From contig NZ_SGXT01000011.1 of assembly GCF_004216855.1 (NCBI RefSeq), positions 186,001-250,000 on the forward strand: DNA of 64,000 nucleotides. The letters are read 5' to 3'. The first letter of the stretch is position 1, and each line of letters starts with the position of its first letter. Positions 1 to 64,000 of the stretch are shown piece by piece. This DNA is from Microcella alkaliphila (GTDB taxonomy: Bacteria > Actinomycetota > Actinomycetes > Actinomycetales > Microbacteriaceae). The position numbers and the translations under genes were made by a program. The notes below the pieces were generated by a model. That model searched no databases. It was not told the DNA's origin and worked only from the letters and a program-made list of their open reading frames with translations.

Positions 1-498
1 GTCGACGAGGGCAAGCACGTGATGATCTCACTGGAGGCGCGCAGCGACATCCCTCACGAGGACTACTGGCCGGCGCGGGACGAGTTCCAGGAGCGGGTCT
101 GGCAACTGCTCGTCGAGCGCGGGCTGGGGCTGCGCTACGGCGAGCGGATGCAGGCGGATGCGCGGGGCGAGGTTCCCTGGCGCATCGACCCGACGATCAT
201 CTCGACCGACGTTGAGTCGGTGCTGCTCGACAAGGATCGCGGCGCTGCCAGGGCGCTGGAGTGGTTCGCCGCGCGGGGCGTCACAGCCCCCCGCTGGTAC
301 TCGGCGGGCGACTCGCGCTCGGACTACCTGATGGCCGACCACGTGCACGCCGACGGCTTCGAGGCGGTGCACGTCGACGTGCGGCCGAGTGACGGCATGC
401 TCGACCGCGACTATCCCGTCGTCACGATGGGCGAGCTGATCCACGATGAGGCGGGTGCGGCGTTCCTGCGCGAGCGGGTCGCCGAGTTGGGGCTCTGA
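1..498 (+). CDS. HAD-like hydrolase, 3' part only
   Basis: The reading frame is open from the first base, so the 5' end lies outside the window and the in-frame GTG at 19 need not be the start. The visible part is about 165 residues. Near its end the run GDSRSDYLMADH resembles the Asp-rich motif IV loop of HAD-superfamily phosphatases. Upstream, the run LDKDRGAARALEWF resembles the Lys-containing region that precedes this loop in Cof/sucrose-phosphatase-like members. The substrate cannot be named because the catalytic N-terminal DxD motif is not visible. It ends 6 bp before the next gene, so the two may be co-transcribed. I am fairly sure it is coding and only moderately sure of the family. 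Confidence 0.6.
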   Translation, partial: VDEGKHVMISLEARSDIPHEDYWPARDEFQERVWQLLVERGLGLRYGERMQADARGEVPWRIDPTIISTDVESVLLDKDRGAARALEWFAARGVTAPRWYSAGDSRSDYLMADHVHADGFEAVHVDVRPSDGMLDRDYPVVTMGELIHDEAGAAFLRERVAELGL

Positions 499-504
499 CC
501 GGGC

Positions 505-816
505 GTGGCAGTCACGACTCCCCCACTCGAGCCGGTGCGCACCCTGCAGGCTGCGTTGATCTCCGGCGGGGTGCCGTGCGTCGTGGGAGGCTCAGCGCTG
601 CTGGCCGCGCGGGGCCTCATTGAGCGGGTCAACGACTGGGATCTCGTCGTTGATGCCGAGCGCGGATCTGACGGGGTGCGGGTGGACGTGTCGACGACAG
701 CCGAGCCCGGCGCTTTCGGGCTGTGGCATGGTATGCGGCTGGGTCGCGCTGATGAGTGGGCCCACGCCTACAGAGCGATGGGGCGTGAATCTCGCGCAGC
801 GCTGCTCGCCACCTAG
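505..816 (+). CDS. Small nucleotidyltransferase-like protein, possibly internally shortened
   Basis: This is a 103-residue product with a GTG start 6 bp after the previous stop. The N-terminal half carries GGVPCVVGGSALLAARGL followed by NDWDLVVD. That is a plausible start of a nucleotidyltransferase fold: a Gly-Gly-Ser turn followed by an Asp-x-Asp-like metal site. Only about 15 residues further on comes VRVDVSTTAEPGAFGLWHG and then GRADEWAHAYRAMGRESRA, which looks like the C-terminal end of the same kind of protein. The stretch between the two halves is shorter than I would expect, so an in-frame internal deletion is possible. The substrate is unknown. It could instead be a naturally minimal member. 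Confidence 0.5.
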   Translation: MAVTTPPLEPVRTLQAALISGGVPCVVGGSALLAARGLIERVNDWDLVVDAERGSDGVRVDVSTTAEPGAFGLWHGMRLGRADEWAHAYRAMGRESRAALLAT

Positions 817-838
817 GCTGACGCGTGCCGCGGACAGG

Positions 839-1096
839 TCAGCGTTGCTGGGCGTCCGTTACGAGGAACTCGGCGGCGGGCTTGGTGAGCTTCCGGTTGG
901 CTTTGCGCAGCGCGGCGACCGCCTGCTCTTTCTCGATCCGCGGGTCGATGCGGCGATCCCGGAGGATCCGTGCCGCCCACTCCCGCGCCGCAGGTGGCAC
1001 GCCAACCGTGGTCACGTGGTCGTCGAAAATCTCCTGCAAGCGACTGCTCGGATCTTCTCGGTCACCGAAAAGTTTGGCGGCGAGGCGGCTCTGCAT
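839..1096 (-). CDS. Conserved-looking small protein of unknown function
   Basis: This 85-residue protein starts at ATG (1096) and is read leftward, ending 22 bp from the convergent nucleotidyltransferase-like gene. It is rich in Arg, Ala and Glu with no membrane segment, signal peptide or cysteine pair. I do not recognise a family. The start LAAKLFGDREDP and the run AREWAARILRDRRIDP read like a soluble helical protein and do not look like a shadow frame. It is encoded divergently from the SOS-controlled imuA gene, and its start is 138 bp from the LexA site, so it could share that regulatory region. Confidence 0.55.
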   Translation of the reverse strand: MQSRLAAKLFGDREDPSSRLQEIFDDHVTTVGVPPAAREWAARILRDRRIDPRIEKEQAVAALRKANRKLTKPAAEFLVTDAQQR

Positions 1097-1233
1097 GGCG
1101 CATATCCTTCAGTTCGGTTCGGTCGAGGGTCCATCGTGACGCGTGCACCCGAGCGGCGGCTGGGTGGTCTCTGCGCCGCCTTGCCCGGCATTCCACCGAC
1201 ACGCCGACGGAATGTCGGTGCAGGTTGCCATAT

Positions 1234-1249
1234 TCGAACGTATGTTCGA
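1234..1249. promoter_or_regulatory. LexA (SOS) box upstream of imuA
   Basis: TCGAACGTATGTTCGA is a perfect palindromic match to the actinobacterial SOS box TCGAAC-N4-GTTCGA. Its centre (GTAT) also fits the mycobacterial RNNY preference. It lies 11 bp before the preferred GTG start of imuA, where a repressor would overlap the promoter. This implies DNA-damage induction of imuA-imuB-dnaE2. Confidence 0.9.
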
Positions 1250-1259
1250 CCATGGAGAG

Positions 1260-1982
1260 GTGCCCACACTCGCCCTCGCCTCCCCCCAGCCGACCCCGTC
1301 GGCTGTTGAGGCGTTGCAGGCGCGCATCAACGCGATGCAGCGCACGACGCTCGACACGAAGCTCACGCCGACCCACGAGGCCCTCGCCGATCTTCTGCCC
1401 GACGGCGGGCTGAAGCAGGGCGCCGCCTACTCAGTGACCTCGTCGAGCGCGCTCGTGATGGCGCTGCTCGCCGGGCCGTCGCAGGCCGGCTCGTGGTGCG
1501 GCGTCGTCGGCGTGCCCGAGTTCGGCGTCGAGGCGGCCGAAGCGCTCGGCATCGACCTCGACCGGCTCGTGCTCGTGCCGCACCCCGGTGACCAGTGGCT
1601 CACCGTCACCGCGGCGATCGCCGACGCCATGAGCGTCATCGTCGTGAAGCCCGGGCGCGCGGCGAGCGACGGCGCCGTGACGAAGCTCGCCGGGCGGCTG
1701 CGCGAGCGCGGGTCAACCCTGCTCGTGCTCGGCACCTGGCCACAGACGGAGGCCATGATCAGCATCACCGCGAGCCGCTGGTCGGGGCTTGGGCAGGGCT
1801 GGGGCTACCTCACCCAGCGCGAGGTCACCGTCACCGTCAGCTCGCGCCGCTCCCCCACACCGCGCAGCGGCCGGCTCGTCTTGCCCGACCCCAAGGTGGG
1901 CATTCGGCGTCTCGACCCGCCGCTCGGCGCCGGCCGTGGCCGCACAGCATCGGTGACGCCCCTCCCGCGGAGGGCCGGCTGA
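1260..1982 (+). CDS. imuA: ImuA-type accessory protein of the translesion mutasome
   Basis: The product is 240 residues and resembles the actinobacterial ImuA' proteins, RecA-fold relatives that partner ImuB and DnaE2 in SOS mutagenesis. The family segment LLPDGGLKQGAAYSV is at residues 45-59. Where RecA would have a Walker A loop the sequence is SSSALVMALLAG, so ATP binding is doubtful. GTG 1260 is chosen because it is the first in-frame start downstream of the LexA box. ATG 1242 lies inside the box and ATG 1212 lies before it; both are possible alternatives. No good ribosome binding site is visible for any of them. The stop overlaps the imuB start as TGATG, indicating translational coupling. 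Confidence 0.85.
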   Translation: MPTLALASPQPTPSAVEALQARINAMQRTTLDTKLTPTHEALADLLPDGGLKQGAAYSVTSSSALVMALLAGPSQAGSWCGVVGVPEFGVEAAEALGIDLDRLVLVPHPGDQWLTVTAAIADAMSVIVVKPGRAASDGAVTKLAGRLRERGSTLLVLGTWPQTEAMISITASRWSGLGQGWGYLTQREVTVTVSSRRSPTPRSGRLVLPDPKVGIRRLDPPLGAGRGRTASVTPLPRRAG

Positions 1983-3556
1983 TGCAGCGCACCATGGTCG
2001 TCTGGGTGCCCGACTGGCCGGTGATCGCCGCGGTGCGCGACGAGGCGGCGCCTGCCGGTGACGCGCATCCCATCGCGATCATGGCCGCGAACCGCGTGGT
2101 CGCCTGCTCGGCCGCCGCCCGCGCCCACGGCGTGCACCGGGGGCAGAAGCGCCGCGACGCGCAAGGGGCCTGCCCGCACCTCGTCGTCGTCGCCCACGAC
2201 GACGACCGCGAGCACCGGCACTTCGCCCCCCTCATCGACGCCGTTGAAGCCCGCGCCGCTGGCGTGCAGATCGTGCGCCCCGGCCTTGTCGCGCTCGCCG
2301 CGCGCGGCCCCGCCCGCTACTACGGCGGCGAAAAGGCGGCGGCGCTCGCGCTCATCAGTGCGGTTCTCGACGAGGGGGTGCCGGATGCACGCGTCGGGGT
2401 CTCCGACGGACCCTTCGCCGCCGACCGCGCCGCTCGCGACACGCGAGCCCACGCCCCCGTGCGCATCGTCGCCGAGGGCGCCGCTGCCGCCTACCTCGCG
2501 CCGCTGCCGGTGTCGGCGCTCGCCGACCCTGAGCTCGCCACCCTGCTCACGCGGCTCGGCGTGCGCACCCTCGGAGCCTTCACCGCCCTAGCAGCAGCCT
2601 CCGTGCGCGAACGCTTCGGGCCGAGCGGTGCGCACGCGCACGCGCTCGCCGGTGCTATCGACGCGACCCCGATCATCCCGAGAACACCGCCCGACGACCT
2701 CGAACGCGTCATCGAGCTCGAGCCGCCGCTCGACCGGGTCGACCAGATCGCCTTCGCCGTGCGGCAACTCGCCGACGACGTCATCGAAACCCTCGCCGCC
2801 CGGCGGCTCGTCGCCACCGCCGTCAGGGTGAGCGTGCGCGACGAGTCGGGGCGCGAATCCGACCGGGTGTGGCTGCACCCGCGCGCGTTCCGGGCGAGCG
2901 AGATCGTCGACCGGGTGCGCTGGCAGCTGAGCGGTTCCACGCGCCGGCTCGGCTCCACGCCCGACGCGGCGCTCGGGCCCGGCCTCGCCTCGCCCGTCGA
3001 CCGGGTGAGCATCGCGCCCGACAGCGTCGACGCCACCGCCAACCACGAGCCGGGGCTCTGGGGAGGCGAACCCGACGACCGGGTACACCACGCCCTGTCG
3101 CGCGTGCAGAGCATGCTCGGGCACGAATCCGTCGTCACCGCGCAGCGGGCCGGCGGGCGCACCCTCGCCGAGCGGCGCATCCTCGTGCCGTGGGGCGACC
3201 GCGCCGTGCACCAGCGCCCGCTCGACCGGCCCTGGCCGGGCGCCCTGCCGCAGCCGGCGCCCGCGACCGTGTTCCCCAGCCGGCACGCCGTCACCGTCAT
3301 CGACGGTCGCGGCGACATCGTGCTCGTCGACGACCGACTGCGGGTCACCGGCGCGCCCGCCGCGTTCGCGCCCGCCGCCGGAGGGGCGACCCGACCCATC
3401 CGATCGTGGGCGGGGCCCTGGCCGCTCGACGAACGCTGGTGGGATGCGACGCAGCGCCGCCGACTGCACCGGCTGCAGGTCGTCGACGAGGCCGGCATCG
3501 CCTGGCTGCTCGTGCTCGACGGCGGCAGCTGGTGGGCGGAAGCGCGGTACGACTGA
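1982..3556 (+). CDS. imuB: ImuB, Y-family polymerase homologue of the mutasome
   Basis: This is a 524-residue protein with Y-family polymerase architecture. The N-terminus MVVWVPDWPV aligns with the position of the metal-binding VDMDAFFASVE motif of DinB, but the usual acidic set is missing. The SIDEA-type second motif is also absent (compare the true DinB at 11992-13254). ImuB proteins are known as catalytically dead adaptors that bind the beta clamp and recruit ImuA and DnaE2. The start is fixed by the TGATG overlap with imuA. Its own stop TGA (3554-3556) overlaps the first ATG of the downstream mini-ORF ladder. Regulation is from the SOS box at 1234-1249. Confidence 0.9.
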   Translation: MQRTMVVWVPDWPVIAAVRDEAAPAGDAHPIAIMAANRVVACSAAARAHGVHRGQKRRDAQGACPHLVVVAHDDDREHRHFAPLIDAVEARAAGVQIVRPGLVALAARGPARYYGGEKAAALALISAVLDEGVPDARVGVSDGPFAADRAARDTRAHAPVRIVAEGAAAAYLAPLPVSALADPELATLLTRLGVRTLGAFTALAAASVRERFGPSGAHAHALAGAIDATPIIPRTPPDDLERVIELEPPLDRVDQIAFAVRQLADDVIETLAARRLVATAVRVSVRDESGRESDRVWLHPRAFRASEIVDRVRWQLSGSTRRLGSTPDAALGPGLASPVDRVSIAPDSVDATANHEPGLWGGEPDDRVHHALSRVQSMLGHESVVTAQRAGGRTLAERRILVPWGDRAVHQRPLDRPWPGALPQPAPATVFPSRHAVTVIDGRGDIVLVDDRLRVTGAPAAFAPAAGGATRPIRSWAGPWPLDERWWDATQRRRLHRLQVVDEAGIAWLLVLDGGSWWAEARYD

Positions 3557-3604
3557 TGGTGGGCGAGCACTGATGGGTGGCGAGCACTGATGGGTGGCGA
3601 GCAC
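3554..3604 (+). repeat. Three 17-bp tandem repeats forming a mini-ORF ladder between imuB and dnaE2
   Basis: The units lie at 3554-3570, 3571-3587 and 3588-3604; the last two are identical (TGATGGGTGGCGAGCAC) and the first differs by a GT/TG swap. Each unit contains an ATG (3556, 3573, 3590) that opens a five-codon ORF, MVGEH or MGGEH. Each of these stops at a TGA that overlaps the next ATG by one base. The third mini-ORF ends on the ATG of dnaE2 (3607). imuB is thus linked to dnaE2 by four consecutive TGATG stop/start junctions. The dnaE2 start itself (ATGGGGTGGCAC) resembles a fourth, diverged unit, suggesting tandem duplication of the junction. Confidence 0.9.
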
Positions 3605-3606
3605 TG

Positions 3607-6600
3607 ATGGGGTGGCACAACCCGCCCATCCCCTGGAGTGAACTCGAGCGAACCCTCCGTTCGGGCAACCGCCCAGACCCTTCGCTGCCCGAGGTGGGCG
3701 ATGGCAGCGACTCGCCCGCGTGGTCGAACAAGCGGGCCCCCTACCGGCCGGGTCGGGTGGAACAGCCCGACCCCGAGACGGTCGTGCCGTACGCCGAACT
3801 GCACGCGCACTCGAGCTTCTCGTTCCTCGACGGCGCGTCCAGCCCCGAGGAGCTGCTCGAAGAGGCCGCGCGGCTCGGTCTCACCGGGCTTGCCCTGACC
3901 GACCACGACGGGTTCTACGGCGCCGTGCGCATGGCCGAGGCGGCAGAACCCTATGGCCTCACGACGGTGTTCGGCGCCGAACTCTCACTCGGTCTCACCA
4001 AGCCGCAGCTGGGCGAACCCGACCCGGAGGGTACCCACCTGCTCGTGCTCGCTCGCGGCCAGGAGGGCTATCACCGGCTCGCCGCCGCCCTCACCGACGG
4101 GCAGCTTGCCGGCGGCGCCAAGGGGCGCCCCGTCTACGACCTCGACGTGCTCGCCCAGCACGCCGGGCGCGGCGGCGACGCCACGGCACCCGGCCACTGG
4201 GTGATCCTGACCGGCTGCCGCAAAGGCACCGTGCGCACGGCGCTCACCGCCGGCGACCCGAACGGGCAGACGGTGCCGACCCGCGCATCCATGGAGGCGG
4301 CCGGGCGCGAACTCGACGCGCTGACCGAGCGATTTGGGCGCGAGAGTGTCGTCGTCGAGCTGTTCGACCACGGGCGTCCGCTCGACACCGTCTACAACGA
4401 TGCGCTGGCCGCCCTCGCCGCCGAGCGGGGTCTGCCCATCGTCGCCACCGGTGCCGTGCACTACGCCCACCCCGGCCGCTACCCGCTCGCGAGCGCCTTC
4501 GCGGGCCTGCGCGCGCGGCGCAGCCTTGACGACATGGACGGGTGGCTGCCCGCCGCCGGCACCGCACACCTGCGCAGCGGCGCCGAAATGCAGCGGCTGT
4601 TCGCCCGGTACCCCGGTGCCGTTGACCGCAGCGTCGAGCTCGCCCGCGAGCTCGGGTTCTCACTGCGCCAGGCGAAGCCGAAGCTGCCGAAGCTGCCCGT
4701 GCCCGAGGGGCACACCCCCATGAGTTGGCTGCGCGAACTCGTGTGGCAGGCGGTGCCGCAGAAGTACCCCGACGCCTCCGACGCCGACCGAGCGCGCATC
4801 GCGCGCGAGCTCGACGTGATCGAGCAGAAAGACTTCCCCGGCTACTTTCTCATCGTGCACGACATCGTGCAGTTCGCCCGCCGCCGCGGCATCCTCTGCC
4901 AGGGTCGCGGCTCGGCGGCGAACTCGGCGGTCTGTTACCTGCTCGACATCACCGCTGTCGACTCGATCTATTACACGCTGCCCTTCGAGCGCTTCCTGTC
5001 GGCGCTGCGCGACGAAGAGCCCGATATCGACGTCGATTTCGACTCCGACCGGCGCGAAGAGGTCATCCAGTACGTGTACGAGACGTACGGCCGGCGCAAC
5101 GCCGCCCAGGTCGCCAACGTCATCTCGTACCGGCCGAAGAACGCCGTGCGCGACATGGCGAAGGCGCTCGGCTACTCGACCGGTCAGCAAGACGCGTGGA
5201 GCCGTCAGGTCGAACGCTGGGGTGCCGTGCTCTCGAGCGACGACCACGACATCCCCGACGCGGTCGTCGACCTCGCCCAGCAGGTGCTCACGTACCCGCG
5301 GCACCTCGGCATCCACTCGGGCGGCATGGTGCTCACCGACCGGCCCGTCGGCGAGATCGTGCCCATCGAGCACGCGCGTATGACGAAGCGCACCGTGCTG
5401 CAGTGGGACAAAGACGACTGCGCCTGGATGGGCCTTGTGAAGTTCGACCTGCTCGGCCTCGGTATGCTCGCCGCCCTGCAGTACGCCTTCGACCTCATCG
5501 GCGACCACCTTGGCGAACGGTGGGAACTCGCGACCATCCCGAAAGAAGAGCAGACCACCTACGACATGCTGTGTCGCGCCGACTCGATCGGTGTTTTCCA
5601 GGTCGAGAGTCGCGCCCAGATGGGGCTCTTGCCGCGCCTGCAACCCCGGAAGTTCTACGACCTCGTCGTGCAGATCGCGCTGATTCGCCCCGGGCCCATT
5701 CAGGGTGGCGCCGTGCACCCCTTCGTCAAGCGCAAGCTCGGCGAAGAGCCCGTTACCTATGACCACCCGAAGCTCGTCGAACCGCTCGAGCGCACCCTCG
5801 GCGTGCCCATCTTCCAAGAGCAGCTCATGCAGATCGCCATGGCGGTCGGCGGCTGCACGGGCGACGACGCCGACCTGCTGCGCCGCGCCATGGGCTCGAA
5901 GCGCGGCCTCGAACGCATCGAATCGCTGCGCGAAACCCTGTACGCCGGCATGGCCTCCAACGGCATCACCGGGCGCCTCGCCGACGAGATCTACGCCCGC
6001 ATCCAGGCGTTCGCGAACTTCGGCTTCGCCGAAAGCCACTCCCTCAGCTTCGCCCTGCTCGTCTACGCCAGCTCGTGGATCAAACTGCACTACCCGGGCG
6101 TCTTCCTCGCCTCCCTCCTACGCGCCCAGCCGATGGGCTTCTACTCCCCTGCCTCGCTGACGGCCGACGCCGAACGGCACGGCGTCGAGGTGCGCGGCCC
6201 CTGCATTGTGCGCTCCGGCGTCGAGGCGGGCCTCGAACGGGTCGACCTCACGGTCGACGACCCGTTCTCGCCGCTCACTGCGGATGCTCGCCGCGCGGCA
6301 CCAACGGGGCTCGCCTCGTGCACGCACCGCGTGCATCCGCCCGTTCCCGAGTTTCGACCAGACTCGCGCGACGGCGAACTGGAGGATCTGGTGCCGCACC
6401 GCCGCGACGGCGAGCTCGCCGTGCGGATGGGCCTCGGCGCGGTGTCAGGGCTCGGGAAAGAGACCGCCGAGAAGGTCATCGCCGAGCGTGAGCGCTACGG
6501 CCCCTACCGCGACCTCACCGACCTCGTGTACCGCACCGGGCTCACGGCGGCGCAGCTCGAGTCGCTCGCCACCGCCGGAGCCTTTGAGGTGTGGGGCATG

Positions 6601-7119
6601 ACGCGGCGCGAGGCGCTGTGGGCCGCCGGTGCTGCGGCGCAGGCGCGCCCCGAATACCTGCCGGGCAGTGTCGTGGCGATCCAACCGCCGCTGTTCGACG
6701 ACCTCGAACCGGTCGAGCGCATGGTCGCCGACCTCGTCACGACCGGCGTCGCCCCGGGCGACCACCCCGTGCGCTACGCCCGCGAGCGGTTGCGTGCCCG
6801 CGGGGTGCTGAGCGCCCGCGAGCTGCGCAGCGCCGAGCCGGGGCGCCGCATCGAGGTCGCGGGCGTCGTCACGCACCGGCAGCGGCCCGCGACGGCGAGC
6901 GGCATAACCTTCCTGAACCTCGAAGACGAGACGGGGCTCGCCAACATCATCTGCTCGGTCGGGCTGTGGGGGCGCTACCGGCGCACCGTCCGCGAGAGCC
7001 GGGCGCTCATCGTGCGCGGCATCCTCGAGCGCTCGCCCGAGGGGGTCGTGAACGTCGTCGCCGACCGGGTCGACGCGTTGTCACTGAAAGCCACCATGCC
7101 GAGTCGCGACTTTCGCTGA
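3607..7119 (+). CDS. dnaE2: Error-prone DNA polymerase III alpha subunit DnaE2
   Basis: The product is 1170 residues, within the normal range for DnaE2. A PHP domain begins with ELHAHS (64-69) and TDHDG (98-102). The catalytic PDIDVDFD motif is at about 472-479. Helix-hairpin-helix and OB-fold regions follow, with FLNLEDETGLANII near 1100. DnaE2 is the translesion polymerase of the ImuA/ImuB/DnaE2 mutasome and acts at the replication fork after DNA damage. ATG 3607 is chosen because the family N-terminus MGWHNPPIPWSELER starts there. An in-frame GTG at 3577 would read through two repeat units. Expression depends on the SOS promoter and on coupling through the mini-ORF ladder. Confidence 0.95.
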   Translation: MGWHNPPIPWSELERTLRSGNRPDPSLPEVGDGSDSPAWSNKRAPYRPGRVEQPDPETVVPYAELHAHSSFSFLDGASSPEELLEEAARLGLTGLALTDHDGFYGAVRMAEAAEPYGLTTVFGAELSLGLTKPQLGEPDPEGTHLLVLARGQEGYHRLAAALTDGQLAGGAKGRPVYDLDVLAQHAGRGGDATAPGHWVILTGCRKGTVRTALTAGDPNGQTVPTRASMEAAGRELDALTERFGRESVVVELFDHGRPLDTVYNDALAALAAERGLPIVATGAVHYAHPGRYPLASAFAGLRARRSLDDMDGWLPAAGTAHLRSGAEMQRLFARYPGAVDRSVELARELGFSLRQAKPKLPKLPVPEGHTPMSWLRELVWQAVPQKYPDASDADRARIARELDVIEQKDFPGYFLIVHDIVQFARRRGILCQGRGSAANSAVCYLLDITAVDSIYYTLPFERFLSALRDEEPDIDVDFDSDRREEVIQYVYETYGRRNAAQVANVISYRPKNAVRDMAKALGYSTGQQDAWSRQVERWGAVLSSDDHDIPDAVVDLAQQVLTYPRHLGIHSGGMVLTDRPVGEIVPIEHARMTKRTVLQWDKDDCAWMGLVKFDLLGLGMLAALQYAFDLIGDHLGERWELATIPKEEQTTYDMLCRADSIGVFQVESRAQMGLLPRLQPRKFYDLVVQIALIRPGPIQGGAVHPFVKRKLGEEPVTYDHPKLVEPLERTLGVPIFQEQLMQIAMAVGGCTGDDADLLRRAMGSKRGLERIESLRETLYAGMASNGITGRLADEIYARIQAFANFGFAESHSLSFALLVYASSWIKLHYPGVFLASLLRAQPMGFYSPASLTADAERHGVEVRGPCIVRSGVEAGLERVDLTVDDPFSPLTADARRAAPTGLASCTHRVHPPVPEFRPDSRDGELEDLVPHRRDGELAVRMGLGAVSGLGKETAEKVIAERERYGPYRDLTDLVYRTGLTAAQLESLATAGAFEVWGMTRREALWAAGAAAQARPEYLPGSVVAIQPPLFDDLEPVERMVADLVTTGVAPGDHPVRYARERLRARGVLSARELRSAEPGRRIEVAGVVTHRQRPATASGITFLNLEDETGLANIICSVGLWGRYRRTVRESRALIVRGILERSPEGVVNVVADRVDALSLKATMPSRDFR

Positions 7120-7172
7120 ACGCACCCCGAGTGTTCGCCGCGGACGCGTCTCGGCGGCGCTACCCTCGGCGG

Positions 7173-7994
7173 ATGCCGCAGACACCATCGCGCTCTTCTG
7201 CCCGCCACGCCACGCACCGCCTGCGCAACAGTCGCGTGTGGCGCGGCCTCGCCCGCACCGGCTTCGCCGTGAACGGACTGCTGCACATCCTCATCGGCGC
7301 GATCGCGATTCAGCTCGCCCTTCCGGGCGGCAGCGACGCCGACGCTGACCAGGGCGGAGCTCTCGAGAGCCTCGCCGCGACACCCTTCGGTGGAGTGCTG
7401 CTGTGGGTGGTGACCGCGGGGCTCGCCGCCCTCGGCCTGTGGCTGATCGTCGACGGCATCATCGACCGCCCTGAGGACGGCGCGACACAGCACGTCGCCG
7501 TGGCGTTCGCCAAAGGCCTCGCCTACCTGGCACTGTCCGCCACCGCCGCGCGAGTCGCCCTCGGCGGACGCGGCGACTCCTCCGGGGATGCGCAAAGCGT
7601 AACCGCGGCGCTCCTCGAGGCTCCCGCCGGCGTCGTGCTGGTTATCCTGGCCGGGCTGATCGTGCTGGGAATCGGCGTCTACTTCGGGGTAAAGGGCGCA
7701 ACGCAGGGGTTCCGCGACGACGTCGACACCCCGGGCGGAGGCGCAGGGAAAGCGGTCATCGCGCTCGGCATCGGCGGCTACCTCGCAAAGGGTGTCGCCC
7801 TCGGCGCCGTCGGGGTGCTCCTCGGCAGCGCCGCGATCGCCTCAGACTCCGCGCGATCGACCGGGCTCGACGGGGCGCTCCGTTCGCTCCTTGAGCTGCC
7901 CTTCGGTGGCTGGCTGCTCGGCGCTGTCGGCGCGGGACTGATCGCCTACGGGGTGTACGGCTTCGCCCGCGCCCGCTATGCGCGCCTCGACTGA
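7173..7994 (+). CDS. DUF1206 family membrane protein
   Basis: This 273-residue integral membrane protein has about six hydrophobic segments arranged as three repeated helix pairs. It opens with RGLARTGFAVNGLLHILIGAIAIQLAL, a typical DUF1206 start. Its function is unknown. ATG 7173 is preceded by TACCCT at 7161-7166 with a 6-nt gap and has no ribosome binding site, which fits a leaderless transcript starting at or next to the ATG. It is therefore probably transcribed separately from dnaE2, whose stop is 53 bp upstream. Confidence 0.85.
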   Translation: MPQTPSRSSARHATHRLRNSRVWRGLARTGFAVNGLLHILIGAIAIQLALPGGSDADADQGGALESLAATPFGGVLLWVVTAGLAALGLWLIVDGIIDRPEDGATQHVAVAFAKGLAYLALSATAARVALGGRGDSSGDAQSVTAALLEAPAGVVLVILAGLIVLGIGVYFGVKGATQGFRDDVDTPGGGAGKAVIALGIGGYLAKGVALGAVGVLLGSAAIASDSARSTGLDGALRSLLELPFGGWLLGAVGAGLIAYGVYGFARARYARLD

Positions 7995-8063
7995 GCTGTC
8001 ACGCCGGCCCGCGCCGTTCGGTGGCTCAGCGGCGTGTCGGCCACGACGCTCTACAGTGACCCC

Positions 8064-8765
8064 ATGACCTGGCTGGTGCTGCAACAGATGTGGTTCGAGG
8101 GCCCCGCCGCGATCGGCGATATCGCGCACGAGCGCGGAACCGAGCTGCGCATCATCCGCACCGACCAAGGCGAGCCGGTGCCGAGCCCCGACGCACTCGA
8201 CGCCTACGAGGGGCTCATCGTGCTGGGCGGCGCGATGGGCGCTCTCGATGACGACAAGCATCCCGCTCTCATCGGTGAACGCGCCCTGATGGCGGCCGCC
8301 GTCGAACGCGACCTGCCGGTGCTCGGTGTCTGCCTCGGCGCGCAGTTGCTTGCGATCGCGGGTGGCGGGGAGCTGCTCGATGGCGACAACGGCAGCGAAG
8401 ATGGGCTCGGGCCCGTGGAGCTCACCGACGACGGCCTCGCCGACCCCGTGCTCGGCCCGGTCGGCCGACACTTTGAAGCGATGCACTGGCACGAAGACAC
8501 GTACACGCTGCCCGAGGGTGCCGTGCACCTCGCGCGCAGTGATCGTTACGAGCAGCAGGCCTTCCGGCTCGGATCGTGCCAGTACGGCCTGCAGTTTCAC
8601 CTCGAGATGGGCTCGGCCGAGGTGCAGTCGCTGCGCGACGACTTTCCTGACGACGCCGACCTCGACCCCGCGCGCACCGACGAGGTGGTGGTCATCGGCC
8701 GCGGCGTGTTCGAGCGCTTTTTCGAGCGTGCCACTGAGCTCGCTGAGGAGCGCGCCGGGAGCTAG
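8064..8765 (+). CDS. Class I glutamine amidotransferase-like protein (GuaA-type domain)
   Basis: The product is 233 residues and consists of a lone class I glutamine amidotransferase domain. The nucleophile elbow GVCLGAQ places the catalytic Cys at residue 90, and the family His lies in LQFHLEMG near residue 181. No synthetase domain is attached. Such stand-alone domains are usually annotated as GMP synthase-like; the amidated substrate is unknown and gamma-glutamyl hydrolase activity is also possible. ATG 8064 follows TACAGT (8052-8057) by 6 nt, so the transcript may be leaderless. Its stop overlaps the convergent gene by 4 bp (CTAG). Confidence 0.85.
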   Translation: MTWLVLQQMWFEGPAAIGDIAHERGTELRIIRTDQGEPVPSPDALDAYEGLIVLGGAMGALDDDKHPALIGERALMAAAVERDLPVLGVCLGAQLLAIAGGGELLDGDNGSEDGLGPVELTDDGLADPVLGPVGRHFEAMHWHEDTYTLPEGAVHLARSDRYEQQAFRLGSCQYGLQFHLEMGSAEVQSLRDDFPDDADLDPARTDEVVVIGRGVFERFFERATELAEERAGS

Positions 8766-9877
8766 GTGTTCGCGCCGCGCGCGGCGACCGGCCAGACCTC
8801 CTCGGTACCGTCGTCGTCGACGGCGATGAGGTCGTCGACGAGGTTGACCGCCGTGCAGACGTGATTCGGCACGATCCGAACCCGCTTGCCCCACGCCGGT
8901 GCCGTGTCGCCGGGCGGAAACGCGATGGTCGCGTGATGCTCCGACAGCGCCACGATGCGCGCATCGGGATGCTCAACGCACCTGCCGAATCCGCTCGCCC
9001 ACGGCGCCCGGTCGCTCGAGAGCGCCTTGCTGCCCGCATCGACGATGAGGCGCAGACCGCCGTCGTCGTCGACCCGCCGGCTGACCACGGTCGCCACGAC
9101 GCTCAGTGCGATGGATTCGGGCCGCACCGCTCCGAGTTCCCACTGCTGGGCGTCGCCCAGCGCATAGACGCCGGGGCGGAGCTCGGTGAGCACGTCGTCG
9201 GCACCTCCGTCGTGTGCGCCACCTGCCGCGGAGGCATCTGCGGTGGTGGGTGTGGAGCCGCCACTGACCACGGGGCAGGCGAGCCCCTCCGCGAACACGG
9301 CGTCGCGAGCGCACCGAAGGGCACGCTGCTCGTCCGCCGCTGCGGCGAGCATGCCGTCCGGAGAATACGAGTGGCCGGGGAACGTGAACACGCCCGCGAC
9401 CTCGAGCCCGAGGTCGGTCGCGGCGCGCGCCAGCGCGCCCGCGCGTTCGGGCTCGACACCGCTGCGGTGGTGGCCGCTGTCGACCTCGACGGCGACCGTC
9501 ACGCGTGACCGGTCGGTGTCTCGGGTGGCCGCCGCGAGCATCCCGAGCCCCTCAAGAGAATCGATGCCGATTCTGAGCCGCACGCCCCGGACGAGCAGGG
9601 CGGCGAGCCGCGCCGCGCGCGGGCCCTCCAACCACAGTGGGTAGGCGATGAACAGATCGTCGAAACCGTGGGCGGCGAAAACTTCCGCCTCCGCCACGGT
9701 CGCGACCGTGAGGCCGACCGCGCCGTGGGCGAGCTGGCGGGCCGCGATGTCGGGCGACTTGTGGGTTTTGGCGTGCGGCCGCAGTGCGACGCCTCGCGCC
9801 CGCGCGCGTTCGGCCATCGCCCCGAGGTTCTGCTCGAGCACGGCGACGTCGACGCGGGTGTACGGGGTATCGCGCAC
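8762..9877 (-). CDS. PLP-dependent D-threonine aldolase/D-serine dehydratase-like enzyme
   Basis: This 371-residue protein is of the alanine racemase-fold DSD1/D-threonine aldolase family. The PLP lysine lies in RPHAKTHKSPDIA near the N-terminus. The C-terminal domain has the PNHVC motif, whose His and Cys bind metal in D-serine dehydratase-like enzymes. The reaction is probably aldol cleavage or dehydration of a D-hydroxy-amino acid; the substrate cannot be told from sequence. A flexible Gly/Ala/Asp-rich insertion (around TADASAAGGAHDGGAD) sits in the middle. GTG 9877 is chosen as the start at the family N-terminus RDTPYTRVDV. A GGAGG lies unusually close to it, so a slightly different start is possible. 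Confidence 0.85.
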   Translation of the reverse strand: MRDTPYTRVDVAVLEQNLGAMAERARARGVALRPHAKTHKSPDIAARQLAHGAVGLTVATVAEAEVFAAHGFDDLFIAYPLWLEGPRAARLAALLVRGVRLRIGIDSLEGLGMLAAATRDTDRSRVTVAVEVDSGHHRSGVEPERAGALARAATDLGLEVAGVFTFPGHSYSPDGMLAAAADEQRALRCARDAVFAEGLACPVVSGGSTPTTADASAAGGAHDGGADDVLTELRPGVYALGDAQQWELGAVRPESIALSVVATVVSRRVDDDGGLRLIVDAGSKALSSDRAPWASGFGRCVEHPDARIVALSEHHATIAFPPGDTAPAWGKRVRIVPNHVCTAVNLVDDLIAVDDDGTEEVWPVAARGANT

Positions 9878-9907
9878 GCCTCCATCCTGCCCGACCCGCC
9901 CGCCCGC

Positions 9908-9983
9908 GGTTGTAACACCGGTGAGCCGTCCCGCACGGTTACAGGTGAGCCGCCCCGGGCAGTCACAAGCGAGCCGCCTCGGA
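9908..9983. repeat. Three degenerate ~25-bp direct repeats
   Basis: The units are at about 9908-9936, 9937-9961 and 9962-9983. They share a core resembling GGTTACAGGTGAGCCGCCCCG, shortened and diverged in the third copy. They follow one another without unique spacers, so this is not a CRISPR array. They lie upstream of the aldolase start, and their function is unknown. Confidence 0.6.
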
Positions 9984-9991
9984 TAGGCGCG

Positions 9992-10052
9992 CGTGAGTGT
10001 GCAGTTGTGGCGCGTTGACTCGCGCCCATCCAGCCACGACTGCACACTCGCG
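9992..10052. repeat. 20-bp inverted repeat, possible terminator or REP-like element
   Basis: The arms at 9992-10011 and 10033-10052 contain GAGTGTGCAGT facing its complement. They match at 18 of 20 positions, and both mismatches would be G-U pairs in the plus-strand RNA. The loop is 21 nt. In the leftward direction it follows the helicase stop by about 145 bp. No T-run follows, so simple intrinsic termination is uncertain. A dispersed palindromic element is an alternative. Confidence 0.65.
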
Positions 10053-10197
10053 TGCAAGAATACCCGTCAGCGGGCGCTGGTGGTCGGAGCCTCCACCGGG
10101 CAGCAACCACGCGAGACCGTTCGCGAGTCGATCTGCACGCTGCCGCGCTCCACGCCGCGCAGGGCCGGCGCCGCCAGACACGCGGCGACCGACCGAA

Positions 10198-11979
10198 CTA
10201 GTGGCTCTGCATCTGTCGGCGCAGGAGGTCGATGCGCGCCTGCAGCTGTGCAACCGTCGCCTGCCCCACGGCTGGCCCCCCGCACACGCGCCGCAGTTCG
10301 GCGTGGATGTGCCCGTGGGGCTGCCCGGTGAGCTTCGCGCGCAGGCCCACGAGGCTGTTCAGCAGGCTGCGCTGCTCTTTCAGCGACCGGTACAGCGGCT
10401 CGGGCGCGGGCGCCGTCGGCGGCCGTTCCGCGACCCGTCGCGCCTGCCTGGCCTGGCGGTGGCGCAAGAGTTCGTGCACCTCGTCCGGTTCGAGGATTCC
10501 CGGCAACCCGAGGAAGTCGAGCTCCTCGAGGCTGCCGACCTCCGCCTGCTGCCCGAACTCGGCGCCCTCGTACACGACTTTGTCGAACGTGACGGTCGAA
10601 TCGAGCGCCGCGAAGGTGTACTCGGCGAGCAGGTCCTCGCTCGCCTTCTCTTCCCGGTTGGCGTCGTCGACGAGCGAGTCGTCGAGCAGCTCACCGTCGC
10701 CAGCTCCTTCGCGATCGAGCGCGTGGTCGCGCTCACGCTCGAGCTCGTTCGCCAGCCGCAGGATGGGCTTCACGCTCGGAATGAAGATGCTCGCCGTCTC
10801 GCCGCGCCGCCGGGCGCGCACGAAGCGCCCGATCGCCTGCGCGAAGAACAGCGGCGTGGATGCACTGGTCGCGTACACGCCCACGCACAGTCGCGGAACG
10901 TCCACGCCCTCCGACACCATCCTGACCGCGACGAGCCACCGCGAGTCGCCTCGGCTAAAGGTCTCGATGCGGTCGGATGCGCCCGCCTCGTCGCTGAGGA
11001 CGACCGTGGGCGGCGCCCCCGTGATCTGGTGCAGAAGAGCCGCATAGGCGCGCGCCGTCGTCTGGTCGGTGGCGATGACGAGGCCGCCGGCGTCGGGCAC
11101 GTGGTGGCGCACCTCGGTGAGGCGCCGATCCGCTGCCTCAAGCACCCCGCGCATCCACTGCCCCTCGGGGTCGAGCGCGGTGCGCCAGGCCTGTGAGGTG
11201 ACGTCGGCGGTGTCGTCTTGGCCGAGCACCGCCTCCATCTCGTCACCCGTGGTGGTGCGCCAGCGCATGCGGCCCGCGTAGCTCATAAACAGGACGGGGC
11301 GAACGACCCCGTCGCGCAGCGCCCGACCGTAGCCGTAGCTGTAGTCGGTCGCCGACATGCGGATGCCCTCGTCGTTCGGCTCGTACCGGACGAACGGGAT
11401 AGGCGCGGTGTCGCTTCGGAAGGGCGTGCCGGTGAGCGACAGCCGGCGGGTGGCGCCCGAGTACGCGTCGCGGATCGCCTCGCCCCAACTGAGCGCATCA
11501 CCGCCGTGGTGCACCTCGTCGAGAATCACGAGGGTGCGCACCTGGTCGGTGAGGATCTGGTGCAGGTAGGGCTTAGCGGCGACCTGCGCGTAGGTGACGG
11601 CGACGCCGTGAAAGGCGCGAGCGATCGCCCCCGACGAGTTGCTGAACGCGGGGTCGAGGCGAATGCCGACCCGGTGCGCCGCGTCGGCCCACTGCTTCTT
11701 CAAGTGCTCGGTCGGTGCGACGACCATGACGCGGTCGACGGTGCGGCGTGCCAGCAGTTCGGTGGCCAGCCGCAGCGCGAAGGTTGTCTTCCCGGCGCCA
11801 GGTGTTGCCGCCGCCAGAAAGTCGCGCGGTTCTGTCTCGAAGTAGCGGTCGAGGGCCTCCGCTTGCCACGCTCGCAGCCTGCCGGCGGTGCCACGCGCGG
11901 CGCGTTCAGGGTAGGACGGTGAGAGGTGCTCTGCCGCGAAGGTGCCGACGTGTGGGGCGGCGCGGAAGGAGGCTGTCAC
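10198..11979 (-). CDS. Superfamily II DEAD/DEAH-type helicase
   Basis: The product is 593 residues with the two RecA-like lobes of an SF2 helicase. Motif I is ATPGAGKT near residue 59 and motif II is DEVHH. LTGTPFR is motif III-like, and QAIGRFVRARRR is motif VI in the second lobe. The C-terminal third is charged and lacks a recognisable domain. It resembles the RadD/SSL2-like stand-alone helicases, but no specific role can be assigned. GTG 11979 starts 12 bp after the dinB stop, so it is almost certainly co-transcribed with the translesion polymerase gene. That suggests a DNA repair or damage-tolerance role, which is inference. Confidence 0.88.
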   Translation of the reverse strand: MTASFRAAPHVGTFAAEHLSPSYPERAARGTAGRLRAWQAEALDRYFETEPRDFLAAATPGAGKTTFALRLATELLARRTVDRVMVVAPTEHLKKQWADAAHRVGIRLDPAFSNSSGAIARAFHGVAVTYAQVAAKPYLHQILTDQVRTLVILDEVHHGGDALSWGEAIRDAYSGATRRLSLTGTPFRSDTAPIPFVRYEPNDEGIRMSATDYSYGYGRALRDGVVRPVLFMSYAGRMRWRTTTGDEMEAVLGQDDTADVTSQAWRTALDPEGQWMRGVLEAADRRLTEVRHHVPDAGGLVIATDQTTARAYAALLHQITGAPPTVVLSDEAGASDRIETFSRGDSRWLVAVRMVSEGVDVPRLCVGVYATSASTPLFFAQAIGRFVRARRRGETASIFIPSVKPILRLANELERERDHALDREGAGDGELLDDSLVDDANREEKASEDLLAEYTFAALDSTVTFDKVVYEGAEFGQQAEVGSLEELDFLGLPGILEPDEVHELLRHRQARQARRVAERPPTAPAPEPLYRSLKEQRSLLNSLVGLRAKLTGQPHGHIHAELRRVCGGPAVGQATVAQLQARIDLLRRQMQSH

Positions 11980-11991
11980 GGTGACAGAACC

Positions 11992-13254
11992 CTAGTCGAG
12001 CGAGCCGACATCCCGACTCGACCGGGCCGAGCGACGCCGGCCCTCCGCTCGCAAAAGGCTTGCCCGCTGGATCGCCGCCGAGCCGAAGCGGGCGGTGAGC
12101 GCATCCATCGTTTCTTCGGTCTCTCGCCAGCCCTCGTCGTCGTCCCACAGGCCACGCTCGACCGCGCCGGTCGGCAACAGGTTCTCTGCTCGCACCCCCA
12201 GCAACCGAATTCCCCGCCCATCCGCACCCGCGGCGCGAAAGAGCGCACGCGCTTCGGCGGCGATTCTTTGCGCAACATCGGTCGGCTCCGGGAGAGTCTG
12301 AGACCGGGTCAGGGTCGTGAAATCGCCAAAGCGCACCTTGACCGCCACGGTGCGCGCCACCCATCCGCCGGATCGCAGCCGCTTGGCCACCGCGTCAGAC
12401 AGCCGCAGCAGCTCGCGATCGATGTGCGAGAGGTCGCTAAGGTCGCGTTCGTACGTCGACTCGTGACCGATCGACTTCTCGGCGCGTTCGGGCGTGACGC
12501 TGCGGGGGTCACGCGCCCACGCGAGGGCGTGCAGCTTCGCCGCGCCCGCCTCCCCCACGGCGCGACGCAGCGCGTCGACCGGCGTCTCAGCAACATCGCC
12601 CACGGTGCGCAGGCCGAGCCGCGCAAGCTTCTCCTCCGTCGCCCGGCCCACGCCCCACAAGGCACTAATCGGCAGAGGGTGCAGAAACGCCAGTGTGTCG
12701 TCGTGCGGCACGACGAGCAGCCCGTCGGGTTTGGCGCGAGACGACGCGAGTTTTGCCACGAACTTCGTCGACGCCGCGCCGACGGAGGCGACGAGGCCGG
12801 TCTCCCTGTGGATGCGCTCGCGCAGCATGCGTCCGATGTGCCAGGGCGGGCCGAATAACGCTCGCGCCCCGCCGACGTCGAGAAACGCCTCGTCAATGCT
12901 CAAGGGTTCGACGAGCGGCGTCACGTCGCCGAGGATCGCCATCACCTGCCTCGACGCCCCCTGATACCGGTCGTAGTGCGGTTCAAGCACCACCGCGTGG
13001 GGGCAGCGGCGCAGAGCCACGGCCATCGGCATGGCCGAGTTCACCCCGTACGCCCGCGCCTCGTAGGTCGCCGCGGTCACGACGGAGCGCTGTCCGCGAT
13101 GGCCGACGATGACCGGCTGACCGCGCAACTCCGGTCGGGATAGCAACTCAACGGACGCAAAAAATGCGTCCATATCGACGTGCAGGATGCGCGCGGTCGC
13201 GTCATCGGTCGGCGTGTCGGTGACCTGCCGCCCCGATCCGTCCTGCTTGCTCAC
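11992..13254 (-). CDS. dinB: DNA polymerase IV (Y-family translesion polymerase)
   Basis: This 420-residue protein has an intact Y-family active site. HVDMDAFFASVE is near residue 25, and SIDEAFLDVGG is near residue 120. The thumb helix-hairpin-helix region (ALWGVGRATEEKLARLG) and the little-finger domain follow. Unlike ImuB at 1982-3556 it keeps the catalytic acidic residues, so it should be active in lesion bypass. The start is GTG 13254, with alternatives a few codons downstream. I see no good SOS box in the 107 bp upstream. It is the first gene of a two-gene unit with the helicase. Confidence 0.93.
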   Translation of the reverse strand: MSKQDGSGRQVTDTPTDDATARILHVDMDAFFASVELLSRPELRGQPVIVGHRGQRSVVTAATYEARAYGVNSAMPMAVALRRCPHAVVLEPHYDRYQGASRQVMAILGDVTPLVEPLSIDEAFLDVGGARALFGPPWHIGRMLRERIHRETGLVASVGAASTKFVAKLASSRAKPDGLLVVPHDDTLAFLHPLPISALWGVGRATEEKLARLGLRTVGDVAETPVDALRRAVGEAGAAKLHALAWARDPRSVTPERAEKSIGHESTYERDLSDLSHIDRELLRLSDAVAKRLRSGGWVARTVAVKVRFGDFTTLTRSQTLPEPTDVAQRIAAEARALFRAAGADGRGIRLLGVRAENLLPTGAVERGLWDDDEGWRETEETMDALTARFGSAAIQRASLLRAEGRRRSARSSRDVGSLD

Positions 13255-13361
13255 CCCGTGATCCTCTCAGCAGCCGCTGACAGTGCCGACCGCCGCCGCC
13301 GCGACGCGCCGCATCCGCTTCCCGCTCGCAAGACGCGCGTCGCTCTGCCACCCTGGGGAGC

Positions 13362-14153
13362 ATGTCTCAGCAACACCCCTGGTCGCGCTACGTCGCGATC
13401 GGCGACTCGTTCACCGAGGGCATCGGCGACCGTGAACCGCGCAGCCCCGGCGGCCACCGCGGGTGGGCCGACCGCGTCGCCGAGGTCCTGGCCGATCAGA
13501 CCACCGACTTCGCCTACGCAAACCTGGCGATCCGCGGCCGTCTGCTCCAGCAGATCGCCGATGAGCAGATCGAGCCAGCTCTCGAACTGCGCCCCGACCT
13601 CATCAGCATCTCGGGCGGGGGCAACGACATCCTCCGACCCGGAACCGACCCCGACGAGGTGGCCAGCCGCTTCGAGGACGCCGTCGTGCGCTTGCGGCGT
13701 GATGGCGCGACGGTCGTGATGTTCAACGGCCCCGACATCGGCATGACACCGGTGATGCGTCGGATTCGCGGCAAGGTCGCCATCTACAACGAGAATCTGC
13801 GAGCCGTGGCCGCGAAGCACGATGCGATCGTCGTCGACATGTGGGCACTTCGTCAGTTGCGTGACCCGCAGATGTGGGACCGTGACCGCCTGCATTTCTC
13901 TCCCCTCGGGCACCACACCATCGCCATCGCGATGCTCGAGGCTCTCGGCATTGATCACGGCCTCGAACCTCGGCACCCCGAGCCGCTGCCGAAGCAGAGC
14001 TGGCGGAAGGCCAGGGTGGACGACATCGGATGGGCACGGGAGTACCTCGTGCCGTGGGTGGTGCGGCGCATTCGCCACCAGTCGTCGGGCGATCTCATTC
14101 AGGCCAAGCGCCGCACCCTCGCACACCCGCGTGGGCACAAACGCGAGGGCTGA
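13362..14153 (+). CDS. SGNH/GDSL-type hydrolase
   Basis: This 263-residue protein has the four SGNH blocks. The nucleophile block is AIGDSFTEG with Ser16. NLAIRG is the Gly block, GGGNDIL is the Asn block, and DRLHFSPLGHH is the Asp-x-x-His block. Such enzymes are esterases, lipases or carbohydrate deacetylases; the substrate is unknown. There is no signal peptide, so it is probably cytoplasmic. The C-terminal 60 residues are basic (KRRTLAHPRGHKREG at the end). It ends 6 bp from the convergent LacI-family gene. Confidence 0.9.
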   Translation: MSQQHPWSRYVAIGDSFTEGIGDREPRSPGGHRGWADRVAEVLADQTTDFAYANLAIRGRLLQQIADEQIEPALELRPDLISISGGGNDILRPGTDPDEVASRFEDAVVRLRRDGATVVMFNGPDIGMTPVMRRIRGKVAIYNENLRAVAAKHDAIVVDMWALRQLRDPQMWDRDRLHFSPLGHHTIAIAMLEALGIDHGLEPRHPEPLPKQSWRKARVDDIGWAREYLVPWVVRRIRHQSSGDLIQAKRRTLAHPRGHKREG

Positions 14154-14159
14154 ATCGGG

Positions 14160-15182
14160 TCAGGCCGAGTCGCGCCAAACGACCTCGGTCGGCAACAACA
14201 CGACGCCGCTGCGGCGCTCGCCGGTACGGATCTCGTCGAGCACGAGTTCTGCCGCTCGAGCGCCGAGGCGGTCGGCCGGCTGACGGACCGTCGACAGGGC
14301 TGGTTGACACCGCAGCGCCCAGGCGCTGTCGTCAAACCCCACTACCCCCACGTCGTCAGGGATGCGCCGCCCGTCGGCGCGCAGCACGTCGACGGCGCCC
14401 GCCGCGATCGCGTCAGACGCCGCAAAAACGCCGTTGATGTCGGGGGCGCGGTCCAGGAGTGCGCGCATCCCCTCCTGGCCCGCGTGGAAGGAGTACAGCG
14501 GCACGTCGACGACGAGGGTCGCGTCGAAGCGGTCACCGAGCGCGTCGCGGAACCCGGCGAGGCGGTCGCGACCGGAGTCACGGTCGAGAGCCGCCGCGAT
14601 CATCCCGATGCGGCGGCGCCCGGTCGCAACGAGCCGTTCCGTGATTTGGCGCGCGGACGTGCGGTTGTCGATGCTCACCGAGGGCAACTCGGGTGCGGTG
14701 TCGGGGCGGCCGACCAACACGGTGGGAATGCGCAGTCGCTGCAGGGCGTCCGCGATCGGATCGTCTTCGCGTGCCGAGACGACGATGGCGCCGTCGACGA
14801 AGCCTCCGCCGAGGTACGAGACGACTCGCTCAGTGTCGCGGTCTGTGTCGATGATGAGGGAGACGAGTTGGTAGTCGGCCTCGCTGAGGGCCGCGTTCGT
14901 ACCGAGCAAAATCGCGCCAATGTTCGGGTCTTCGACGAACACGGAGTGTGGCTCGTGCACGATGAGCGCGACCGCACCGGAGCTCTGCGTGGCGAGGTTG
15001 CGTGCCGCCGTGTTGCGCACATACCCGACCTTCTCGATGGCGGCCTCGATGGCCTCACGCGCGCTCTGTGAGACGTACGGCTCCCCGTTCAGCACGCGCG
15101 ACACGGTGCCGCGGGAAACCCCTGCTTCTGCCGCGACATCGAAGATCGTCGCGCGCTTAGGGCGTGTTCTCGGCTCGGCCAC
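14160..15182 (-). CDS. LacI-family transcriptional regulator of the galactoside locus
   Basis: This 340-residue repressor begins with a LacI helix-turn-helix (ATIFDVAAEAGVSRGTVSRVLNG, about residues 11-33) and the YVSQSAREAIEAAIEKVGY hinge region. A periplasmic-binding-protein-like effector domain follows. GTG 15182 is taken as the start just before AEPRTRPKR. It is divergent from the beta-galactosidase/transporter operon across a 201-bp region with two operator-like palindromes, so it very likely represses that operon in the absence of a galactoside or galactose-type inducer. The inducer itself cannot be read from sequence. Confidence 0.92.
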   Translation of the reverse strand: MAEPRTRPKRATIFDVAAEAGVSRGTVSRVLNGEPYVSQSAREAIEAAIEKVGYVRNTAARNLATQSSGAVALIVHEPHSVFVEDPNIGAILLGTNAALSEADYQLVSLIIDTDRDTERVVSYLGGGFVDGAIVVSAREDDPIADALQRLRIPTVLVGRPDTAPELPSVSIDNRTSARQITERLVATGRRRIGMIAAALDRDSGRDRLAGFRDALGDRFDATLVVDVPLYSFHAGQEGMRALLDRAPDINGVFAASDAIAAGAVDVLRADGRRIPDDVGVVGFDDSAWALRCQPALSTVRQPADRLGARAAELVLDEIRTGERRSGVVLLPTEVVWRDSA

Positions 15183-15230
15183 GGGGCCAGTGTATCCACG
15201 GCCGCGACACGCCGATGGGCGCAGGGGGTG

Positions 15231-15321
15231 TTGACACGGGCGCGCGGCCTTTCTATTCTGTGAGCGCTCACAGATCCTTCGGGGTCTTTTTCTTGACACT
15301 GTTCTGTGCACGTTCACAGAA
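15231..15321 (+). promoter_or_regulatory. Tandem promoters with two LacI-type operators
   Basis: Promoter 1 is TTGACA (15231-15236), a 17-bp spacer and TATTCT (15254-15259). Directly on its -10/start region lies the perfect palindrome CTGTGAGCGCTCACAG (15258-15273). Promoter 2 is TTGACA (15293-15298), an 18-bp spacer and CAGAAT (15317-15322). Its spacer carries the related dyad CTGTGCACGTTCACAG (15304-15319). The operators are 46 bp apart centre to centre. The inner 14 bp of the first equal the core of the symmetric E. coli lac operator. The likely ligand is the divergent LacI-family protein. Confidence 0.8.
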
Positions 15322-15383
15322 TGGACGAGAACGAGGCCCGAGATCGGAGCAACACCGTCGTTGATCGTTCCGAGAGGATCGCT

Positions 15384-17435
15384 GTGAGCATCACCCCCGT
15401 CACCCGCACCGCACCCGAACTGGTGCGCGGCTTCCCCGCGGGTCACGTGCTGCTCGGGTGCGACTACAACCCCGAACAGTGGGATGCGAGCGTCTGGCGC
15501 GATGACGTGGCACTGATGCGCGAACTCGGCGTCGACCTTGTCGCCATCAACATCTTCGGCTGGGCCCAGCTCGAGAAGCAGCCCGGCGAGTACGACTTCA
15601 CGGCGCTCGACGAGGTCATCGGTCTGCTCCACGAGGCAGGCATCCGTCTGAACCTCGGAACGGGGACGTCGTCGGCCCCACCGTGGCTCTCGCGCATCGA
15701 GCCGTCGATTCTCCCCGTCGATGCCGACGGCGTGACCGCGTGGCCCGGCGGCCGTCAGGCGTGGTGCCCGAGCTCGCCGGTGTTTCGCGAGCACGCGCTC
15801 GCGCTGGTCGACCGTGTCGCCGAACGATACGGCGAACACCCCGCCCTTGCCCTGTGGCACGTGTCCAACGAGCTGGGCTGCCACAACGCGCACTGCTACT
15901 GCGACACGTCGGCCCACGCCTTCCGTCGCTGGCTTGAGGCCCGTTACGGCACCATCGACGCACTCAACCACGCGTGGGGCACCGCTTTCTGGAGCCAGCG
16001 CTACAGCCAGTGGGGCGACATCCTGCCGCCGCGACGCACGCGCTCTGCCGGCAACCCCGCGCACGCCCTCGATTTCCGCCGCTTCAGCTCCGACGCCCTC
16101 CTCGACTACTACCGGGCCGAGCGCTCGGTCATCGAACAGCACTCATCGGCTCCCGTCACGACGAACCTGATGGTGACCGCGCACATCCAGACGCAGGACT
16201 ACTGGGGCTGGACGGACGACCTCGACCTCATCGCCAACGATCACTATCTCGATCACCGGCTCTCCGACCCGATCGCCGAGCTCGCCTTTAGCGCGGACCT
16301 CACGCGAGGGCTGGCCGGCGGTGACCCGTGGATGCTCATGGAATCGTCCACGAGCGCCGTCAGCTGGCAACCGGTCAACCACACGAAATCGGCCACCGAG
16401 CTACAGCTCACAGCCCTCACCCACGTCGCCCGCGGAGCCGACAGCATCTGCTTCTTCCAGTGGCGACAGTCACAACGCGGCGCCGAAAAGTTCCACTCGG
16501 CACTGCTGCCCCACGGCGGCACCGACTCCGACGGCTGGCGCTCGTCGGTCGCGCTCTCCGGCATGCTCGACCGCCTGGACGAGGTCGTCGGTAGCCGTGT
16601 CGAGGCGCGCGTGGCGATGGTGTTCGGCTGGCAGCAGTGGTGGGCGGCGGAAGGGGACTCTCACCCCACCTCGCTGCTTCGCTACCTCGACGAGGCACAC
16701 CGCTACGCCCGCGTGTTGCGGGCCCTCGGCGTCACGGTCGACATGGTGCGGCCCGGGGACGACCTCAGCGACTACGCACTCGCCGTCATACCCACCTTCT
16801 ACGCTCCGAGCGATGCGGATGTGCACGCCATCCGCTCCGCGGTCGACGCGGGAACGAGCATCCTCGTCACCCCGTTCAGCGGCATCGCCGACGAAACCGA
16901 TGCCATCCGGCTGGGGGGCTACCCGGGGGCGTTTCGTGAGTTGCTCGGCATCACCATCGACGAGATGCGCCCCCTGGCAGCTGACAGCGCCGTGCGTCTC
17001 GAGAGCGGAGCCGAAGGCAGCATCTGGACCGACAGCATCCGTCTTGCCGGAGCTCACGCTCACGACACCTTCGCATCCGGAGACGTCGCCGGCACCCCGG
17101 CCATCACGCGTCACGCTCACGGCTCCGCCACCGCGTGGTACGTCGGCACGGTGCTCGCTGAGGAATCTCTCGCCCGCCTCCTGTCCGAGGTGTGCGAGTC
17201 TGCCTCGGTCCCTGTCGCCGAGGTCGGCCCCGACGCAGACCTGGTGGTGCGTCGGGGCCCTCACCACCGCTACACGTTCGTCATCAACCACGGCGGCGAG
17301 ACGATCGCGAGTCCCGTCGCCGGCATCGACCTGCTCAGCGCAGACAGAATCGCAGTGGGGCACCGGGTCAGCGCCGGTCAGGCAATCGTCGTGCGTACCC
17401 CCCTCACCGACGAGGAGGCGAAGGAGAACCGATGA
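15384..17435 (+). CDS. GH42 beta-galactosidase
   Basis: This 683-residue glycoside hydrolase of family 42 opens with the family signature GCDYNPEQWD. The acid/base Glu is E163 in SNELGCH and the nucleophile is E320 in LMESSTSAVSW. A nearby Cys cluster (CHNAHCYC) matches the zinc-site region of several GH42 enzymes. With no signal peptide it acts in the cytoplasm on imported galactosides. GTG 15384 is preferred because GAGAGGA lies about 6 bp upstream; ATG 15321 would start inside the second operator region. It is the first gene of the operon, and its stop overlaps the first permease as ATGA. Confidence 0.93.
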   Translation: MSITPVTRTAPELVRGFPAGHVLLGCDYNPEQWDASVWRDDVALMRELGVDLVAINIFGWAQLEKQPGEYDFTALDEVIGLLHEAGIRLNLGTGTSSAPPWLSRIEPSILPVDADGVTAWPGGRQAWCPSSPVFREHALALVDRVAERYGEHPALALWHVSNELGCHNAHCYCDTSAHAFRRWLEARYGTIDALNHAWGTAFWSQRYSQWGDILPPRRTRSAGNPAHALDFRRFSSDALLDYYRAERSVIEQHSSAPVTTNLMVTAHIQTQDYWGWTDDLDLIANDHYLDHRLSDPIAELAFSADLTRGLAGGDPWMLMESSTSAVSWQPVNHTKSATELQLTALTHVARGADSICFFQWRQSQRGAEKFHSALLPHGGTDSDGWRSSVALSGMLDRLDEVVGSRVEARVAMVFGWQQWWAAEGDSHPTSLLRYLDEAHRYARVLRALGVTVDMVRPGDDLSDYALAVIPTFYAPSDADVHAIRSAVDAGTSILVTPFSGIADETDAIRLGGYPGAFRELLGITIDEMRPLAADSAVRLESGAEGSIWTDSIRLAGAHAHDTFASGDVAGTPAITRHAHGSATAWYVGTVLAEESLARLLSEVCESASVPVAEVGPDADLVVRRGPHHRYTFVINHGGETIASPVAGIDLLSADRIAVGHRVSAGQAIVVRTPLTDEEAKENR

Positions 17436-18337
17436 GTACCGACACTCCCACGAGAGGAAAGCCGAAATCACGCGCGGTGCGCCACCGCGGCGCGCTGCTC
17501 GTCTTCCTCGCCCCGTTCGGGGTCTTGTTCACGCTGTTCTACATCGTGCCGATCCTGTACGCAATCTATCAGTCGACGCTCGTCGTCGAGCGCGACGGCA
17601 CCTTCGGCGCGGCCCGTCAGGTGTTCGGCGGGCTCACCCAATACATCGCGGTGTTCCAGAACGACGCCTTCTGGCAGTCCATCGGCCGCGTCATGCTGTT
17701 CGGCATCGTGCAGGTGCCGATCATGCTCGGGCTCGCCCTCTTGCTCGCCCTGTTGCTGGATTCACCGCTCGTGCGCGGCACGAAGTTCTTCCGGCTCGCA
17801 TTCTTCGCGCCGTACGCCGTTCCCGGCGTCATCGCGGCCATCATGTGGGGCTTCCTGTACTCCCCCAACCTGTCGCCGTTCACCGACGTCACCCGAGCAA
17901 TTCCGTTCCTCTCGGGCGAACTCGTCCTGTGGTCGATCGCGAACGTCGTCACCTGGGTGTACGTCGGCTACAACATGCTGATCATTTACTCGGCGTTGCT
18001 GGCGATTCCGCAGGAGATCTACGAAGCTGCCCGGCTCGATGGCGCCGGCCAGGCACGCATCGCCTGGTCGATCAAGATCCCCCTGGTCGTTCCCGCCCTC
18101 GTCTTGACCGGCATCTTCTCGATCATCGGCACACTGCAGTTGCTCGCCGAACCGCAGGTGTTCCGCAGCTTCACCTCCACGGTCACGAGCGACTTCACCC
18201 CAAATCTGCTCATCTACTCGACGGCATCCGTGCCGAACGTGTCTCTCGCGGCGGCCATGTCGGTCGTGCTCGCCCTGACCACGTTCATCCTCTCGTTCAC
18301 CGTGCTGAAGCTCACCCAGCGGAGGACCCAAGCATGA
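17432..18337 (+). CDS. Sugar ABC transporter permease (MalF type)
   Basis: This 301-residue CUT1-family permease has about six transmembrane helices. The conserved EAA loop that docks the ATPase reads YEAARLDGAGQARIAWSIKIP in the last third. It pairs with the permease at 18334 and the binding protein at 19296 to form an importer for galactosides, judging from the flanking alpha- and beta-galactosidases. Its start overlaps the beta-galactosidase stop by 4 bp, and its stop overlaps the next gene by 4 bp, indicating tight coupling. No ATPase gene is present in the operon. Confidence 0.93.
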   Translation: MSTDTPTRGKPKSRAVRHRGALLVFLAPFGVLFTLFYIVPILYAIYQSTLVVERDGTFGAARQVFGGLTQYIAVFQNDAFWQSIGRVMLFGIVQVPIMLGLALLLALLLDSPLVRGTKFFRLAFFAPYAVPGVIAAIMWGFLYSPNLSPFTDVTRAIPFLSGELVLWSIANVVTWVYVGYNMLIIYSALLAIPQEIYEAARLDGAGQARIAWSIKIPLVVPALVLTGIFSIIGTLQLLAEPQVFRSFTSTVTSDFTPNLLIYSTASVPNVSLAAAMSVVLALTTFILSFTVLKLTQRRTQA

Positions 18338-19218
18338 GCGCCCAGACCGCTCCCGCCCGCACGAAGGGCCGCAGTTCCGTACAGGAGTCGATCGCCTCGC
18401 GCGTGCTCGCCATGGCCGTTATGGCCATCGCCACGCTGTACTTCCTCACGCCGATCTGGTGGTTGTTCGTCGCGTCGACCAAGACCCGTGGACAGTTCAC
18501 GACGACGGCGCCGCTGTGGTTCGCCGACTTCAACCTCTTCGAGAACATCCAGGCCCTGTTCGACTACCGCAACGCGGTCTTCCTCCGGTGGTTGCTGAAC
18601 AGCGCGCTCTATGCCGGCCTCGGAGCTGCCCTCGCGACGCTGTTCGCCGCCATGACGGGCTACGCGATCGCCAAGTACACGTTCTGGGGCCGCAACGCCC
18701 TGTTCAACGTGATTCTGGGCGGCGTGCTGGTGCCGGCGACTGCCCTCGCGCTGCCGCTGTTCCTGCTCTTCAGCCAGATCGGGGCAACCAACACGTACTG
18801 GGCCGTCTTCCTGCCGAGCCTCGTCAGCCCGTTCGGCGTCTACCTGTCCCGCATTTACGCGGCCGCGAGCGTGCCCGACGAGATCATCGAGGCCGCCCGC
18901 ATTGACGGCGCGGGCGAGGTCAAGACCTTCTTCACCGTCTCTACCCGCATGCTGGCTCCGGCACTCGTCACGATCTTCCTGTTCCAGTTCGTGGCGATCT
19001 GGAACAACTTCTTTCTGCCCCTGATCATGCTGCGCGACGAAGCTCTCTTCCCCGTGACCCTCGGGCTGTACGTCTGGAATACCCAGGTGAGCCAGATCCC
19101 CGACATCCGCGCCCTCGTCATCATCGGGTCGCTCTTGTCGATCATCCCCCTCATCATCACGTTCCTCGGGCTGCAGCGTTTCTGGCAGTCCGGGCTGGCG
19201 AACGGCGGGCTCAAGTGA
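18334..19218 (+). CDS. Sugar ABC transporter permease (MalG type)
   Basis: This 294-residue CUT1-family inner-membrane permease has an N-terminal cytoplasmic tail and about six transmembrane segments. The EAA motif reads IEAARIDGAGEVKTFF in the C-terminal half. It is the second half of the heterodimeric channel with the preceding gene (ATGA overlap). The energising ATPase must be supplied from elsewhere, as in actinobacterial systems that share one MsiK-type ATPase among several sugar importers. Confidence 0.93.
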   Translation: MSAQTAPARTKGRSSVQESIASRVLAMAVMAIATLYFLTPIWWLFVASTKTRGQFTTTAPLWFADFNLFENIQALFDYRNAVFLRWLLNSALYAGLGAALATLFAAMTGYAIAKYTFWGRNALFNVILGGVLVPATALALPLFLLFSQIGATNTYWAVFLPSLVSPFGVYLSRIYAAASVPDEIIEAARIDGAGEVKTFFTVSTRMLAPALVTIFLFQFVAIWNNFFLPLIMLRDEALFPVTLGLYVWNTQVSQIPDIRALVIIGSLLSIIPLIITFLGLQRFWQSGLANGGLK

Positions 19219-19295
19219 GCCCGACAGCCGGCGAACCCGCGGCGGGCCCCCTGCGCCCGACCCGCACCCCCACCACCAAGAGAAAGGAAACCCGC

Positions 19296-20621
19296 ATGGC
19301 GATCTCCCGCATCGCGCGCACCGGGGCCATCGTGGCCGCGGCAACGCTCGCGCTCACCGCCTGCTCGACCGGCACCGGAGGCGATGGCGCCTCCGGTGAC
19401 TGCGCTCCGAGCGACGGACCCGTCACCCTCACCTTCACCAGCTGGCTGCCCGGCGTCGAAGAAGCCGTGGCCATCTGGAACGAAGAGAACCCCGACATTC
19501 AGGTCAACGTGCAGACCGGCCCGAACGGCCTGGGCGGCACGTACCAGAACTTCTTCAACCAGCTCGCCGCCGGCAACGCGCCCGACCTCGGCCAGATCGA
19601 ATACGACGCGATGCCGAACTTCCGCGTACAGGACGGCCTCGAGAACATCGCGGCCTGTGAGGGAATCCTCGACGCGCGGAGCCAGTTCGTCGACTGGACC
19701 TGGAGCCAGGTCACCTTCGGGGAAGAGAACGCGGTCTACGCGATCCCGCAGGACACCGGCCCGATGGCCATGTTCTACCGCGCCGACCTGTTCGAAGAGG
19801 CCGGTATCGACGTCCCCACCACGTGGGACGAGTACCGTGCCGCGGCTGAAGCGATCCGTGAGGAGGGTGGCTACATCACCAACTTCTCGCAGAGCGACAT
19901 CAACCAGTTCGCCGGCTTCGTCTGGCAGACCGGCGGCCAGTGGTTCTCGAACAGTGGCGACGAGTGGCAGGTCAACCTCACGGGCGACGAGTCGCTCATG
20001 GTTGCCGAGTACTGGCAGGGCCTGCTCGCCGACGACCTCGTCTCGGCGAACCCGCCGTGGACCGACGAGTGGAACGCCGCGTTCAACAACTCCGAGGTCT
20101 GGACCTGGGTCTCGGCCGTCTGGGGCGCCAACACCATCCTCAGTGGCGCTCCCGATACCGCCGGCAACTGGGCCGTCGCCCCGATGCCGCAGTGGGAGGC
20201 TGGCGCGAGCGCTGCCGGTAACTGGGGTGGCTCGACCACTGCGGTTCTGAAGGGCTCTGACCACCCGTACGAGGCGGCTCAGTTCGCTCTGTGGCTGAAC
20301 ACCGACGCTGACGCGCTCACCGCCATGAACCGCACCGCGCAGATCTACCCGGCGACCATCGAGGGTGCGAACCTTCCGGTCTTCACCCAGGGCGTCGAGT
20401 TCTACGGCGGTCAGGAGATCTACCAGGTCTTCGCCGAGGCCGGCACCAACGTTGACCCCAACTTCGTGTGGGGCCCGACGATGACGCAGGTCTACAACGA
20501 CGTGGCTGACGGCTTCTCCGGAGCCATCTCGGGCACCGGTACGCTCATGGACGCACTGACCGCCGGTCAGCAGTCGACCATCGCAGCGCTCCGCGCCGCG
20601 AGCATCCCCGTTCAGGAGTAA
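19296..20621 (+). CDS. Sugar ABC transporter substrate-binding lipoprotein
   Basis: This 441-residue extracellular binding protein of the CUT1 class has a short basic N-terminus, a hydrophobic helix and a lipobox LTAC at residues 22-25, so Cys25 would be lipidated and anchor it to the outer face of the membrane. The mature part has the aromatic-rich binding fold (TFTSWLPG, FAGFVWQTGGQWF, AVWGANTILSG). An AGAAAGGAAA ribosome binding site precedes ATG 19296. The 77-bp gap after the permease may allow separate, higher expression. The substrate is probably an alpha- or beta-galactoside, inferred from its neighbours. Confidence 0.93.
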   Translation: MAISRIARTGAIVAAATLALTACSTGTGGDGASGDCAPSDGPVTLTFTSWLPGVEEAVAIWNEENPDIQVNVQTGPNGLGGTYQNFFNQLAAGNAPDLGQIEYDAMPNFRVQDGLENIAACEGILDARSQFVDWTWSQVTFGEENAVYAIPQDTGPMAMFYRADLFEEAGIDVPTTWDEYRAAAEAIREEGGYITNFSQSDINQFAGFVWQTGGQWFSNSGDEWQVNLTGDESLMVAEYWQGLLADDLVSANPPWTDEWNAAFNNSEVWTWVSAVWGANTILSGAPDTAGNWAVAPMPQWEAGASAAGNWGGSTTAVLKGSDHPYEAAQFALWLNTDADALTAMNRTAQIYPATIEGANLPVFTQGVEFYGGQEIYQVFAEAGTNVDPNFVWGPTMTQVYNDVADGFSGAISGTGTLMDALTAGQQSTIAALRAASIPVQE

Positions 20622-20626
20622 GCACC

Positions 20627-22759
20627 ATCCCACTCCATCACCTCCGTGCCGCGGGTGTCAGCGTTCTGCTCGACGCCCGCGGCACGGGCGTGCCCCGGCT
20701 TCTTCACATCGGCGCCGACCTCGGCGCGCTCGATGACCAGTCCCTCTCAGCCCTCGCCGCGCCCGCCGCGATCCCACCCAGCTCGCCCGACATCCCCGTC
20801 GTTCCGTCGCTCGTCGCGAACCGACCCGAGGGGTTTGCCGGCTGGCCGACCGCGGTGCTGCGCCGCGCGACGGCCCCCGCGTCGCGATTCGCCACCCGCT
20901 TCGCGACGCGAGAAGTCGCGTCGGATGCCGCCTCGAGCATCCGCGTTGTCGTTGACGCGCGCGATGACCACGGTCTCGTCGCGACGATCGAATGGATGCT
21001 CGCCCTCAGCCCCGAGGGCGTCGTCACGATCGCGCTCACCGCGCACGCGGGCGCCGAGCCCGTCGAGCTGACGCGCCTGGCCGCGGCCGTTCCCGTTCCC
21101 GCTCGAGCGAGCGAGCTCCTCGACTTCACCGGCCTCTGGGCATACGAGCGGCGCCCTCAGCGCGGAGCAGTCAGAGACGGCCTGATGCTGCGCGAGCAAC
21201 GCCAGGGTCGCCCCGGCCACGACAGCCCGTTCCTGACGGTGGCGGGCACGCCTGGGTTCGGCTTCCGCCACGGCGAGGTGTGGGCGCTCCACCACGCGTG
21301 GAGCGGCGACAACGTCACGGGACTCGAGAGCCTCGCGACCGGCGATCGGCGTCTCATCGCCGCCGAGCTGCTCGAACCGGGCGAGCTGATCCTCGCCCCC
21401 AGCGAGACGTACACCGCCCCAGACACCGTCGTGACGTATTCACGCGCGGGGCTCGACGGGCTGAGCGACCGCTTCCACCCGTTCGTGCGGCGCCTCACTC
21501 CCCGGGCGTCGCGCCCGCTCGTGCTGAACACGTGGGAGGCCGTGTACTTCGAGCAGTCGCTCGAGCGACTGACGCCCCTCGTCGAGGCGGCGGCAGAGGT
21601 CGGTGTTGAGCGCTTTGTGCTCGACGACGGCTGGTTCACCGGCCGCACCGACGACAAGCGCGCTCTCGGCGACTGGACCGTCGACCGCGGGCGCTGGCCC
21701 GACGGCTTGCACCCGCTGATTGCCGAGGTGCAGGCGCGCAGCATGGAGTTCGGCCTCTGGGTCGAACCCGAGATGGTGAGTCCCGACAGCGCGCTCGCCC
21801 GTGCCCACCCCGAGTGGGTGCTCGCTGACACGGCAGCCGACAACAGTGGCCAGAGCGTTCCCCCGGGCTGGCGCTGGCAGCACACCCTCGACCTCACGGC
21901 CGACGGCGCGGCCGACCACGTGTTTGACGCGCTCGACGCGCTCCTAACCGAGTACCCCATCACCTTTCTCAAGTGGGACCACAACCGCGCACTGCACGCC
22001 GCTTCGGCCGCGTCCCAGACCCGCGCCCTCTACGCGCTGCTCGACCGGATGCGCGCCGCCCACCCGCACGTTGCGATCGAGTCGTGCGCCTCCGGGGGTG
22101 CCCGCATCGATCTCGGCATCGCCCGCCGCGTGCACCGCTTCTGGACCTCCGACACGAACGACGCCCTCGAGCGGCAGGCCATTCAGCGCTACACGGGGAT
22201 CCTGATGCCACCGGAGCTGCTCGGCGGCCACGTCGGCTCTGGCCGCGCCCACATCACCGGTCGCACTCACGACCTTTCGCTCAGGCTCATCACGGCCCTG
22301 TTCGGGCACGCTGGCATCGAATGGGATCTCACCCGCGCCTCCGACGCCGAGCGCGAGCAGCTCGCGGCGTGGGCGGCGCTCTACCGCGAGCTGCGTCCGC
22401 TGCTGCACGGCGGCCGCACCGTTCGCAGCGACGAGGCGGGCGGCGACCGACTCGTGCACGCGGTCGTCAGCCACGATGCTGACCGCGCCCTCATCGCGCT
22501 GGTCCAGCTCACCGCCTCCCCCGTCGCGACGCCCGCGCGCCTACGCGTGCCGGGCCTCGACCCCGATCGCGTTTACCGCCTCGAACCCGTCACGATTGGT
22601 GCCCCCGCGCACGCGGTGCAGGACGCCGCTCCGGCGTGGTGGCACGTCGGCTCGATCGACATCACTGGCCGCGCACTCGCCGAGTTCGGGGTTCCCGTGC
22701 CCCTGCTCGCGCCCGAGCAGGCGATCCTGCTGCGCGCGACCGCGATTGCCGCCAGCTAA
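20627..22759 (+). CDS. GH36 alpha-galactosidase with an apparent ATC start codon
   Basis: The product is 710 residues from the proposed start. The GH36 nucleophile is D451 in FLKWDHNR and the acid/base is D509 in FWTSDTND; VLDDGWF and WVEPEMV are also typical. It would release galactose from imported alpha-galactosides in the cytoplasm. The first ordinary start codon, GTG 20690, has no ribosome binding site and would remove conserved-looking residues (LHHLRAAGVSVLLDARGTG). That segment is open in frame, and ATC 20627 lies 8 nt after AGGAG (20614-20618). I therefore place the start there; GTG 20690 is the conservative alternative. The stop overlaps the convergent TrmH gene. Confidence 0.88.
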   Translation: MPLHHLRAAGVSVLLDARGTGVPRLLHIGADLGALDDQSLSALAAPAAIPPSSPDIPVVPSLVANRPEGFAGWPTAVLRRATAPASRFATRFATREVASDAASSIRVVVDARDDHGLVATIEWMLALSPEGVVTIALTAHAGAEPVELTRLAAAVPVPARASELLDFTGLWAYERRPQRGAVRDGLMLREQRQGRPGHDSPFLTVAGTPGFGFRHGEVWALHHAWSGDNVTGLESLATGDRRLIAAELLEPGELILAPSETYTAPDTVVTYSRAGLDGLSDRFHPFVRRLTPRASRPLVLNTWEAVYFEQSLERLTPLVEAAAEVGVERFVLDDGWFTGRTDDKRALGDWTVDRGRWPDGLHPLIAEVQARSMEFGLWVEPEMVSPDSALARAHPEWVLADTAADNSGQSVPPGWRWQHTLDLTADGAADHVFDALDALLTEYPITFLKWDHNRALHAASAASQTRALYALLDRMRAAHPHVAIESCASGGARIDLGIARRVHRFWTSDTNDALERQAIQRYTGILMPPELLGGHVGSGRAHITGRTHDLSLRLITALFGHAGIEWDLTRASDAEREQLAAWAALYRELRPLLHGGRTVRSDEAGGDRLVHAVVSHDADRALIALVQLTASPVATPARLRVPGLDPDRVYRLEPVTIGAPAHAVQDAAPAWWHVGSIDITGRALAEFGVPVPLLAPEQAILLRATAIAAS

Positions 22760-23556
22760 ACCTGCAGCGCGTACAGGGCAACGGCCGCCGCAGCGGCCAC
22801 GTTGAGCGAGTCGACCCCGTGCCCCATGGGGATCGTCACCACTGTGTCGGCCGCGGCCAGCGCTCGCCGCGATAGCCCATCTCCCTCCGAGCCCACGACG
22901 ACGGCCACCCGCTCGGGTGCCGAGGCCGCGTACTCGCGCAACCCCACGGCGTCGTCGGCGAGCGCGAGGGCGGCGAGCTGGAAGCCGGCGTCCGTGAAGA
23001 GGGTGCGTGCCGCATCCCATTCGGGAAGGCGCGTCCACGGCACCTGCAGCACCGTGCCCATCGAAACGCGCACGCTGCGCCGGTACAGCGGATCGGCGGC
23101 GTCGGCCGTGACGAACACGGCGTCGGCGCCGAGGCCCGCGACAGAGCGGAAGATCGCGCCGATGTTGGTGTGGTCAACGACGTTTTCGATGACGACGACG
23201 CGGCGGGCGTCGCGCAGCAGTGCGCCCGGGTCGGGAAGCGTGGGCCGGTGCATGCTCGCCAGCGCGCCGCGGTGCAGGTGGAACCCGGTCAGCTCCTCCA
23301 ACAGCGCGGGTGTGCCGACGTAGACGGGCACATCATGCCCCGCGAGCAGCCCCTCGAGCTCGGGTAGCCAGCGCTCGCTCGTGAGCACGCTGCGCGGCCG
23401 GTGGCCCGCCGCCAGCGCGCGCCCGATGACGGTCAGGGACTCGGCCAGGTACAGTCCACCCTCGGGCTCGATCGCGCGGCGCAGCGCCACGTCGGTCAGC
23501 CGGGCGTAGTCGTCGAGCGCCGGGTCGTCGAGCGTCTCGAACACGCGAATCTGCAC
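22756..23556 (-). CDS. TrmH/SpoU-family RNA 2'-O-methyltransferase
   Basis: This 266-residue protein has a C-terminal SPOUT domain. ENVVDHTNIGAIFRSVAGLG is motif 1, GSEGDGLSRRAL is motif 2 and IPMGHGVDSLNVAAAAAVALY is motif 3, the knotted SAM-binding site. An N-terminal substrate-binding part (YLAESLTVIGRAL) resembles rRNA methyltransferases. It methylates a ribose 2'-OH in rRNA or tRNA; the site is unknown. GTG 23556 has an AGGGAGG ribosome binding site 8 nt upstream. Its stop overlaps the alpha-galactosidase stop by 4 bp (CTAA). Confidence 0.9.
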   Translation of the reverse strand: MQIRVFETLDDPALDDYARLTDVALRRAIEPEGGLYLAESLTVIGRALAAGHRPRSVLTSERWLPELEGLLAGHDVPVYVGTPALLEELTGFHLHRGALASMHRPTLPDPGALLRDARRVVVIENVVDHTNIGAIFRSVAGLGADAVFVTADAADPLYRRSVRVSMGTVLQVPWTRLPEWDAARTLFTDAGFQLAALALADDAVGLREYAASAPERVAVVVGSEGDGLSRRALAAADTVVTIPMGHGVDSLNVAAAAAVALYALQV

Positions 23557-23643
23557 CGAATTGCCTCCCTACAGGCCCTCGGAAACATATCGGAAACCGC
23601 GAGAGTTTAGTGTGGCGACAGCACCGCGAATCGGAGACCGCCC

Positions 23644-24501
23644 GTGACGAGCACCGCAGCCCCCGCCCTCGCCTTCGGCGATGAGGCGCTTGCCGAGGTC
23701 GCGCGTGCCGCCGAGCTGCTGAAGGGCCGCCGTCTCGCCGTCCTCACCGGTGCGGGCATCAGCACCGATTCGGGCATCCCCGACTACCGGGGCGCCGGCG
23801 CTCCCGTGCGCACGCCGATGACCTTCAGCCAGTTCCTCGCCGACGAGCCGTACCGCAAGCGCTACTGGGCGGGCAGCCACCTCGGCTGGTCGCGGTTCGC
23901 CGCCTCCCGCCCGAACGCCGGGCATCGGATGCTCGCCGAGCTCGAGCAGGCCGGCCTCGTCACCGGCGTGGTCACCCAGAACGTCGACGGACTCCACGTG
24001 CGCGCCGGCTCGCAACGGGTCGTCGACCTGCATGGCTCGATGGATCGCGTCGTCTGCCTGCACTGCGGGCAGGCGTTCTCGCGCGATGCGATCGCCGAGC
24101 GCATCCAGCTGCTGAACCCCTGGTTCGACGAGTCCGTCGCGAGTCGCATCAACCCCGATGGCGACGCCGAGGTCGACGACGTGTCGCGCTTCGAGGTGCC
24201 CGAGTGCACCGTGTGCGGCGGCACGCTGAAGCCCGACATCGTGTTCTTCGGCGAGTTCGTGCCGCCGATCAAGTTCGAGGAAGCGCGCACGATCGTGGCT
24301 CGCGCCGACGCGCTCGTCGTGCTCGGGTCATCCCTCGTCGTCAACTCGGGCATCCGCCTCGTCGGGCTCGCGCAGAAGAAGCGCATCCCGACCGTCATCG
24401 TCAACCGTGGGGTCACGAAGGCCGACGCGCGGGCCGCCGTTAAGATCGATGCGGGCACCTCCGAGACGCTCGCCCTCCTCCGCGACGCGCTCCTGCCCTG
24501 A
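23644..24501 (+). CDS. Sir2-family NAD-dependent protein deacylase
   Basis: This 285-residue sirtuin carries GAGISTDSGIPDYRG (NAD binding), TQNVDGLH, and the catalytic His in VDLHGSMD. Two Cys pairs, CLHC and CTVC, bind structural zinc. GSSLVVNSG and IVNRG complete the Rossmann fold. It removes acyl groups from protein lysines using NAD. The start is GTG 23644. A direct repeat CGGAAAC at 23580-23586 and 23591-23597, 11 bp apart, lies upstream and might bind a regulator. It is followed by the phosphatase and YbaK genes on the same strand. Confidence 0.93.
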   Translation: MTSTAAPALAFGDEALAEVARAAELLKGRRLAVLTGAGISTDSGIPDYRGAGAPVRTPMTFSQFLADEPYRKRYWAGSHLGWSRFAASRPNAGHRMLAELEQAGLVTGVVTQNVDGLHVRAGSQRVVDLHGSMDRVVCLHCGQAFSRDAIAERIQLLNPWFDESVASRINPDGDAEVDDVSRFEVPECTVCGGTLKPDIVFFGEFVPPIKFEEARTIVARADALVVLGSSLVVNSGIRLVGLAQKKRIPTVIVNRGVTKADARAAVKIDAGTSETLALLRDALLP

Positions 24502-24543
24502 TCTGAGCCTCGGCCGAAATCCGGTCGGGTACGGAAGGGACCG

Positions 24544-25185
24544 ATGACCGTCTTCGCGCTCGTGCGCCACGGTGAGACCGACTGGAACCGCGCTCGCCGC
24601 ATCCAGGGCGCCACCGATATTCCACTGAACCACACCGGCCGCGAGCAGGCGGCCGCCGCCGGCCGACTGCTCGCCGGGCGCGCCTGGAGCCGCATCGTCG
24701 CCTCGCCGCTGTCGCGTGCATCCGAAACCGCCGAGATCATCGCCCGCGAGGCCGGAATCGGGACGGTCGAGCACGAGCCGGCGTTCGTGGAGCGCAATTA
24801 CGGCGAGGCCGAGGGCCTCACGGGCACCGAACTCGACGCGCGCTTTCCCGAGGGCACCGATGTTCCTGGCCGCGAAACCCGCGAGGCGGTCGCCGAGCGC
24901 GTCATCGACGGCCTGCACCGCCTGGCTGCGGCCCACCCCGGCGAGGCGATCATCGTCGTCGCGCACGGCGGTGTTATTCGTAGCGTGCTCGAGACCGTCG
25001 CGCCGGGGCACCACCGCGAGCCGATCACGAACGGCTCGATTCACTCGTTCCAGCACGCCGACGGCGGGCTCGAGCTCGTGCTGTTCGACGACCCGCTCGA
25101 CGAGCAGTCGATCTTCCCGTACGCCGACGACTACGACGAGCAGAACCCGCTCGCGCACCGCGAGTCGGAGGGCGGGGCAGGCTAG
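24544..25185 (+). CDS. Histidine phosphatase family protein (phosphoglycerate mutase-like)
   Basis: This 213-residue protein has the RHGE catalytic motif at residues 8-11, ASPLSRASETAEI, the acidic FVERNYGEAEG and the second catalytic His in VVAHGGVIR. It belongs to the cofactor-dependent mutase/phosphatase branch; its small size and composition fit a phosphatase better than glycolytic mutase. The substrate is unknown. The stop overlaps the YbaK start by one base (TAGTG), so the two are translationally coupled. Confidence 0.9.
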   Translation: MTVFALVRHGETDWNRARRIQGATDIPLNHTGREQAAAAGRLLAGRAWSRIVASPLSRASETAEIIAREAGIGTVEHEPAFVERNYGEAEGLTGTELDARFPEGTDVPGRETREAVAERVIDGLHRLAAAHPGEAIIVVAHGGVIRSVLETVAPGHHREPITNGSIHSFQHADGGLELVLFDDPLDEQSIFPYADDYDEQNPLAHRESEGGAG

Positions 25186-25673
25186 TGGCGCCGTCCGGAG
25201 TCGACCGCTTCCGCGCGGCGACCGAGCACCTCGCGCTCGACATTCGTCGTATGCCCGACTCGACGCACACCGCCGCCGACGCGGCCGCGGCCCTCGGAGT
25301 CGAGGTGGGTGCGATCGTGAAGTCGCTCGTCTTCGTCGCCGTGCGAGAGGGAGCTGACGGCTCAGACGTTCACGAGCCCGTGCTCGTGCTCGTCCCCGGC
25401 GACCGTCGCGCCGATCTCGACCTGCTGGCCGCCGCTCTGGATGCCCACATCGAGAAAGCCGACGCCCGCACCGTCAAGCAGGCGACCGGCTTCTCGATCG
25501 GGGGCGTGCCCCCGATTGGCCACCCGCATCCGGTGCCGACACTCATCGACGACTCGTTTGATCGCTTCCCGGTGCTCTGGGCCGCCGCCGGCAGCGCCTA
25601 CGACAACTTCCCGCTCACGTTCGACCAGCTGGTCGCGTGGTCGCGCGGCCGCGTTGCCTCCGTCGCGTCCTAG
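25185..25673 (+). CDS. YbaK/EbsC-family aminoacyl-tRNA deacylase
   Basis: This 162-residue protein covers the YbaK/prolyl-tRNA-editing fold. GAIVKSLVFV carries the conserved Lys, VKQATGFSIGGVPPIGH is the active-site loop, and the C-terminal end is DNFPLTFDQLV. Such proteins hydrolyse mischarged tRNAs in trans. The start is GTG 25185, overlapping the preceding stop. The stop overlaps the convergent glycosyltransferase stop (CTAG, 25670-25673). Confidence 0.9.
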   Translation: MAPSGVDRFRAATEHLALDIRRMPDSTHTAADAAAALGVEVGAIVKSLVFVAVREGADGSDVHEPVLVLVPGDRRADLDLLAAALDAHIEKADARTVKQATGFSIGGVPPIGHPHPVPTLIDDSFDRFPVLWAAAGSAYDNFPLTFDQLVAWSRGRVASVAS

Positions 25674-26761
25674 CGATCTGCGCGTCCGCCCTGCGCGGCC
25701 AGTGCGCGCAGCAGTTCGGCGAGCACTGCGGCACTCGCATCCCAGTCGAAGCGGGCTGCCTCCGCGGGGCCGGCGGCGCTGCGCCGCTCCCACTCCCCTG
25801 GCTCAGTGAGTCGACGGACAGCGGCGGCGAGACCGTCGGCGTCGTCGACGCCAAAGTAGAGCGCAGTGTCCCCGCCGATCTCGCGGAAGATCGCAGTGTC
25901 GGAAACCACGATCGGCGTGCCGCGTCCCATAGCCTCGACGAGGGGAATACCGAAACCCTCCTCGCGCGAGGCGTGTACGAGTGCGGTCGCCCGGTCGAGC
26001 AGCGCCGCGTACTCGGCGTCGTCAACGCCGTCGTGGACGACGAGTGACCCGGCGGGCGCCGCCTGTGTCAGCCGCTCGCGTTCGGCCGCCGGAATGCGGC
26101 TCAGCAGGTGCAGGCGCGCCCCCGGCAGGTGGTGCAGCGCGGCGACGAGGGTGTCGACGCCCTTGTAGGGCATAAACGAGCCCATGTACATGAGCTCGAT
26201 GCCGTCCGGCCGCGTGCGCTCCCGCGCCTCCGGCACACCGGCGGCGTTAGGCACGACCGTGACGGGCCGCTTCGTCAGCCGGTGCCGCGCGATGAGCGCG
26301 CGCGTCGTCTCGGAGACCGTCACGACAGCATCCGCCCGATTGAGCAGCAGCCGCTGTGGCCACCACGCCAGGTGATACAGCCGCCAGAGCAGACGCACGG
26401 GCGCGGGGAGATCGCGCGGCGGCGTGCGGTGCGTGTAGTAGATGAGGTCGTGCACGGTGAGCACGAGCGGGTACCGGCGCCCCCACGACCCCGTGGTCTG
26501 CATGGGGCTGAACACGACGTCCGGCCTCAGGCGGTTCACCTGCCGGGCAACGAAAGGCTCCCGCACGCTCGTGGGGCTCGAGATCACGGCGTGCGGCAGC
26601 TCGGGCAGCATCGACAATTGCCGCTCGTCGCTGACGAGAATCACGAGCTCGTCATCGGGTCCGAGTTGCCGGGCGAGCGCGGCGGTCAACGAGGCGGTGA
26701 ACCGGCTGATGCCATCGTGGCGCTCGAGCCGCGTGTAGCGGCAGTCGACGGCGACCCTCAC
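25670..26761 (-). CDS. GT4-family glycosyltransferase
   Basis: This 363-residue GT-B glycosyltransferase has the family 4 EX7E motif as EEGFGIPLVEAM in the C-terminal lobe. GSFMPYKGVDTLV is the nucleotide-sugar-binding loop, and the N-terminal lobe has GISRFTASLTAAL. It resembles mannosyl- or rhamnosyltransferases, but donor and acceptor are unknown. Its start overlaps the end of the alpha/beta hydrolase gene by 4 bp, so the two form one leftward operon. Confidence 0.88.
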   Translation of the reverse strand: MRVAVDCRYTRLERHDGISRFTASLTAALARQLGPDDELVILVSDERQLSMLPELPHAVISSPTSVREPFVARQVNRLRPDVVFSPMQTTGSWGRRYPLVLTVHDLIYYTHRTPPRDLPAPVRLLWRLYHLAWWPQRLLLNRADAVVTVSETTRALIARHRLTKRPVTVVPNAAGVPEARERTRPDGIELMYMGSFMPYKGVDTLVAALHHLPGARLHLLSRIPAAERERLTQAAPAGSLVVHDGVDDAEYAALLDRATALVHASREEGFGIPLVEAMGRGTPIVVSDTAIFREIGGDTALYFGVDDADGLAAAVRRLTEPGEWERRSAAGPAEAARFDWDASAAVLAELLRALAAQGGRADR

Positions 26762-27642
26762 GCGAGAAACTCCGCGATCGCCTCCGCCGCCTCGGCCGGC
26801 TTCTCGTAGTGAATCAGGTGGCCGACGTCCGCGATCTCAACGAGCCGCGCATCCGGAAACAGAGTCACGAGGCGCCGCTGCGCCTCGATCGGAGTGATGT
26901 CGTCGAGCGTCGCGGCAACCAACAGCGTGCGCGGGGTCACGCGCTCTGCGTACTCCGACACGTCATGCGACACGGATGCTCTGAACGCCTCCAGCAGCAT
27001 GTCGCGGTTCGCAAACCCCGAGAAGTACCGGTCGTGTTCGGCGTGAATCCAGCGCCGCAAGTCTTTGTCGCCGGTTTTCGCCATCGACACGCTCATCACG
27101 CGGGTCACCACCCTGCTGCGCAATACGGCGAAGCCGGCGCGCTCGGGCAGGGCTGCGCCCAGGCGATAGAAGCCGATGGCGGCGCGCGTCAGAACGCCGC
27201 GGGGGCCCGATAGGGCGGGGGCCCCGATGGGGTTGACCAGGATCACCGACGGTGTTGGCATACCCAGGGCAACGGCCGCGCTCACGACGATCGTGCCGAA
27301 CGAGTGACCGAGCAGCACCGCTTCGCCGGTGAGGCCCTCGGCCGCCACGAGTGCATTGAGCCACGCCGCGTAGCCGTCGATGTCGTGGGGACGATCCGGA
27401 AACGGCGTCGATGCTCCAAAGCCCGGCAGATCGGGGGCGAGGATGCGCAGGTGCGGAAGGCGCGCCACCACCGGTTCGAGCCCGTGGTGGTCGCCGCGGA
27501 AGCCGTGCACCACGAGCACGGTCGTCGCGGCGTCACTCGGCCCGTATTCGACGAGGCGCGTGCGGCTACCCAGCACCTCAACGACGCGCTCGCGGCGGGG
27601 AACAGCGGCGAGCAGCGCGGCGTGCGGTGCAGGGGTGCTCAT
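26758..27642 (-). CDS. Alpha/beta hydrolase
   Basis: This 294-residue alpha/beta hydrolase has an oxyanion-region VVHGFRGDHHG, nucleophile elbow GHSFG, acid in LDDITPIEAQ and catalytic His in VGHLIHYEKPAEAAE. There is no signal peptide. The substrate is unknown. It is the first gene of a two-gene leftward operon with the glycosyltransferase. Its ATG (27642) lies 8 nt after TAGACT on the minus strand and has no clear ribosome binding site, so the leader may be very short. Confidence 0.88.
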   Translation of the reverse strand: MSTPAPHAALLAAVPRRERVVEVLGSRTRLVEYGPSDAATTVLVVHGFRGDHHGLEPVVARLPHLRILAPDLPGFGASTPFPDRPHDIDGYAAWLNALVAAEGLTGEAVLLGHSFGTIVVSAAVALGMPTPSVILVNPIGAPALSGPRGVLTRAAIGFYRLGAALPERAGFAVLRSRVVTRVMSVSMAKTGDKDLRRWIHAEHDRYFSGFANRDMLLEAFRASVSHDVSEYAERVTPRTLLVAATLDDITPIEAQRRLVTLFPDARLVEIADVGHLIHYEKPAEAAEAIAEFLA

Positions 27643-27739
27643 CGCCGCCCAGTCTAGGTGCGGCGGGCCGTTCAGCTGGGCGAGCGGCGCCGTCTACAGT
27701 GGGTAGCGCCCCACCCCGATCGTCGTCTCGAGGAGCGCT

Positions 27740-29497
<1,758 letters not shown>

Positions 29498-29506
29498 CCT
29501 GCGCCC

Positions 29507-30199
29507 ATGAGCATCTCTGCCCCGGCACTGGCCGTCTTCGACCTCGAGACGACCGGCGTCGACGTGACGACGGCCCGCATCGTCACGGCGTTCGTCGGCG
29601 TCCTGAGCGCCGACGGCGCGCTCATTTCGAGCCGCTCGTGGCTCGCCGACCCGGGGGTAGAGATTCCCGCGGGGGCTGCAGCGATTCACGGCGTGACCAC
29701 CGAGCGCGCTCGGGCGGAAGGGCGCTCAGCCAGCCTCGTCGTGCGCGAAATCGTCGACGAGCTCGCCGCGCGCGCAGCCGACGGTCTCCCGCTCGTGGTC
29801 TACAACGCGCCGTACGACCTGACCCTGCTCAAACACGAGGCCAGGCGGCATCACGCTGGCCCCTTCGTGCCGCCCACGGTGGTCATCGACCCACTCGTCA
29901 TCGACAAGGCGGTCGACCGCTACCGCAAGGGCAAGCGCACCCTCGAGGCCGCGTGCGCGCACTACGGCGTGACGCTCGACGGCGCGCACGATGCCAGCGT
30001 CGACGCGATCGGCGCCGGCCACGTGGCTCGCGCCATCATCGAGCGCTACAGCGGCGAATTGCCCGCGACGCTCACCGAACTGCACGCGCAGCAGGCGCTC
30101 TGGCATCAGCAGCAGGCCGACAGCTTCGAATCATGGATGCGCGCATCCAAAGACCAGAACTTCACCGCCGATCGCGGCTGGCCGATTCGCGCGTCGTAG
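29507..30199 (+). CDS. DEDDh-type 3'-5' exonuclease (DnaQ-like)
   Basis: This 230-residue exonuclease carries FDLETTGVD (Exo I, Asp11/Glu13), YNAPYD (Exo II) and GAHDASVDA (Exo III, with the His and Asp of the DEDDh class). It resembles the epsilon proofreading subunit, but stand-alone copies like this often act in repair or RNA turnover. ATG 29507 is preceded by TAGCCT (29495-29500) with a 6-nt gap and no ribosome binding site, suggesting a leaderless transcript. Its -10 would overlap the treS stop. A strong terminator follows. Confidence 0.9.
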   Translation: MSISAPALAVFDLETTGVDVTTARIVTAFVGVLSADGALISSRSWLADPGVEIPAGAAAIHGVTTERARAEGRSASLVVREIVDELAARAADGLPLVVYNAPYDLTLLKHEARRHHAGPFVPPTVVIDPLVIDKAVDRYRKGKRTLEAACAHYGVTLDGAHDASVDAIGAGHVARAIIERYSGELPATLTELHAQQALWHQQQADSFESWMRASKDQNFTADRGWPIRAS

Positions 30200-30220
30200 A
30201 ACTCCCCCGCCGTACCAACG

Positions 30221-30253
30221 ACGAAGGGCCCCGCATCACGCGGGGCCCTTCGT
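30221..30253. terminator. Bidirectional hairpin terminator between the exonuclease and rpmE2
   Basis: A perfect 14-bp stem (ACGAAGGGCCCCGC, 30221-30234, with its complement 30240-30253) encloses a 5-nt loop. It sits between convergent genes and can serve both strands. The terminator at 39075-39108 has the same CGAAGG..CCTTCG design. Confidence 0.9.
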
Positions 30254-30265
30254 TCGTGGCGGGTG

Positions 30266-30514
30266 TTAGGCGCCGAAGTTCTTGAAGCGCTGGTTGAACT
30301 TCTCGACGCGACCGGCCGAGTCCATGATGCGCTGCTTGCCCGTGTAGAACGGGTGCGAGGCGGCCGAGATCTCGACGTCGATGACCGGGTAGGTCACACC
30401 GTCGAGCTCGATCGTCTTGTCGCTCGTGACCGTCGAACGGGTGAGGTAGGTCTCGCCCGACGCCAGGTCGCGGAAGACGACGGGAGCGTAGTCGGGGTGG
30501 GTGTCAGCCTTCAT
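30266..30514 (-). CDS. rpmE2: 50S ribosomal protein L31, type B (cysteine-free)
   Basis: This 82-residue protein begins [16 protein letters not shown] and contains FYTGKQR, the L31 signature. No zinc-binding Cys pairs are present, which is the mark of the zinc-independent type B form. ATG 30514 is selected over upstream in-frame starts because AAGGA lies at the right distance. I see no Zur-like palindrome upstream. The leader contains a short hairpin, CGGCC-TTT-type stem, at 30575-30588. The ABC ATPase gene lies upstream on the same strand. Confidence 0.95.
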
Positions 30515-30618
30515 TCGTTGGTCCTTGGAAGTTGTTGGTGAGTGGAATTCCCCGCTGTTCGGGGCACGCGTGAACGGCCTTTCGGCCGACACACGAGTCT
30601 AGCAGAGCGCTCGCGGTG

Positions 30619-31401
30619 CTATGCGGCGCGGGCGACGAATCGATCGCCGTCGCGCCAGACGTTCAGGCCGAGACCGAAGGCCTCACTCAGCCGCTCGCTC
30701 GTCAGCACCTCGTCGAGCGTGCCCGCCGCGACGACGTGACCGCCTGACAGCAGCAGCGCGTGGGTGAAGCCGGCCGGGATCTCTTCGACGTGGTGCGTGA
30801 CCATCACCATCGCCGGCGAGCTCGGTTCGGAGGCGTAGGCGCCGAGCAACTGCACGAGTTCTTCGCGGGCCCCGAGGTCGAGGCTCGCGGCGGGCTCGTC
30901 GAGCAGCAGCATCTCGGGGTCAGTCATGATCGAGCGCGCGATCTGCACGCGCTTCTGCTCGCCGTCGCTCAGGGTGCCGAAGGTGCGCTCGGCAAACTGA
31001 TCGAGCTTCCACTCGCGCAAAACCCGGTGGGCGCGGCGCTCGTCGACCTCTTCGTACTCTTCGTTCCAGCGGCCGGTGACCGAGTGGGCGGCGGTCATCA
31101 CCGCGTCGAGCACGCGCTCATCGCCCGGAATCTGGCGGGCAAGAGCCGTCGACGCGAAACCGATGCGGGGGCGCAGTTCGCGCACATCGCTGTGGCCCAG
31201 TTCTTCGTCGAGCACGCGCACCACACCAGAACTCGGGTGCAGGTGGGAGGCCGCCAGCTGCAGCAGTGTGGTCTTGCCGGCACCGTTCGGGCCGAGCACG
31301 ACCCACCGCTGGTCGTCCTCGACCTGCCAGTGAACGCCGTCAAGGATGCGGGTGTCGCCCCGCACGAGAGAAACATCGTCGAAGTCGAGAACGCGCGCCA
31401 T
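30619..31401 (-). CDS. ABC transporter ATP-binding protein
   Basis: This 260-residue ATPase has Walker A GPNGAGKT (38-45), the signature LSDGEQKRV, Walker B MLLLDEP and the switch His in MVTHHVEEI. It resembles the stand-alone YlmA/ModF-like ATPases. No permease gene is adjacent, so the partner is unknown. It starts at ATG 31401, 29 bp from the end of glgA, and could be transcribed with glgA on the same strand or from its own TAGGCT-type -10 at about 31411-31416. Confidence 0.88.
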   Translation of the reverse strand: MARVLDFDDVSLVRGDTRILDGVHWQVEDDQRWVVLGPNGAGKTTLLQLAASHLHPSSGVVRVLDEELGHSDVRELRPRIGFASTALARQIPGDERVLDAVMTAAHSVTGRWNEEYEEVDERRAHRVLREWKLDQFAERTFGTLSDGEQKRVQIARSIMTDPEMLLLDEPAASLDLGAREELVQLLGAYASEPSSPAMVMVTHHVEEIPAGFTHALLLSGGHVVAAGTLDEVLTSERLSEAFGLGLNVWRDGDRFVARAA

Positions 31402-31430
31402 GGTGCCCCCAGCCTAGGGCACCGGCGCGG

Positions 31431-32612
31431 CTAGACCAGGCTGCGGTAGAGCGCGTCGGTGCGTTCGGCGATGCGATCCCAGGCAAACATCTCTTCGGCA
31501 CGGCGGCGCCCCGCCTCGCCCATGCGGGCTGCGGCCTCGGGGTCAGAGACGACCTCGGTCAGGATGCGCGCCAGGTCGCTCACAAAGCGCTCCGGGTCGA
31601 GCGGCGTGCCCGTGCCGTCGTCGACCTGCTCGATGGGCACGAGGCGGCCCGTCACGCCATCGTCGACCACCTCGGGGATGCCGCCGGTGTGGGTACCAAC
31701 GACGGCGACTCCGCACGCCATGGCCTCAAGGTTCACGATGCCGAGCGGCTCGTAGACGCTCGGGCAGACGAAAGCGGTCGCGTGCGAGAGCACGGCGGCG
31801 AGCTCACGCGGGGCGAGTATCCGTTCGATCCAGACGACACCCGTGCGCTCCGTTTGCAGGGCGGCGACGCCGTTCTGCACCTCGCGAAGAATCTCGGGCG
31901 TATCGGGAGCTCCGGCGCACAGCACCAACTGCACGTCCGTGGGCAGTCGGCGTGCCGCCTCGAGCAGGTACGGCAGTCCCTTCTGGCGGGTGATGCGGCC
32001 CACGAACACGACCGTCGGACGATCGGGGTCGATGCCTAGCCCGCGCACGGCGTCGTGATCGATCGTGCGCTGCCAGCGCTCCAGGTCGATGCCGTTGTGA
32101 ATCGTCGTGACCATTGCCTCGTCGAGGCTCGGGTAGCAGCGAAGAATGTCGCGCCGCATGCCGTCGCTCACCGCGATCACCGCGTTGGCGGACTCGAAGG
32201 CGGTCTTCTCGATCCAGCTGGAAACGCGGTAGCCGCCGCCGAGCTGCTCGGCCTTCCACGGTCGCAGCGGCTCGAGGCTGTGGGCCGTGACGACGTGAGG
32301 TACGTCGTGCAGCAGCTGCGCGAGGTGCCCGGCGGCGTTCGCGTACCAGGTGTGCGAGTGCACGAGATCGGCGCCGTCGACATCTTCGGCGATCGCCAAG
32401 TCAACGCCGAGGGTCGCCAGCGCCGGGTTCGCGCTCGACAGCGCACCGGGCACGAGGTAGGCGTGCGTGTCAGCCTCCTGCCGGGGCTGACCGAAGCAGC
32501 GCACCCGCACCTCGAGGCGCTGCCGTAGCGCGCGCACCAATTCGGCGACGTGCACACCGGCCCCTCCGTAGACCTCCGGCGGATACTCACGAGAAATGAC
32601 GTCGACGCGCAT
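31431..32612 (-). CDS. glgA: Glycogen synthase/maltose-1-phosphate synthase, actinobacterial GlgA type
   Basis: This 393-residue GT4 enzyme of the Corynebacterium-type GlgA family (related to GlgM) has the start REYPPEVYGGAGVHVAELVRAL, FVGRITRQKGLPYLLEAA in the donor lobe and EX7E as YEPLGIVNLEAMACG. It uses ADP-glucose, from the divergent glgC, to extend alpha-1,4-glucan or to make maltose 1-phosphate; sequence alone cannot separate the two. ATG 32612 is preceded on the minus strand by TAGGGT (32625-32620) with a 7-nt gap, fitting a leaderless transcript. Confidence 0.93.
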   Translation of the reverse strand: MRVDVISREYPPEVYGGAGVHVAELVRALRQRLEVRVRCFGQPRQEADTHAYLVPGALSSANPALATLGVDLAIAEDVDGADLVHSHTWYANAAGHLAQLLHDVPHVVTAHSLEPLRPWKAEQLGGGYRVSSWIEKTAFESANAVIAVSDGMRRDILRCYPSLDEAMVTTIHNGIDLERWQRTIDHDAVRGLGIDPDRPTVVFVGRITRQKGLPYLLEAARRLPTDVQLVLCAGAPDTPEILREVQNGVAALQTERTGVVWIERILAPRELAAVLSHATAFVCPSVYEPLGIVNLEAMACGVAVVGTHTGGIPEVVDDGVTGRLVPIEQVDDGTGTPLDPERFVSDLARILTEVVSDPEAAARMGEAGRRRAEEMFAWDRIAERTDALYRSLV

Positions 32613-32659
32613 GCGGATGACCCTAGTACGGCGCTCACCCCTCGCCTACTGTGGGTGTC
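32613..32659. promoter_or_regulatory. Divergent glgA/glgC promoter region, both apparently leaderless
   Basis: The 47-bp gap holds a leftward -10 TAGGGT (32625-32620), 7 nt from the glgA ATG, and a rightward -10 TACTGT (32647-32652), 7 nt from the glgC ATG. No ribosome binding site precedes either gene. Any -35 elements would lie across each other's transcript start. Confidence 0.6.
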
Positions 32660-33895
32660 ATGGCCTCTCCCAAGATCTTCGGAATCGTGCTCGCTGGCGG
32701 CGAAGGAAAGCGCCTGATGCCCCTCACCGTCGACCGGGCGAAGCCCGCGGTGCCGTTTGCGGGCGGCTACCGCCTTATCGATTTCGCCCTCTCGAACCTG
32801 ATCAACTCGGGGCTTCGCCAGGTGGTCGTTCTCACGCAGTACAAGAGCCACTCGCTCGACCGACACGTATCGCAAACGTGGCGTCTCAGCGGCATACTGA
32901 ACGCCTACGTGGCGTCGGTCCCTGCTCAGCAGCGCGTCGGCAAGCGCTGGTTTTCCGGTTCGGCGGACGCGATCTTCCAGAGCCTCAATCTGATTCGTGA
33001 TGAAAAGCCCGACATCGTCGTCGTGGTCGGCGCCGACCACGTCTATCGCATGGACTTCCGGCAGATGATCGACGCGCACATCGAGAACGAGGCCGGGGTC
33101 ACGGTGGCCGGAATTCGCCAGCCGATCAGCCTGGCCTACCAGTTCGGCGTCATCGAGACCGACCCCGCGAACCCGCAGCGCATCGCGGCGTTCCGCGAGA
33201 AGCCAACCGATGCGCTCGGGTTGCCCGACTCCCCCCACGAAATCCTCGCGTCCATGGGCAACTACGTGTTCGACGCCGACGTGCTGATCGACGCGGTGAC
33301 GCGCGACGCGGACATCGAGAATTCGAAGCACGACATGGGGGGCGACATCGTTCCCGCCTTCGTCGACCGCGGTGAGGCGTACGTCTACGACCTGAACCGC
33401 AACGATGTGCCCGGCTCGACCGACCGCGACAAGTACTACTGGCGCGACGTCGGAACCATCGAGTCGTTCTTCGACGCCCACCAGGACCTGATCTCGGCCC
33501 TACCTGTCTTCAACCTGTACAACGCGGAATGGCCGATCTTCACGCAGCAGCTCAACCTTCCGCCGGCGAAGTTCGTGCGTGACGCCGCCGGCGAGGTCGG
33601 CGCCGTCATCGACTCGATCGTGTCGCTCGGATCGGTGCTGTCGGGAAGTCACATCGAACGCAGCGTGCTCGGCTCGGGGGTCGTCGCCGAGTCGGCCCGC
33701 ATCGTCGACTCGATCGTGTTCGAGAAGGCCCAGATCGGCGCGGGCGCCGTCGTCGAGCGGGCTATTCTCGACAAGGAGGTCGTCGTCGCCCCCGGAGCGC
33801 AGGTGGGCGTCGATCACGCCGCCGACCGGGCCCGAGGGTTCACGGTGACCGAGACCGGAATCGTGGTGGTCGGCAAGGGCCAAACCGTCGCGTAG
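32660..33895 (+). CDS. glgC: Glucose-1-phosphate adenylyltransferase
   Basis: This 411-residue ADP-glucose pyrophosphorylase has the nucleotide-binding signature [13 protein letters not shown] at residues 11-23, the [17 protein letters not shown] block and [10 protein letters not shown] left-handed beta-helix C-terminus has hexapeptide-like repeats ([32 protein letters not shown]). It makes ADP-glucose from glucose 1-phosphate and ATP, the committed step of glycogen synthesis. It is divergent from glgA across 47 bp. ATG 32660 is favoured over GTG 32651 because of the leaderless -10 spacing. Confidence 0.95.
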
Positions 33896-33937
33896 TGCTG
33901 CCCGCGCCCCTGCGGGCGCAAGGAAAGTGAGGCGAGC

Positions 33938-34576
33938 GTGGCGCGGTTTCTGGTGGTCCTCGATGTGGACTCCACCCTCATCAACGAGGAGGCCATCGAA
34001 CTCATCGCTGATGAGGCCGGATCCGGCGCGGACGTTGCGCGCATCACCGAGCGGGCGATGGCCGGTGAACTCGACTTCGCCGACAGCCTCGCGCAACGCG
34101 TGGCGACCCTCGCCGACTTACCGGTTGCGCGCCTCGCGCGTGCCGCATCCCGCATCACGGTGACGACCGGCGCCCGGGAACTCATCGATGCCGTGCATGC
34201 CGCGGGCGGCGCTGCGGCGGTCGTCTCTGGCGGTTTCCACGAGTTGCTCGACCCGATCGCCGCTGAGCTCGACCTCGATGCGCACCGCGCGAACCGCCTC
34301 GAGGCGGTGGATGCTCGCCTCACCGGACGCACGACCGGTGCGGTCATCGACGCGGCCGCGAAGGCCGACGCCCTGCGCGAGTGGGCCGCACACTTCGGCG
34401 TGCCCCTGACGCGCACGATCGCTGTCGGTGACGGCGCGAACGACCTCGACATGATGCGGGTGGCGCAGCTGTCGGTCGCGTTCTGCGCGAAACCCGTCGT
34501 GCGCGCGCGTGCGCACGTCGCCGTCGACGGTCGCGACCTCAGCGCCGTGTTGCCGCTCTTGGGCCTCCGCGGTTAG
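33938..34576 (+). CDS. serB: Phosphoserine phosphatase
   Basis: This 212-residue HAD phosphatase has DVDSTL with nucleophile Asp9 and Asp11, VVSGGFHE (motif II), a Lys in AAKADALREW and GDGANDLDM (motif IV). There is no N-terminal ACT domain, so this is the short form. It dephosphorylates phosphoserine in serine biosynthesis. GTG 33938 follows AGGAAAGTGAGG. The gap from glgC is 42 bp. Its stop overlaps the fabG stop (TTAG). Confidence 0.92.
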   Translation: MARFLVVLDVDSTLINEEAIELIADEAGSGADVARITERAMAGELDFADSLAQRVATLADLPVARLARAASRITVTTGARELIDAVHAAGGAAAVVSGGFHELLDPIAAELDLDAHRANRLEAVDARLTGRTTGAVIDAAAKADALREWAAHFGVPLTRTIAVGDGANDLDMMRVAQLSVAFCAKPVVRARAHVAVDGRDLSAVLPLLGLRG

Positions 34577-35283
34577 TGGCCCATGCCCAGGCCGCCGTCG
34601 ACCGGAATCACGGCGCCGGAGATGTAGCCGGCGTCGTCGCCGGCAAGCCACGTCACGACGCGCGCCACCTCGACCGGTGTGGCGAAGCGGCCGGCGGGGA
34701 TGGCCTCCTGATACGCCTTCTGTTGCTCCTCCGGAAGGGCCGCCGTCATGTCGGTCTCGATGAAACCCGGCGCCACGACGTTTGCGGTGATTCCGCGACC
34801 GCCGAGCTCGCGCGTGAGCGAGCGCGCCATGCCGACGAGCGCTGATTTCGACGCCGAATAGTTGACCTGGCCGGCCGAGCCGTACAGACCGACCACGCTC
34901 GAGATCAGAATGATGCGGCCGAAGCGTGCCTTCAGCATCCCCTTGGATGCGCGCTTCACGGTGCGAAACGCCCCTGTCAGGTTCGTGTCGAGCACGTCGG
35001 TGAAGTCGTCTTCGCTCATCCGCAGCAGCAGCGTGTCGCGGGTGATGCCGGCGTTGGCGACGACGACCTCAACGGGGCCGTACTGCGCCTCCACCTCGCT
35101 GAACGCCGCATCGAGCGAGGCAGCATCCGTGACGTCGGCCGTGACCGTCAGCACACCCTCGGGGCCCTCGCCCGAACGAGCAGTCACCGCCACGCGGTGG
35201 CCCTGGGCCAGAAACTCTTCCGCAATGGCGCGGCCAATGCCGCGATTGCCGCCGGTGACGAGAACGGTTCGCTGAGTACTCAT
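34573..35283 (-). CDS. fabG: 3-oxoacyl-[acyl-carrier-protein] reductase (SDR)
   Basis: This 236-residue classical short-chain dehydrogenase has TGGNRGIG at residues 10-17, NAGIT, the catalytic Ser in ISSVVG, YSASK with Tyr and Lys, and the C-terminal IPVDGGLGMGH. This fits the mycobacterial-type FabG1. It reduces 3-oxoacyl-ACP with NADPH in fatty-acid elongation. ATG 35283 is preferred over the in-frame TTG 35292. No other fatty-acid synthesis gene is nearby, so a different SDR substrate remains possible. Confidence 0.88.
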   Translation of the reverse strand: MSTQRTVLVTGGNRGIGRAIAEEFLAQGHRVAVTARSGEGPEGVLTVTADVTDAASLDAAFSEVEAQYGPVEVVVANAGITRDTLLLRMSEDDFTDVLDTNLTGAFRTVKRASKGMLKARFGRIILISSVVGLYGSAGQVNYSASKSALVGMARSLTRELGGRGITANVVAPGFIETDMTAALPEEQQKAYQEAIPAGRFATPVEVARVVTWLAGDDAGYISGAVIPVDGGLGMGH

Positions 35284-35330
35284 GACCGTCAAGCCTATTA
35301 GCAGGCAAGCGGGGTTAGCATCGCTTCACG

Positions 35331-35618
35331 ATGAAGCACAAGGCCGCATCCACCAGCGCGATCACCAGCCTCGGTGACGCTCCCGACGAGGAGCGAAAAG
35401 CGCGCATGATGAAGTACGCCACGTCGCAGGGCATCCGACTGGTGTGCATCATCGCCTGCTTCTTCACACCCGGTGTGTGGCTGTTGATACCGGCTCTCGG
35501 GGCGATCTTCCTGCCGTACTTTGCCGTCATTGCCGCAAATCAGGTCACTCGCACCGGTGGCAACCAGGTCGAGCGCCCCGGCTCCATTCTGTTGTCGGGG
35601 CAGGGCCCGCAGTCGTGA
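35331..35618 (+). CDS. DUF3099 family small membrane protein
   Basis: This 95-residue protein starts with the DUF3099-type ITSLGDAPDEERKARMMKYATSQGIR. It has two hydrophobic helices (LVCIIACFFTPGVWLLIPALGAIF and the following LPYFAVIAAN). Its function is unknown. It begins an operon with the small Cys protein and SURF1, each joined by a 4-bp GTGA overlap, which suggests a link to cytochrome oxidase assembly. TAGCAT (35316-35321) lies 9 nt before the ATG. Confidence 0.85.
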   Translation: MKHKAASTSAITSLGDAPDEERKARMMKYATSQGIRLVCIIACFFTPGVWLLIPALGAIFLPYFAVIAANQVTRTGGNQVERPGSILLSGQGPQS

Positions 35619-35872
35619 TCGGCCTCCCGGGTGAGATCTCGGGGCTGCGCTGCTCGCGAAGCGGGTGCCGCGCTGACGCGACGTGGGCCGTGAACTGGCG
35701 TAATCCCAAGATTCACGACGCGTCGCGCGTGAAGGTGTGGCTCGCCTGCGATGAGCACCGCGACTACCTGTACGACTTCGTCGACCAGCGCGGGTTTCCG
35801 GTCGCCATCACGCCGGCGGGCGTCGTGGTCGACGCCTTGCCTGACGCGGTCGGGCAGAATGACTCCCCGTGA
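35615..35872 (+). CDS. Small cysteine-containing protein in the SURF1 operon
   Basis: This 85-residue soluble protein starts at GTG 35615, overlapping the DUF3099 stop (GTGA). It carries a Cys pair CSRSGC near residue 14 and a later CDEH. That gives three Cys and one His, which could form a small zinc site. WAVNWRNPKIHDASRVKVWLACDEH is the characteristic core. I have seen similar actinobacterial proteins labelled acetone carboxylase, but nothing here supports that activity. The function is unknown. Its stop overlaps the SURF1 start. Confidence 0.8.
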   Translation: MIGLPGEISGLRCSRSGCRADATWAVNWRNPKIHDASRVKVWLACDEHRDYLYDFVDQRGFPVAITPAGVVVDALPDAVGQNDSP

Positions 35873-36702
35873 GCATCCTCCAGATCGCCCTGACGAAACG
35901 GTGGCTCGGCTATCTCGCCGTCACCGTCGTGTTCGCCGTGATCTGCTCGCTGCTGGGCGTCTGGCAGTGGAATCGCCGCGAGGAAGCGGTCGCCGCGATC
36001 GAGCGGATCGAGAACAACTACGATGCCACGCCCCGATCGCTCGACGAGGCCCTGCCTGACCGAGACTCCTTCCGCACCGACACCGAATGGCAACCGGTCG
36101 CCGTGAGCGGCGAGTATCTGCTCGAGGAGCAACTGCTCGTGCGTGCGCGACCGCGCTCGGGGCAACCCGGCTTCGACGTCATCGTGCCGTTGCGTCTCGA
36201 CGATGGCGGCCTGGTGGTTGTCAACCGCGGGTGGCTTCCGGTTGGCTCGGCTCAAGACTCACCCGACGTCGTGCCTGCCGCTCCGACGGGAAGAGTCGAC
36301 GTGGTCGGACGCATTCGCCCGAGCGAGCCCACGATCGCCGGGCGCGGCGCACCGGAGGGACAGATCGCGACAATCCATCTGCCCACGATCGCGGAAAGCC
36401 TCGGCGACGACGTCGTCGAAGGCGCCTACCTGCAGCTGGCAGAAGAATCGCCCGCACCCGCGACGAGCCCGCGGCCAGCCGTGCGCCCCGAGATCAACGA
36501 GGGACCCCACCTCAGCTACACCTTCCAGTGGTACGTCTTCGCGCTTCTCGGGTTCATCGGGTTTGGGTGGGCGATTCGGCAGGAGCGTCGCGTACTGCGA
36601 GCCGCCGAAACCGGTGAACCGGTTCCGCCCCCGAAGCGTCGCCGGGCGGGGCCGACCGATGATGAAGAGGAAGACGCGCTCCTCGACGCGGTCACCCGCT
36701 GA
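35869..36702 (+). CDS. SURF1-family cytochrome oxidase assembly protein
   Basis: This 277-residue protein has the SURF1 layout. One N-terminal transmembrane helix is followed by LGVWQWNRR. An outside domain contains GFDVIVPLRLDDGGLVVVNRGWLP, and a second helix (YTFQWYVFALLGFIGFGWAI) comes near the end with a charged cytoplasmic tail. SURF1 proteins assist heme A insertion into cytochrome aa3 oxidase; the heme A and heme O synthase genes lie 7-9 kb downstream. GTG 35869 overlaps the preceding stop. Confidence 0.92.
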   Translation: MSILQIALTKRWLGYLAVTVVFAVICSLLGVWQWNRREEAVAAIERIENNYDATPRSLDEALPDRDSFRTDTEWQPVAVSGEYLLEEQLLVRARPRSGQPGFDVIVPLRLDDGGLVVVNRGWLPVGSAQDSPDVVPAAPTGRVDVVGRIRPSEPTIAGRGAPEGQIATIHLPTIAESLGDDVVEGAYLQLAEESPAPATSPRPAVRPEINEGPHLSYTFQWYVFALLGFIGFGWAIRQERRVLRAAETGEPVPPPKRRRAGPTDDEEEDALLDAVTR

Positions 36703-36722
36703 CACGGCGAGGGTGACGCCGA

Positions 36723-38321
36723 CTACGCGAGCGAAATCAGGTCGGCGTAGTCGGCCGTCCAGAGGTCTTCGACCCCGTCAGGCATGATCAGCACGCGCTC
36801 GGGGTTCAGCGCTTCCACCGCGCCCTCGTCGTGGCTGACGAGGATCACCGCGCCGCTGTAGGTCGCCAGCGCGCCGAGGATCTCTTCCCGGCTCGCCGGG
36901 TCGAGGTTGTTGGTTGGCTCGTCGAGCAGCAGCAGGTTCGCCTTCGAGACGACCAGCATCGCGAGCGACAACCGGGTCTTCTCGCCCCCCGACAGCACGC
37001 CGGCGGGCTTCTGCACGTCGTCGCCGACGAACAGGAACGACCCGAGCACACTGCGCGCCTCGCGCTCGGTGATCGACTCGGATGCGCTCATCATGTTGGC
37101 GAGCACACTGCGGTTCACATCGAGCGTCTCGTGCTCCTGCGCGTAGTAACCCACCCGCAGGCCGTGCCCCGGTTCGAGTTCGCCCGTGTCGGGCTTATCG
37201 ACACCCGCGAGGATGCGCAATAGCGTCGTCTTCCCGGCACCGTTCAATCCGAGGATGACGACGCGTGACCCGCGGTCGACCGCCAGATCGACCGCGGTGA
37301 AGATCTCGAGCGAGCCGTAGCTCTTCGACAGGTTCTTGGCCTGCAGTGGGGTCTTGCCGACCGGCGCGGGTTCCGGGAAGCGGAGCTTGGCCACGCGGTC
37401 GACGGCGCGCACCTCGTCGAGGCCGGCGAGCATCCGTTCGGCGCGCGCGACCATCTGGTGGGCTGCCGCCGCCTTCGAAGCCTTCGCCCCGAAGCGGGCC
37501 GCCTGCAACTGCAGCGCGGTCGCCTTCTTCTCGACGTTGACGCGCTCCTTCTTGCGACGCTCTTCGTCAGCCTCGCGCTGGCGCAGGTAGTGCTTCCAAC
37601 CCATGTTGTAGATGTCGATGACCTGGCGGTTCGCGTCGAGGTAAAACACGCGATTGACGGTCTCTTCGACGAGGTGCACGTCGTGGCTGATCACGATGAC
37701 CCCGCCTGCGTAGGCCTTCAAGAAGTCGCGCAACCACACGACCGAGTCGGCGTCGAGGTGGTTGGTCGGCTCGTCGAGGATCATCGTCTCGGCCGCCGAA
37801 AACAGGATGCGCGCCAGCTCGATACGGCGGCGCTGACCGCCCGAGAGCGTCTTCAGCGGCTGGCTCAGGATGCGATCGGGCAGCGCGAGGTTGCTCGCGA
37901 TCGCGGCGGCCTCGGCCTCGGCGGCGTACCCTCCGAGCGACTGGAACTGGTCGGTGAGGCGGCTGTACCGGCGCATCGCGCGGTCGGCGATCGTCGGGTC
38001 GTCGCTCGCCATCTCGTGGCTCGCCGTGGTCATGTCGGCCACGATCGTGCCGAGGCCACGGGCGTCAAGGATGCGCGTGCGGGCTAACTGCTCGGGGTCA
38101 CCGGCGCGCGGGTCCTGCGGCAGGTAGCCGATTTCACCGGAGCGGGTGATCGTGCCCCCAGTCGGCAGCGCCTCCCCCGCCAGAGCCTTCGTGAGTGTCG
38201 TCTTGCCCGCACCATTGCGGCCGACGAGTCCGATCTTGTCGCCCGCCGCGACCCGGAAGGCGACGTTCTCCATCAGCAGGCGTGCGCCGACCCGAATCTC
38301 GAGGCCTTGCACAGCGAGCAC
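36723..38321 (-). CDS. ABC-F family ATP-binding protein
   Basis: This 532-residue protein has two ABC ATPase domains and no membrane part. The first Walker A is GRNGAGKT (34-41) with LSGGQRRRIELA and MILDEPTNHLD. The second is GLNGAGKT with LSGGEKTRLSLA and LLLLDEPTNNLD. The linker between them is highly charged (ADEERRKKERVNVEKK), the P-site tRNA interaction motif region. ABC-F proteins act on the ribosome as translation factors or in antibiotic resistance; this full-length form fits an EttA/Uup-like factor. The start is GTG 38321. Confidence 0.92.
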   Translation of the reverse strand: MLAVQGLEIRVGARLLMENVAFRVAAGDKIGLVGRNGAGKTTLTKALAGEALPTGGTITRSGEIGYLPQDPRAGDPEQLARTRILDARGLGTIVADMTTASHEMASDDPTIADRAMRRYSRLTDQFQSLGGYAAEAEAAAIASNLALPDRILSQPLKTLSGGQRRRIELARILFSAAETMILDEPTNHLDADSVVWLRDFLKAYAGGVIVISHDVHLVEETVNRVFYLDANRQVIDIYNMGWKHYLRQREADEERRKKERVNVEKKATALQLQAARFGAKASKAAAAHQMVARAERMLAGLDEVRAVDRVAKLRFPEPAPVGKTPLQAKNLSKSYGSLEIFTAVDLAVDRGSRVVILGLNGAGKTTLLRILAGVDKPDTGELEPGHGLRVGYYAQEHETLDVNRSVLANMMSASESITEREARSVLGSFLFVGDDVQKPAGVLSGGEKTRLSLAMLVVSKANLLLLDEPTNNLDPASREEILGALATYSGAVILVSHDEGAVEALNPERVLIMPDGVEDLWTADYADLISLA

Positions 38322-38379
38322 AGCGATTGTCCGATTCTTTCGTGGGGTTCGATAGGGCCGCTCCGTGGGGCCAGCGGGA

Positions 38380-38411
38380 TAGTCTACGGGGGTTGGCGCT
38401 TAGCGCCGACC
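38380..38411 (+). promoter_or_regulatory. bioY promoter with an operator-like palindrome
   Basis: TAGTCT (38380-38385) fits a -10 box. Five bases downstream, where transcription should start, lies the near-perfect palindrome GGTTGGCGCT-T-AGCGCCGACC (38391-38411, 9 of 10 pairs). Its position suggests a repressor site controlling bioY by biotin. It does not match the BioQ or BioR motifs that I know. Confidence 0.55.
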
Positions 38412-38448
38412 GCCACCTGCCGACTCCCGACCCCACCCGAGGAGCCCC

Positions 38449-39057
38449 ATGACCAGCCTCTCCCTCGCGGCCCCGCGCCCCGTCCTTGTCGATCGCGTCC
38501 TCCCCCGCGGAATCGTTGCCGATGTCGCGGCGATCAGCACGGGCGTCGCGCTCACCGCTGTTCTCGCCCAGGTCGCCGTGCCTCTGTGGCCGGTTCCGGT
38601 CACCGGCCAAACGCTCGCCGTCCTTCTCGTCGGCGCATCGCTCGGTGCGGCCCGCGGGTCCATTGCCATGGCTCTGTACGCCCTCGTTGGCGGCCTGGGC
38701 CTGCCGGTGTTCAGCGACGCCAGCGCGGGGTGGACCATCATCGCCGGCCCGACGGGTGGTTACATTCTCGGCTTCATCCTCGCTGCCGCCATCGTCGGCT
38801 GGGCAGCCGAGCGTGAGTGGGATCGCGGCTGGCTCAAGCCCGCCGTTACCTTCATCGGCGGGTCGCTGGTCGTCTTTGCCGTAGGGCTCCCGTGGCTCGC
38901 CATGTCGCTCGGACAGCTGGGGCTGCCGAACGACCTCCAGAGTGTGCTCATCGGCGGCTTCTACCCGTTCATCATCGGTGGCCTCATCAAGGCGGCGATT
39001 GCCGCGGCCGTCCTGCCCCTGGCGTGGAAGGCCGTCGAAAAGCGCCGCAACGCCTAG
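38449..39057 (+). CDS. bioY: Biotin transporter BioY
   Basis: This 202-residue membrane protein has about six transmembrane helices and the BioY signatures VPLWPVPVTGQTLAVLLVGASLG and AGPTGGYILGFILAA. BioY is the substrate-capture component of the biotin ECF transporter. No ATPase/EcfT gene (bioM/bioN) follows, so it works alone or shares a module encoded elsewhere. GGAG lies 4 bp before ATG 38449. A strong terminator (39075-39108) ends the transcript. Confidence 0.92.
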   Translation: MTSLSLAAPRPVLVDRVLPRGIVADVAAISTGVALTAVLAQVAVPLWPVPVTGQTLAVLLVGASLGAARGSIAMALYALVGGLGLPVFSDASAGWTIIAGPTGGYILGFILAAAIVGWAAEREWDRGWLKPAVTFIGGSLVVFAVGLPWLAMSLGQLGLPNDLQSVLIGGFYPFIIGGLIKAAIAAAVLPLAWKAVEKRRNA

Positions 39058-39074
39058 CGCATCCTCATCACACG

Positions 39075-39108
39075 CGAAGGCCCCGCCGAGTGATCGGCGG
39101 GGCCTTCG
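39075..39108. terminator. Bidirectional hairpin terminator between bioY and the SUF operon
   Basis: A perfect 15-bp stem (CGAAGGCCCCGCCGA, 39075-39089, with its complement 39094-39108) encloses a 4-nt loop. It lies between convergent bioY and the DUF59 gene. Confidence 0.92.
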
Positions 39109-39124
39109 TCGTGCGTGCGTCGCG

Positions 39125-39454
39125 TCAGATGCTGAATCCGAGCGCGCGCATCATGTCGCGGCCGTCGTCGGTGATGCGTTCGGGGCCCCACGGCGGCATC
39201 CACACCCAGTTGATGCGGAACTGCTTCACGATGCCGTCGAGCGAATTGGCGACCGACTCTTCGATGACGTCGGTGAGCGGGCACCCCGCGCTCGTCAACG
39301 TCATCGACAGGATCAACGCGTCTGCTTCGTCATCCCAGGCGAGGTCGTAGACCAGGCCCAGGTCGACGATGTTGACGCCAAGCTCAGGGTCAACAACGTT
39401 CTTCAGGCCCTCTTCAACCTCGTCGAACAGGGCGGGTTCGAGTGCGGTAGGCAT
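39125..39454 (-). CDS. sufT: SufT/MIP18-family (DUF59) iron-sulfur assembly factor
   Basis: This 109-residue DUF59 protein has VVDPELGVNIVDLGLVYDL and the conserved Cys in LTSAGCPLTDVIEE. Members help mature iron-sulfur proteins. It is the last gene of the leftward suf operon, 9 bp after sufC. The C-terminal WMPPWGPERITDDGRDMMRALGF is typical of the actinobacterial form. Confidence 0.92.
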   Translation of the reverse strand: MPTALEPALFDEVEEGLKNVVDPELGVNIVDLGLVYDLAWDDEADALILSMTLTSAGCPLTDVIEESVANSLDGIVKQFRINWVWMPPWGPERITDDGRDMMRALGFSI

Positions 39455-39463
39455 GGCGGAAGT

Positions 39464-40222
39464 CTACGCCGTCGCCGCCGCGTAGCGGTCGTAGCCCTCG
39501 TTTTCGAGGCGCTCGGCAAGCTCGGGGCCACCCTGCTCGGCGATCTGCCCGTCGACGAAGACGTGCACGAAGTCGGGCGTGATGTAACGAAGGATGCGCG
39601 TGTAGTGCGTGATGAGCAGGACACCGAGGTTGTTCGACTCCTTGGCCCGGTTCACGCCCTCCGAGACGATCTTGAGCGCGTCGACGTCGAGCCCCGAGTC
39701 CGTCTCGTCAAGAACGGCGAACTTGGGCTTGAGTAGCTCGAGCTGCACGATCTCGTGACGCTTCTTCTCACCGCCGGAGAAGCCCTCGTTGACGTTGCGC
39801 TCGGCGAACGTCTGGTCCATCCGCAGTGCCTCCATCGAGCCGCGGAGGTCCTTGATCCAGGTGCGAACGGGCGGAGCCTCGCCGTCGAGGGCGGTCTTCG
39901 CGGTGCGCAGGAAGTTCGAGACGGTGACGCCGGGAATCTCGACCGGGTACTGCATGGCGAGGAAGAGTCCCGCCTTGGCCCGCTCGTCGACGCTCATCTC
40001 GAGCACGTCGTCGCCGTCGAGCTCGATCGAGCCCGAGTCGACCGTGTAACGCGGGTGGCCGGCGATCGTGTAGGCGAGGGTCGACTTGCCCGACCCGTTC
40101 GGGCCCATGACGGCGTGGATTTCGCCCTGGTTGATGGTGAGGTTCACACCGCGCAGGATCGGCTTGGAGCCCTGATCGGTCTCGATGCTGACGTGCAGGT
40201 CCTTGATGGTCAACGTAGCCAT
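39464..40222 (-). CDS. sufC: Fe-S cluster assembly ATPase SufC
   Basis: This 252-residue ABC-type ATPase has Walker A MGPNGSGKSTL, FSGGEKKRHEIVQLELL and Walker B FAVLDETDSGLDVD. The Glu-Thr-Asp after Walker B is typical of SufC. It powers the SufBCD scaffold in the cytoplasm. ATG 40222 is chosen over an upstream in-frame start. It follows the Rieske ferredoxin gene by 69 bp. Confidence 0.95.
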   Translation of the reverse strand: MATLTIKDLHVSIETDQGSKPILRGVNLTINQGEIHAVMGPNGSGKSTLAYTIAGHPRYTVDSGSIELDGDDVLEMSVDERAKAGLFLAMQYPVEIPGVTVSNFLRTAKTALDGEAPPVRTWIKDLRGSMEALRMDQTFAERNVNEGFSGGEKKRHEIVQLELLKPKFAVLDETDSGLDVDALKIVSEGVNRAKESNNLGVLLITHYTRILRYITPDFVHVFVDGQIAEQGGPELAERLENEGYDRYAAATA

Positions 40223-40291
40223 GGTTCTCAACTCTTCTTTCGGTTCGTGGGGCCCTCTGGCGGGCGCAGATCGGGATGCGGCGGGGCCGGC

Positions 40292-40618
40292 TTAGGGGGT
40301 GATGATCGCGTCAGGGTCGACGTACACGTCGCCGCCGTCGACGGTGACCGTGTACACCGGGACCGGCTCGTACGCCGGAAAATTGAGGGGCTTGCCGGTC
40401 GACAGCTCGAACTTCGACCCGTGCGCCCAGCACTCAAGCGTGGAGTCCTCGACGAACCCTTCACTCAGTGAGATGTCGCCGTGAGTGCACGTATCTCCGA
40501 TGGCGTGCACCGCACCGGACGAGTCCTTCACGACGGCGATCGGCTTACCGTCGAGCACGACCTTCATCGCGGTCGCGACGCCGAGTTCTGATTCGGCGCA
40601 GACACGCTGTGCAGACAT
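40292..40618 (-). CDS. Rieske-type ferredoxin within the SUF operon
   Basis: This 108-residue protein has a complete Rieske [2Fe-2S] site: CTHGD (Cys-x-His) and CWAHGS (Cys-x-x-His). It resembles ferredoxin subunits of non-heme iron oxygenases, but no oxygenase gene is present. It lies between sufD and sufC with its start overlapping the sufD stop (TGATG). An electron-transfer role in cluster assembly is therefore likely, as inference. Confidence 0.92.
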   Translation of the reverse strand: MSAQRVCAESELGVATAMKVVLDGKPIAVVKDSSGAVHAIGDTCTHGDISLSEGFVEDSTLECWAHGSKFELSTGKPLNFPAYEPVPVYTVTVDGGDVYVDPDAIITP

Positions 40619-41799
40619 CAGATGCTCTCCACGGCTTCGAGTTCACGCTCCACGGCGGCGATGAGACGCTGCTCGAGCGACTCTTGACCGATCTTCTGAA
40701 CAATTTCGAGCAGGAAGCCGAGCACGACCAGGCGGCGGGATTCGCTCTCGCTGATGCCGCGCGACCGCAGGTAGAACAGCTGCTCGTCGTCGAACCGGCC
40801 GGTGGCGCTGGCGTGGCCGGCACCGGCGATATCGCCCGTCTCGATCTCGAGGTTCGGAATCGAGTCGGCGCGCGTGCCGTCGCTGAGCACGAGGTTGCGG
40901 TTCGCCTCGTACGAGTCGGTTCCGGTTGCATCCCGTCCGATCAGCACGTCGCCGATCCACACGGTGCGGGCACCGGCACCGTTCAGTGCGCCCTTATAGA
41001 GCACGTCGCTGACCGTGTGCGGAGCGATGTGGTGCACGAACACCTGCTGCTCGAGGTGCTGGCCGGCGTCGCTGAAGTACAGGCCGTACAGGTTGCCGGT
41101 GGCACCCTCACCCGCGAGAGCCGCCGACGGGTTGACCCGCACGATCGAGCCGCCGAGCGAGACAACCACGTGCTTGAGGGTGGCGCTCTTGTCGACGCGT
41201 GCGAACTGCGCCGACAGGTGAACGCTCTCGTCGTCCCACTCTTGCAGGCTGACGACCGTCAGGTTGGCCCCGTCTTCGACGACAATCTCGACGTTCTCGC
41301 TGAGGCGAGCGCTACCGCGGTTGTCGATGACGACGATTCCGCGGGCGTTCGGCTTCGCCACGATGACGGTGTGGGATGCGCGCGGTGCGTGATCGGGTCC
41401 GGTGCGGTCGATCGTCACCTCCACGCGCTCCTCGGCGGTCAGCGTGACGACGAGGGCCTTCTCGGTGCGGGCCCACGCGTTGGCGGACGCGCGGTCTTCC
41501 GGCGTTCCTGCGGCGCCGATGCGGGCATCCTCGGGGCCCACCCACTCGGCGTTGACGCCGGCGGCCTCCGAAACGGTCGTGGCGATCGGCGAGCCGTCGA
41601 GCTCGCCGTCGATGAGGTCGCGGACCCGGTCGACCGGGGTCAGCTTCCAGTCGACCTCGCGCCCCGTGACGGCGGGAAACGCCGAGGGGTCGGTCGAGCG
41701 GAAGCGCTGGGACCGCGTCTGAACGGGGACGGGCGATCCGGGCCCATGCGGGTGGGCCGCAGCGCCGGGGACGGTCGGTGCGGTATTCGTGGCGGACAT
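40618..41799 (-). CDS. sufD: Fe-S cluster assembly protein SufD
   Basis: This 393-residue SufBD-family protein has the beta-helix core (NLTVVSLQEWDDESVHLSAQFARV and following) and the C-terminal signature GRFDDEQLFYLRSRGISESESRRLVV. The N-terminal part is Pro/Ala-rich, as expected for the less conserved SufD. It forms the SufBCD scaffold with its neighbours. It starts at ATG 41799, 35 bp after sufB. Confidence 0.94.
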   Translation of the reverse strand: MSATNTAPTVPGAAAHPHGPGSPVPVQTRSQRFRSTDPSAFPAVTGREVDWKLTPVDRVRDLIDGELDGSPIATTVSEAAGVNAEWVGPEDARIGAAGTPEDRASANAWARTEKALVVTLTAEERVEVTIDRTGPDHAPRASHTVIVAKPNARGIVVIDNRGSARLSENVEIVVEDGANLTVVSLQEWDDESVHLSAQFARVDKSATLKHVVVSLGGSIVRVNPSAALAGEGATGNLYGLYFSDAGQHLEQQVFVHHIAPHTVSDVLYKGALNGAGARTVWIGDVLIGRDATGTDSYEANRNLVLSDGTRADSIPNLEIETGDIAGAGHASATGRFDDEQLFYLRSRGISESESRRLVVLGFLLEIVQKIGQESLEQRLIAAVERELEAVESI

Positions 41800-41834
41800 T
41801 TAGCCGACAGGTCCTTTCGACGTTGAGGAGAAGG

Positions 41835-43253
41835 TCATCCGACGCTGCCTTCCATGCTCATCTCGATGAGCTTGTTGAGTTCAAGCGCGTACTCCATGGG
41901 CAACTCGCGCGCGATGGGCTCGATGAACCCGCGCACGATCATGGCCATGGCTTCGTCTTCGGGCAACCCGCGCGACTGCAGGTAGAACAGCTGCTCCTCG
42001 CTCACCCGCGACACCGTTGCCTCGTGCCCGAGCTGCACGTCGTCGACGCGAATGTCGATCGCCGGGTAGGTGTCAGAGCGCGAGATGGTGTCAACCAGCA
42101 GCGCGTCGCAACGCACGGTATTGGCCGAGTGGTGAGCGTTCTGGTCGACGCGGACCTCGCCTCGGTATCCGGCACGGCCGCCGCCACGAGCGATCGACTT
42201 CGACACGATGGACGACGTCGTGTGCGGCGCCATGTGAATCATCTTGGCGCCCGCGTCCTGGTGCTGGCCGGGGCCGGCAAAAGCGACCGAGAGCGTCTCG
42301 CCTTTGGCGCGCTCGCCCATGAGGAAGATCGACGGATACTTCATCGTGACCTTCGAGCCGATGTTGCCGTCGACCCATTCCATCGTGCCGCCCTCTTGGG
42401 CAACCGCGCGCTTGGTGACGAGGTTGTAGACGTTGTTCGACCAGTTCTGAATTGTCGTGTAGCGAACGCGCGCGTTCTTCTTGACGATGATCTCAACGAC
42501 GGCCGAGTGCAGCGAGTCACTCTTGTAGATGGGGGCCGTGCAGCCTTCGATGTAGTGCACGTACGAGCCCTCGTCCGCGATGATCAGCGTGCGCTCGAAC
42601 TGGCCCATGTTCTCGGTGTTGATGCGGAAGTAGGCCTGCAGCGGAATCTCGACGTGAACGCCCGGGGGCACGTAGACGAAGGAGCCACCCGACCACACGG
42701 CCGTGTTCAGCGCCGCGAACTTATTGTCGCCTGCGGGAATGACGGTGCCGAAGTACTCCTCGAAGAACTCGGGGTGCTCGCGCAAGGCCGTGTCGGTGTC
42801 CATGAAGATGACACCCTGGGCCTCCAGGTCTTCACGGATCTGGTGGTAGACGACCTCCGACTCGTACTGCGCGGCAACACCCGCGACGAGGCGCTGGCGC
42901 TCGGCCTCGGGGATACCCAAACGCTCGTACGTGTTCTTGATGTCGTCGGGGAGCTCTTCCCAACTCGTCGCTTGCTTCTCGGTGGTGCGGACGAAGTACT
43001 TGATGTTGTCGAAGTCGATGCCCGACAGGTCGCTGCCCCACGTGGGCATCGGCTTGCGCTGGAACAGCTTGTAGCCCTTCAGGCGCTGCTCGAGCATCCA
43101 TGCCGGCTCGTTCTTCTTCTGCGAGATGTCGGTGACAACCTCTTCGTTGATGCCGCGGCGAGCGGAGGCGCCGGCTGCGTCGCTGTCGGACCAGCCGAAC
43201 TCATATTTACCGAGCCCTTCCAGTTCGGGGCGGTCGATGAGCACGTCAGACAT
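41835..43253 (-). CDS. sufB: Fe-S cluster assembly protein SufB
   Basis: This 472-residue protein has the SufB signatures [31 protein letters not shown] (conserved Cys), [19 protein letters not shown] and [13 protein letters not shown]. SufB is the scaffold on which Fe-S clusters form. ATG 43253 is used; an in-frame start nine codons upstream is less likely. It is the first gene of the operon sufB-sufD-ferredoxin-sufC-sufT. The regulator SufR, the desulfurase SufS and SufU are not in the window. Confidence 0.95.
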
Positions 43254-43347
43254 GTCGCGTTCCTCTCTGTCGCCTGACAAAACCGAGCCGGCCTGCCAGG
43301 CATTCCCGCGACCGGCGGGGCCGGGCGCGTTCGGGGCTGATGCTCAA

Positions 43348-43371
43348 GGAGCCCCACGTACACTGGGCTCC
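43348..43371. promoter_or_regulatory. Inverted repeat around a -10 in the sufB/ctaA intergenic region
   Basis: GGAGCCC (43348-43354) and GGGCTCC (43365-43371) flank TACACT (43359-43364), a good -10 for the rightward ctaA gene. The dyad could be an operator in the 223-bp divergent region. No regulator gene is adjacent. I see no clear leftward promoter for sufB. Confidence 0.4.
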
Positions 43372-43476
43372 AGGCGGGTCGGCGCCCGCGCAGTGCCGCG
43401 GAGACGCCCGCAATCAACACTGATGGTGAGCGCTGAAAGTCTACCGCGCTCCCGCTGAGAACGAGGGGTGCACGCT

Positions 43477-44493
43477 GTGAGTCAGCAGGTCGCGCAGAGG
43501 CCGTCGATCGTCCGCCGCTTCGTGGGGTGGCTGCCCACCGAGGTCACGCGCCGCGTGCGTGTCTTCGCCTGGCTGTCCCTGATCAGCCAGACCCTGATCG
43601 TCGGCACGGGCGGCGCCGTTCGGTTGACCGGTTCGGGTCTGGGCTGTCCCACGTGGCCGCGTTGCACCGAGGAGTCGTTTATTGCGACGCCCGAGATGGG
43701 CATTCACGGCGCCGTCGAGTTCGGCAACCGTCTGTTGACCTTCGTGCTCATCATCATCGCGATCGTCGCGTTCCTCTTCGTCGTGCGGATGCGGCGCGAG
43801 CGCCCCGAGCTGTTGCGCCTCACCGTCGCCCTCGGGCTGGGGATTCCGATCCAGGCGGTGATCGGGGGCATCACCGTCCTCACCAACCTCAACCCCTATG
43901 TCGTCGGCCTCCACTTCGTGGTGTCGGCTGTGCTGGTTGCCCTCGCCACCGTCTTTGTCGCCCGCGTTTACCGCGGAAAGAAGGTCGACCGCTTTGTCGT
44001 GAACGCACGATTCCGCGCGATTGCCATGGTCACCGCCGTCGGCGTGTGGATCACCGTGCTCGTCGGAATCCTCGTGACCGGCTCCGGTCCGCACGCTGGC
44101 GATGAGGGCGCGGCCCGCAACGGGCTGGACTCCGAGCTCCTGCAGCACATCCACTCGTGGCCCGCCTACATCACGGGCGTGCTCTCGCTCGCGCTCATGG
44201 TGTGGGCGTTGCGCACCGGGCGCTCCGGTTTGCAGAAGGCCACGATCGCTCTGGTCGCCGTCGAGGCGCTGCAAATCGTGATCGGTATTGCTCAGGCTCG
44301 GCTCGGATTGCCGATCATTCTCGTCGGCGTCCACATGGTGCTCGCCTGCGTCCTCGTCGCCGTGATGACGCTCGTGCTCGTGCTGCAGCGTCCGGGAGGG
44401 CGCGAACTAGAAGGGCAGCAGCGGGTCGACGCCGACGGCGACGAAGACGAGCGTCAGGTACGTGATGCTCGCGTGGAACACCTTCATCGGTGA
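43477..44493 (+). CDS. ctaA: Heme A synthase (CtaA/COX15)
   Basis: This 338-residue membrane protein has about eight transmembrane helices and the COX15 signatures [29 protein letters not shown] and [18 protein letters not shown]. Conserved His lie in [10 protein letters not shown] and [11 protein letters not shown]. It oxidises heme O to heme A. GTG 43477 has GAGGGG about 9 nt upstream; GTG 43468 is the alternative. The last 28 or so residues (from REL after VLQRPGG) are charged and are read antisense to the end of ctaB. Confidence 0.94.
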
Positions 44494-45330
44494 CACGTCG
44501 TCGAGACCGCGCGCTGCGCGGCCGTAGAGCCGGTGGCTCTCGACGATGAACCAGCCGCCGGCCAGAACGGCGACGGCGGTGTAGAGCGCCCCCATCGGCG
44601 CCACCGGGATGAGCAGCAGCGACATCGCCACGGTGGCCCAGGCGTACAGCACCACCTGAACGCCGACGACAGTACGCCCGCGCACGACAGCGAGCATGGG
44701 CACGCTCGCTTCCGCATAGTCGTCGCGGTACCGCATCGACAGCGGCCAGTAGTGCGGCGGCGTCCAGAGGAAAACGACCAAGAACAGGATGATCGGGGCC
44801 CAGTCGAGCGACCCGGTTACCGCGCTCCAGCCGATCAGTACGGGGAAGCAGCCGGCGATCCCGCCCCAAATGATGTTCTGTTCCGTACGACGCTTCAGAA
44901 CGAGCGTGTAGATCACGACGTAGAACACAATTGCGGCGAACGCCAGAGAGGCTGCGAGAAGGTTCGTGGTCGCCCAGAGCCACACGATCGAGCCGACGCC
45001 GATGACGGTCGCGAACACGGTCGCCTGGCGCGCCGTGAGTTCCCCGGTAACCAGCGGACGGTTCTTGGTGCGGTTCATCAGCCGGTCGATGTCGCGATCG
45101 ATGACCATGTTGAACGCGTTCGCCGAACCGGCAGCGAGCGACCCGCCGAGAAGCGTCGCCAGAACGAGCCAGATGCTCGGAAGGCCTCCCTGCGCGAGGA
45201 TCATCACTGGCGCGGTCGTCACCAGCAGCAACTCGATCACGCGTGGCTTCGTCAACGCGACATAAGCGGTGACCGTGCGGCGGAGGGAGGGGCGTGGGGG
45301 GCTGACGACCTGCTCGAGCGCTGTGTCCAT
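44407..45330 (-). CDS. ctaB: Heme O synthase (protoheme IX farnesyltransferase)
   Basis: This 307-residue UbiA-family prenyltransferase has nine or so transmembrane helices. [23 protein letters not shown] is the Asp-rich prenyl-diphosphate site, and [14 protein letters not shown] is the second conserved loop. It makes heme O, the substrate of CtaA. The ctaA gene is convergent and the two coding regions overlap by 87 bp. On its left side ctaB is divergent from tkt. Confidence 0.95.
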
Positions 45331-45602
45331 GTCTCCTCTTCACGACGGGCGTCGGTCGCCCGCCATTCTACGGGAGCGTGTCTGGGCGGGCGCCCGGGTG
45401 GCTGCCAGCACGCTCGGAGCGGGCTCCGGGCATCCCTATACTGGGCAGTGCCTGCAGACCGCCGAATTCCGTCTCTCGAACGGGGGTGCCTAGCACCCGG
45501 CTGGATCGCGGTTACGGTCGCCGATGACCGGGCACGGCTGAGACGATGCCGGAGGAGCGCCCCTGCCCACCGGCCGATTCGAGGAAAGGCTGTTTCGCCG
45601 AG
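45331..45602 (+). promoter_or_regulatory. ctaB/tkt intergenic region with a ~150-nt tkt leader
   Basis: TATACT (45437-45442) is a good -10 for tkt, placing the start near 45449 and giving a leader of about 150 nt. It contains the hairpin GGGTGC-CTA-GCACCC (45484-45498) and a GAGGAAAGG ribosome binding site about 15 nt before the ATG. No known riboswitch is recognised. The part before the -10 shows nothing I can name apart from the presumed ctaB promoter. Confidence 0.5.
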
Positions 45603-47696
45603 ATGACCGAACTGACCTGGAACGACCTGGACACCGCCGCCGTCGACACGGGCCGCCTGCTCGCCGCCGACGCCGTGGAGAAGGTCGGTAACGGCCACCC
45701 GGGCACCGCGATGAGCCTGTCGCCCGTCGCCTACCTGCTGCACCAGAAGGTCATGCAACACGACCCGAGCGACCCGACGTGGGTGGGGCGTGACCGCTTC
45801 ATCCTGTCGGCCGGGCACAGCTCTCTGACCCAGTACGTGCAGCTCTACCTTGGCGGCTACGGGCTCGAACTCGACGACCTCAAGGCGCTACGCACCTGGG
45901 ACTCTAAGACGCCCGGCCACCCCGAGTACGGCCACACCGACGGCGTGGAGATCACCACCGGCCCCCTCGGCCAGGGGCTCGCCTCCGCGGTCGGTTTCGC
46001 CTACGCCGCGCGCTTCGAACGCGGTCTGCTCGACCCCGACGCCCCCGCGGGGGAAAGCCCCTTCGATCACCACGTGTATGTCATTGCGGGTGACGGCGAC
46101 ATTCAGGAGGGCGTGACCTCCGAAGCCGGCTCCCTTGCCGGCCACCAGCAGCTCGGCAACCTCATCGCGATCTATGACTCGAACCAGATCTCGATCGAGG
46201 ACGACACGAACATCGCCTTCACCGAGGATGTCGCCGCGCGCTACCGCGCGTACGGATGGCATGTCATCGAGGTCGACTGGAAGAAGTCGGGCGAGTACGT
46301 CGAAGACGTTCACGAACTGTATTCGGCCATCGAGGCGGCGAAAGCGGAGACGGCGAAGCCGAGTCTGATCGTGCTGAAGACCATCATCGGCTGGCCCGCC
46401 CCGACCAAGCAGAACACGGGGAAAATCCACGGCTCGGCGCTCGGCGCAGACGAGCTCGCCGCGACGAAGAAGGCCATGGGGCGTGACCCCGAGGCCACGT
46501 TTCTCGTCGACGACGCCGTCATCGCGCACACCCGCCAGGCCGTCGAACGCGGTGCGGAGCGGCACGCTGCGTGGCAGACGCGTTTTGACGCCTGGGCGAG
46601 TGCGAACCCCGAGAAGAAGGCCCTGTTCGCCCGCATGCAAGCGGGTGAACTGCCCGACGGCCTCGCCGACGCGCTTCCCGTCTTCGAGGGCGGCACCAGC
46701 GTGTCGACGCGCGCCGCGAGCGGCAAGGTCATCAACGCGATTGCGCCGCACCTGCCCGAGTTCTGGGGCGGGTCGGCCGACCTTGCCGAGTCGAACCTGA
46801 CCACCATCCACGACGGCGGCTCCTTCGCGCCCGGCGAGCACTCGACGAAGGAGTGGACCGCCTCGCCGTACGGCCGTGTGATGCACTTCGGCATTCGCGA
46901 GCACGCCATGGGCGCGATCCTCAACGGCATCGCGCTGCACGGCCGCACCCGCGTTTTCGGCGGCACGTTCCTCATCTTTAGCGACTACATGCGCCCGTCC
47001 GTGCGCCTCGCGGCGCTCATGCGCATCCCGGTCACCTACGTGTGGACACACGACTCGGTGGCGCTGGGTGAAGACGGCCCGACCCACCAGCCCATCGAAC
47101 AGTTGGCGTCACTGCGCGCGATTCCCGGACTCGAGATCGTACGCCCGGCGGACGCGAACGAGACGGCGCACGCCTGGCTCGCCGTCCTCGAGCGCTTCGA
47201 CCGTCCGGTGGGCCTCGCGCTGACCCGCCAGAACATTCCGGTGTTCGAGCGTGGCGACGGGGACGCCGAGGGCGACACCCTCGCCTCGGCCCGCCACACG
47301 GCTCGCGGCGGGTATGTGCTCGCCGAGGCCGCCAACGGATCGCCCGATGTGATTCTGATCGCCACCGGTTCTGAGGTGCAGTTGGCCCTTGAGGCCCGGA
47401 CGCGGCTCGCCGCGGACGGCGTGCACGCGCGCGTCGTGTCGATGCCGAGCGTCGAATGGTTCGATGAACAGCCGGCCGACTACCGGGAGGCCGTCCTGCC
47501 GCCGTCCGTGACCGCGCGCGTCGCCGTCGAAGCCGGTCTCGGTCTCACGTGGCACCGTTTCGTGGGCGACCGCGGCCGCATCGTCTCGATCGAGCACTTC
47601 GGCGCCAGCGCCGATTACCAGACCCTCTTCCGCGAATTCGGCATCACCACCGACGCGGTCGTCGCCGCCGCCCGAGAGACCCTCGCCGCCGGCTGA
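45603..47696 (+). CDS. tkt: Transketolase
   Basis: This 697-residue ThDP enzyme has [18 protein letters not shown] at the N-terminus, the ThDP/metal motif [20 protein letters not shown] near residue 163, and [18 protein letters not shown] in the middle domain. It is of normal length. It transfers two-carbon units in the non-oxidative pentose phosphate pathway. It is the first gene of the operon tkt-tal-pgi-zwf-opcA-pgl; tal follows after 50 bp. Confidence 0.97.
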
Positions 47697-47746
47697 CCTC
47701 CGCCCTCGCTCCTTTCGCACCGCCACCACTCACACCAAGGATTCTC

Positions 47747-48856
47747 ATGACCAGCACCCCCACCGCCCGGCTCAGCGACGTCGGCGTCAGCATCTGGCTC
47801 GACGACCTGTCCCGCGACCGCATCACGTCCGGCGGCCTCGAGCGCCTGATCGCCGAGCGCAACGTCGTCGGAGTCACCACGAACCCGACCATCTTCGCCG
47901 CGGCATTGGCGACCGGCACGACGTACGACGACCAGATTCGCGAGCTTGCCGCAGCAGGTGCCGACGTCACGAGCGCCGTTTTCGAGATCACCACCGACGA
48001 CGTTGCCGCCGCGAGCGACATCTTCGCCGGGGTCTCGGAGGCCACGGGCGGCCGTGACGGCCGCGTCTCCATCGAGGTCGAGCCGGGCCTCGCACACGAC
48101 GCCGCTGGCACCGCGCAGCAGGCGCGTGAGCTGTGGGCGAAGGTCGACCGCCCGAACGCCATGATCAAGATTCCGGCGACCGTCGAAGGTCTCACCGCGA
48201 TCACCGAAACCATCGCCGCCGGCATCAGTGTGAACGTCACGCTCATCTTCAGCCTTGAGCGCTACCGCGCTGTCGTCGAGGCGTACCTGGCCGGTCTCGA
48301 GCAGGCGAAAGAAGCCGGACACGACCTGTCGAGCATCCATTCGGTTGCGTCGTTCTTCGTCTCGCGCGTGGACTCGGAGATCGACTCGCGCCTCGTCGCG
48401 ATCGGTTCGCCGGAGGCGCTCGCTCTGAAGAGCAAGGCCGGAATCGCGAACGCCCGTCTTGCCTACGAGGCGTTCGAAGAGCTTTTTGCCAGCGACCGTG
48501 CGCGCGCTCTGCTCGACGCCGGGGCGAATGCGCAACGCCCACTGTGGGCGTCGACCGGCGTCAAGGACCCGGCGCTGCCGGACACCCTCTATGTGACGCA
48601 ACTGGCTGTGGCGCACACCGTCAACACCATGCCCGAGAAGACGCTTGAAGCGACCTTCGACCACGGCGACATCAGCGGCGACACCGTGAGCGGAAGCTAC
48701 GACGAGGCCCGTGAGGTTCTTGCCGCTCTCGATGGGCTCGGCATCTCGTACGACGAGGTCACGGCAAAGCTCGAGAAGGAGGGCGTCGAGAAGTTCATCG
48801 TGAGCTGGAACGAGCTGCTCGACACCGTCAGCGCGGCGCTCGAGGCGGCTCGATGA
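47747..48856 (+). CDS. tal: Transaldolase
   Basis: This 369-residue protein has GVTTNPTIF near the N-terminus, the Schiff-base Lys141 in MIKIPAT and [15 protein letters not shown]. It is the TalB-like long form typical of actinobacteria. It transfers dihydroxyacetone units between sugar phosphates. Its stop overlaps the pgi start by 4 bp (ATGA). Confidence 0.97.
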
Positions 48857-50448
48857 GCGCGACCGTCGAGGCGCGCGGCGCGGCGCTCGAGGCCATCAAC
48901 CGGCACGTGCCGCAGCTCGTGGCCGACCGGGTCGCGAGCCGCATCACGGGAGGTGACGCAACGCTCTGGGGCGAGGCGGCCGAGGCTGAGGCCTCCATCC
49001 GCTTGGGCTGGACGCAGGCCGTGTCGGTCTCGCGACCGCTCGTCGCCGAGATCGCCGAGCTGCGCGGGCAGCTGCACGAGCGCGGCGTTGACCGCATCGT
49101 GCTCTGCGGCATGGGTGGCTCGTCCCTCGCGCCCGAGGTCATCACCCGCACGGCCGGCGTGCCGCTCGTCGTGCTCGACTCCACCGACCCCGACCAGGTC
49201 GCCTCCGCCGTCGACCAGCACCTGGAGCGCACGGCCGTCGTCGTGTCGTCGAAGTCGGGCTCGACGGTCGAGACCGACAGCCAGAAGCGTGCGTTCGAAA
49301 CCGCGTTCCGTGCATCCGGTATCGACCCGGCCGAGCGCATCATCATCGTGACCGACCCCGATTCGCCGCTGCACAAGGCGTCCGACGAGGCCGGCTACCG
49401 CGTATTCACCGCCGACCCGACCGTCGGCGGCCGCTACAGCGCGCTCACCGCCTTCGGCCTGGTGCCGAGCGGTCTGGCCGGTGTCGACCTGGACGCGCTG
49501 CTCGACGAAGCAGACGCTGCGTCGCTGCCGCTCGCCGTCGACTCGGAGTCGAACCCCGGCCTGCGGCTCGGCGCCGCAATCGCGGGGACCTCTCCCCGTC
49601 GCGACAAGCTCGTCATCGTCGCCGACGGAACCCACATCGTGGGGCTGGGCGACTGGGTCGAGCAGCTCGTCGCCGAGTCGACCGGTAAAGACGGCACCGG
49701 CATTCTGCCCGTCGTCGTCGGCGTCGACGCCCCCGAGCTCACCTCGGGCGCCGCTGACGTTCAGGTGCTGCGGCACGTCGCCGACCGCAAAGCGACGCGT
49801 GAGGTCGCCGATCATGAGATTGAGGTGTCGGGTTCGCTCGGCGCTCTTCTCATGACCTGGGAGTACGCGACCGCTATTGCGGGGCGGCTGCTCGGCATCA
49901 ACCCGTTCGACCAGCCCGATGTCGAAAGCGCCAAGGTCGCCGCGCGTGGCCTGCTCGATCACCGGCCCGAGCCGGTCGCACCGGCGGTCATCGACGGCGG
50001 GATCGCCGTCACCGGCCCGGATGCTCTGGTCGCCGGCACGACATCGGTCGCCGATGCCGTCGCGCGGCTCCGAGACGCGGTCCCTGCCGACGGCTATATC
50101 GCCGTCCAGGCGTACCTCGACAGACTTGCTCACCCGGAGCTCGAGGCGATCCGTCACGCGCTTGCCGCGCAATCTGGTCGCCCGGTGACGTTCGGGTGGG
50201 GTCCGCGCTTCCTGCACTCGACGGGCCAGTACCACAAGGGTGGACCCGCACATGGCGTCTTCCTTCAGATCGTGGGAACCCCGGCGAACGACCGCGAGAT
50301 CGAGGGTCGACCGTTCACCTTTGGGGAACTGATCGCCGCCCAGGCCGCCGGTGATGCCCGCGTGCTCGCCGACCACGGACGCCCGGTTCTGACCCTCACC
50401 GTCGCCGACGACGACGCGATCGCCGCGCTGATCGCTGCCATCGTCTGA
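48853..50448 (+). CDS. pgi: Glucose-6-phosphate isomerase
   Basis: This 531-residue protein has the SIS-domain signatures [15 protein letters not shown] and [19 protein letters not shown], and [18 protein letters not shown]. The C-terminal region has [19 protein letters not shown], which carries the conserved Lys. It resembles the divergent PGI form found in actinobacterial PPP operons, and its N-terminus is shorter than in classical enzymes. It converts glucose 6-phosphate and fructose 6-phosphate, joining glycolysis to the PPP genes around it. Confidence 0.92.
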
Positions 50449-50468
50449 CCCTCCGGACGGAGCACCAC

Positions 50469-52013
50469 GTGACCGCACCACACCGGATCGCGGCGGGGAT
50501 GAACCCGTTGCGCTCCCCCGACGATCGGCGTCTGAATCGGATCGCCGGCCCCAGCAGTCTCATCATCTTCGGCGTGACGGGTGACCTATCCCGCAAGAAG
50601 CTGATGCCTGCCGTCTACGACCTCGCCAACCGAGGCCTCCTTCCCCCGGGCTTCGGCCTCGTCGGGTTCGCGCGCCGCGAGTGGGAACGGCACGATTTCG
50701 AGAAGGTCGTGCACGATGCCGTGCGGCAGTACGCACGCACCCCCTTCGATGAAGAGGTGTGGCGGCAACTGCGGACGGGCATCCGCTTTGTTCAGGGCGA
50801 CTTCGACGACGATGACGCGTTCACGCGGTTGTCAGACACGATCGACGAGCTCGACCGCGAGCGCGGCACGATGGGAAACCACGCCTTCTACCTGTCGATC
50901 CCGCCCAAGTCGTTCCCCGTGGTCACGGAACAGCTCCGCCGCAGTGGCCTCGCGGAGGCGAAGCCCGGCCAGTGGCGACGGGTCGTCATCGAGAAGCCGT
51001 TCGGCAGCGACCTGACGACGGCACGCGAACTGAACAACGTGGTCGAGTCGGTGTTCCCGCCGGACTCGGTGTTCCGCATCGACCATTACCTCGGCAAAGA
51101 GACGGTGCAGAACATCCTCGCGCTGCGCTTTGCCAACATGCTCTACGAGCCGATCTGGAACGCCAACTACGTCGACCACGTCCAGATCACGATGGCCGAA
51201 GACATCGGCGTCGGCGGGCGGGCCGGCTACTACGACGGCATCGGCGCGGCCCGCGACGTCATCCAGAACCACCTCCTTCAGCTGCTCGCCCTCACCGCGA
51301 TGGAAGAGCCGGTCTCGTTCGACGCCGCCGACCTGCGCGCGGAAAAGGAGAAGGTACTCTCGGCCGTGCGGCTGCCGAAAGACCTCGCCGCCGGCACGGC
51401 GCGCGGTCAGTACGCGAGCGGCTGGCAGGGCGGCGAGTGGGTTCCCGGCTTCCTCGAAGAGGACGGCATGAACCCCGAGTCGGTCACCGAGACCTACGCG
51501 GCGATGCGACTCGACATCAACACGCGGCGGTGGGCGGGCGTGCCCTTCTACCTACGAGCGGGCAAGCGACTCGGTCGCCGCGTCACCGAGATCGCGGTCG
51601 TCTTCAAGCGTGCCCCGCAATACCTGTTCGCCGAGTCGCAGACCTCCGCGCTCGGCCAGAACGCACTCGTCATCCGAGTGCAGCCGGACGAGGGCGTGAC
51701 GATCCGCTTCGGGTCGAAGGTGCCGGGCGCGGGCATGCAGGTCCGCGACGTGACGATGGACTTCGGATACGGCCACGCCTTCACCGAGGCCAGCCCCGAA
51801 GCCTACGAACGACTCATTCTCGACGTGCTGCTCGGTGATCCGCCGCTATTCCCCCGGCACGAAGAGGTCGAACTCAGCTGGAAGATTCTCGACCCGATCG
51901 AAGAATTCTGGGCGACGCAGGGCCAGCCCGAGCAGTATGCGCCGGGAACCTGGGGTCCGGCGTCGGCCGACGCGTTGCTGGCACGCGATGGACGCGTCTG
52001 GAGGCGACCATGA
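50469..52013 (+). CDS. zwf: Glucose-6-phosphate dehydrogenase
   Basis: This 514-residue enzyme has the nucleotide motif FGVTGDLSRKKLMPAVYDL, EKPFGSD, and the catalytic RIDHYLGKE, with His206 and Lys210. It carries out the first step of the oxidative pentose phosphate pathway and makes NADPH. GTG 50469 is 20 bp after pgi. The stop overlaps opcA (ATGA), in keeping with the known need for OpcA in actinobacteria. Confidence 0.97.
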   Translation: MTAPHRIAAGMNPLRSPDDRRLNRIAGPSSLIIFGVTGDLSRKKLMPAVYDLANRGLLPPGFGLVGFARREWERHDFEKVVHDAVRQYARTPFDEEVWRQLRTGIRFVQGDFDDDDAFTRLSDTIDELDRERGTMGNHAFYLSIPPKSFPVVTEQLRRSGLAEAKPGQWRRVVIEKPFGSDLTTARELNNVVESVFPPDSVFRIDHYLGKETVQNILALRFANMLYEPIWNANYVDHVQITMAEDIGVGGRAGYYDGIGAARDVIQNHLLQLLALTAMEEPVSFDAADLRAEKEKVLSAVRLPKDLAAGTARGQYASGWQGGEWVPGFLEEDGMNPESVTETYAAMRLDINTRRWAGVPFYLRAGKRLGRRVTEIAVVFKRAPQYLFAESQTSALGQNALVIRVQPDEGVTIRFGSKVPGAGMQVRDVTMDFGYGHAFTEASPEAYERLILDVLLGDPPLFPRHEEVELSWKILDPIEEFWATQGQPEQYAPGTWGPASADALLARDGRVWRRP

Positions 52014-52942
52014 TCATCCCCCTGCCCGACACGACCGCGAGTGCCGTCTCGAAGGCGCTCGTGCGCATCCGCGAGGAAGCGGGCGCCGTGGCCCTCGGCC
52101 GCGTGCTGACGCTCATCATCGCCACCCGCATCGGCCACGAGGAAGACGCAATCGCGGCCGCCAATGAGGCGTCGCGCGAGCATCCCATGCGCATCATCGT
52201 GGTCGCGACCAACGGCGCCGACGCCGAATCGCGTCTCGACGCCGAGATTCGGGTGGGTGGCGACGCCGGTGCCAGCGAAGTCATCATCCTGCGCGCGCAC
52301 GGCGACACGGCGACAGACCAGCGCGGCCTCGTGACGGGGCTCTTGCTGCCGGACGCCCCCGTCGTCACGTGGTGGCCGGAAGAGTGCCCGAGCGCCGTTC
52401 ATCACACGCCGCTCGGCTCGTTGGCGCAGCGACGCATCACCGACTCGGCGTCGAACGAACGACCACTGGATGCGCTTCGTCGCGTCGCCGACGGCTACCA
52501 GCCCGGCGACACAGACTTTGCGTGGACGCGCCTCACCCTGTGGCGTGCCCAGCTCGCTGCCACCCTTGACCAACCCCCGTTCGAGCCCATCACCCGTGTT
52601 GAGGTGTCGGGAGCCGATGACTCGCCCTCGACCGTGCTCCTCGCTGCCTGGCTGCAGACTCGGCTCGGTGTGCCGGTCGACGTCGACGTCGCCGACGGCA
52701 ACCCCTCGACCGGGATCCACCGCGTCGTCTTGCACCGTGACAGCGGTCCGATCACGCTCGACCGGAGCGAGCCCGGCATCGCCACCCTCACACAGCCGGG
52801 TCAGCCGACACACGAGATTGCCCTCCCCAGGAGGCCGCTTCGGGAATGTCTCGCGGAAGAATTGCGTAGGCTCGACCCCGACGACGCCTTCGGCGACGTG
52901 ATCCTCAGCGGCTTCGGCGCGCTGGGGGCGACGACGCCCTAG
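52010..52942 (+). CDS. opcA: Glucose-6-phosphate dehydrogenase assembly protein OpcA
   Basis: This 310-residue protein is of the OpcA family, required for full activity of Zwf in cyanobacteria and actinobacteria. The recognisable blocks are LTLIIATRIGHEEDAIAAANEASREHPMRIIVV, GDTATDQRGLVTGLLLPDAPVVTWWPE and RITDSASNERP. It has no known catalytic residues. Its start overlaps the zwf stop by 4 bp. Confidence 0.95.
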   Translation: MIIPLPDTTASAVSKALVRIREEAGAVALGRVLTLIIATRIGHEEDAIAAANEASREHPMRIIVVATNGADAESRLDAEIRVGGDAGASEVIILRAHGDTATDQRGLVTGLLLPDAPVVTWWPEECPSAVHHTPLGSLAQRRITDSASNERPLDALRRVADGYQPGDTDFAWTRLTLWRAQLAATLDQPPFEPITRVEVSGADDSPSTVLLAAWLQTRLGVPVDVDVADGNPSTGIHRVVLHRDSGPITLDRSEPGIATLTQPGQPTHEIALPRRPLRECLAEELRRLDPDDAFGDVILSGFGALGATTP

Positions 52943-52976
52943 CGCCTCCCCCGCACCGGAAAGGCACCACCGCACT

Positions 52977-53816
52977 GTGAGCACCGATCGCCGCGTTCTC
53001 GTCCACCCCGACCGCACGACCCTTGCGGGCAGCGTGGCAGCTCGGTTCATCACGAAGATGATCGACCTCATCGAAGACGAGGGCGAGGCGCACGTGGTTC
53101 TCACCGGCGGGTCAGTGGGTATCGAGGTGCTGGAGGCCATCGCACACTCCCCCGCGCGCGACAGCCTCGACTGGTCGGCGCTGCACGTGTGGTGGGGCGA
53201 CGAACGCTGGCTTCCCCGCGGCGACGACGAGCGCAACGAAACCCAAGCCCGGCACGCCCTCCTCGATCACCTCGCCATTCCCGATGAGAACGTTCACCCG
53301 TTCCCGGCGAGCGACGACGGGCTCGACCTGGAGGAGGCGGCGAGCCGATACGCCGACGAGTTGCGCGCGCACGCGCGCGACGGTGCCGAGCATCCGAGAT
53401 TCGCGATCGTCTTCCTGGGCGTCGGGCCCGATGGACACATCGCCTCGCTGTTCCCGGAGCGGCCGGGACCGCTCGTCGACGACCGCACCGTCATCGCTCT
53501 CGACGATTCACCGAAACCGCCGTCGGGGCGCCTCAGCCTCACCCTGCCCGTTATCCGCAATTCCGAGCGGGTGTGGCTCGTACTGGCCGGCGCCGACAAG
53601 GCCCCCGCTCTCGGTCTCGCTCTCGCGGGCGCGAACCCAGCTGATGTGCCCGCGGCCGGCGCGCAGGGCACCAAGCGCACGGTTTTCTTCGTCGATCAGG
53701 ACGCGGCGACCGACGTTCCCGAATCCCTGACAACGCCGCCGAGCTACTGGACGGGCGCCATGGACCAGCAGGACTGGATGCCCTCGGAGTGGACGCCGAG
53801 CAGCCCTCGCGGGTAA
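52977..53816 (+). CDS. pgl: 6-phosphogluconolactonase
   Basis: This 279-residue protein has VVLTGGSVGIEVLEAIA and VWWGDERWLPRGDDERNE, with FLGVGPDGHIASLFPE holding the catalytic His. It hydrolyses 6-phosphogluconolactone, the product of Zwf. It is the last gene of the operon, and GTG 52977 is 34 bp after opcA. The C-terminal 30 residues (YWTGAMDQQDWMPSEWTPSSPRG) extend beyond the usual domain. No gnd gene is present. A terminator follows. Confidence 0.95.
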   Translation: MSTDRRVLVHPDRTTLAGSVAARFITKMIDLIEDEGEAHVVLTGGSVGIEVLEAIAHSPARDSLDWSALHVWWGDERWLPRGDDERNETQARHALLDHLAIPDENVHPFPASDDGLDLEEAASRYADELRAHARDGAEHPRFAIVFLGVGPDGHIASLFPERPGPLVDDRTVIALDDSPKPPSGRLSLTLPVIRNSERVWLVLAGADKAPALGLALAGANPADVPAAGAQGTKRTVFFVDQDAATDVPESLTTPPSYWTGAMDQQDWMPSEWTPSSPRG

Positions 53817-53831
53817 GGCGCCGATACACAC

Positions 53832-53865
53832 AACGCGCCGGCCCGAGAGTTCGGACCGGCGCGTT
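53832..53865. terminator. Bidirectional hairpin terminator between pgl and rbpA
   Basis: A 10-bp stem (AACGCGCCGG, 53832-53841, with CCGGCGCGTT, 53856-53865) is extended inside by CCGA/TCGG. The plus strand ends in TTT and the minus-strand copy also ends in TT, so it can end both the pgl and rbpA transcripts. Confidence 0.85.
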
Positions 53866-53882
53866 TATGCGTCTACGAGACG

Positions 53883-54251
53883 CTACTTGGACGCCTTCGC
53901 GGTGCCACGACGCTCGCGCAGCTTCTGCAGGGCCTCGTCAAGAATTTGGGCCGCCTCTTCCTCCGTACGACGCTCCTTCACGTAGGCGAGGTGCGTCTTG
54001 TACGGCTCGTTCTTCGCCAGCGCGGGCGGGTTGTCCTTGTCGCGACCGGCGGGCAGACCCGACTGCGGCGAATCGATAACGTCGGGGATCTCCTCGTCGG
54101 GCAGGTTCGCCGCAAAGTAGCGAACCGTCTCGTTGCCGAGGGCGTCCCAGTACGACACCGCGACTCGCTCGGCGTGAATGCCGCGGTCTTGTTCGCCCAT
54201 CGGGCCGGAACCGACGCGGGATCCGCGGATCGCGCTTCCTCCTGACACCAT
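53883..54251 (-). CDS. rbpA: RNA polymerase-binding protein RbpA, lacking the zinc ligands
   Basis: This 122-residue protein opens with SAIRGSRVGSGPMGEQDRG, the RbpA basic linker region, and ends in the sigma-interaction helix segment EPYKTHLAYVKERRTEEEAAQILDEALQKLRERR. RbpA binds sigma factor and stabilises the open complex at promoters. In the core domain, where zinc-type RbpA has Cys, His and a CPRC pair, this protein reads YWDALGNE and DSPQSG, so all four ligands are replaced. It is the last gene of a leftward run behind secG. Confidence 0.9.
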   Translation of the reverse strand: MVSGGSAIRGSRVGSGPMGEQDRGIHAERVAVSYWDALGNETVRYFAANLPDEEIPDVIDSPQSGLPAGRDKDNPPALAKNEPYKTHLAYVKERRTEEEAAQILDEALQKLRERRGTAKASK

Positions 54252-54262
54252 GCGGGTACTCC

Positions 54263-54511
54263 TTACAGTCCGGTGAACCGGGTGATGAGCCCGAGGATCA
54301 CGATCGTCGACACCCAGACCAGCGCGAGCAGGATCGTGATGCGGTTCAAGTTGCGTTCGGCCACACCCGACGCCCCGAGGTTCGAGGTCACGCCGCCGCC
54401 AAACATGTCAGACAGCCCGCCGCCGCGACCGCGGTGCAGCAGGATCATGAGGGTGAGCAGCAGGCTGGTGATGCCCAGGAGGACCTGGAGCACGACCTGA
54501 AGGATTTGCAC
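54263..54511 (-). CDS. secG: Preprotein translocase subunit SecG
   Basis: This 82-residue membrane protein has two hydrophobic helices (VLLGITSLLLTLMILLH and ITILLALVWVSTIVILGLI) separated by the SecG loop RGRGGGLSDMFGGG. It belongs to the SecYEG channel. The start is GTG 54511; a longer open frame upstream has no SecG character. It lies 92 bp after tpiA, in the order normal for actinobacteria. Confidence 0.93.
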   Translation of the reverse strand: MQILQVVLQVLLGITSLLLTLMILLHRGRGGGLSDMFGGGVTSNLGASGVAERNLNRITILLALVWVSTIVILGLITRFTGL

Positions 54512-54603
54512 GGATGACGCCTTCCGGGGGTGGGGAACGAAGAACAACTCTAGCGCAGGCGCAAGCGGCCCATCGGAACGGGCTACCCGCGCGGAGGTCA
54601 GGC

Positions 54604-55388
54604 TTAGGCGGTGCCGACGTGGTTGCGGAAGCGCGCGATCGCCGCAAACTCGTCCACATCGAGGCTTGCCCCGCCCACCAGCGCGCCGTCGACATCCTTC
54701 TGTGCCATGAAGCCGGCAATGTTGCCCGACTTCACGCTGCCGCCATACAGGATGCGCGTGGCCGCGGCCGCGTCCTCGCCCCACTTCTCGGCGATGGTCG
54801 CCCGCAGCGCTGCGCAGACCTGCTGAGCCTGCTCGGGGGTGGCGGCCTGACCGCTGCCGATCGCCCAGACGGGCTCGTAGGCCACGACGATGTCGGAACC
54901 GGCGTCCACGGAGTCGAGCACCGCGGCCAGCTGCGACACCGGGACGGCCGACGCTCCGTGCGTCTCCAGGTCGTCCGCCGTTTCGCCGACGCACACCACC
55001 GGAACCACGCCGTGCTTGACGGCCGCGGCAGTCTTGCGCGCCACGACCTGGTCGTCTTCAGAGTGATACTGGCGACGCTCGGAGTGGCCGACGATCACGT
55101 AGTGGCAGCCGAGCTTCGCCAGGAACTGACCCGAGACCTCGCCCGTGTAGGCACCCGAGTCATGCTCCGAGAGGTCTTGCGCGCCGTAGCGAACATCAAG
55201 CGAGTCCGCCCCGACGAGCGTCTGCACGCTACGCAGATCGGTGAAGGGCGGGAACACCGCGACCTCGACCTCGCTGAACGGGTGACCCTTGTCGCGAAGC
55301 GTCCACGCAAGCTTCTGCACGGTCGCGATCGCCTGCAGGTGGTCGAGGTTCATCTTCCAGTTGCCCGCAATCAGCGGGATACGCGTGT

Positions 55389-55395
<7 letters not shown>
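54604..55395 (-). CDS. tpiA: Triosephosphate isomerase
   Basis: This 263-residue TIM barrel has GNWKMN near residue 11 (catalytic Lys), the catalytic His in IVGHSERR and Glu in YEPVWAIG, and the phosphate loop ILYGGSVKSGN. It interconverts dihydroxyacetone phosphate and glyceraldehyde 3-phosphate. Its start overlaps the end of pgk by 7 bp, indicating coupled translation. Confidence 0.97.
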
Positions 55396-56600
<1,205 letters not shown>

Positions 56601-56623
56601 GACGGCTGCCCTCAGGCCCGGCG

Positions 56624-58361
<1,738 letters not shown>

Positions 58362-58419
58362 CGACGTGTCATCTCCTCCGTGACGGATGCCGGGGCGCCC
58401 GGTCGGCGACCCCGCTGAC

Positions 58420-58443
58420 TGGTCGTCAGTCTAGTGACGACAA
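58420..58443 (-). promoter_or_regulatory. sodA promoter with a dyad centred on the -10
   Basis: On the minus strand TAGACT (58433-58428) is a good -10. It lies in the centre of an inverted repeat, TTGTCGTCA and TGACGACCA on that strand (58443-58435 and 58428-58420), with one mismatch in nine pairs. The dyad would place a repressor directly over the sodA promoter. Confidence 0.5.
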
Positions 58444-58529
58444 CTCGCCGAACCCCGGCCCTGTTCCCGATACTGCGGTGATGCCCAGGGTGCTTCATGT
58501 GCGCGACCCCGACTCATGACCACGGCCGC

Positions 58530-59510
58530 TCAGTCGGCGTCGAGGCCCTCGGGCAGGTTCGCCTCGGTGCCCGGCACGCCGAGCTGTTCGGCACGCTTGT
58601 CGGCCATGGCCAGGAGGCGGCGGATGCGCCCGGCGACAGCGTCCTTGGTCATGGGCGGGTCGGCGTGATGACCCAGTTCATCGAGGCTCGCGTCGCGATG
58701 GGCGAGCCGCAGCTCGCCGGCGTAGCGCAGGTGCTCGGGGACGTCGTCGGCGAGGATCTCCAGTGCGCGCTCGACGCGCGAGCACGCTGCGACCGCAGCC
58801 TGCGCCGAGCGGCGAAGGTTCGCGTCGTCGAAGTTGACCAGTCGATTCGCCGTGGCGCGCACCTCGCGGCGTTGACGCATCTCTTCCCACGCCCCGACGG
58901 TTTCGTCCGCACCCATCAAGCGCAGCATGTCGCTGATCTTCTCGCCGTCGCGAATCACCACGCGGTGGACGCCGCGCACCTCGCGCGCCTTCGCGGGGAT
59001 ACCGAGCCGACCCGCGGCACCGACCAGAGCCATCGCTGACTCGTTGCCCGGGCAGCTGACTTCGAGGGCCGCTGAGCGACCGGGATCGGTGAGCTGGCCG
59101 TGCGCCAGGAACGCGCCGCGCCAGATGGCGGCCAACTGCTCGGGGCCGCCGGTCGTGAGCTTGTTCGGCAGGCCGCGGACCGGACGCCGGCGTGCATCCA
59201 GAAGACCGGTCTGCCGGGCGAGCGTCTCGCCGCCGTCGACGACGCGAACCACATATGCGGGGTTCTTGCGCGCGCCCCCGGGAGACAGGATGGCACCGTC
59301 GCTGCGCATGCCGTACAACTCGGCGATGTCGCGGCGAACACGGCGGGCCACGTTCGGCGAGTCGAGCTCGACCTCGACCGCGATGCGGCCCGAGATCATG
59401 TGCAGGCCGCCGGCGAAGCGGAGGATCGTGGCGAGTTCTGCCGCCCGCACCGTCGTCTTCGTCGCTGCCAGTCGAGCCAGCTCCTCTTTGACGTCGGCGG
59501 TCAGTGCCAC
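58530..59510 (-). CDS. whiA: WhiA developmental/cell-division regulator
   Basis: This 326-residue protein starts [36 protein letters not shown]. It has the LAGLIDADG-like domain with [17 protein letters not shown] and the C-terminal helix-turn-helix [31 protein letters not shown]. WhiA is a DNA-binding regulator; in actinobacteria it controls sporulation or division genes. GTG 59510 is used over the upstream ATG. It follows rapZ by 55 bp with no yvcK gene between them. Confidence 0.95.
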
Positions 59511-59565
59511 AGGCGAACCTCTCTCTCGCGAATTCATGTCAGAGCCCTCGGGGTGACAGTCGAGC

Positions 59566-60438
59566 CTACTCGCGTCCGAGGTCGCGATGTTTCACCGTGA
59601 CCGCGATCGACGGGATGGCGCGCAGACGAGCGGCTAACTGCTCCACCATCGCGACCGAGCGATGCTTGCCGCCCGTGCAGCCGATCGCGAACGTCGCATG
59701 GCGCTTGTTCTCGCGTGCGTAGCCGGCGAGGACCGGCTTCAGCATCGCGACGAGACCCTCAAGGAAGTCGTCGGCGCCTTCTTGCGCGAGAACGTAGTCG
59801 CGGACGGGCTCGTCAAGTCCCGTCGAGCCGCGCAATTCGGGTTGCCAGAACGGGTTCGGAAGGAACCGGGCGTCAGCGATCACGTCGGCGTCCGTCGGGG
59901 TGCCGTATTTGAAGCCGAAGCTCTCGATCGTGACCTTGACGTCGGCGGTGCCCTGCGGCGCGAAGATGTCGGACACGGTCGTCGCGAGCTGGTGAATGTT
60001 GAAGCTGGTGGTGTCGATAACGATGTCGCTGAGCTCGCGCACCTCGAGCATCCTGGTTCGTTCGCGCGCGATTCCGTCGAGGAGCGTGCCATTCTCTTGA
60101 AGCGGGTGAGGGCGGCGGACCTGCTCGAAACGGCGCACGAGGGCGTCATCGGTCGCCTCGAGGAACACGACGCGCAGGTTCGTGCGCGCGCGCAACTCGT
60201 GAACGATGTAGACGAGGTCGGCGAACAGCTTGCCACCGCGCACGTCGACCACGGCCGCGAGCGACGGCAGCTGACTGCCGGGGTGCACGGCCAGGTCGAC
60301 GAGGGGGCGCAGCATCTGCGGGGGCAGGTTGTCGACGACGTACCAGCCCAGGTCTTCGAGGGCGTTCGCGACCGTTGAGCGGCCCGCCCCCGACATGCCG
60401 GTGACGATCAGAACGTCGTGCGCGGGAGTATCGGTCAT
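59566..60438 (-). CDS. rapZ: RNase adapter protein RapZ (P-loop, UPF0042)
   Basis: This 290-residue protein has Walker A GMSGAGRS at 14-21, [15 protein letters not shown] and VVDVRGG, and the RapZ C-terminal block [21 protein letters not shown]. In enterobacteria RapZ binds small RNAs controlling glucosamine-6-phosphate synthesis; the role in actinobacteria is less clear. ATG 60438 is used. It lies 49 bp after uvrC on the minus strand. Confidence 0.95.
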
Positions 60439-60487
60439 CGCCTCAGCCTGCGATCGGGTCGTGGACACTGCCAGCCTACCCGCCACC

Positions 60488-62362
60488 TCACGCGCCGAGC
60501 GCCCGGCGAATCTCGCTCGCCAGCGCCGGCCCAATGCCGTCGACCGCGGTCAACTCGGCCTCGTCGGCCGCGCGCAACCGGGCGACCGAGCCGAAGTGAG
60601 TCAGCAACTTCTGAATGCGGGCGGGCCCAAGCCCCGGCACGTCGGCCAGCTGGGTGCGAATATCGCGCTTGCGCGTCGTGCGCTGGTACCGCAGGGCGAA
60701 CCGGTGCGCCTCGTCACGCAGGCGCTGCAGCAGGAACAGCGCGTCGGATGCACGGGGCAAGATGACGGGGAACCCCTCCCCCGGTAGCCACACCTCTTCC
60801 AGCCGCTTCGCGATGCCGCAGACCGCGATGTCGGTGACTCCGGCATCGGCCAACGCCCGCGCCGCGGCGTTCACCTGCGGCTCGCCGCCGTCGATCACGA
60901 GCAGGCCCGGCCGGTAGTGGAAGGCCGCCCGTGTGCCGGTGGGCGGCGGAGCATCGGGATCCTCGGCCTCGTCGGTCAGGTAGGCGAGCCGGCGACGCAG
61001 CACCTGGTAGATCGCGTCGGTGTCGTCGCGCGCATCCTCGATGGCGAAGCGCCGGTACTGGTCTTTCTTCGGCAGGCCGTCTTCGAAGACGACCATCGAC
61101 GCGACCTGGCCTTTCCCGCCAAAGTGTGACACGTCGAAGCACTCGAGCCGGAGGGGGGCCTCGGCGAGACCGAGCGCCTCCTGAATGTCGGCGAGTGCTT
61201 GCGACCGGGCAGTGAAGTCGCCAGCGCGCCGCGTCGTGTACTGCACGAGCGCCCCATGGGCGTTCTGGCGGACGGTCTCCGCGAGAGCGGCCTTGTCGCC
61301 GCGCACGGCAGTACGCACCTGCACGCCCCCGCGCTCGCCCGCCGCACGTCGACGGTCGCCGAGCACCTGCTGCAATGCCGCCGCGTCGTCGGGCAGGGCG
61401 GGCACGATAATCTCGCGGGCCGGTACGAGCTCGTCGTAGGCGTTCTGCAGGGCCGTGTCGACAAGGTCGCCGAGAGACACATCCAGTTCGGTGTCGACCA
61501 CCCACCCGCGCACGCCGCGAATGCGGCCCCCGCGCACGGTGAACAGTTGCACAGCGGCCGACAGTTGGTCGTGGGCGATGCCGAACACATCGGCGTCGAC
61601 ATCCTCCGCGAGAACGACGGTGCTCTTCTCCAACGCCGTCTCGAGCGCCCCGATCTGGTCGCGGATGCGCGCGGCCGTCTCATAGTCGAACTCGGCGGCC
61701 GCCTCGCTCATCTTCTTCTTGAGACCGCGCACGTAGGAGACGTCGTTACCGGCCATGAAGCTCGCGAAGTCGAGCGCTATGGACTTGTGCTCCGACTTCG
61801 ACACCCGCCCGACACAGGGCGCCGCGCACTTGCCGATGTCGCCCAGCAGGCAGGGACGGTTGGTGCCCTCCGCCCGTTTGTAGACGGACTCGGAGCAGGA
61901 CCGCATGGGAAACGCCTTGAGCATCGTGTCGACCGTCTCGCGGACCGCCCAGACCTTCGTGTACGGGCCGAAGTAGCGGGCGCCGCGGATGCCGCGCGTA
62001 CGGGTGACCATGACGCGCGGCACCGCATCCCCCAGGGTGATGGCGAGGTAGGGGTACGTCTTGTCGTCGCGGAATTTGATGTTGAACGGGGGCGCGAACT
62101 CTTTGATCCACGTGTATTCGAGCTGCAGTGCCTCGAGTTCGGTTCCGACGATCGTCCATTCGACTCCGCGGGCGGTCGTGACCATGCGACGCGTGCGCTC
62201 GTGCAGGGAGTGCAGGGGCTGGAAGTAGTTCGTCAGCCGGGCGCGAAGGTTCTTGGCCTTGCCGACGTAGAGTACGCGCCCCGCCTCGTCACGGAAGCGG
62301 TAGACGCCGGGCGCGGTCGGAATCTCTCCTCGCCGCGGGCGCCAGTCGTCGCGCGAGACCAC
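60488..62362 (-). CDS. uvrC: Excinuclease ABC subunit C
   Basis: This 624-residue protein has the N-terminal GIY-YIG nuclease ([29 protein letters not shown]), the Cys cluster [13 protein letters not shown] and the UvrB-binding segment [13 protein letters not shown]. The RNase H-like endonuclease region has [10 protein letters not shown], and a C-terminal helix-hairpin-helix pair ([27 protein letters not shown]) follows. It makes both incisions in nucleotide excision repair. GTG 62362 is 2 bp after the uvrA stop. Confidence 0.97.
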
Positions 62363-62364
62363 GC

Positions 62365-64000
62365 TTAGGCTCCGACGACCTCGAGCGCGGGCAAAAGTTC
62401 GCGCAGGAAGGCGCCGGTGTGGCTCGCATCGACCCGGGCGACCTCCTCGGGCGTGCCGGTCGCGACGATCGTGCCGCCGCCCGCACCGCCCTCGGGCCCG
62501 AGGTCGATCAGCCAGTCGGCTGCGCGGATCACATCGAGGTTGTGTTCGATCACGATGACCGAGTTTCCCTTGTCGACCAGGCCGTTCAACACGACCAGAA
62601 GCTTGCGGACGTCCTCGAAGTGCAGGCCGGTCGTGGGCTCGTCGAGCACGTAGATGCTGCGGCCGTTCGAGCGCTTCTGCAGCTCAGTGGCGAGCTTGAC
62701 GCGCTGCGCCTCACCGCCGGAGAGCGTCGTGGCGCTTTGACCGAGCCGGACGTAGCCGAGGCCGACGTCGACGAGGGTCTTCAGATACCGGTGAATGGCG
62801 CTGATCGGCTCGAAGAACTCGGCGGCCTCCTCGATCGGCATGTCGAGCACTTCGGCGATGTTCTTGCCCTTGTAGTGCACCTGCAGGGTGTCGCGGTTGT
62901 AGCGGGCCCCCCCACACACCTCGCACGCCACGTAGACGTCGGGCAGGAAGTTCATCTCGATCTTGATCGTGCCGTCACCCGCACAGTTCTCGCACCGGCC
63001 GCCTTTGACGTTGAAGCTGAAACGCCCCGGCTGGTAGCCGCGCGCCTTCGCCTCTAGTGTCTCGGCGAACAGCTGGCGAATGCGGTCGAAGACACCGGTG
63101 TAGGTGGCCGGGTTTGATCGCGGGGTGCGCCCGATCGGCGCTTGGTCGACGTGCACCACCTTGTCGAGGTGTTCGAGCCCGGTCACGCGCACGTGCTTGC
63201 CTGGCACCTGACGCGCGCCGTTGAGCTTGTTGGCGAGCACCTTGTACAGGATGTCGTTCACGAGCGTCGACTTGCCCGAGCCGCTGACGCCCGTGACGGC
63301 GACGAATGCCCCGAGCGGAATGTCGACGGTGACGTCTTTCAGGTTGTTGGCCTTCGCACCGACGACCGTGAGCATCCGGTTCTCGTCGATCGGACGGCGT
63401 TCGACGCGTTCGATCACGTGTCGGCGGCCCGCGAGGTAGTCGCCCGTGATCGACTTCGGATTCTCGATCAGTTGCGCGTAGGAGCCCGAGTGCACGACGC
63501 GGCCGCCGTGCTCGCCCGCACCCGGCCCGATGTCGACAACCCAGTCGGCGGTGCGAATGGTGTCTTCGTCGTGCTCGACGACGATGAGCGTGTTGCCGAG
63601 GTTCTTCAACTTCACGAGGGTGTCGATGAGGCGGCGGTTGTCGCGCTGGTGGAGCCCGATGGATGGCTCGTCGAGCACGTAGAGCACCCCGGTCAGCCCC
63701 GACCCGATCTGGGTTGCCAGGCGAATGCGCTGCGCCTCGCCGCCCGAGAGGGAGCCCGCGGCCCGCGCCATAGTCAGATAACCAAGACCGACTTCGAGCA
63801 GGAACTCGAGTCGCGCGCGGATTTCGCGCAGCACGGCAGCGGCGATCGCCGCTTCGCGCTCGGTGAGCGTCAGGGACTCCATGAACGCGTACGCGTCCTG
63901 GATGCTCAACTCGGCGATCTCAGAAATTGAGCGCCCCGAGACCTGCACCGCCAACACCTCGGGCTTCAGCCGCGCGCCGTCGCACTCGGAGCAGGGCACC
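62365..64000 (-). CDS. uvrA: Excinuclease ABC subunit A, C-terminal part
   Basis: The frame is open through the right edge of the window, so the N-terminal part is missing; about 545 residues are visible. They include [19 protein letters not shown] and [13 protein letters not shown] of the first ATPase, the second Walker [11 protein letters not shown], the zinc finger CENCAGDG...CEVCGGARY and [15 protein letters not shown] with [18 protein letters not shown]. UvrA is the damage-sensing ATPase of excision repair. Any LexA site would lie beyond the window. Confidence 0.97.

Follow-up and report, generated by a model that had tools for sequence, protein, structure and literature searches.

In Microcella alkaliphila, the spacer between imuB and dnaE2 is an array of three 17-bp units, each with a five-codon mini-ORF, and a continuous chain of overlapping stop and start codons leads from the end of imuB to the start of dnaE2. 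It is very probable that the array serves as a translational-coupling bridge, with termination–reinitiation carried over the spacer by the mini-cistrons. Judged from the sequences, this ladder is the derived form of a wider in-frame bridging. The features of the operon in the window (the whole stretch of 64,000 nucleotides that was analysed) are as follows.

1212–1982, + strand: upstream gene, imuA'-like, start position uncertain, no Pfam match
1234–1249, + strand: palindrome TCGAACGTATGTTCGA, 0 mismatches to the pattern TCGAACNNNNGTTCGA, at the front of the imuA'-like gene
1982–3556, + strand: imuB, IMS Y-family domain PF00817 (E 9.4e-10), TGA at 3554–3556
3552–3616, + strand: 17-bp tandem array, 3.8 copies, period 17, score 107, extending into the first bases of dnaE2
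3556–3573, + strand: mini-ORF 1, MVGEH and stop, 18 nt, ATG overlapped by the imuB stop as TGATG
3573–3590, + strand: mini-ORF 2, MGGEH and stop, 18-nt ORF, 17-bp unit
3590–3607, + strand: mini-ORF 3, MGGEH and stop, 18 nt, TGA overlapping the dnaE2 ATG as TGATG
3607–7119, + strand: dnaE2, with PHP, DNA_pol3_alpha, finger and HHH domains

The gene at 1212–1982 is presumably imuA', a label taken from its position in the operon; its TGA overlaps the imuB ATG, again as TGATG (1980–1984). The palindrome resembles the Gram-positive SOS (LexA) box, and on this likeness the operon is probably under SOS control.

Direct reading of the junction confirmed the anatomy described in the first-pass annotation, that is, the imuB stop, three five-codon ORFs, the TGATG overlaps and the dnaE2 ATG. 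The 3' end of imuB is TAC GAC TGA, and dnaE2 begins with ATG GGG TGG CAC, a start of the MG(W/F/Y) type common among dnaE2 relatives. Neighbouring ORFs have one base in common at each TGATG, and all four TGATG of the ladder, from imuB to dnaE2, show the −1 stop/start overlap expected of termination–reinitiation. Units 2 and 3 have the same sequence, and unit 1 differs from both at two positions. The proposed chain-preserving arithmetic of the 17-bp unit is supported as well, as the 18-nt ORFs overlap by one base. Among 48 tandem-repeat rows for the window, the array scores highest (107, with 62 for the runner-up), and a 22-nt stretch of it has three matches with at most three mismatches in its own genome, all inside the array. 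The chance that a single duplication spanning a TGATG has a chain-preserving length (3n−1) is about 1/3, hence the window by itself is little proof. The weight of the observation comes from the comparison with relatives: three species have one, two and three units, with no other indel relative to the window genome.

The expectation that relatives should differ by whole units was borne out. There are three units in the window genome, and two and one in the two nearest Microcella genomes, these being three species. The sole indel is the unit difference both in the alignment with the genome G002 (3583 nt aligned, 95.3% identical) and in that with G010 (3566 nt, 88.8%), that is, in about 3.6 kb. 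The change in unit number is known between species only, with one genome per species compared.

The stop/start chain is unbroken in 21 out of 21 Microcella with imuB adjacent to dnaE2. All 18 without the ladder have one bridging mini-ORF of 11–31 codons, whose sequence is not conserved. The length of the spacer changed at least ten times on the tree, every time by a multiple of three; (1/3)^10 = 1.7e-5. In 27 bridged spacers starting with TATGAC there are no stops in the mini-ORF frame and eight and four in the other frames, the zero being a consequence of the selection of bridged loci. That the bridge stays in frame in many relatives despite its changing length and sequence suggests that the handover itself matters.

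In the survey of the Microbacteriaceae, we considered junctions where a stop other than that of imuB overlaps the dnaE2 start (n = 56). Bridges were found in 53 of them, compared to 16.9 expected from frame-randomised shuffles (P = 4e-26, ignoring relatedness); averaged per genus, 18.75 of 21 are bridged, with 6.2 expected (P for at least 18, 5e-8). A hand count in a second collection, limited to junctions not identical to those of the first set, yielded nine bridged out of ten of the overlapping-stop type, the nine including one Actinomadura from outside the family. The miss, L203, has a gap of 150 nt, which is the cut-off value, and is nearly bridged: its 51-codon mini-ORF stops 2 nt before the GTG start. 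Both in Microcella and in the family survey, the chain frame is kept in evolution, as expected of termination–reinitiation. The counterexamples are L066, L078 and L158, which have an overlapping stop at dnaE2 yet no bridge, and L155 and L205 (the latter by eye), where the mini-ORF is in a different frame. No overlapping stop at dnaE2 is seen in 37 of 122 adjacent junctions, and three of these 37 are bridged via ATGA.

The peptides of the 53 bridged loci show no conservation, their sequences being unrelated beyond the forced ends, and a conserved mini-ORF peptide was rejected. The RNA fold of 3520–3660 is not unusual (z = +1.48), on which ground unusual RNA structure at the junction was also rejected, as was leader-peptide or attenuator control, given this fold and the unconserved peptides. 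Of 303 same-strand pairs in 464 kb sampled from the own genome, three are bridged, including imuB–dnaE2; eight pairs have a candidate start, for which 1.1 bridges are expected, and the two besides imuB–dnaE2 are about what chance would give. Bridging is rare there, hence it is no genome-wide habit within the 464 kb sampled.

Outside the family the evidence for bridging is thin. Twenty-three loci were read, 21 of them from outside the Microbacteriaceae (L058 and L285 are inside), and nine of the 21 have an imuB match upstream. L271 features a direct overlap, and L266 and L273 have bridges of nine and 25 codons, respectively. No chain is seen in L269, L279 and L282, which have imuB upstream, and the long open chains of L270, L275 and L276, spanning 160–261 nt, were excluded as evidence. 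One Actinoplanes and one Actinomadura locus of the second collection are bridged.

No canonical Shine–Dalgarno 5-mer was found before the dnaE2 start in the window. Such a motif precedes dnaE2 in five of 85 chained junctions, compared to 13 of 18 where a chain is impossible. By class, the counts are 5/56 for bridged junctions, 0/29 for direct overlaps and 13/18 where imuB ends without a start codon; the motif is also present in 11 of 19 cases with the mini-ORF in another frame or at another spacing. This strict-motif contrast was done after the measurement of duplex energy, and the 13 motif-bearing loci span four genera. The duplex energy to the anti-Shine–Dalgarno sequence gave no clear contrast between all chained and unchained junctions (P = 0.09). 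Bridged junctions (medians −8.4 and, in Microcella, −7.5) are weaker than those without an overlapping stop (−8.8; P = 0.014), and direct overlaps are the strongest (−10.1). In the window, the G-rich stretch in units 2 and 3 is a candidate weak Shine–Dalgarno sequence, with a duplex energy of −8.2 kcal/mol upstream of both dnaE2 and mini-ORF 3, and of −6.3 upstream of mini-ORF 2.

Stepwise reinitiation after imuB, as suggested in the first-pass annotation, is the best account of the frame conservation and of the complementary pattern of canonical Shine–Dalgarno motifs. Ribosomes ending imuB would reinitiate at the ATG overlapping its stop, translate a five-codon mini-cistron, terminate at the TGA overlapping the next ATG and repeat the cycle, until the final termination sets them on the dnaE2 start; we infer that DnaE2 synthesis depends on this stepping. 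The mini-ORF peptides would have no role, selection acting on the act of reading and on the frame. The ladder probably grew by tandem duplication from a single-unit bridge such as that of M. putealis; the nearest relative has two units and the window three. Duplications of 3n−1 would survive because the chain stays intact. In the available sections of PMC10666635, 38-nt spacers cut reinitiation by 80–90% in two of three E. coli pairs and wholly in one, hence an untranslated 50-nt gap should uncouple imuB and dnaE2 unless it is read through.

If dnaE2 used its own weak G-rich ribosome-binding site, the mini-ORFs would be by-products; the stretch in the units (−8.2 kcal/mol) does equal many other junctions in strength, but such independent initiation leaves the frame conservation and the scarcity of Shine–Dalgarno motifs at chains without a reason, and we consider it improbable. 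An N-terminal extension of dnaE2 from GTG 3577, or a readthrough fusion with imuB, would fit the frame that is open from this GTG and the common frame of the two genes in the 18 Microcella that lack a ladder, whose spacers are multiples of three. However, in five of these 18 that frame contains another stop, and on this evidence a hidden extension or readthrough was rejected in Microcella; moreover, the frames differ at direct-overlap and single-step TGATG-start junctions (by gap arithmetic), and upstream of the MG(W/F/Y)-type start common to relatives nothing is evidently conserved (by eye). This makes either version very improbable. Hardly credible is the insertion of a mycobacterial interspersed repetitive unit (MIRU): it would produce the same architecture, with mini-ORF ends overlapping the flanking genes (PMC4473831 and PMC12548453, both in part), but the 17-bp unit, the −1 overlaps, the single locus and the existence of other ladders with different units are against it.

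There is an even chance that coupling is real and the extra units are slippage accidents with little or no effect on DnaE2, tolerated because 3n−1 units are harmless. Such neutral duplication is compatible with the bridge and competes with tuning alone. It agrees with the free drift of bridge length and sequence and with the coexistence of all forms within one genus: at the HemB–HemL-like junction, six g70 genomes have two ladders, one bridge and three direct overlaps (by eye). It also agrees with L356, where 13 of the 14 bases that follow the ATG are identical between a unit and the beginning of the downstream gene, as plain duplication would give; the other units compared reach only 4–7 of 14. 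L351 and L352, from two g23 species, have a two-unit ladder at one and the same junction, hence a ladder is able to last; neutral retention explains this equally well, and nothing is directly against it.

Other 17-bp TGATG ladders occur in the family. Counting imperfect ones, similar ladders were found between eight further gene pairs, with unit sequences different from those of the imuB–dnaE2 array. The first-pass annotation, with one sequence, had no view of them or of the single-bridge relatives. Among 299 genomes, the control patterns matched four (reversed), seven (spacing 16) and five (spacing 19); three of the seven hold 8-bp arrays (TGATGCCC and similar), themselves of 3n−1 units. Removal of the 8-bp-array genomes makes the contrast larger by genomes (17/298 vs 4, P = 0.003, excluding the own genome) and weaker by junctions (10/17 vs 1/9, P = 0.024, excluding the window). 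A wide-spacing pattern matched at least 246 of the 299 genomes and was set aside.

Given the reinitiation bridge, the number of units may possibly tune DnaE2 or, as put forward in the first-pass annotation, the ImuB:DnaE2 ratio. The more general claim, that Microbacteriaceae repeatedly use reinitiation ladders for graded control of operon stoichiometry, with a fixed ribosome share per mini-cistron, is rather doubtful. If it holds, one 17-bp unit more or less would shift the ratio of neighbouring proteins stepwise without ever breaking the frame, and at imuB–dnaE2 the level of the mutagenic polymerase, hence the damage-induced mutation rate, would be heritably adjustable by slippage. The ladder bears on the matching of the error-prone polymerase to its partner ImuB in the operon. 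The junctions also allow the claim that ribosomes fail to cross untranslated spacers after termination to be examined by natural comparison: depending on the lineage, the genes overlap, the gap is filled by a meaningless in-frame ORF, or mostly a Shine–Dalgarno sequence is used instead. Short ORFs may thus be selectable for being read and not for their peptide, and junctions with 0–3 units are ready-made constructs for per-step reinitiation measurement.

The initial statement that no translational ladder had been described was wrong, as MIRUs are a precedent. A 2025 review, as available in part, describes them as mini-ORFs with coupling to the gene that follows (PMC12548453), and the senX3–regX3 spacer of M. 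tuberculosis contains tandem MIRUs, three of 77 bp in H37Rv (PMC4213456, in part). In both systems repeats in an operon spacer carry small ORFs of the same direction whose ends overlap the neighbours, as worded for MIRUs in the available part of PMC4473831. Both occur as tandem copies; the make-up of senX3–regX3 varies between strains, and the ladder varies in copy number between three species (3, 2 and 1 units). The reported 77- and 53-bp MIRUs are also 3n−1 (our arithmetic on the lengths in PMC4213456). On the other hand, the ladder has 17-bp units of five codons, compared to 53 and 77 bp in that source, and TGATG (−1) overlaps, compared to −4 in the cited part of PMC12548453. Further, MIRUs form a dispersed family, whereas the ladder occupies one locus, apparently by local duplication; at up to three mismatches only its own array is found in the window genome (G000), and homology to MIRUs was rejected.

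Apart from MIRUs and the cases listed here, we noticed no described TGATG ladder or imuB–dnaE2 coupling in the open-access literature, and the available parts of PMC10421592, on the mycobacterial mutasome, and PMC4255298 do not mention the junction. Overlapping gene pairs (ATGA/TGATG) have the same type of overlap and presumably the same mechanism, but in the excerpts of PMC6728339 and PMC10666635 two genes are coupled directly, whereas the ladder interposes one or more mini-cistrons. As in the ladder, a short upstream ORF makes translation of the following gene possible or increases it in uORFs and the bicistronic design (PMC12548453), in the two-codon minigene of axe-txe (PMC8708949) and in the intergenic mgtQ of Salmonella (PMC8092293). 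Unlike the ladder, these, as presented in the available parts of the sources, apparently do not form tandem chains linked to the stop of the preceding gene, and mgtQ depends also on its own codons and on RNA stem-loops. With no sign of homology, the imuB–dnaE2 ladder is MIRU-like in kind and new in form.

The imuB and dnaE2 genes of the window are joined by a ladder of three five-codon mini-ORFs, neighbours sharing one base via TGATG and the stop of the last one overlapping the dnaE2 ATG. Direct reading of the sequence shows that the first-pass annotation had described this arrangement exactly. The array is the highest-scoring tandem repeat within the window, and a 22-nt stretch of it, searched with up to three mismatches through the whole own genome, has no match outside the array. 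The imuB gene is also overlapped via TGATG by the preceding gene, which has no Pfam match and which, from its position, we presume to be imuA'. The operon has at its front a palindrome that, judged by its sequence, is probably a LexA site; the true start of the imuA'-like gene may lie just downstream of it.

Features of the operon
1234–1249: palindrome TCGAACGTATGTTCGA, resembling an SOS box and heading the imuA'-imuB-dnaE2 operon
3554–3556, + strand: stop codon of imuB (Pfam IMS)
3607, + strand: ATG of dnaE2 (Pfam PHP, DNA_pol3_alpha and finger domains)

The DnaE2 locus was obtained from 23 of 26 Microcella genomes, the remaining three yielding weak polymerase matches only. The distance from imuB to dnaE2 is at most 90 nt in 21 of the 23, and about 600 nt in two (L010, L014). 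The intervening DNA in these two carries what by eye resembles an opposite-strand gene of antitoxin type; CTGATG at dnaE2 is retained. One genome has a second DnaE2 copy (L027, G018:C20), 70% identical in the matched part, with imuB 437 nt away and an SOS-type palindrome immediately upstream.

There are three units in the window, two in its nearest relative (G002) and one in G010, presumably M. putealis CV2. The alignment of the window with the former has one indel, of 17 bp, in 3583 nt at 95.3% identity, and that with the latter one indel, of 34 bp, in 3566 nt at 88.8% identity; hence the unit count in relatives, suggested as a check in the first pass, yields whole-unit differences and no other indel. 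The 17-bp repeat is absent from the remaining 18 Microcella with an adjoining imuB. Each of these has one mini-ORF of 11–31 codons, which starts at an ATG inside the last imuB codons (TATGAC, then the stop) and terminates in the TGATG of dnaE2. The peptides are unrelated except for their forced ends, and the spacers (27–87 nt) are all multiples of 3; in Microcella, spacer length has changed at least 10 times on the tree.

DnaE2 is present in 216 of 299 Microbacteriaceae genomes. Loci were sampled among the matches listed (23 loci and 100 stretches), some in already covered genera being skipped, and 146 were classified, including 24 from Microcella. L058, with no recognised start, was left out; its imuB lies 80 nt from dnaE2, without a chain.

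Classification of the 146 loci
Direct overlap of the imuB stop with the dnaE2 start: 29
Bridged by mini-ORF(s): 53
Overlapping stop, without a bridge: 3
No overlapping stop at dnaE2: 37 (3 of these bridged through ATGA)
imuB more than 150 nt away: 18
No imuB: 5
Duplicate: 1

The chain is unbroken in 85 of 122 adjacent junctions. Where a stop other than that of imuB overlaps the dnaE2 start, 53 of 56 junctions are bridged versus 16.9 expected with shuffled spacers and random frame (P = 4e-26 on the assumption of independence); the genus averages are 18.75 of 21 and 6.2 (P = 5e-8). A named collection, taken without junctions identical to those of the first set, has nine of ten of the same type bridged by hand count, the miss (L203) being near-bridged by a 51-codon mini-ORF ending 2 nt before a GTG start. 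Of the 40 junctions not counted as bridged, 22 carry a start codon where imuB ends. In 13 of these 22 the mini-ORF runs 14 nt into dnaE2 before it stops, and in three it ends through ATGA. The 13 loci are L158 and twelve without an overlapping stop (L042, L045, L049, L052, L057, L059, L087, L111, L122, L136, L155, L163), and the mini-ORF stop sits within the dnaE2 start sequence.

Of the 56 bridged junctions, 5 have a canonical Shine-Dalgarno 5-mer before dnaE2, and none of 29 direct overlaps does. The motif is present, by contrast, in 13 of the 18 junctions that lack a start codon where imuB ends, and in 11 of the 19 whose mini-ORF has a different frame or spacing. The raw P of this contrast is 5e-7, although the independent evidence is smaller, since the 13 Shine-Dalgarno-bearing loci come from four genera. 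An earlier measure of Shine-Dalgarno strength, duplex energy, gave no clear contrast.

Going by E. coli and Haloferax reporters (PMC10666635), termination-reinitiation would be expected to be nearly eliminated by a 50-nt untranslated gap. The mini-ORFs would abolish the gap, each termination sitting atop the next start. Closing of the gap would explain why spacer length is free yet in frame, why the peptides are of no matter, and why chained dnaE2 seldom has its own Shine-Dalgarno. A ladder would then be the product of tandem duplication of a bridge, and a duplicated unit of any 3n-1 length would keep the chain whole. A larger number of units might lower the DnaE2 level; more likely than such tuning, the extra units are neutral, tolerated duplications, which fits all the data equally well.

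Within 464 kb of the own genome, 3 of 303 same-strand pairs are bridged (imuB-dnaE2 and two single-step cases), with 1.1 expected among eight candidate pairs. A pattern search for three TGATG at 17-bp spacing was positive in 18 of the 299 family genomes, the controls giving 4 (reversed), 7 (spacing 16) and 5 (spacing 19). Eighteen loci were read from 19 distinct places. Eleven of these, including the window, lie between two coding-like ORFs versus 1 of 12 for control spacings (Fisher P = 0.005; 10 of 17 and P = 0.007 when the window is left out), and seven do not (L290, L294, L298, L301, L353, L354, L355). Besides imuB-dnaE2, eight other gene pairs, each with Pfam domains in both partners, have 17-bp ladders between them.

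Gene pairs joined by 17-bp ladders
L356: HD phosphohydrolase and DnaG primase
L351: ThiF-rhodanese and MoeA (L352 looks alike; Pfam domains from L351)
L297: HemB and class-III aminotransferase, HemL-like (L296 looks alike; Pfam domains from L297)
L299: DUF1990 and radical SAM protein
L295: LuxR-type and PLP enzyme
L292: CN-hydrolase and glycosyltransferase
L291: two glycosyltransferases
L293: AAA-lid (MoxR-like) protein and DUF58

Some ladders are imperfect: L297 (G151) has an early stop in its first unit, the first start of L293 is 2 nt past the stop, some repeats of L292 and L296 have in-frame lengths (15 or 18 bp), and in L290 the chain is lost at the ladder end. By eye, six genomes of one genus differ at the HemB-HemL-like junction: two have a ladder, one has a single bridge and three have a direct overlap. 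A unit of L356 copies the downstream gene start, matching it at 13 of the 14 bases that follow the ATG. Arrays of 8 bp, TGATGCCC, TGATGCGG and TGATGCAC in L332 (G148), L333 (G220) and L338 (G156) are effectively strings of two-codon ORFs, again of 3n-1 length; by the same junction test they lie outside coding-like ORF pairs.

The closest described kind of element is the MIRUs. These are small ORFs with ends overlapping the contiguous ORFs (PMC4473831), coupled at -4 (PMC12548453) and found in tandem between senX3 and regX3 (PMC4213456). The MIRU unit lengths given there, 77 and 53, follow the 3n-1 rule, as does the array. The array differs from MIRUs in unit size, overlap type and dispersal, and so resembles a MIRU in the way it works without being one. 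What is new is the in-frame bridge retained across many genera of Microbacteriaceae, together with recurrent short ladders.
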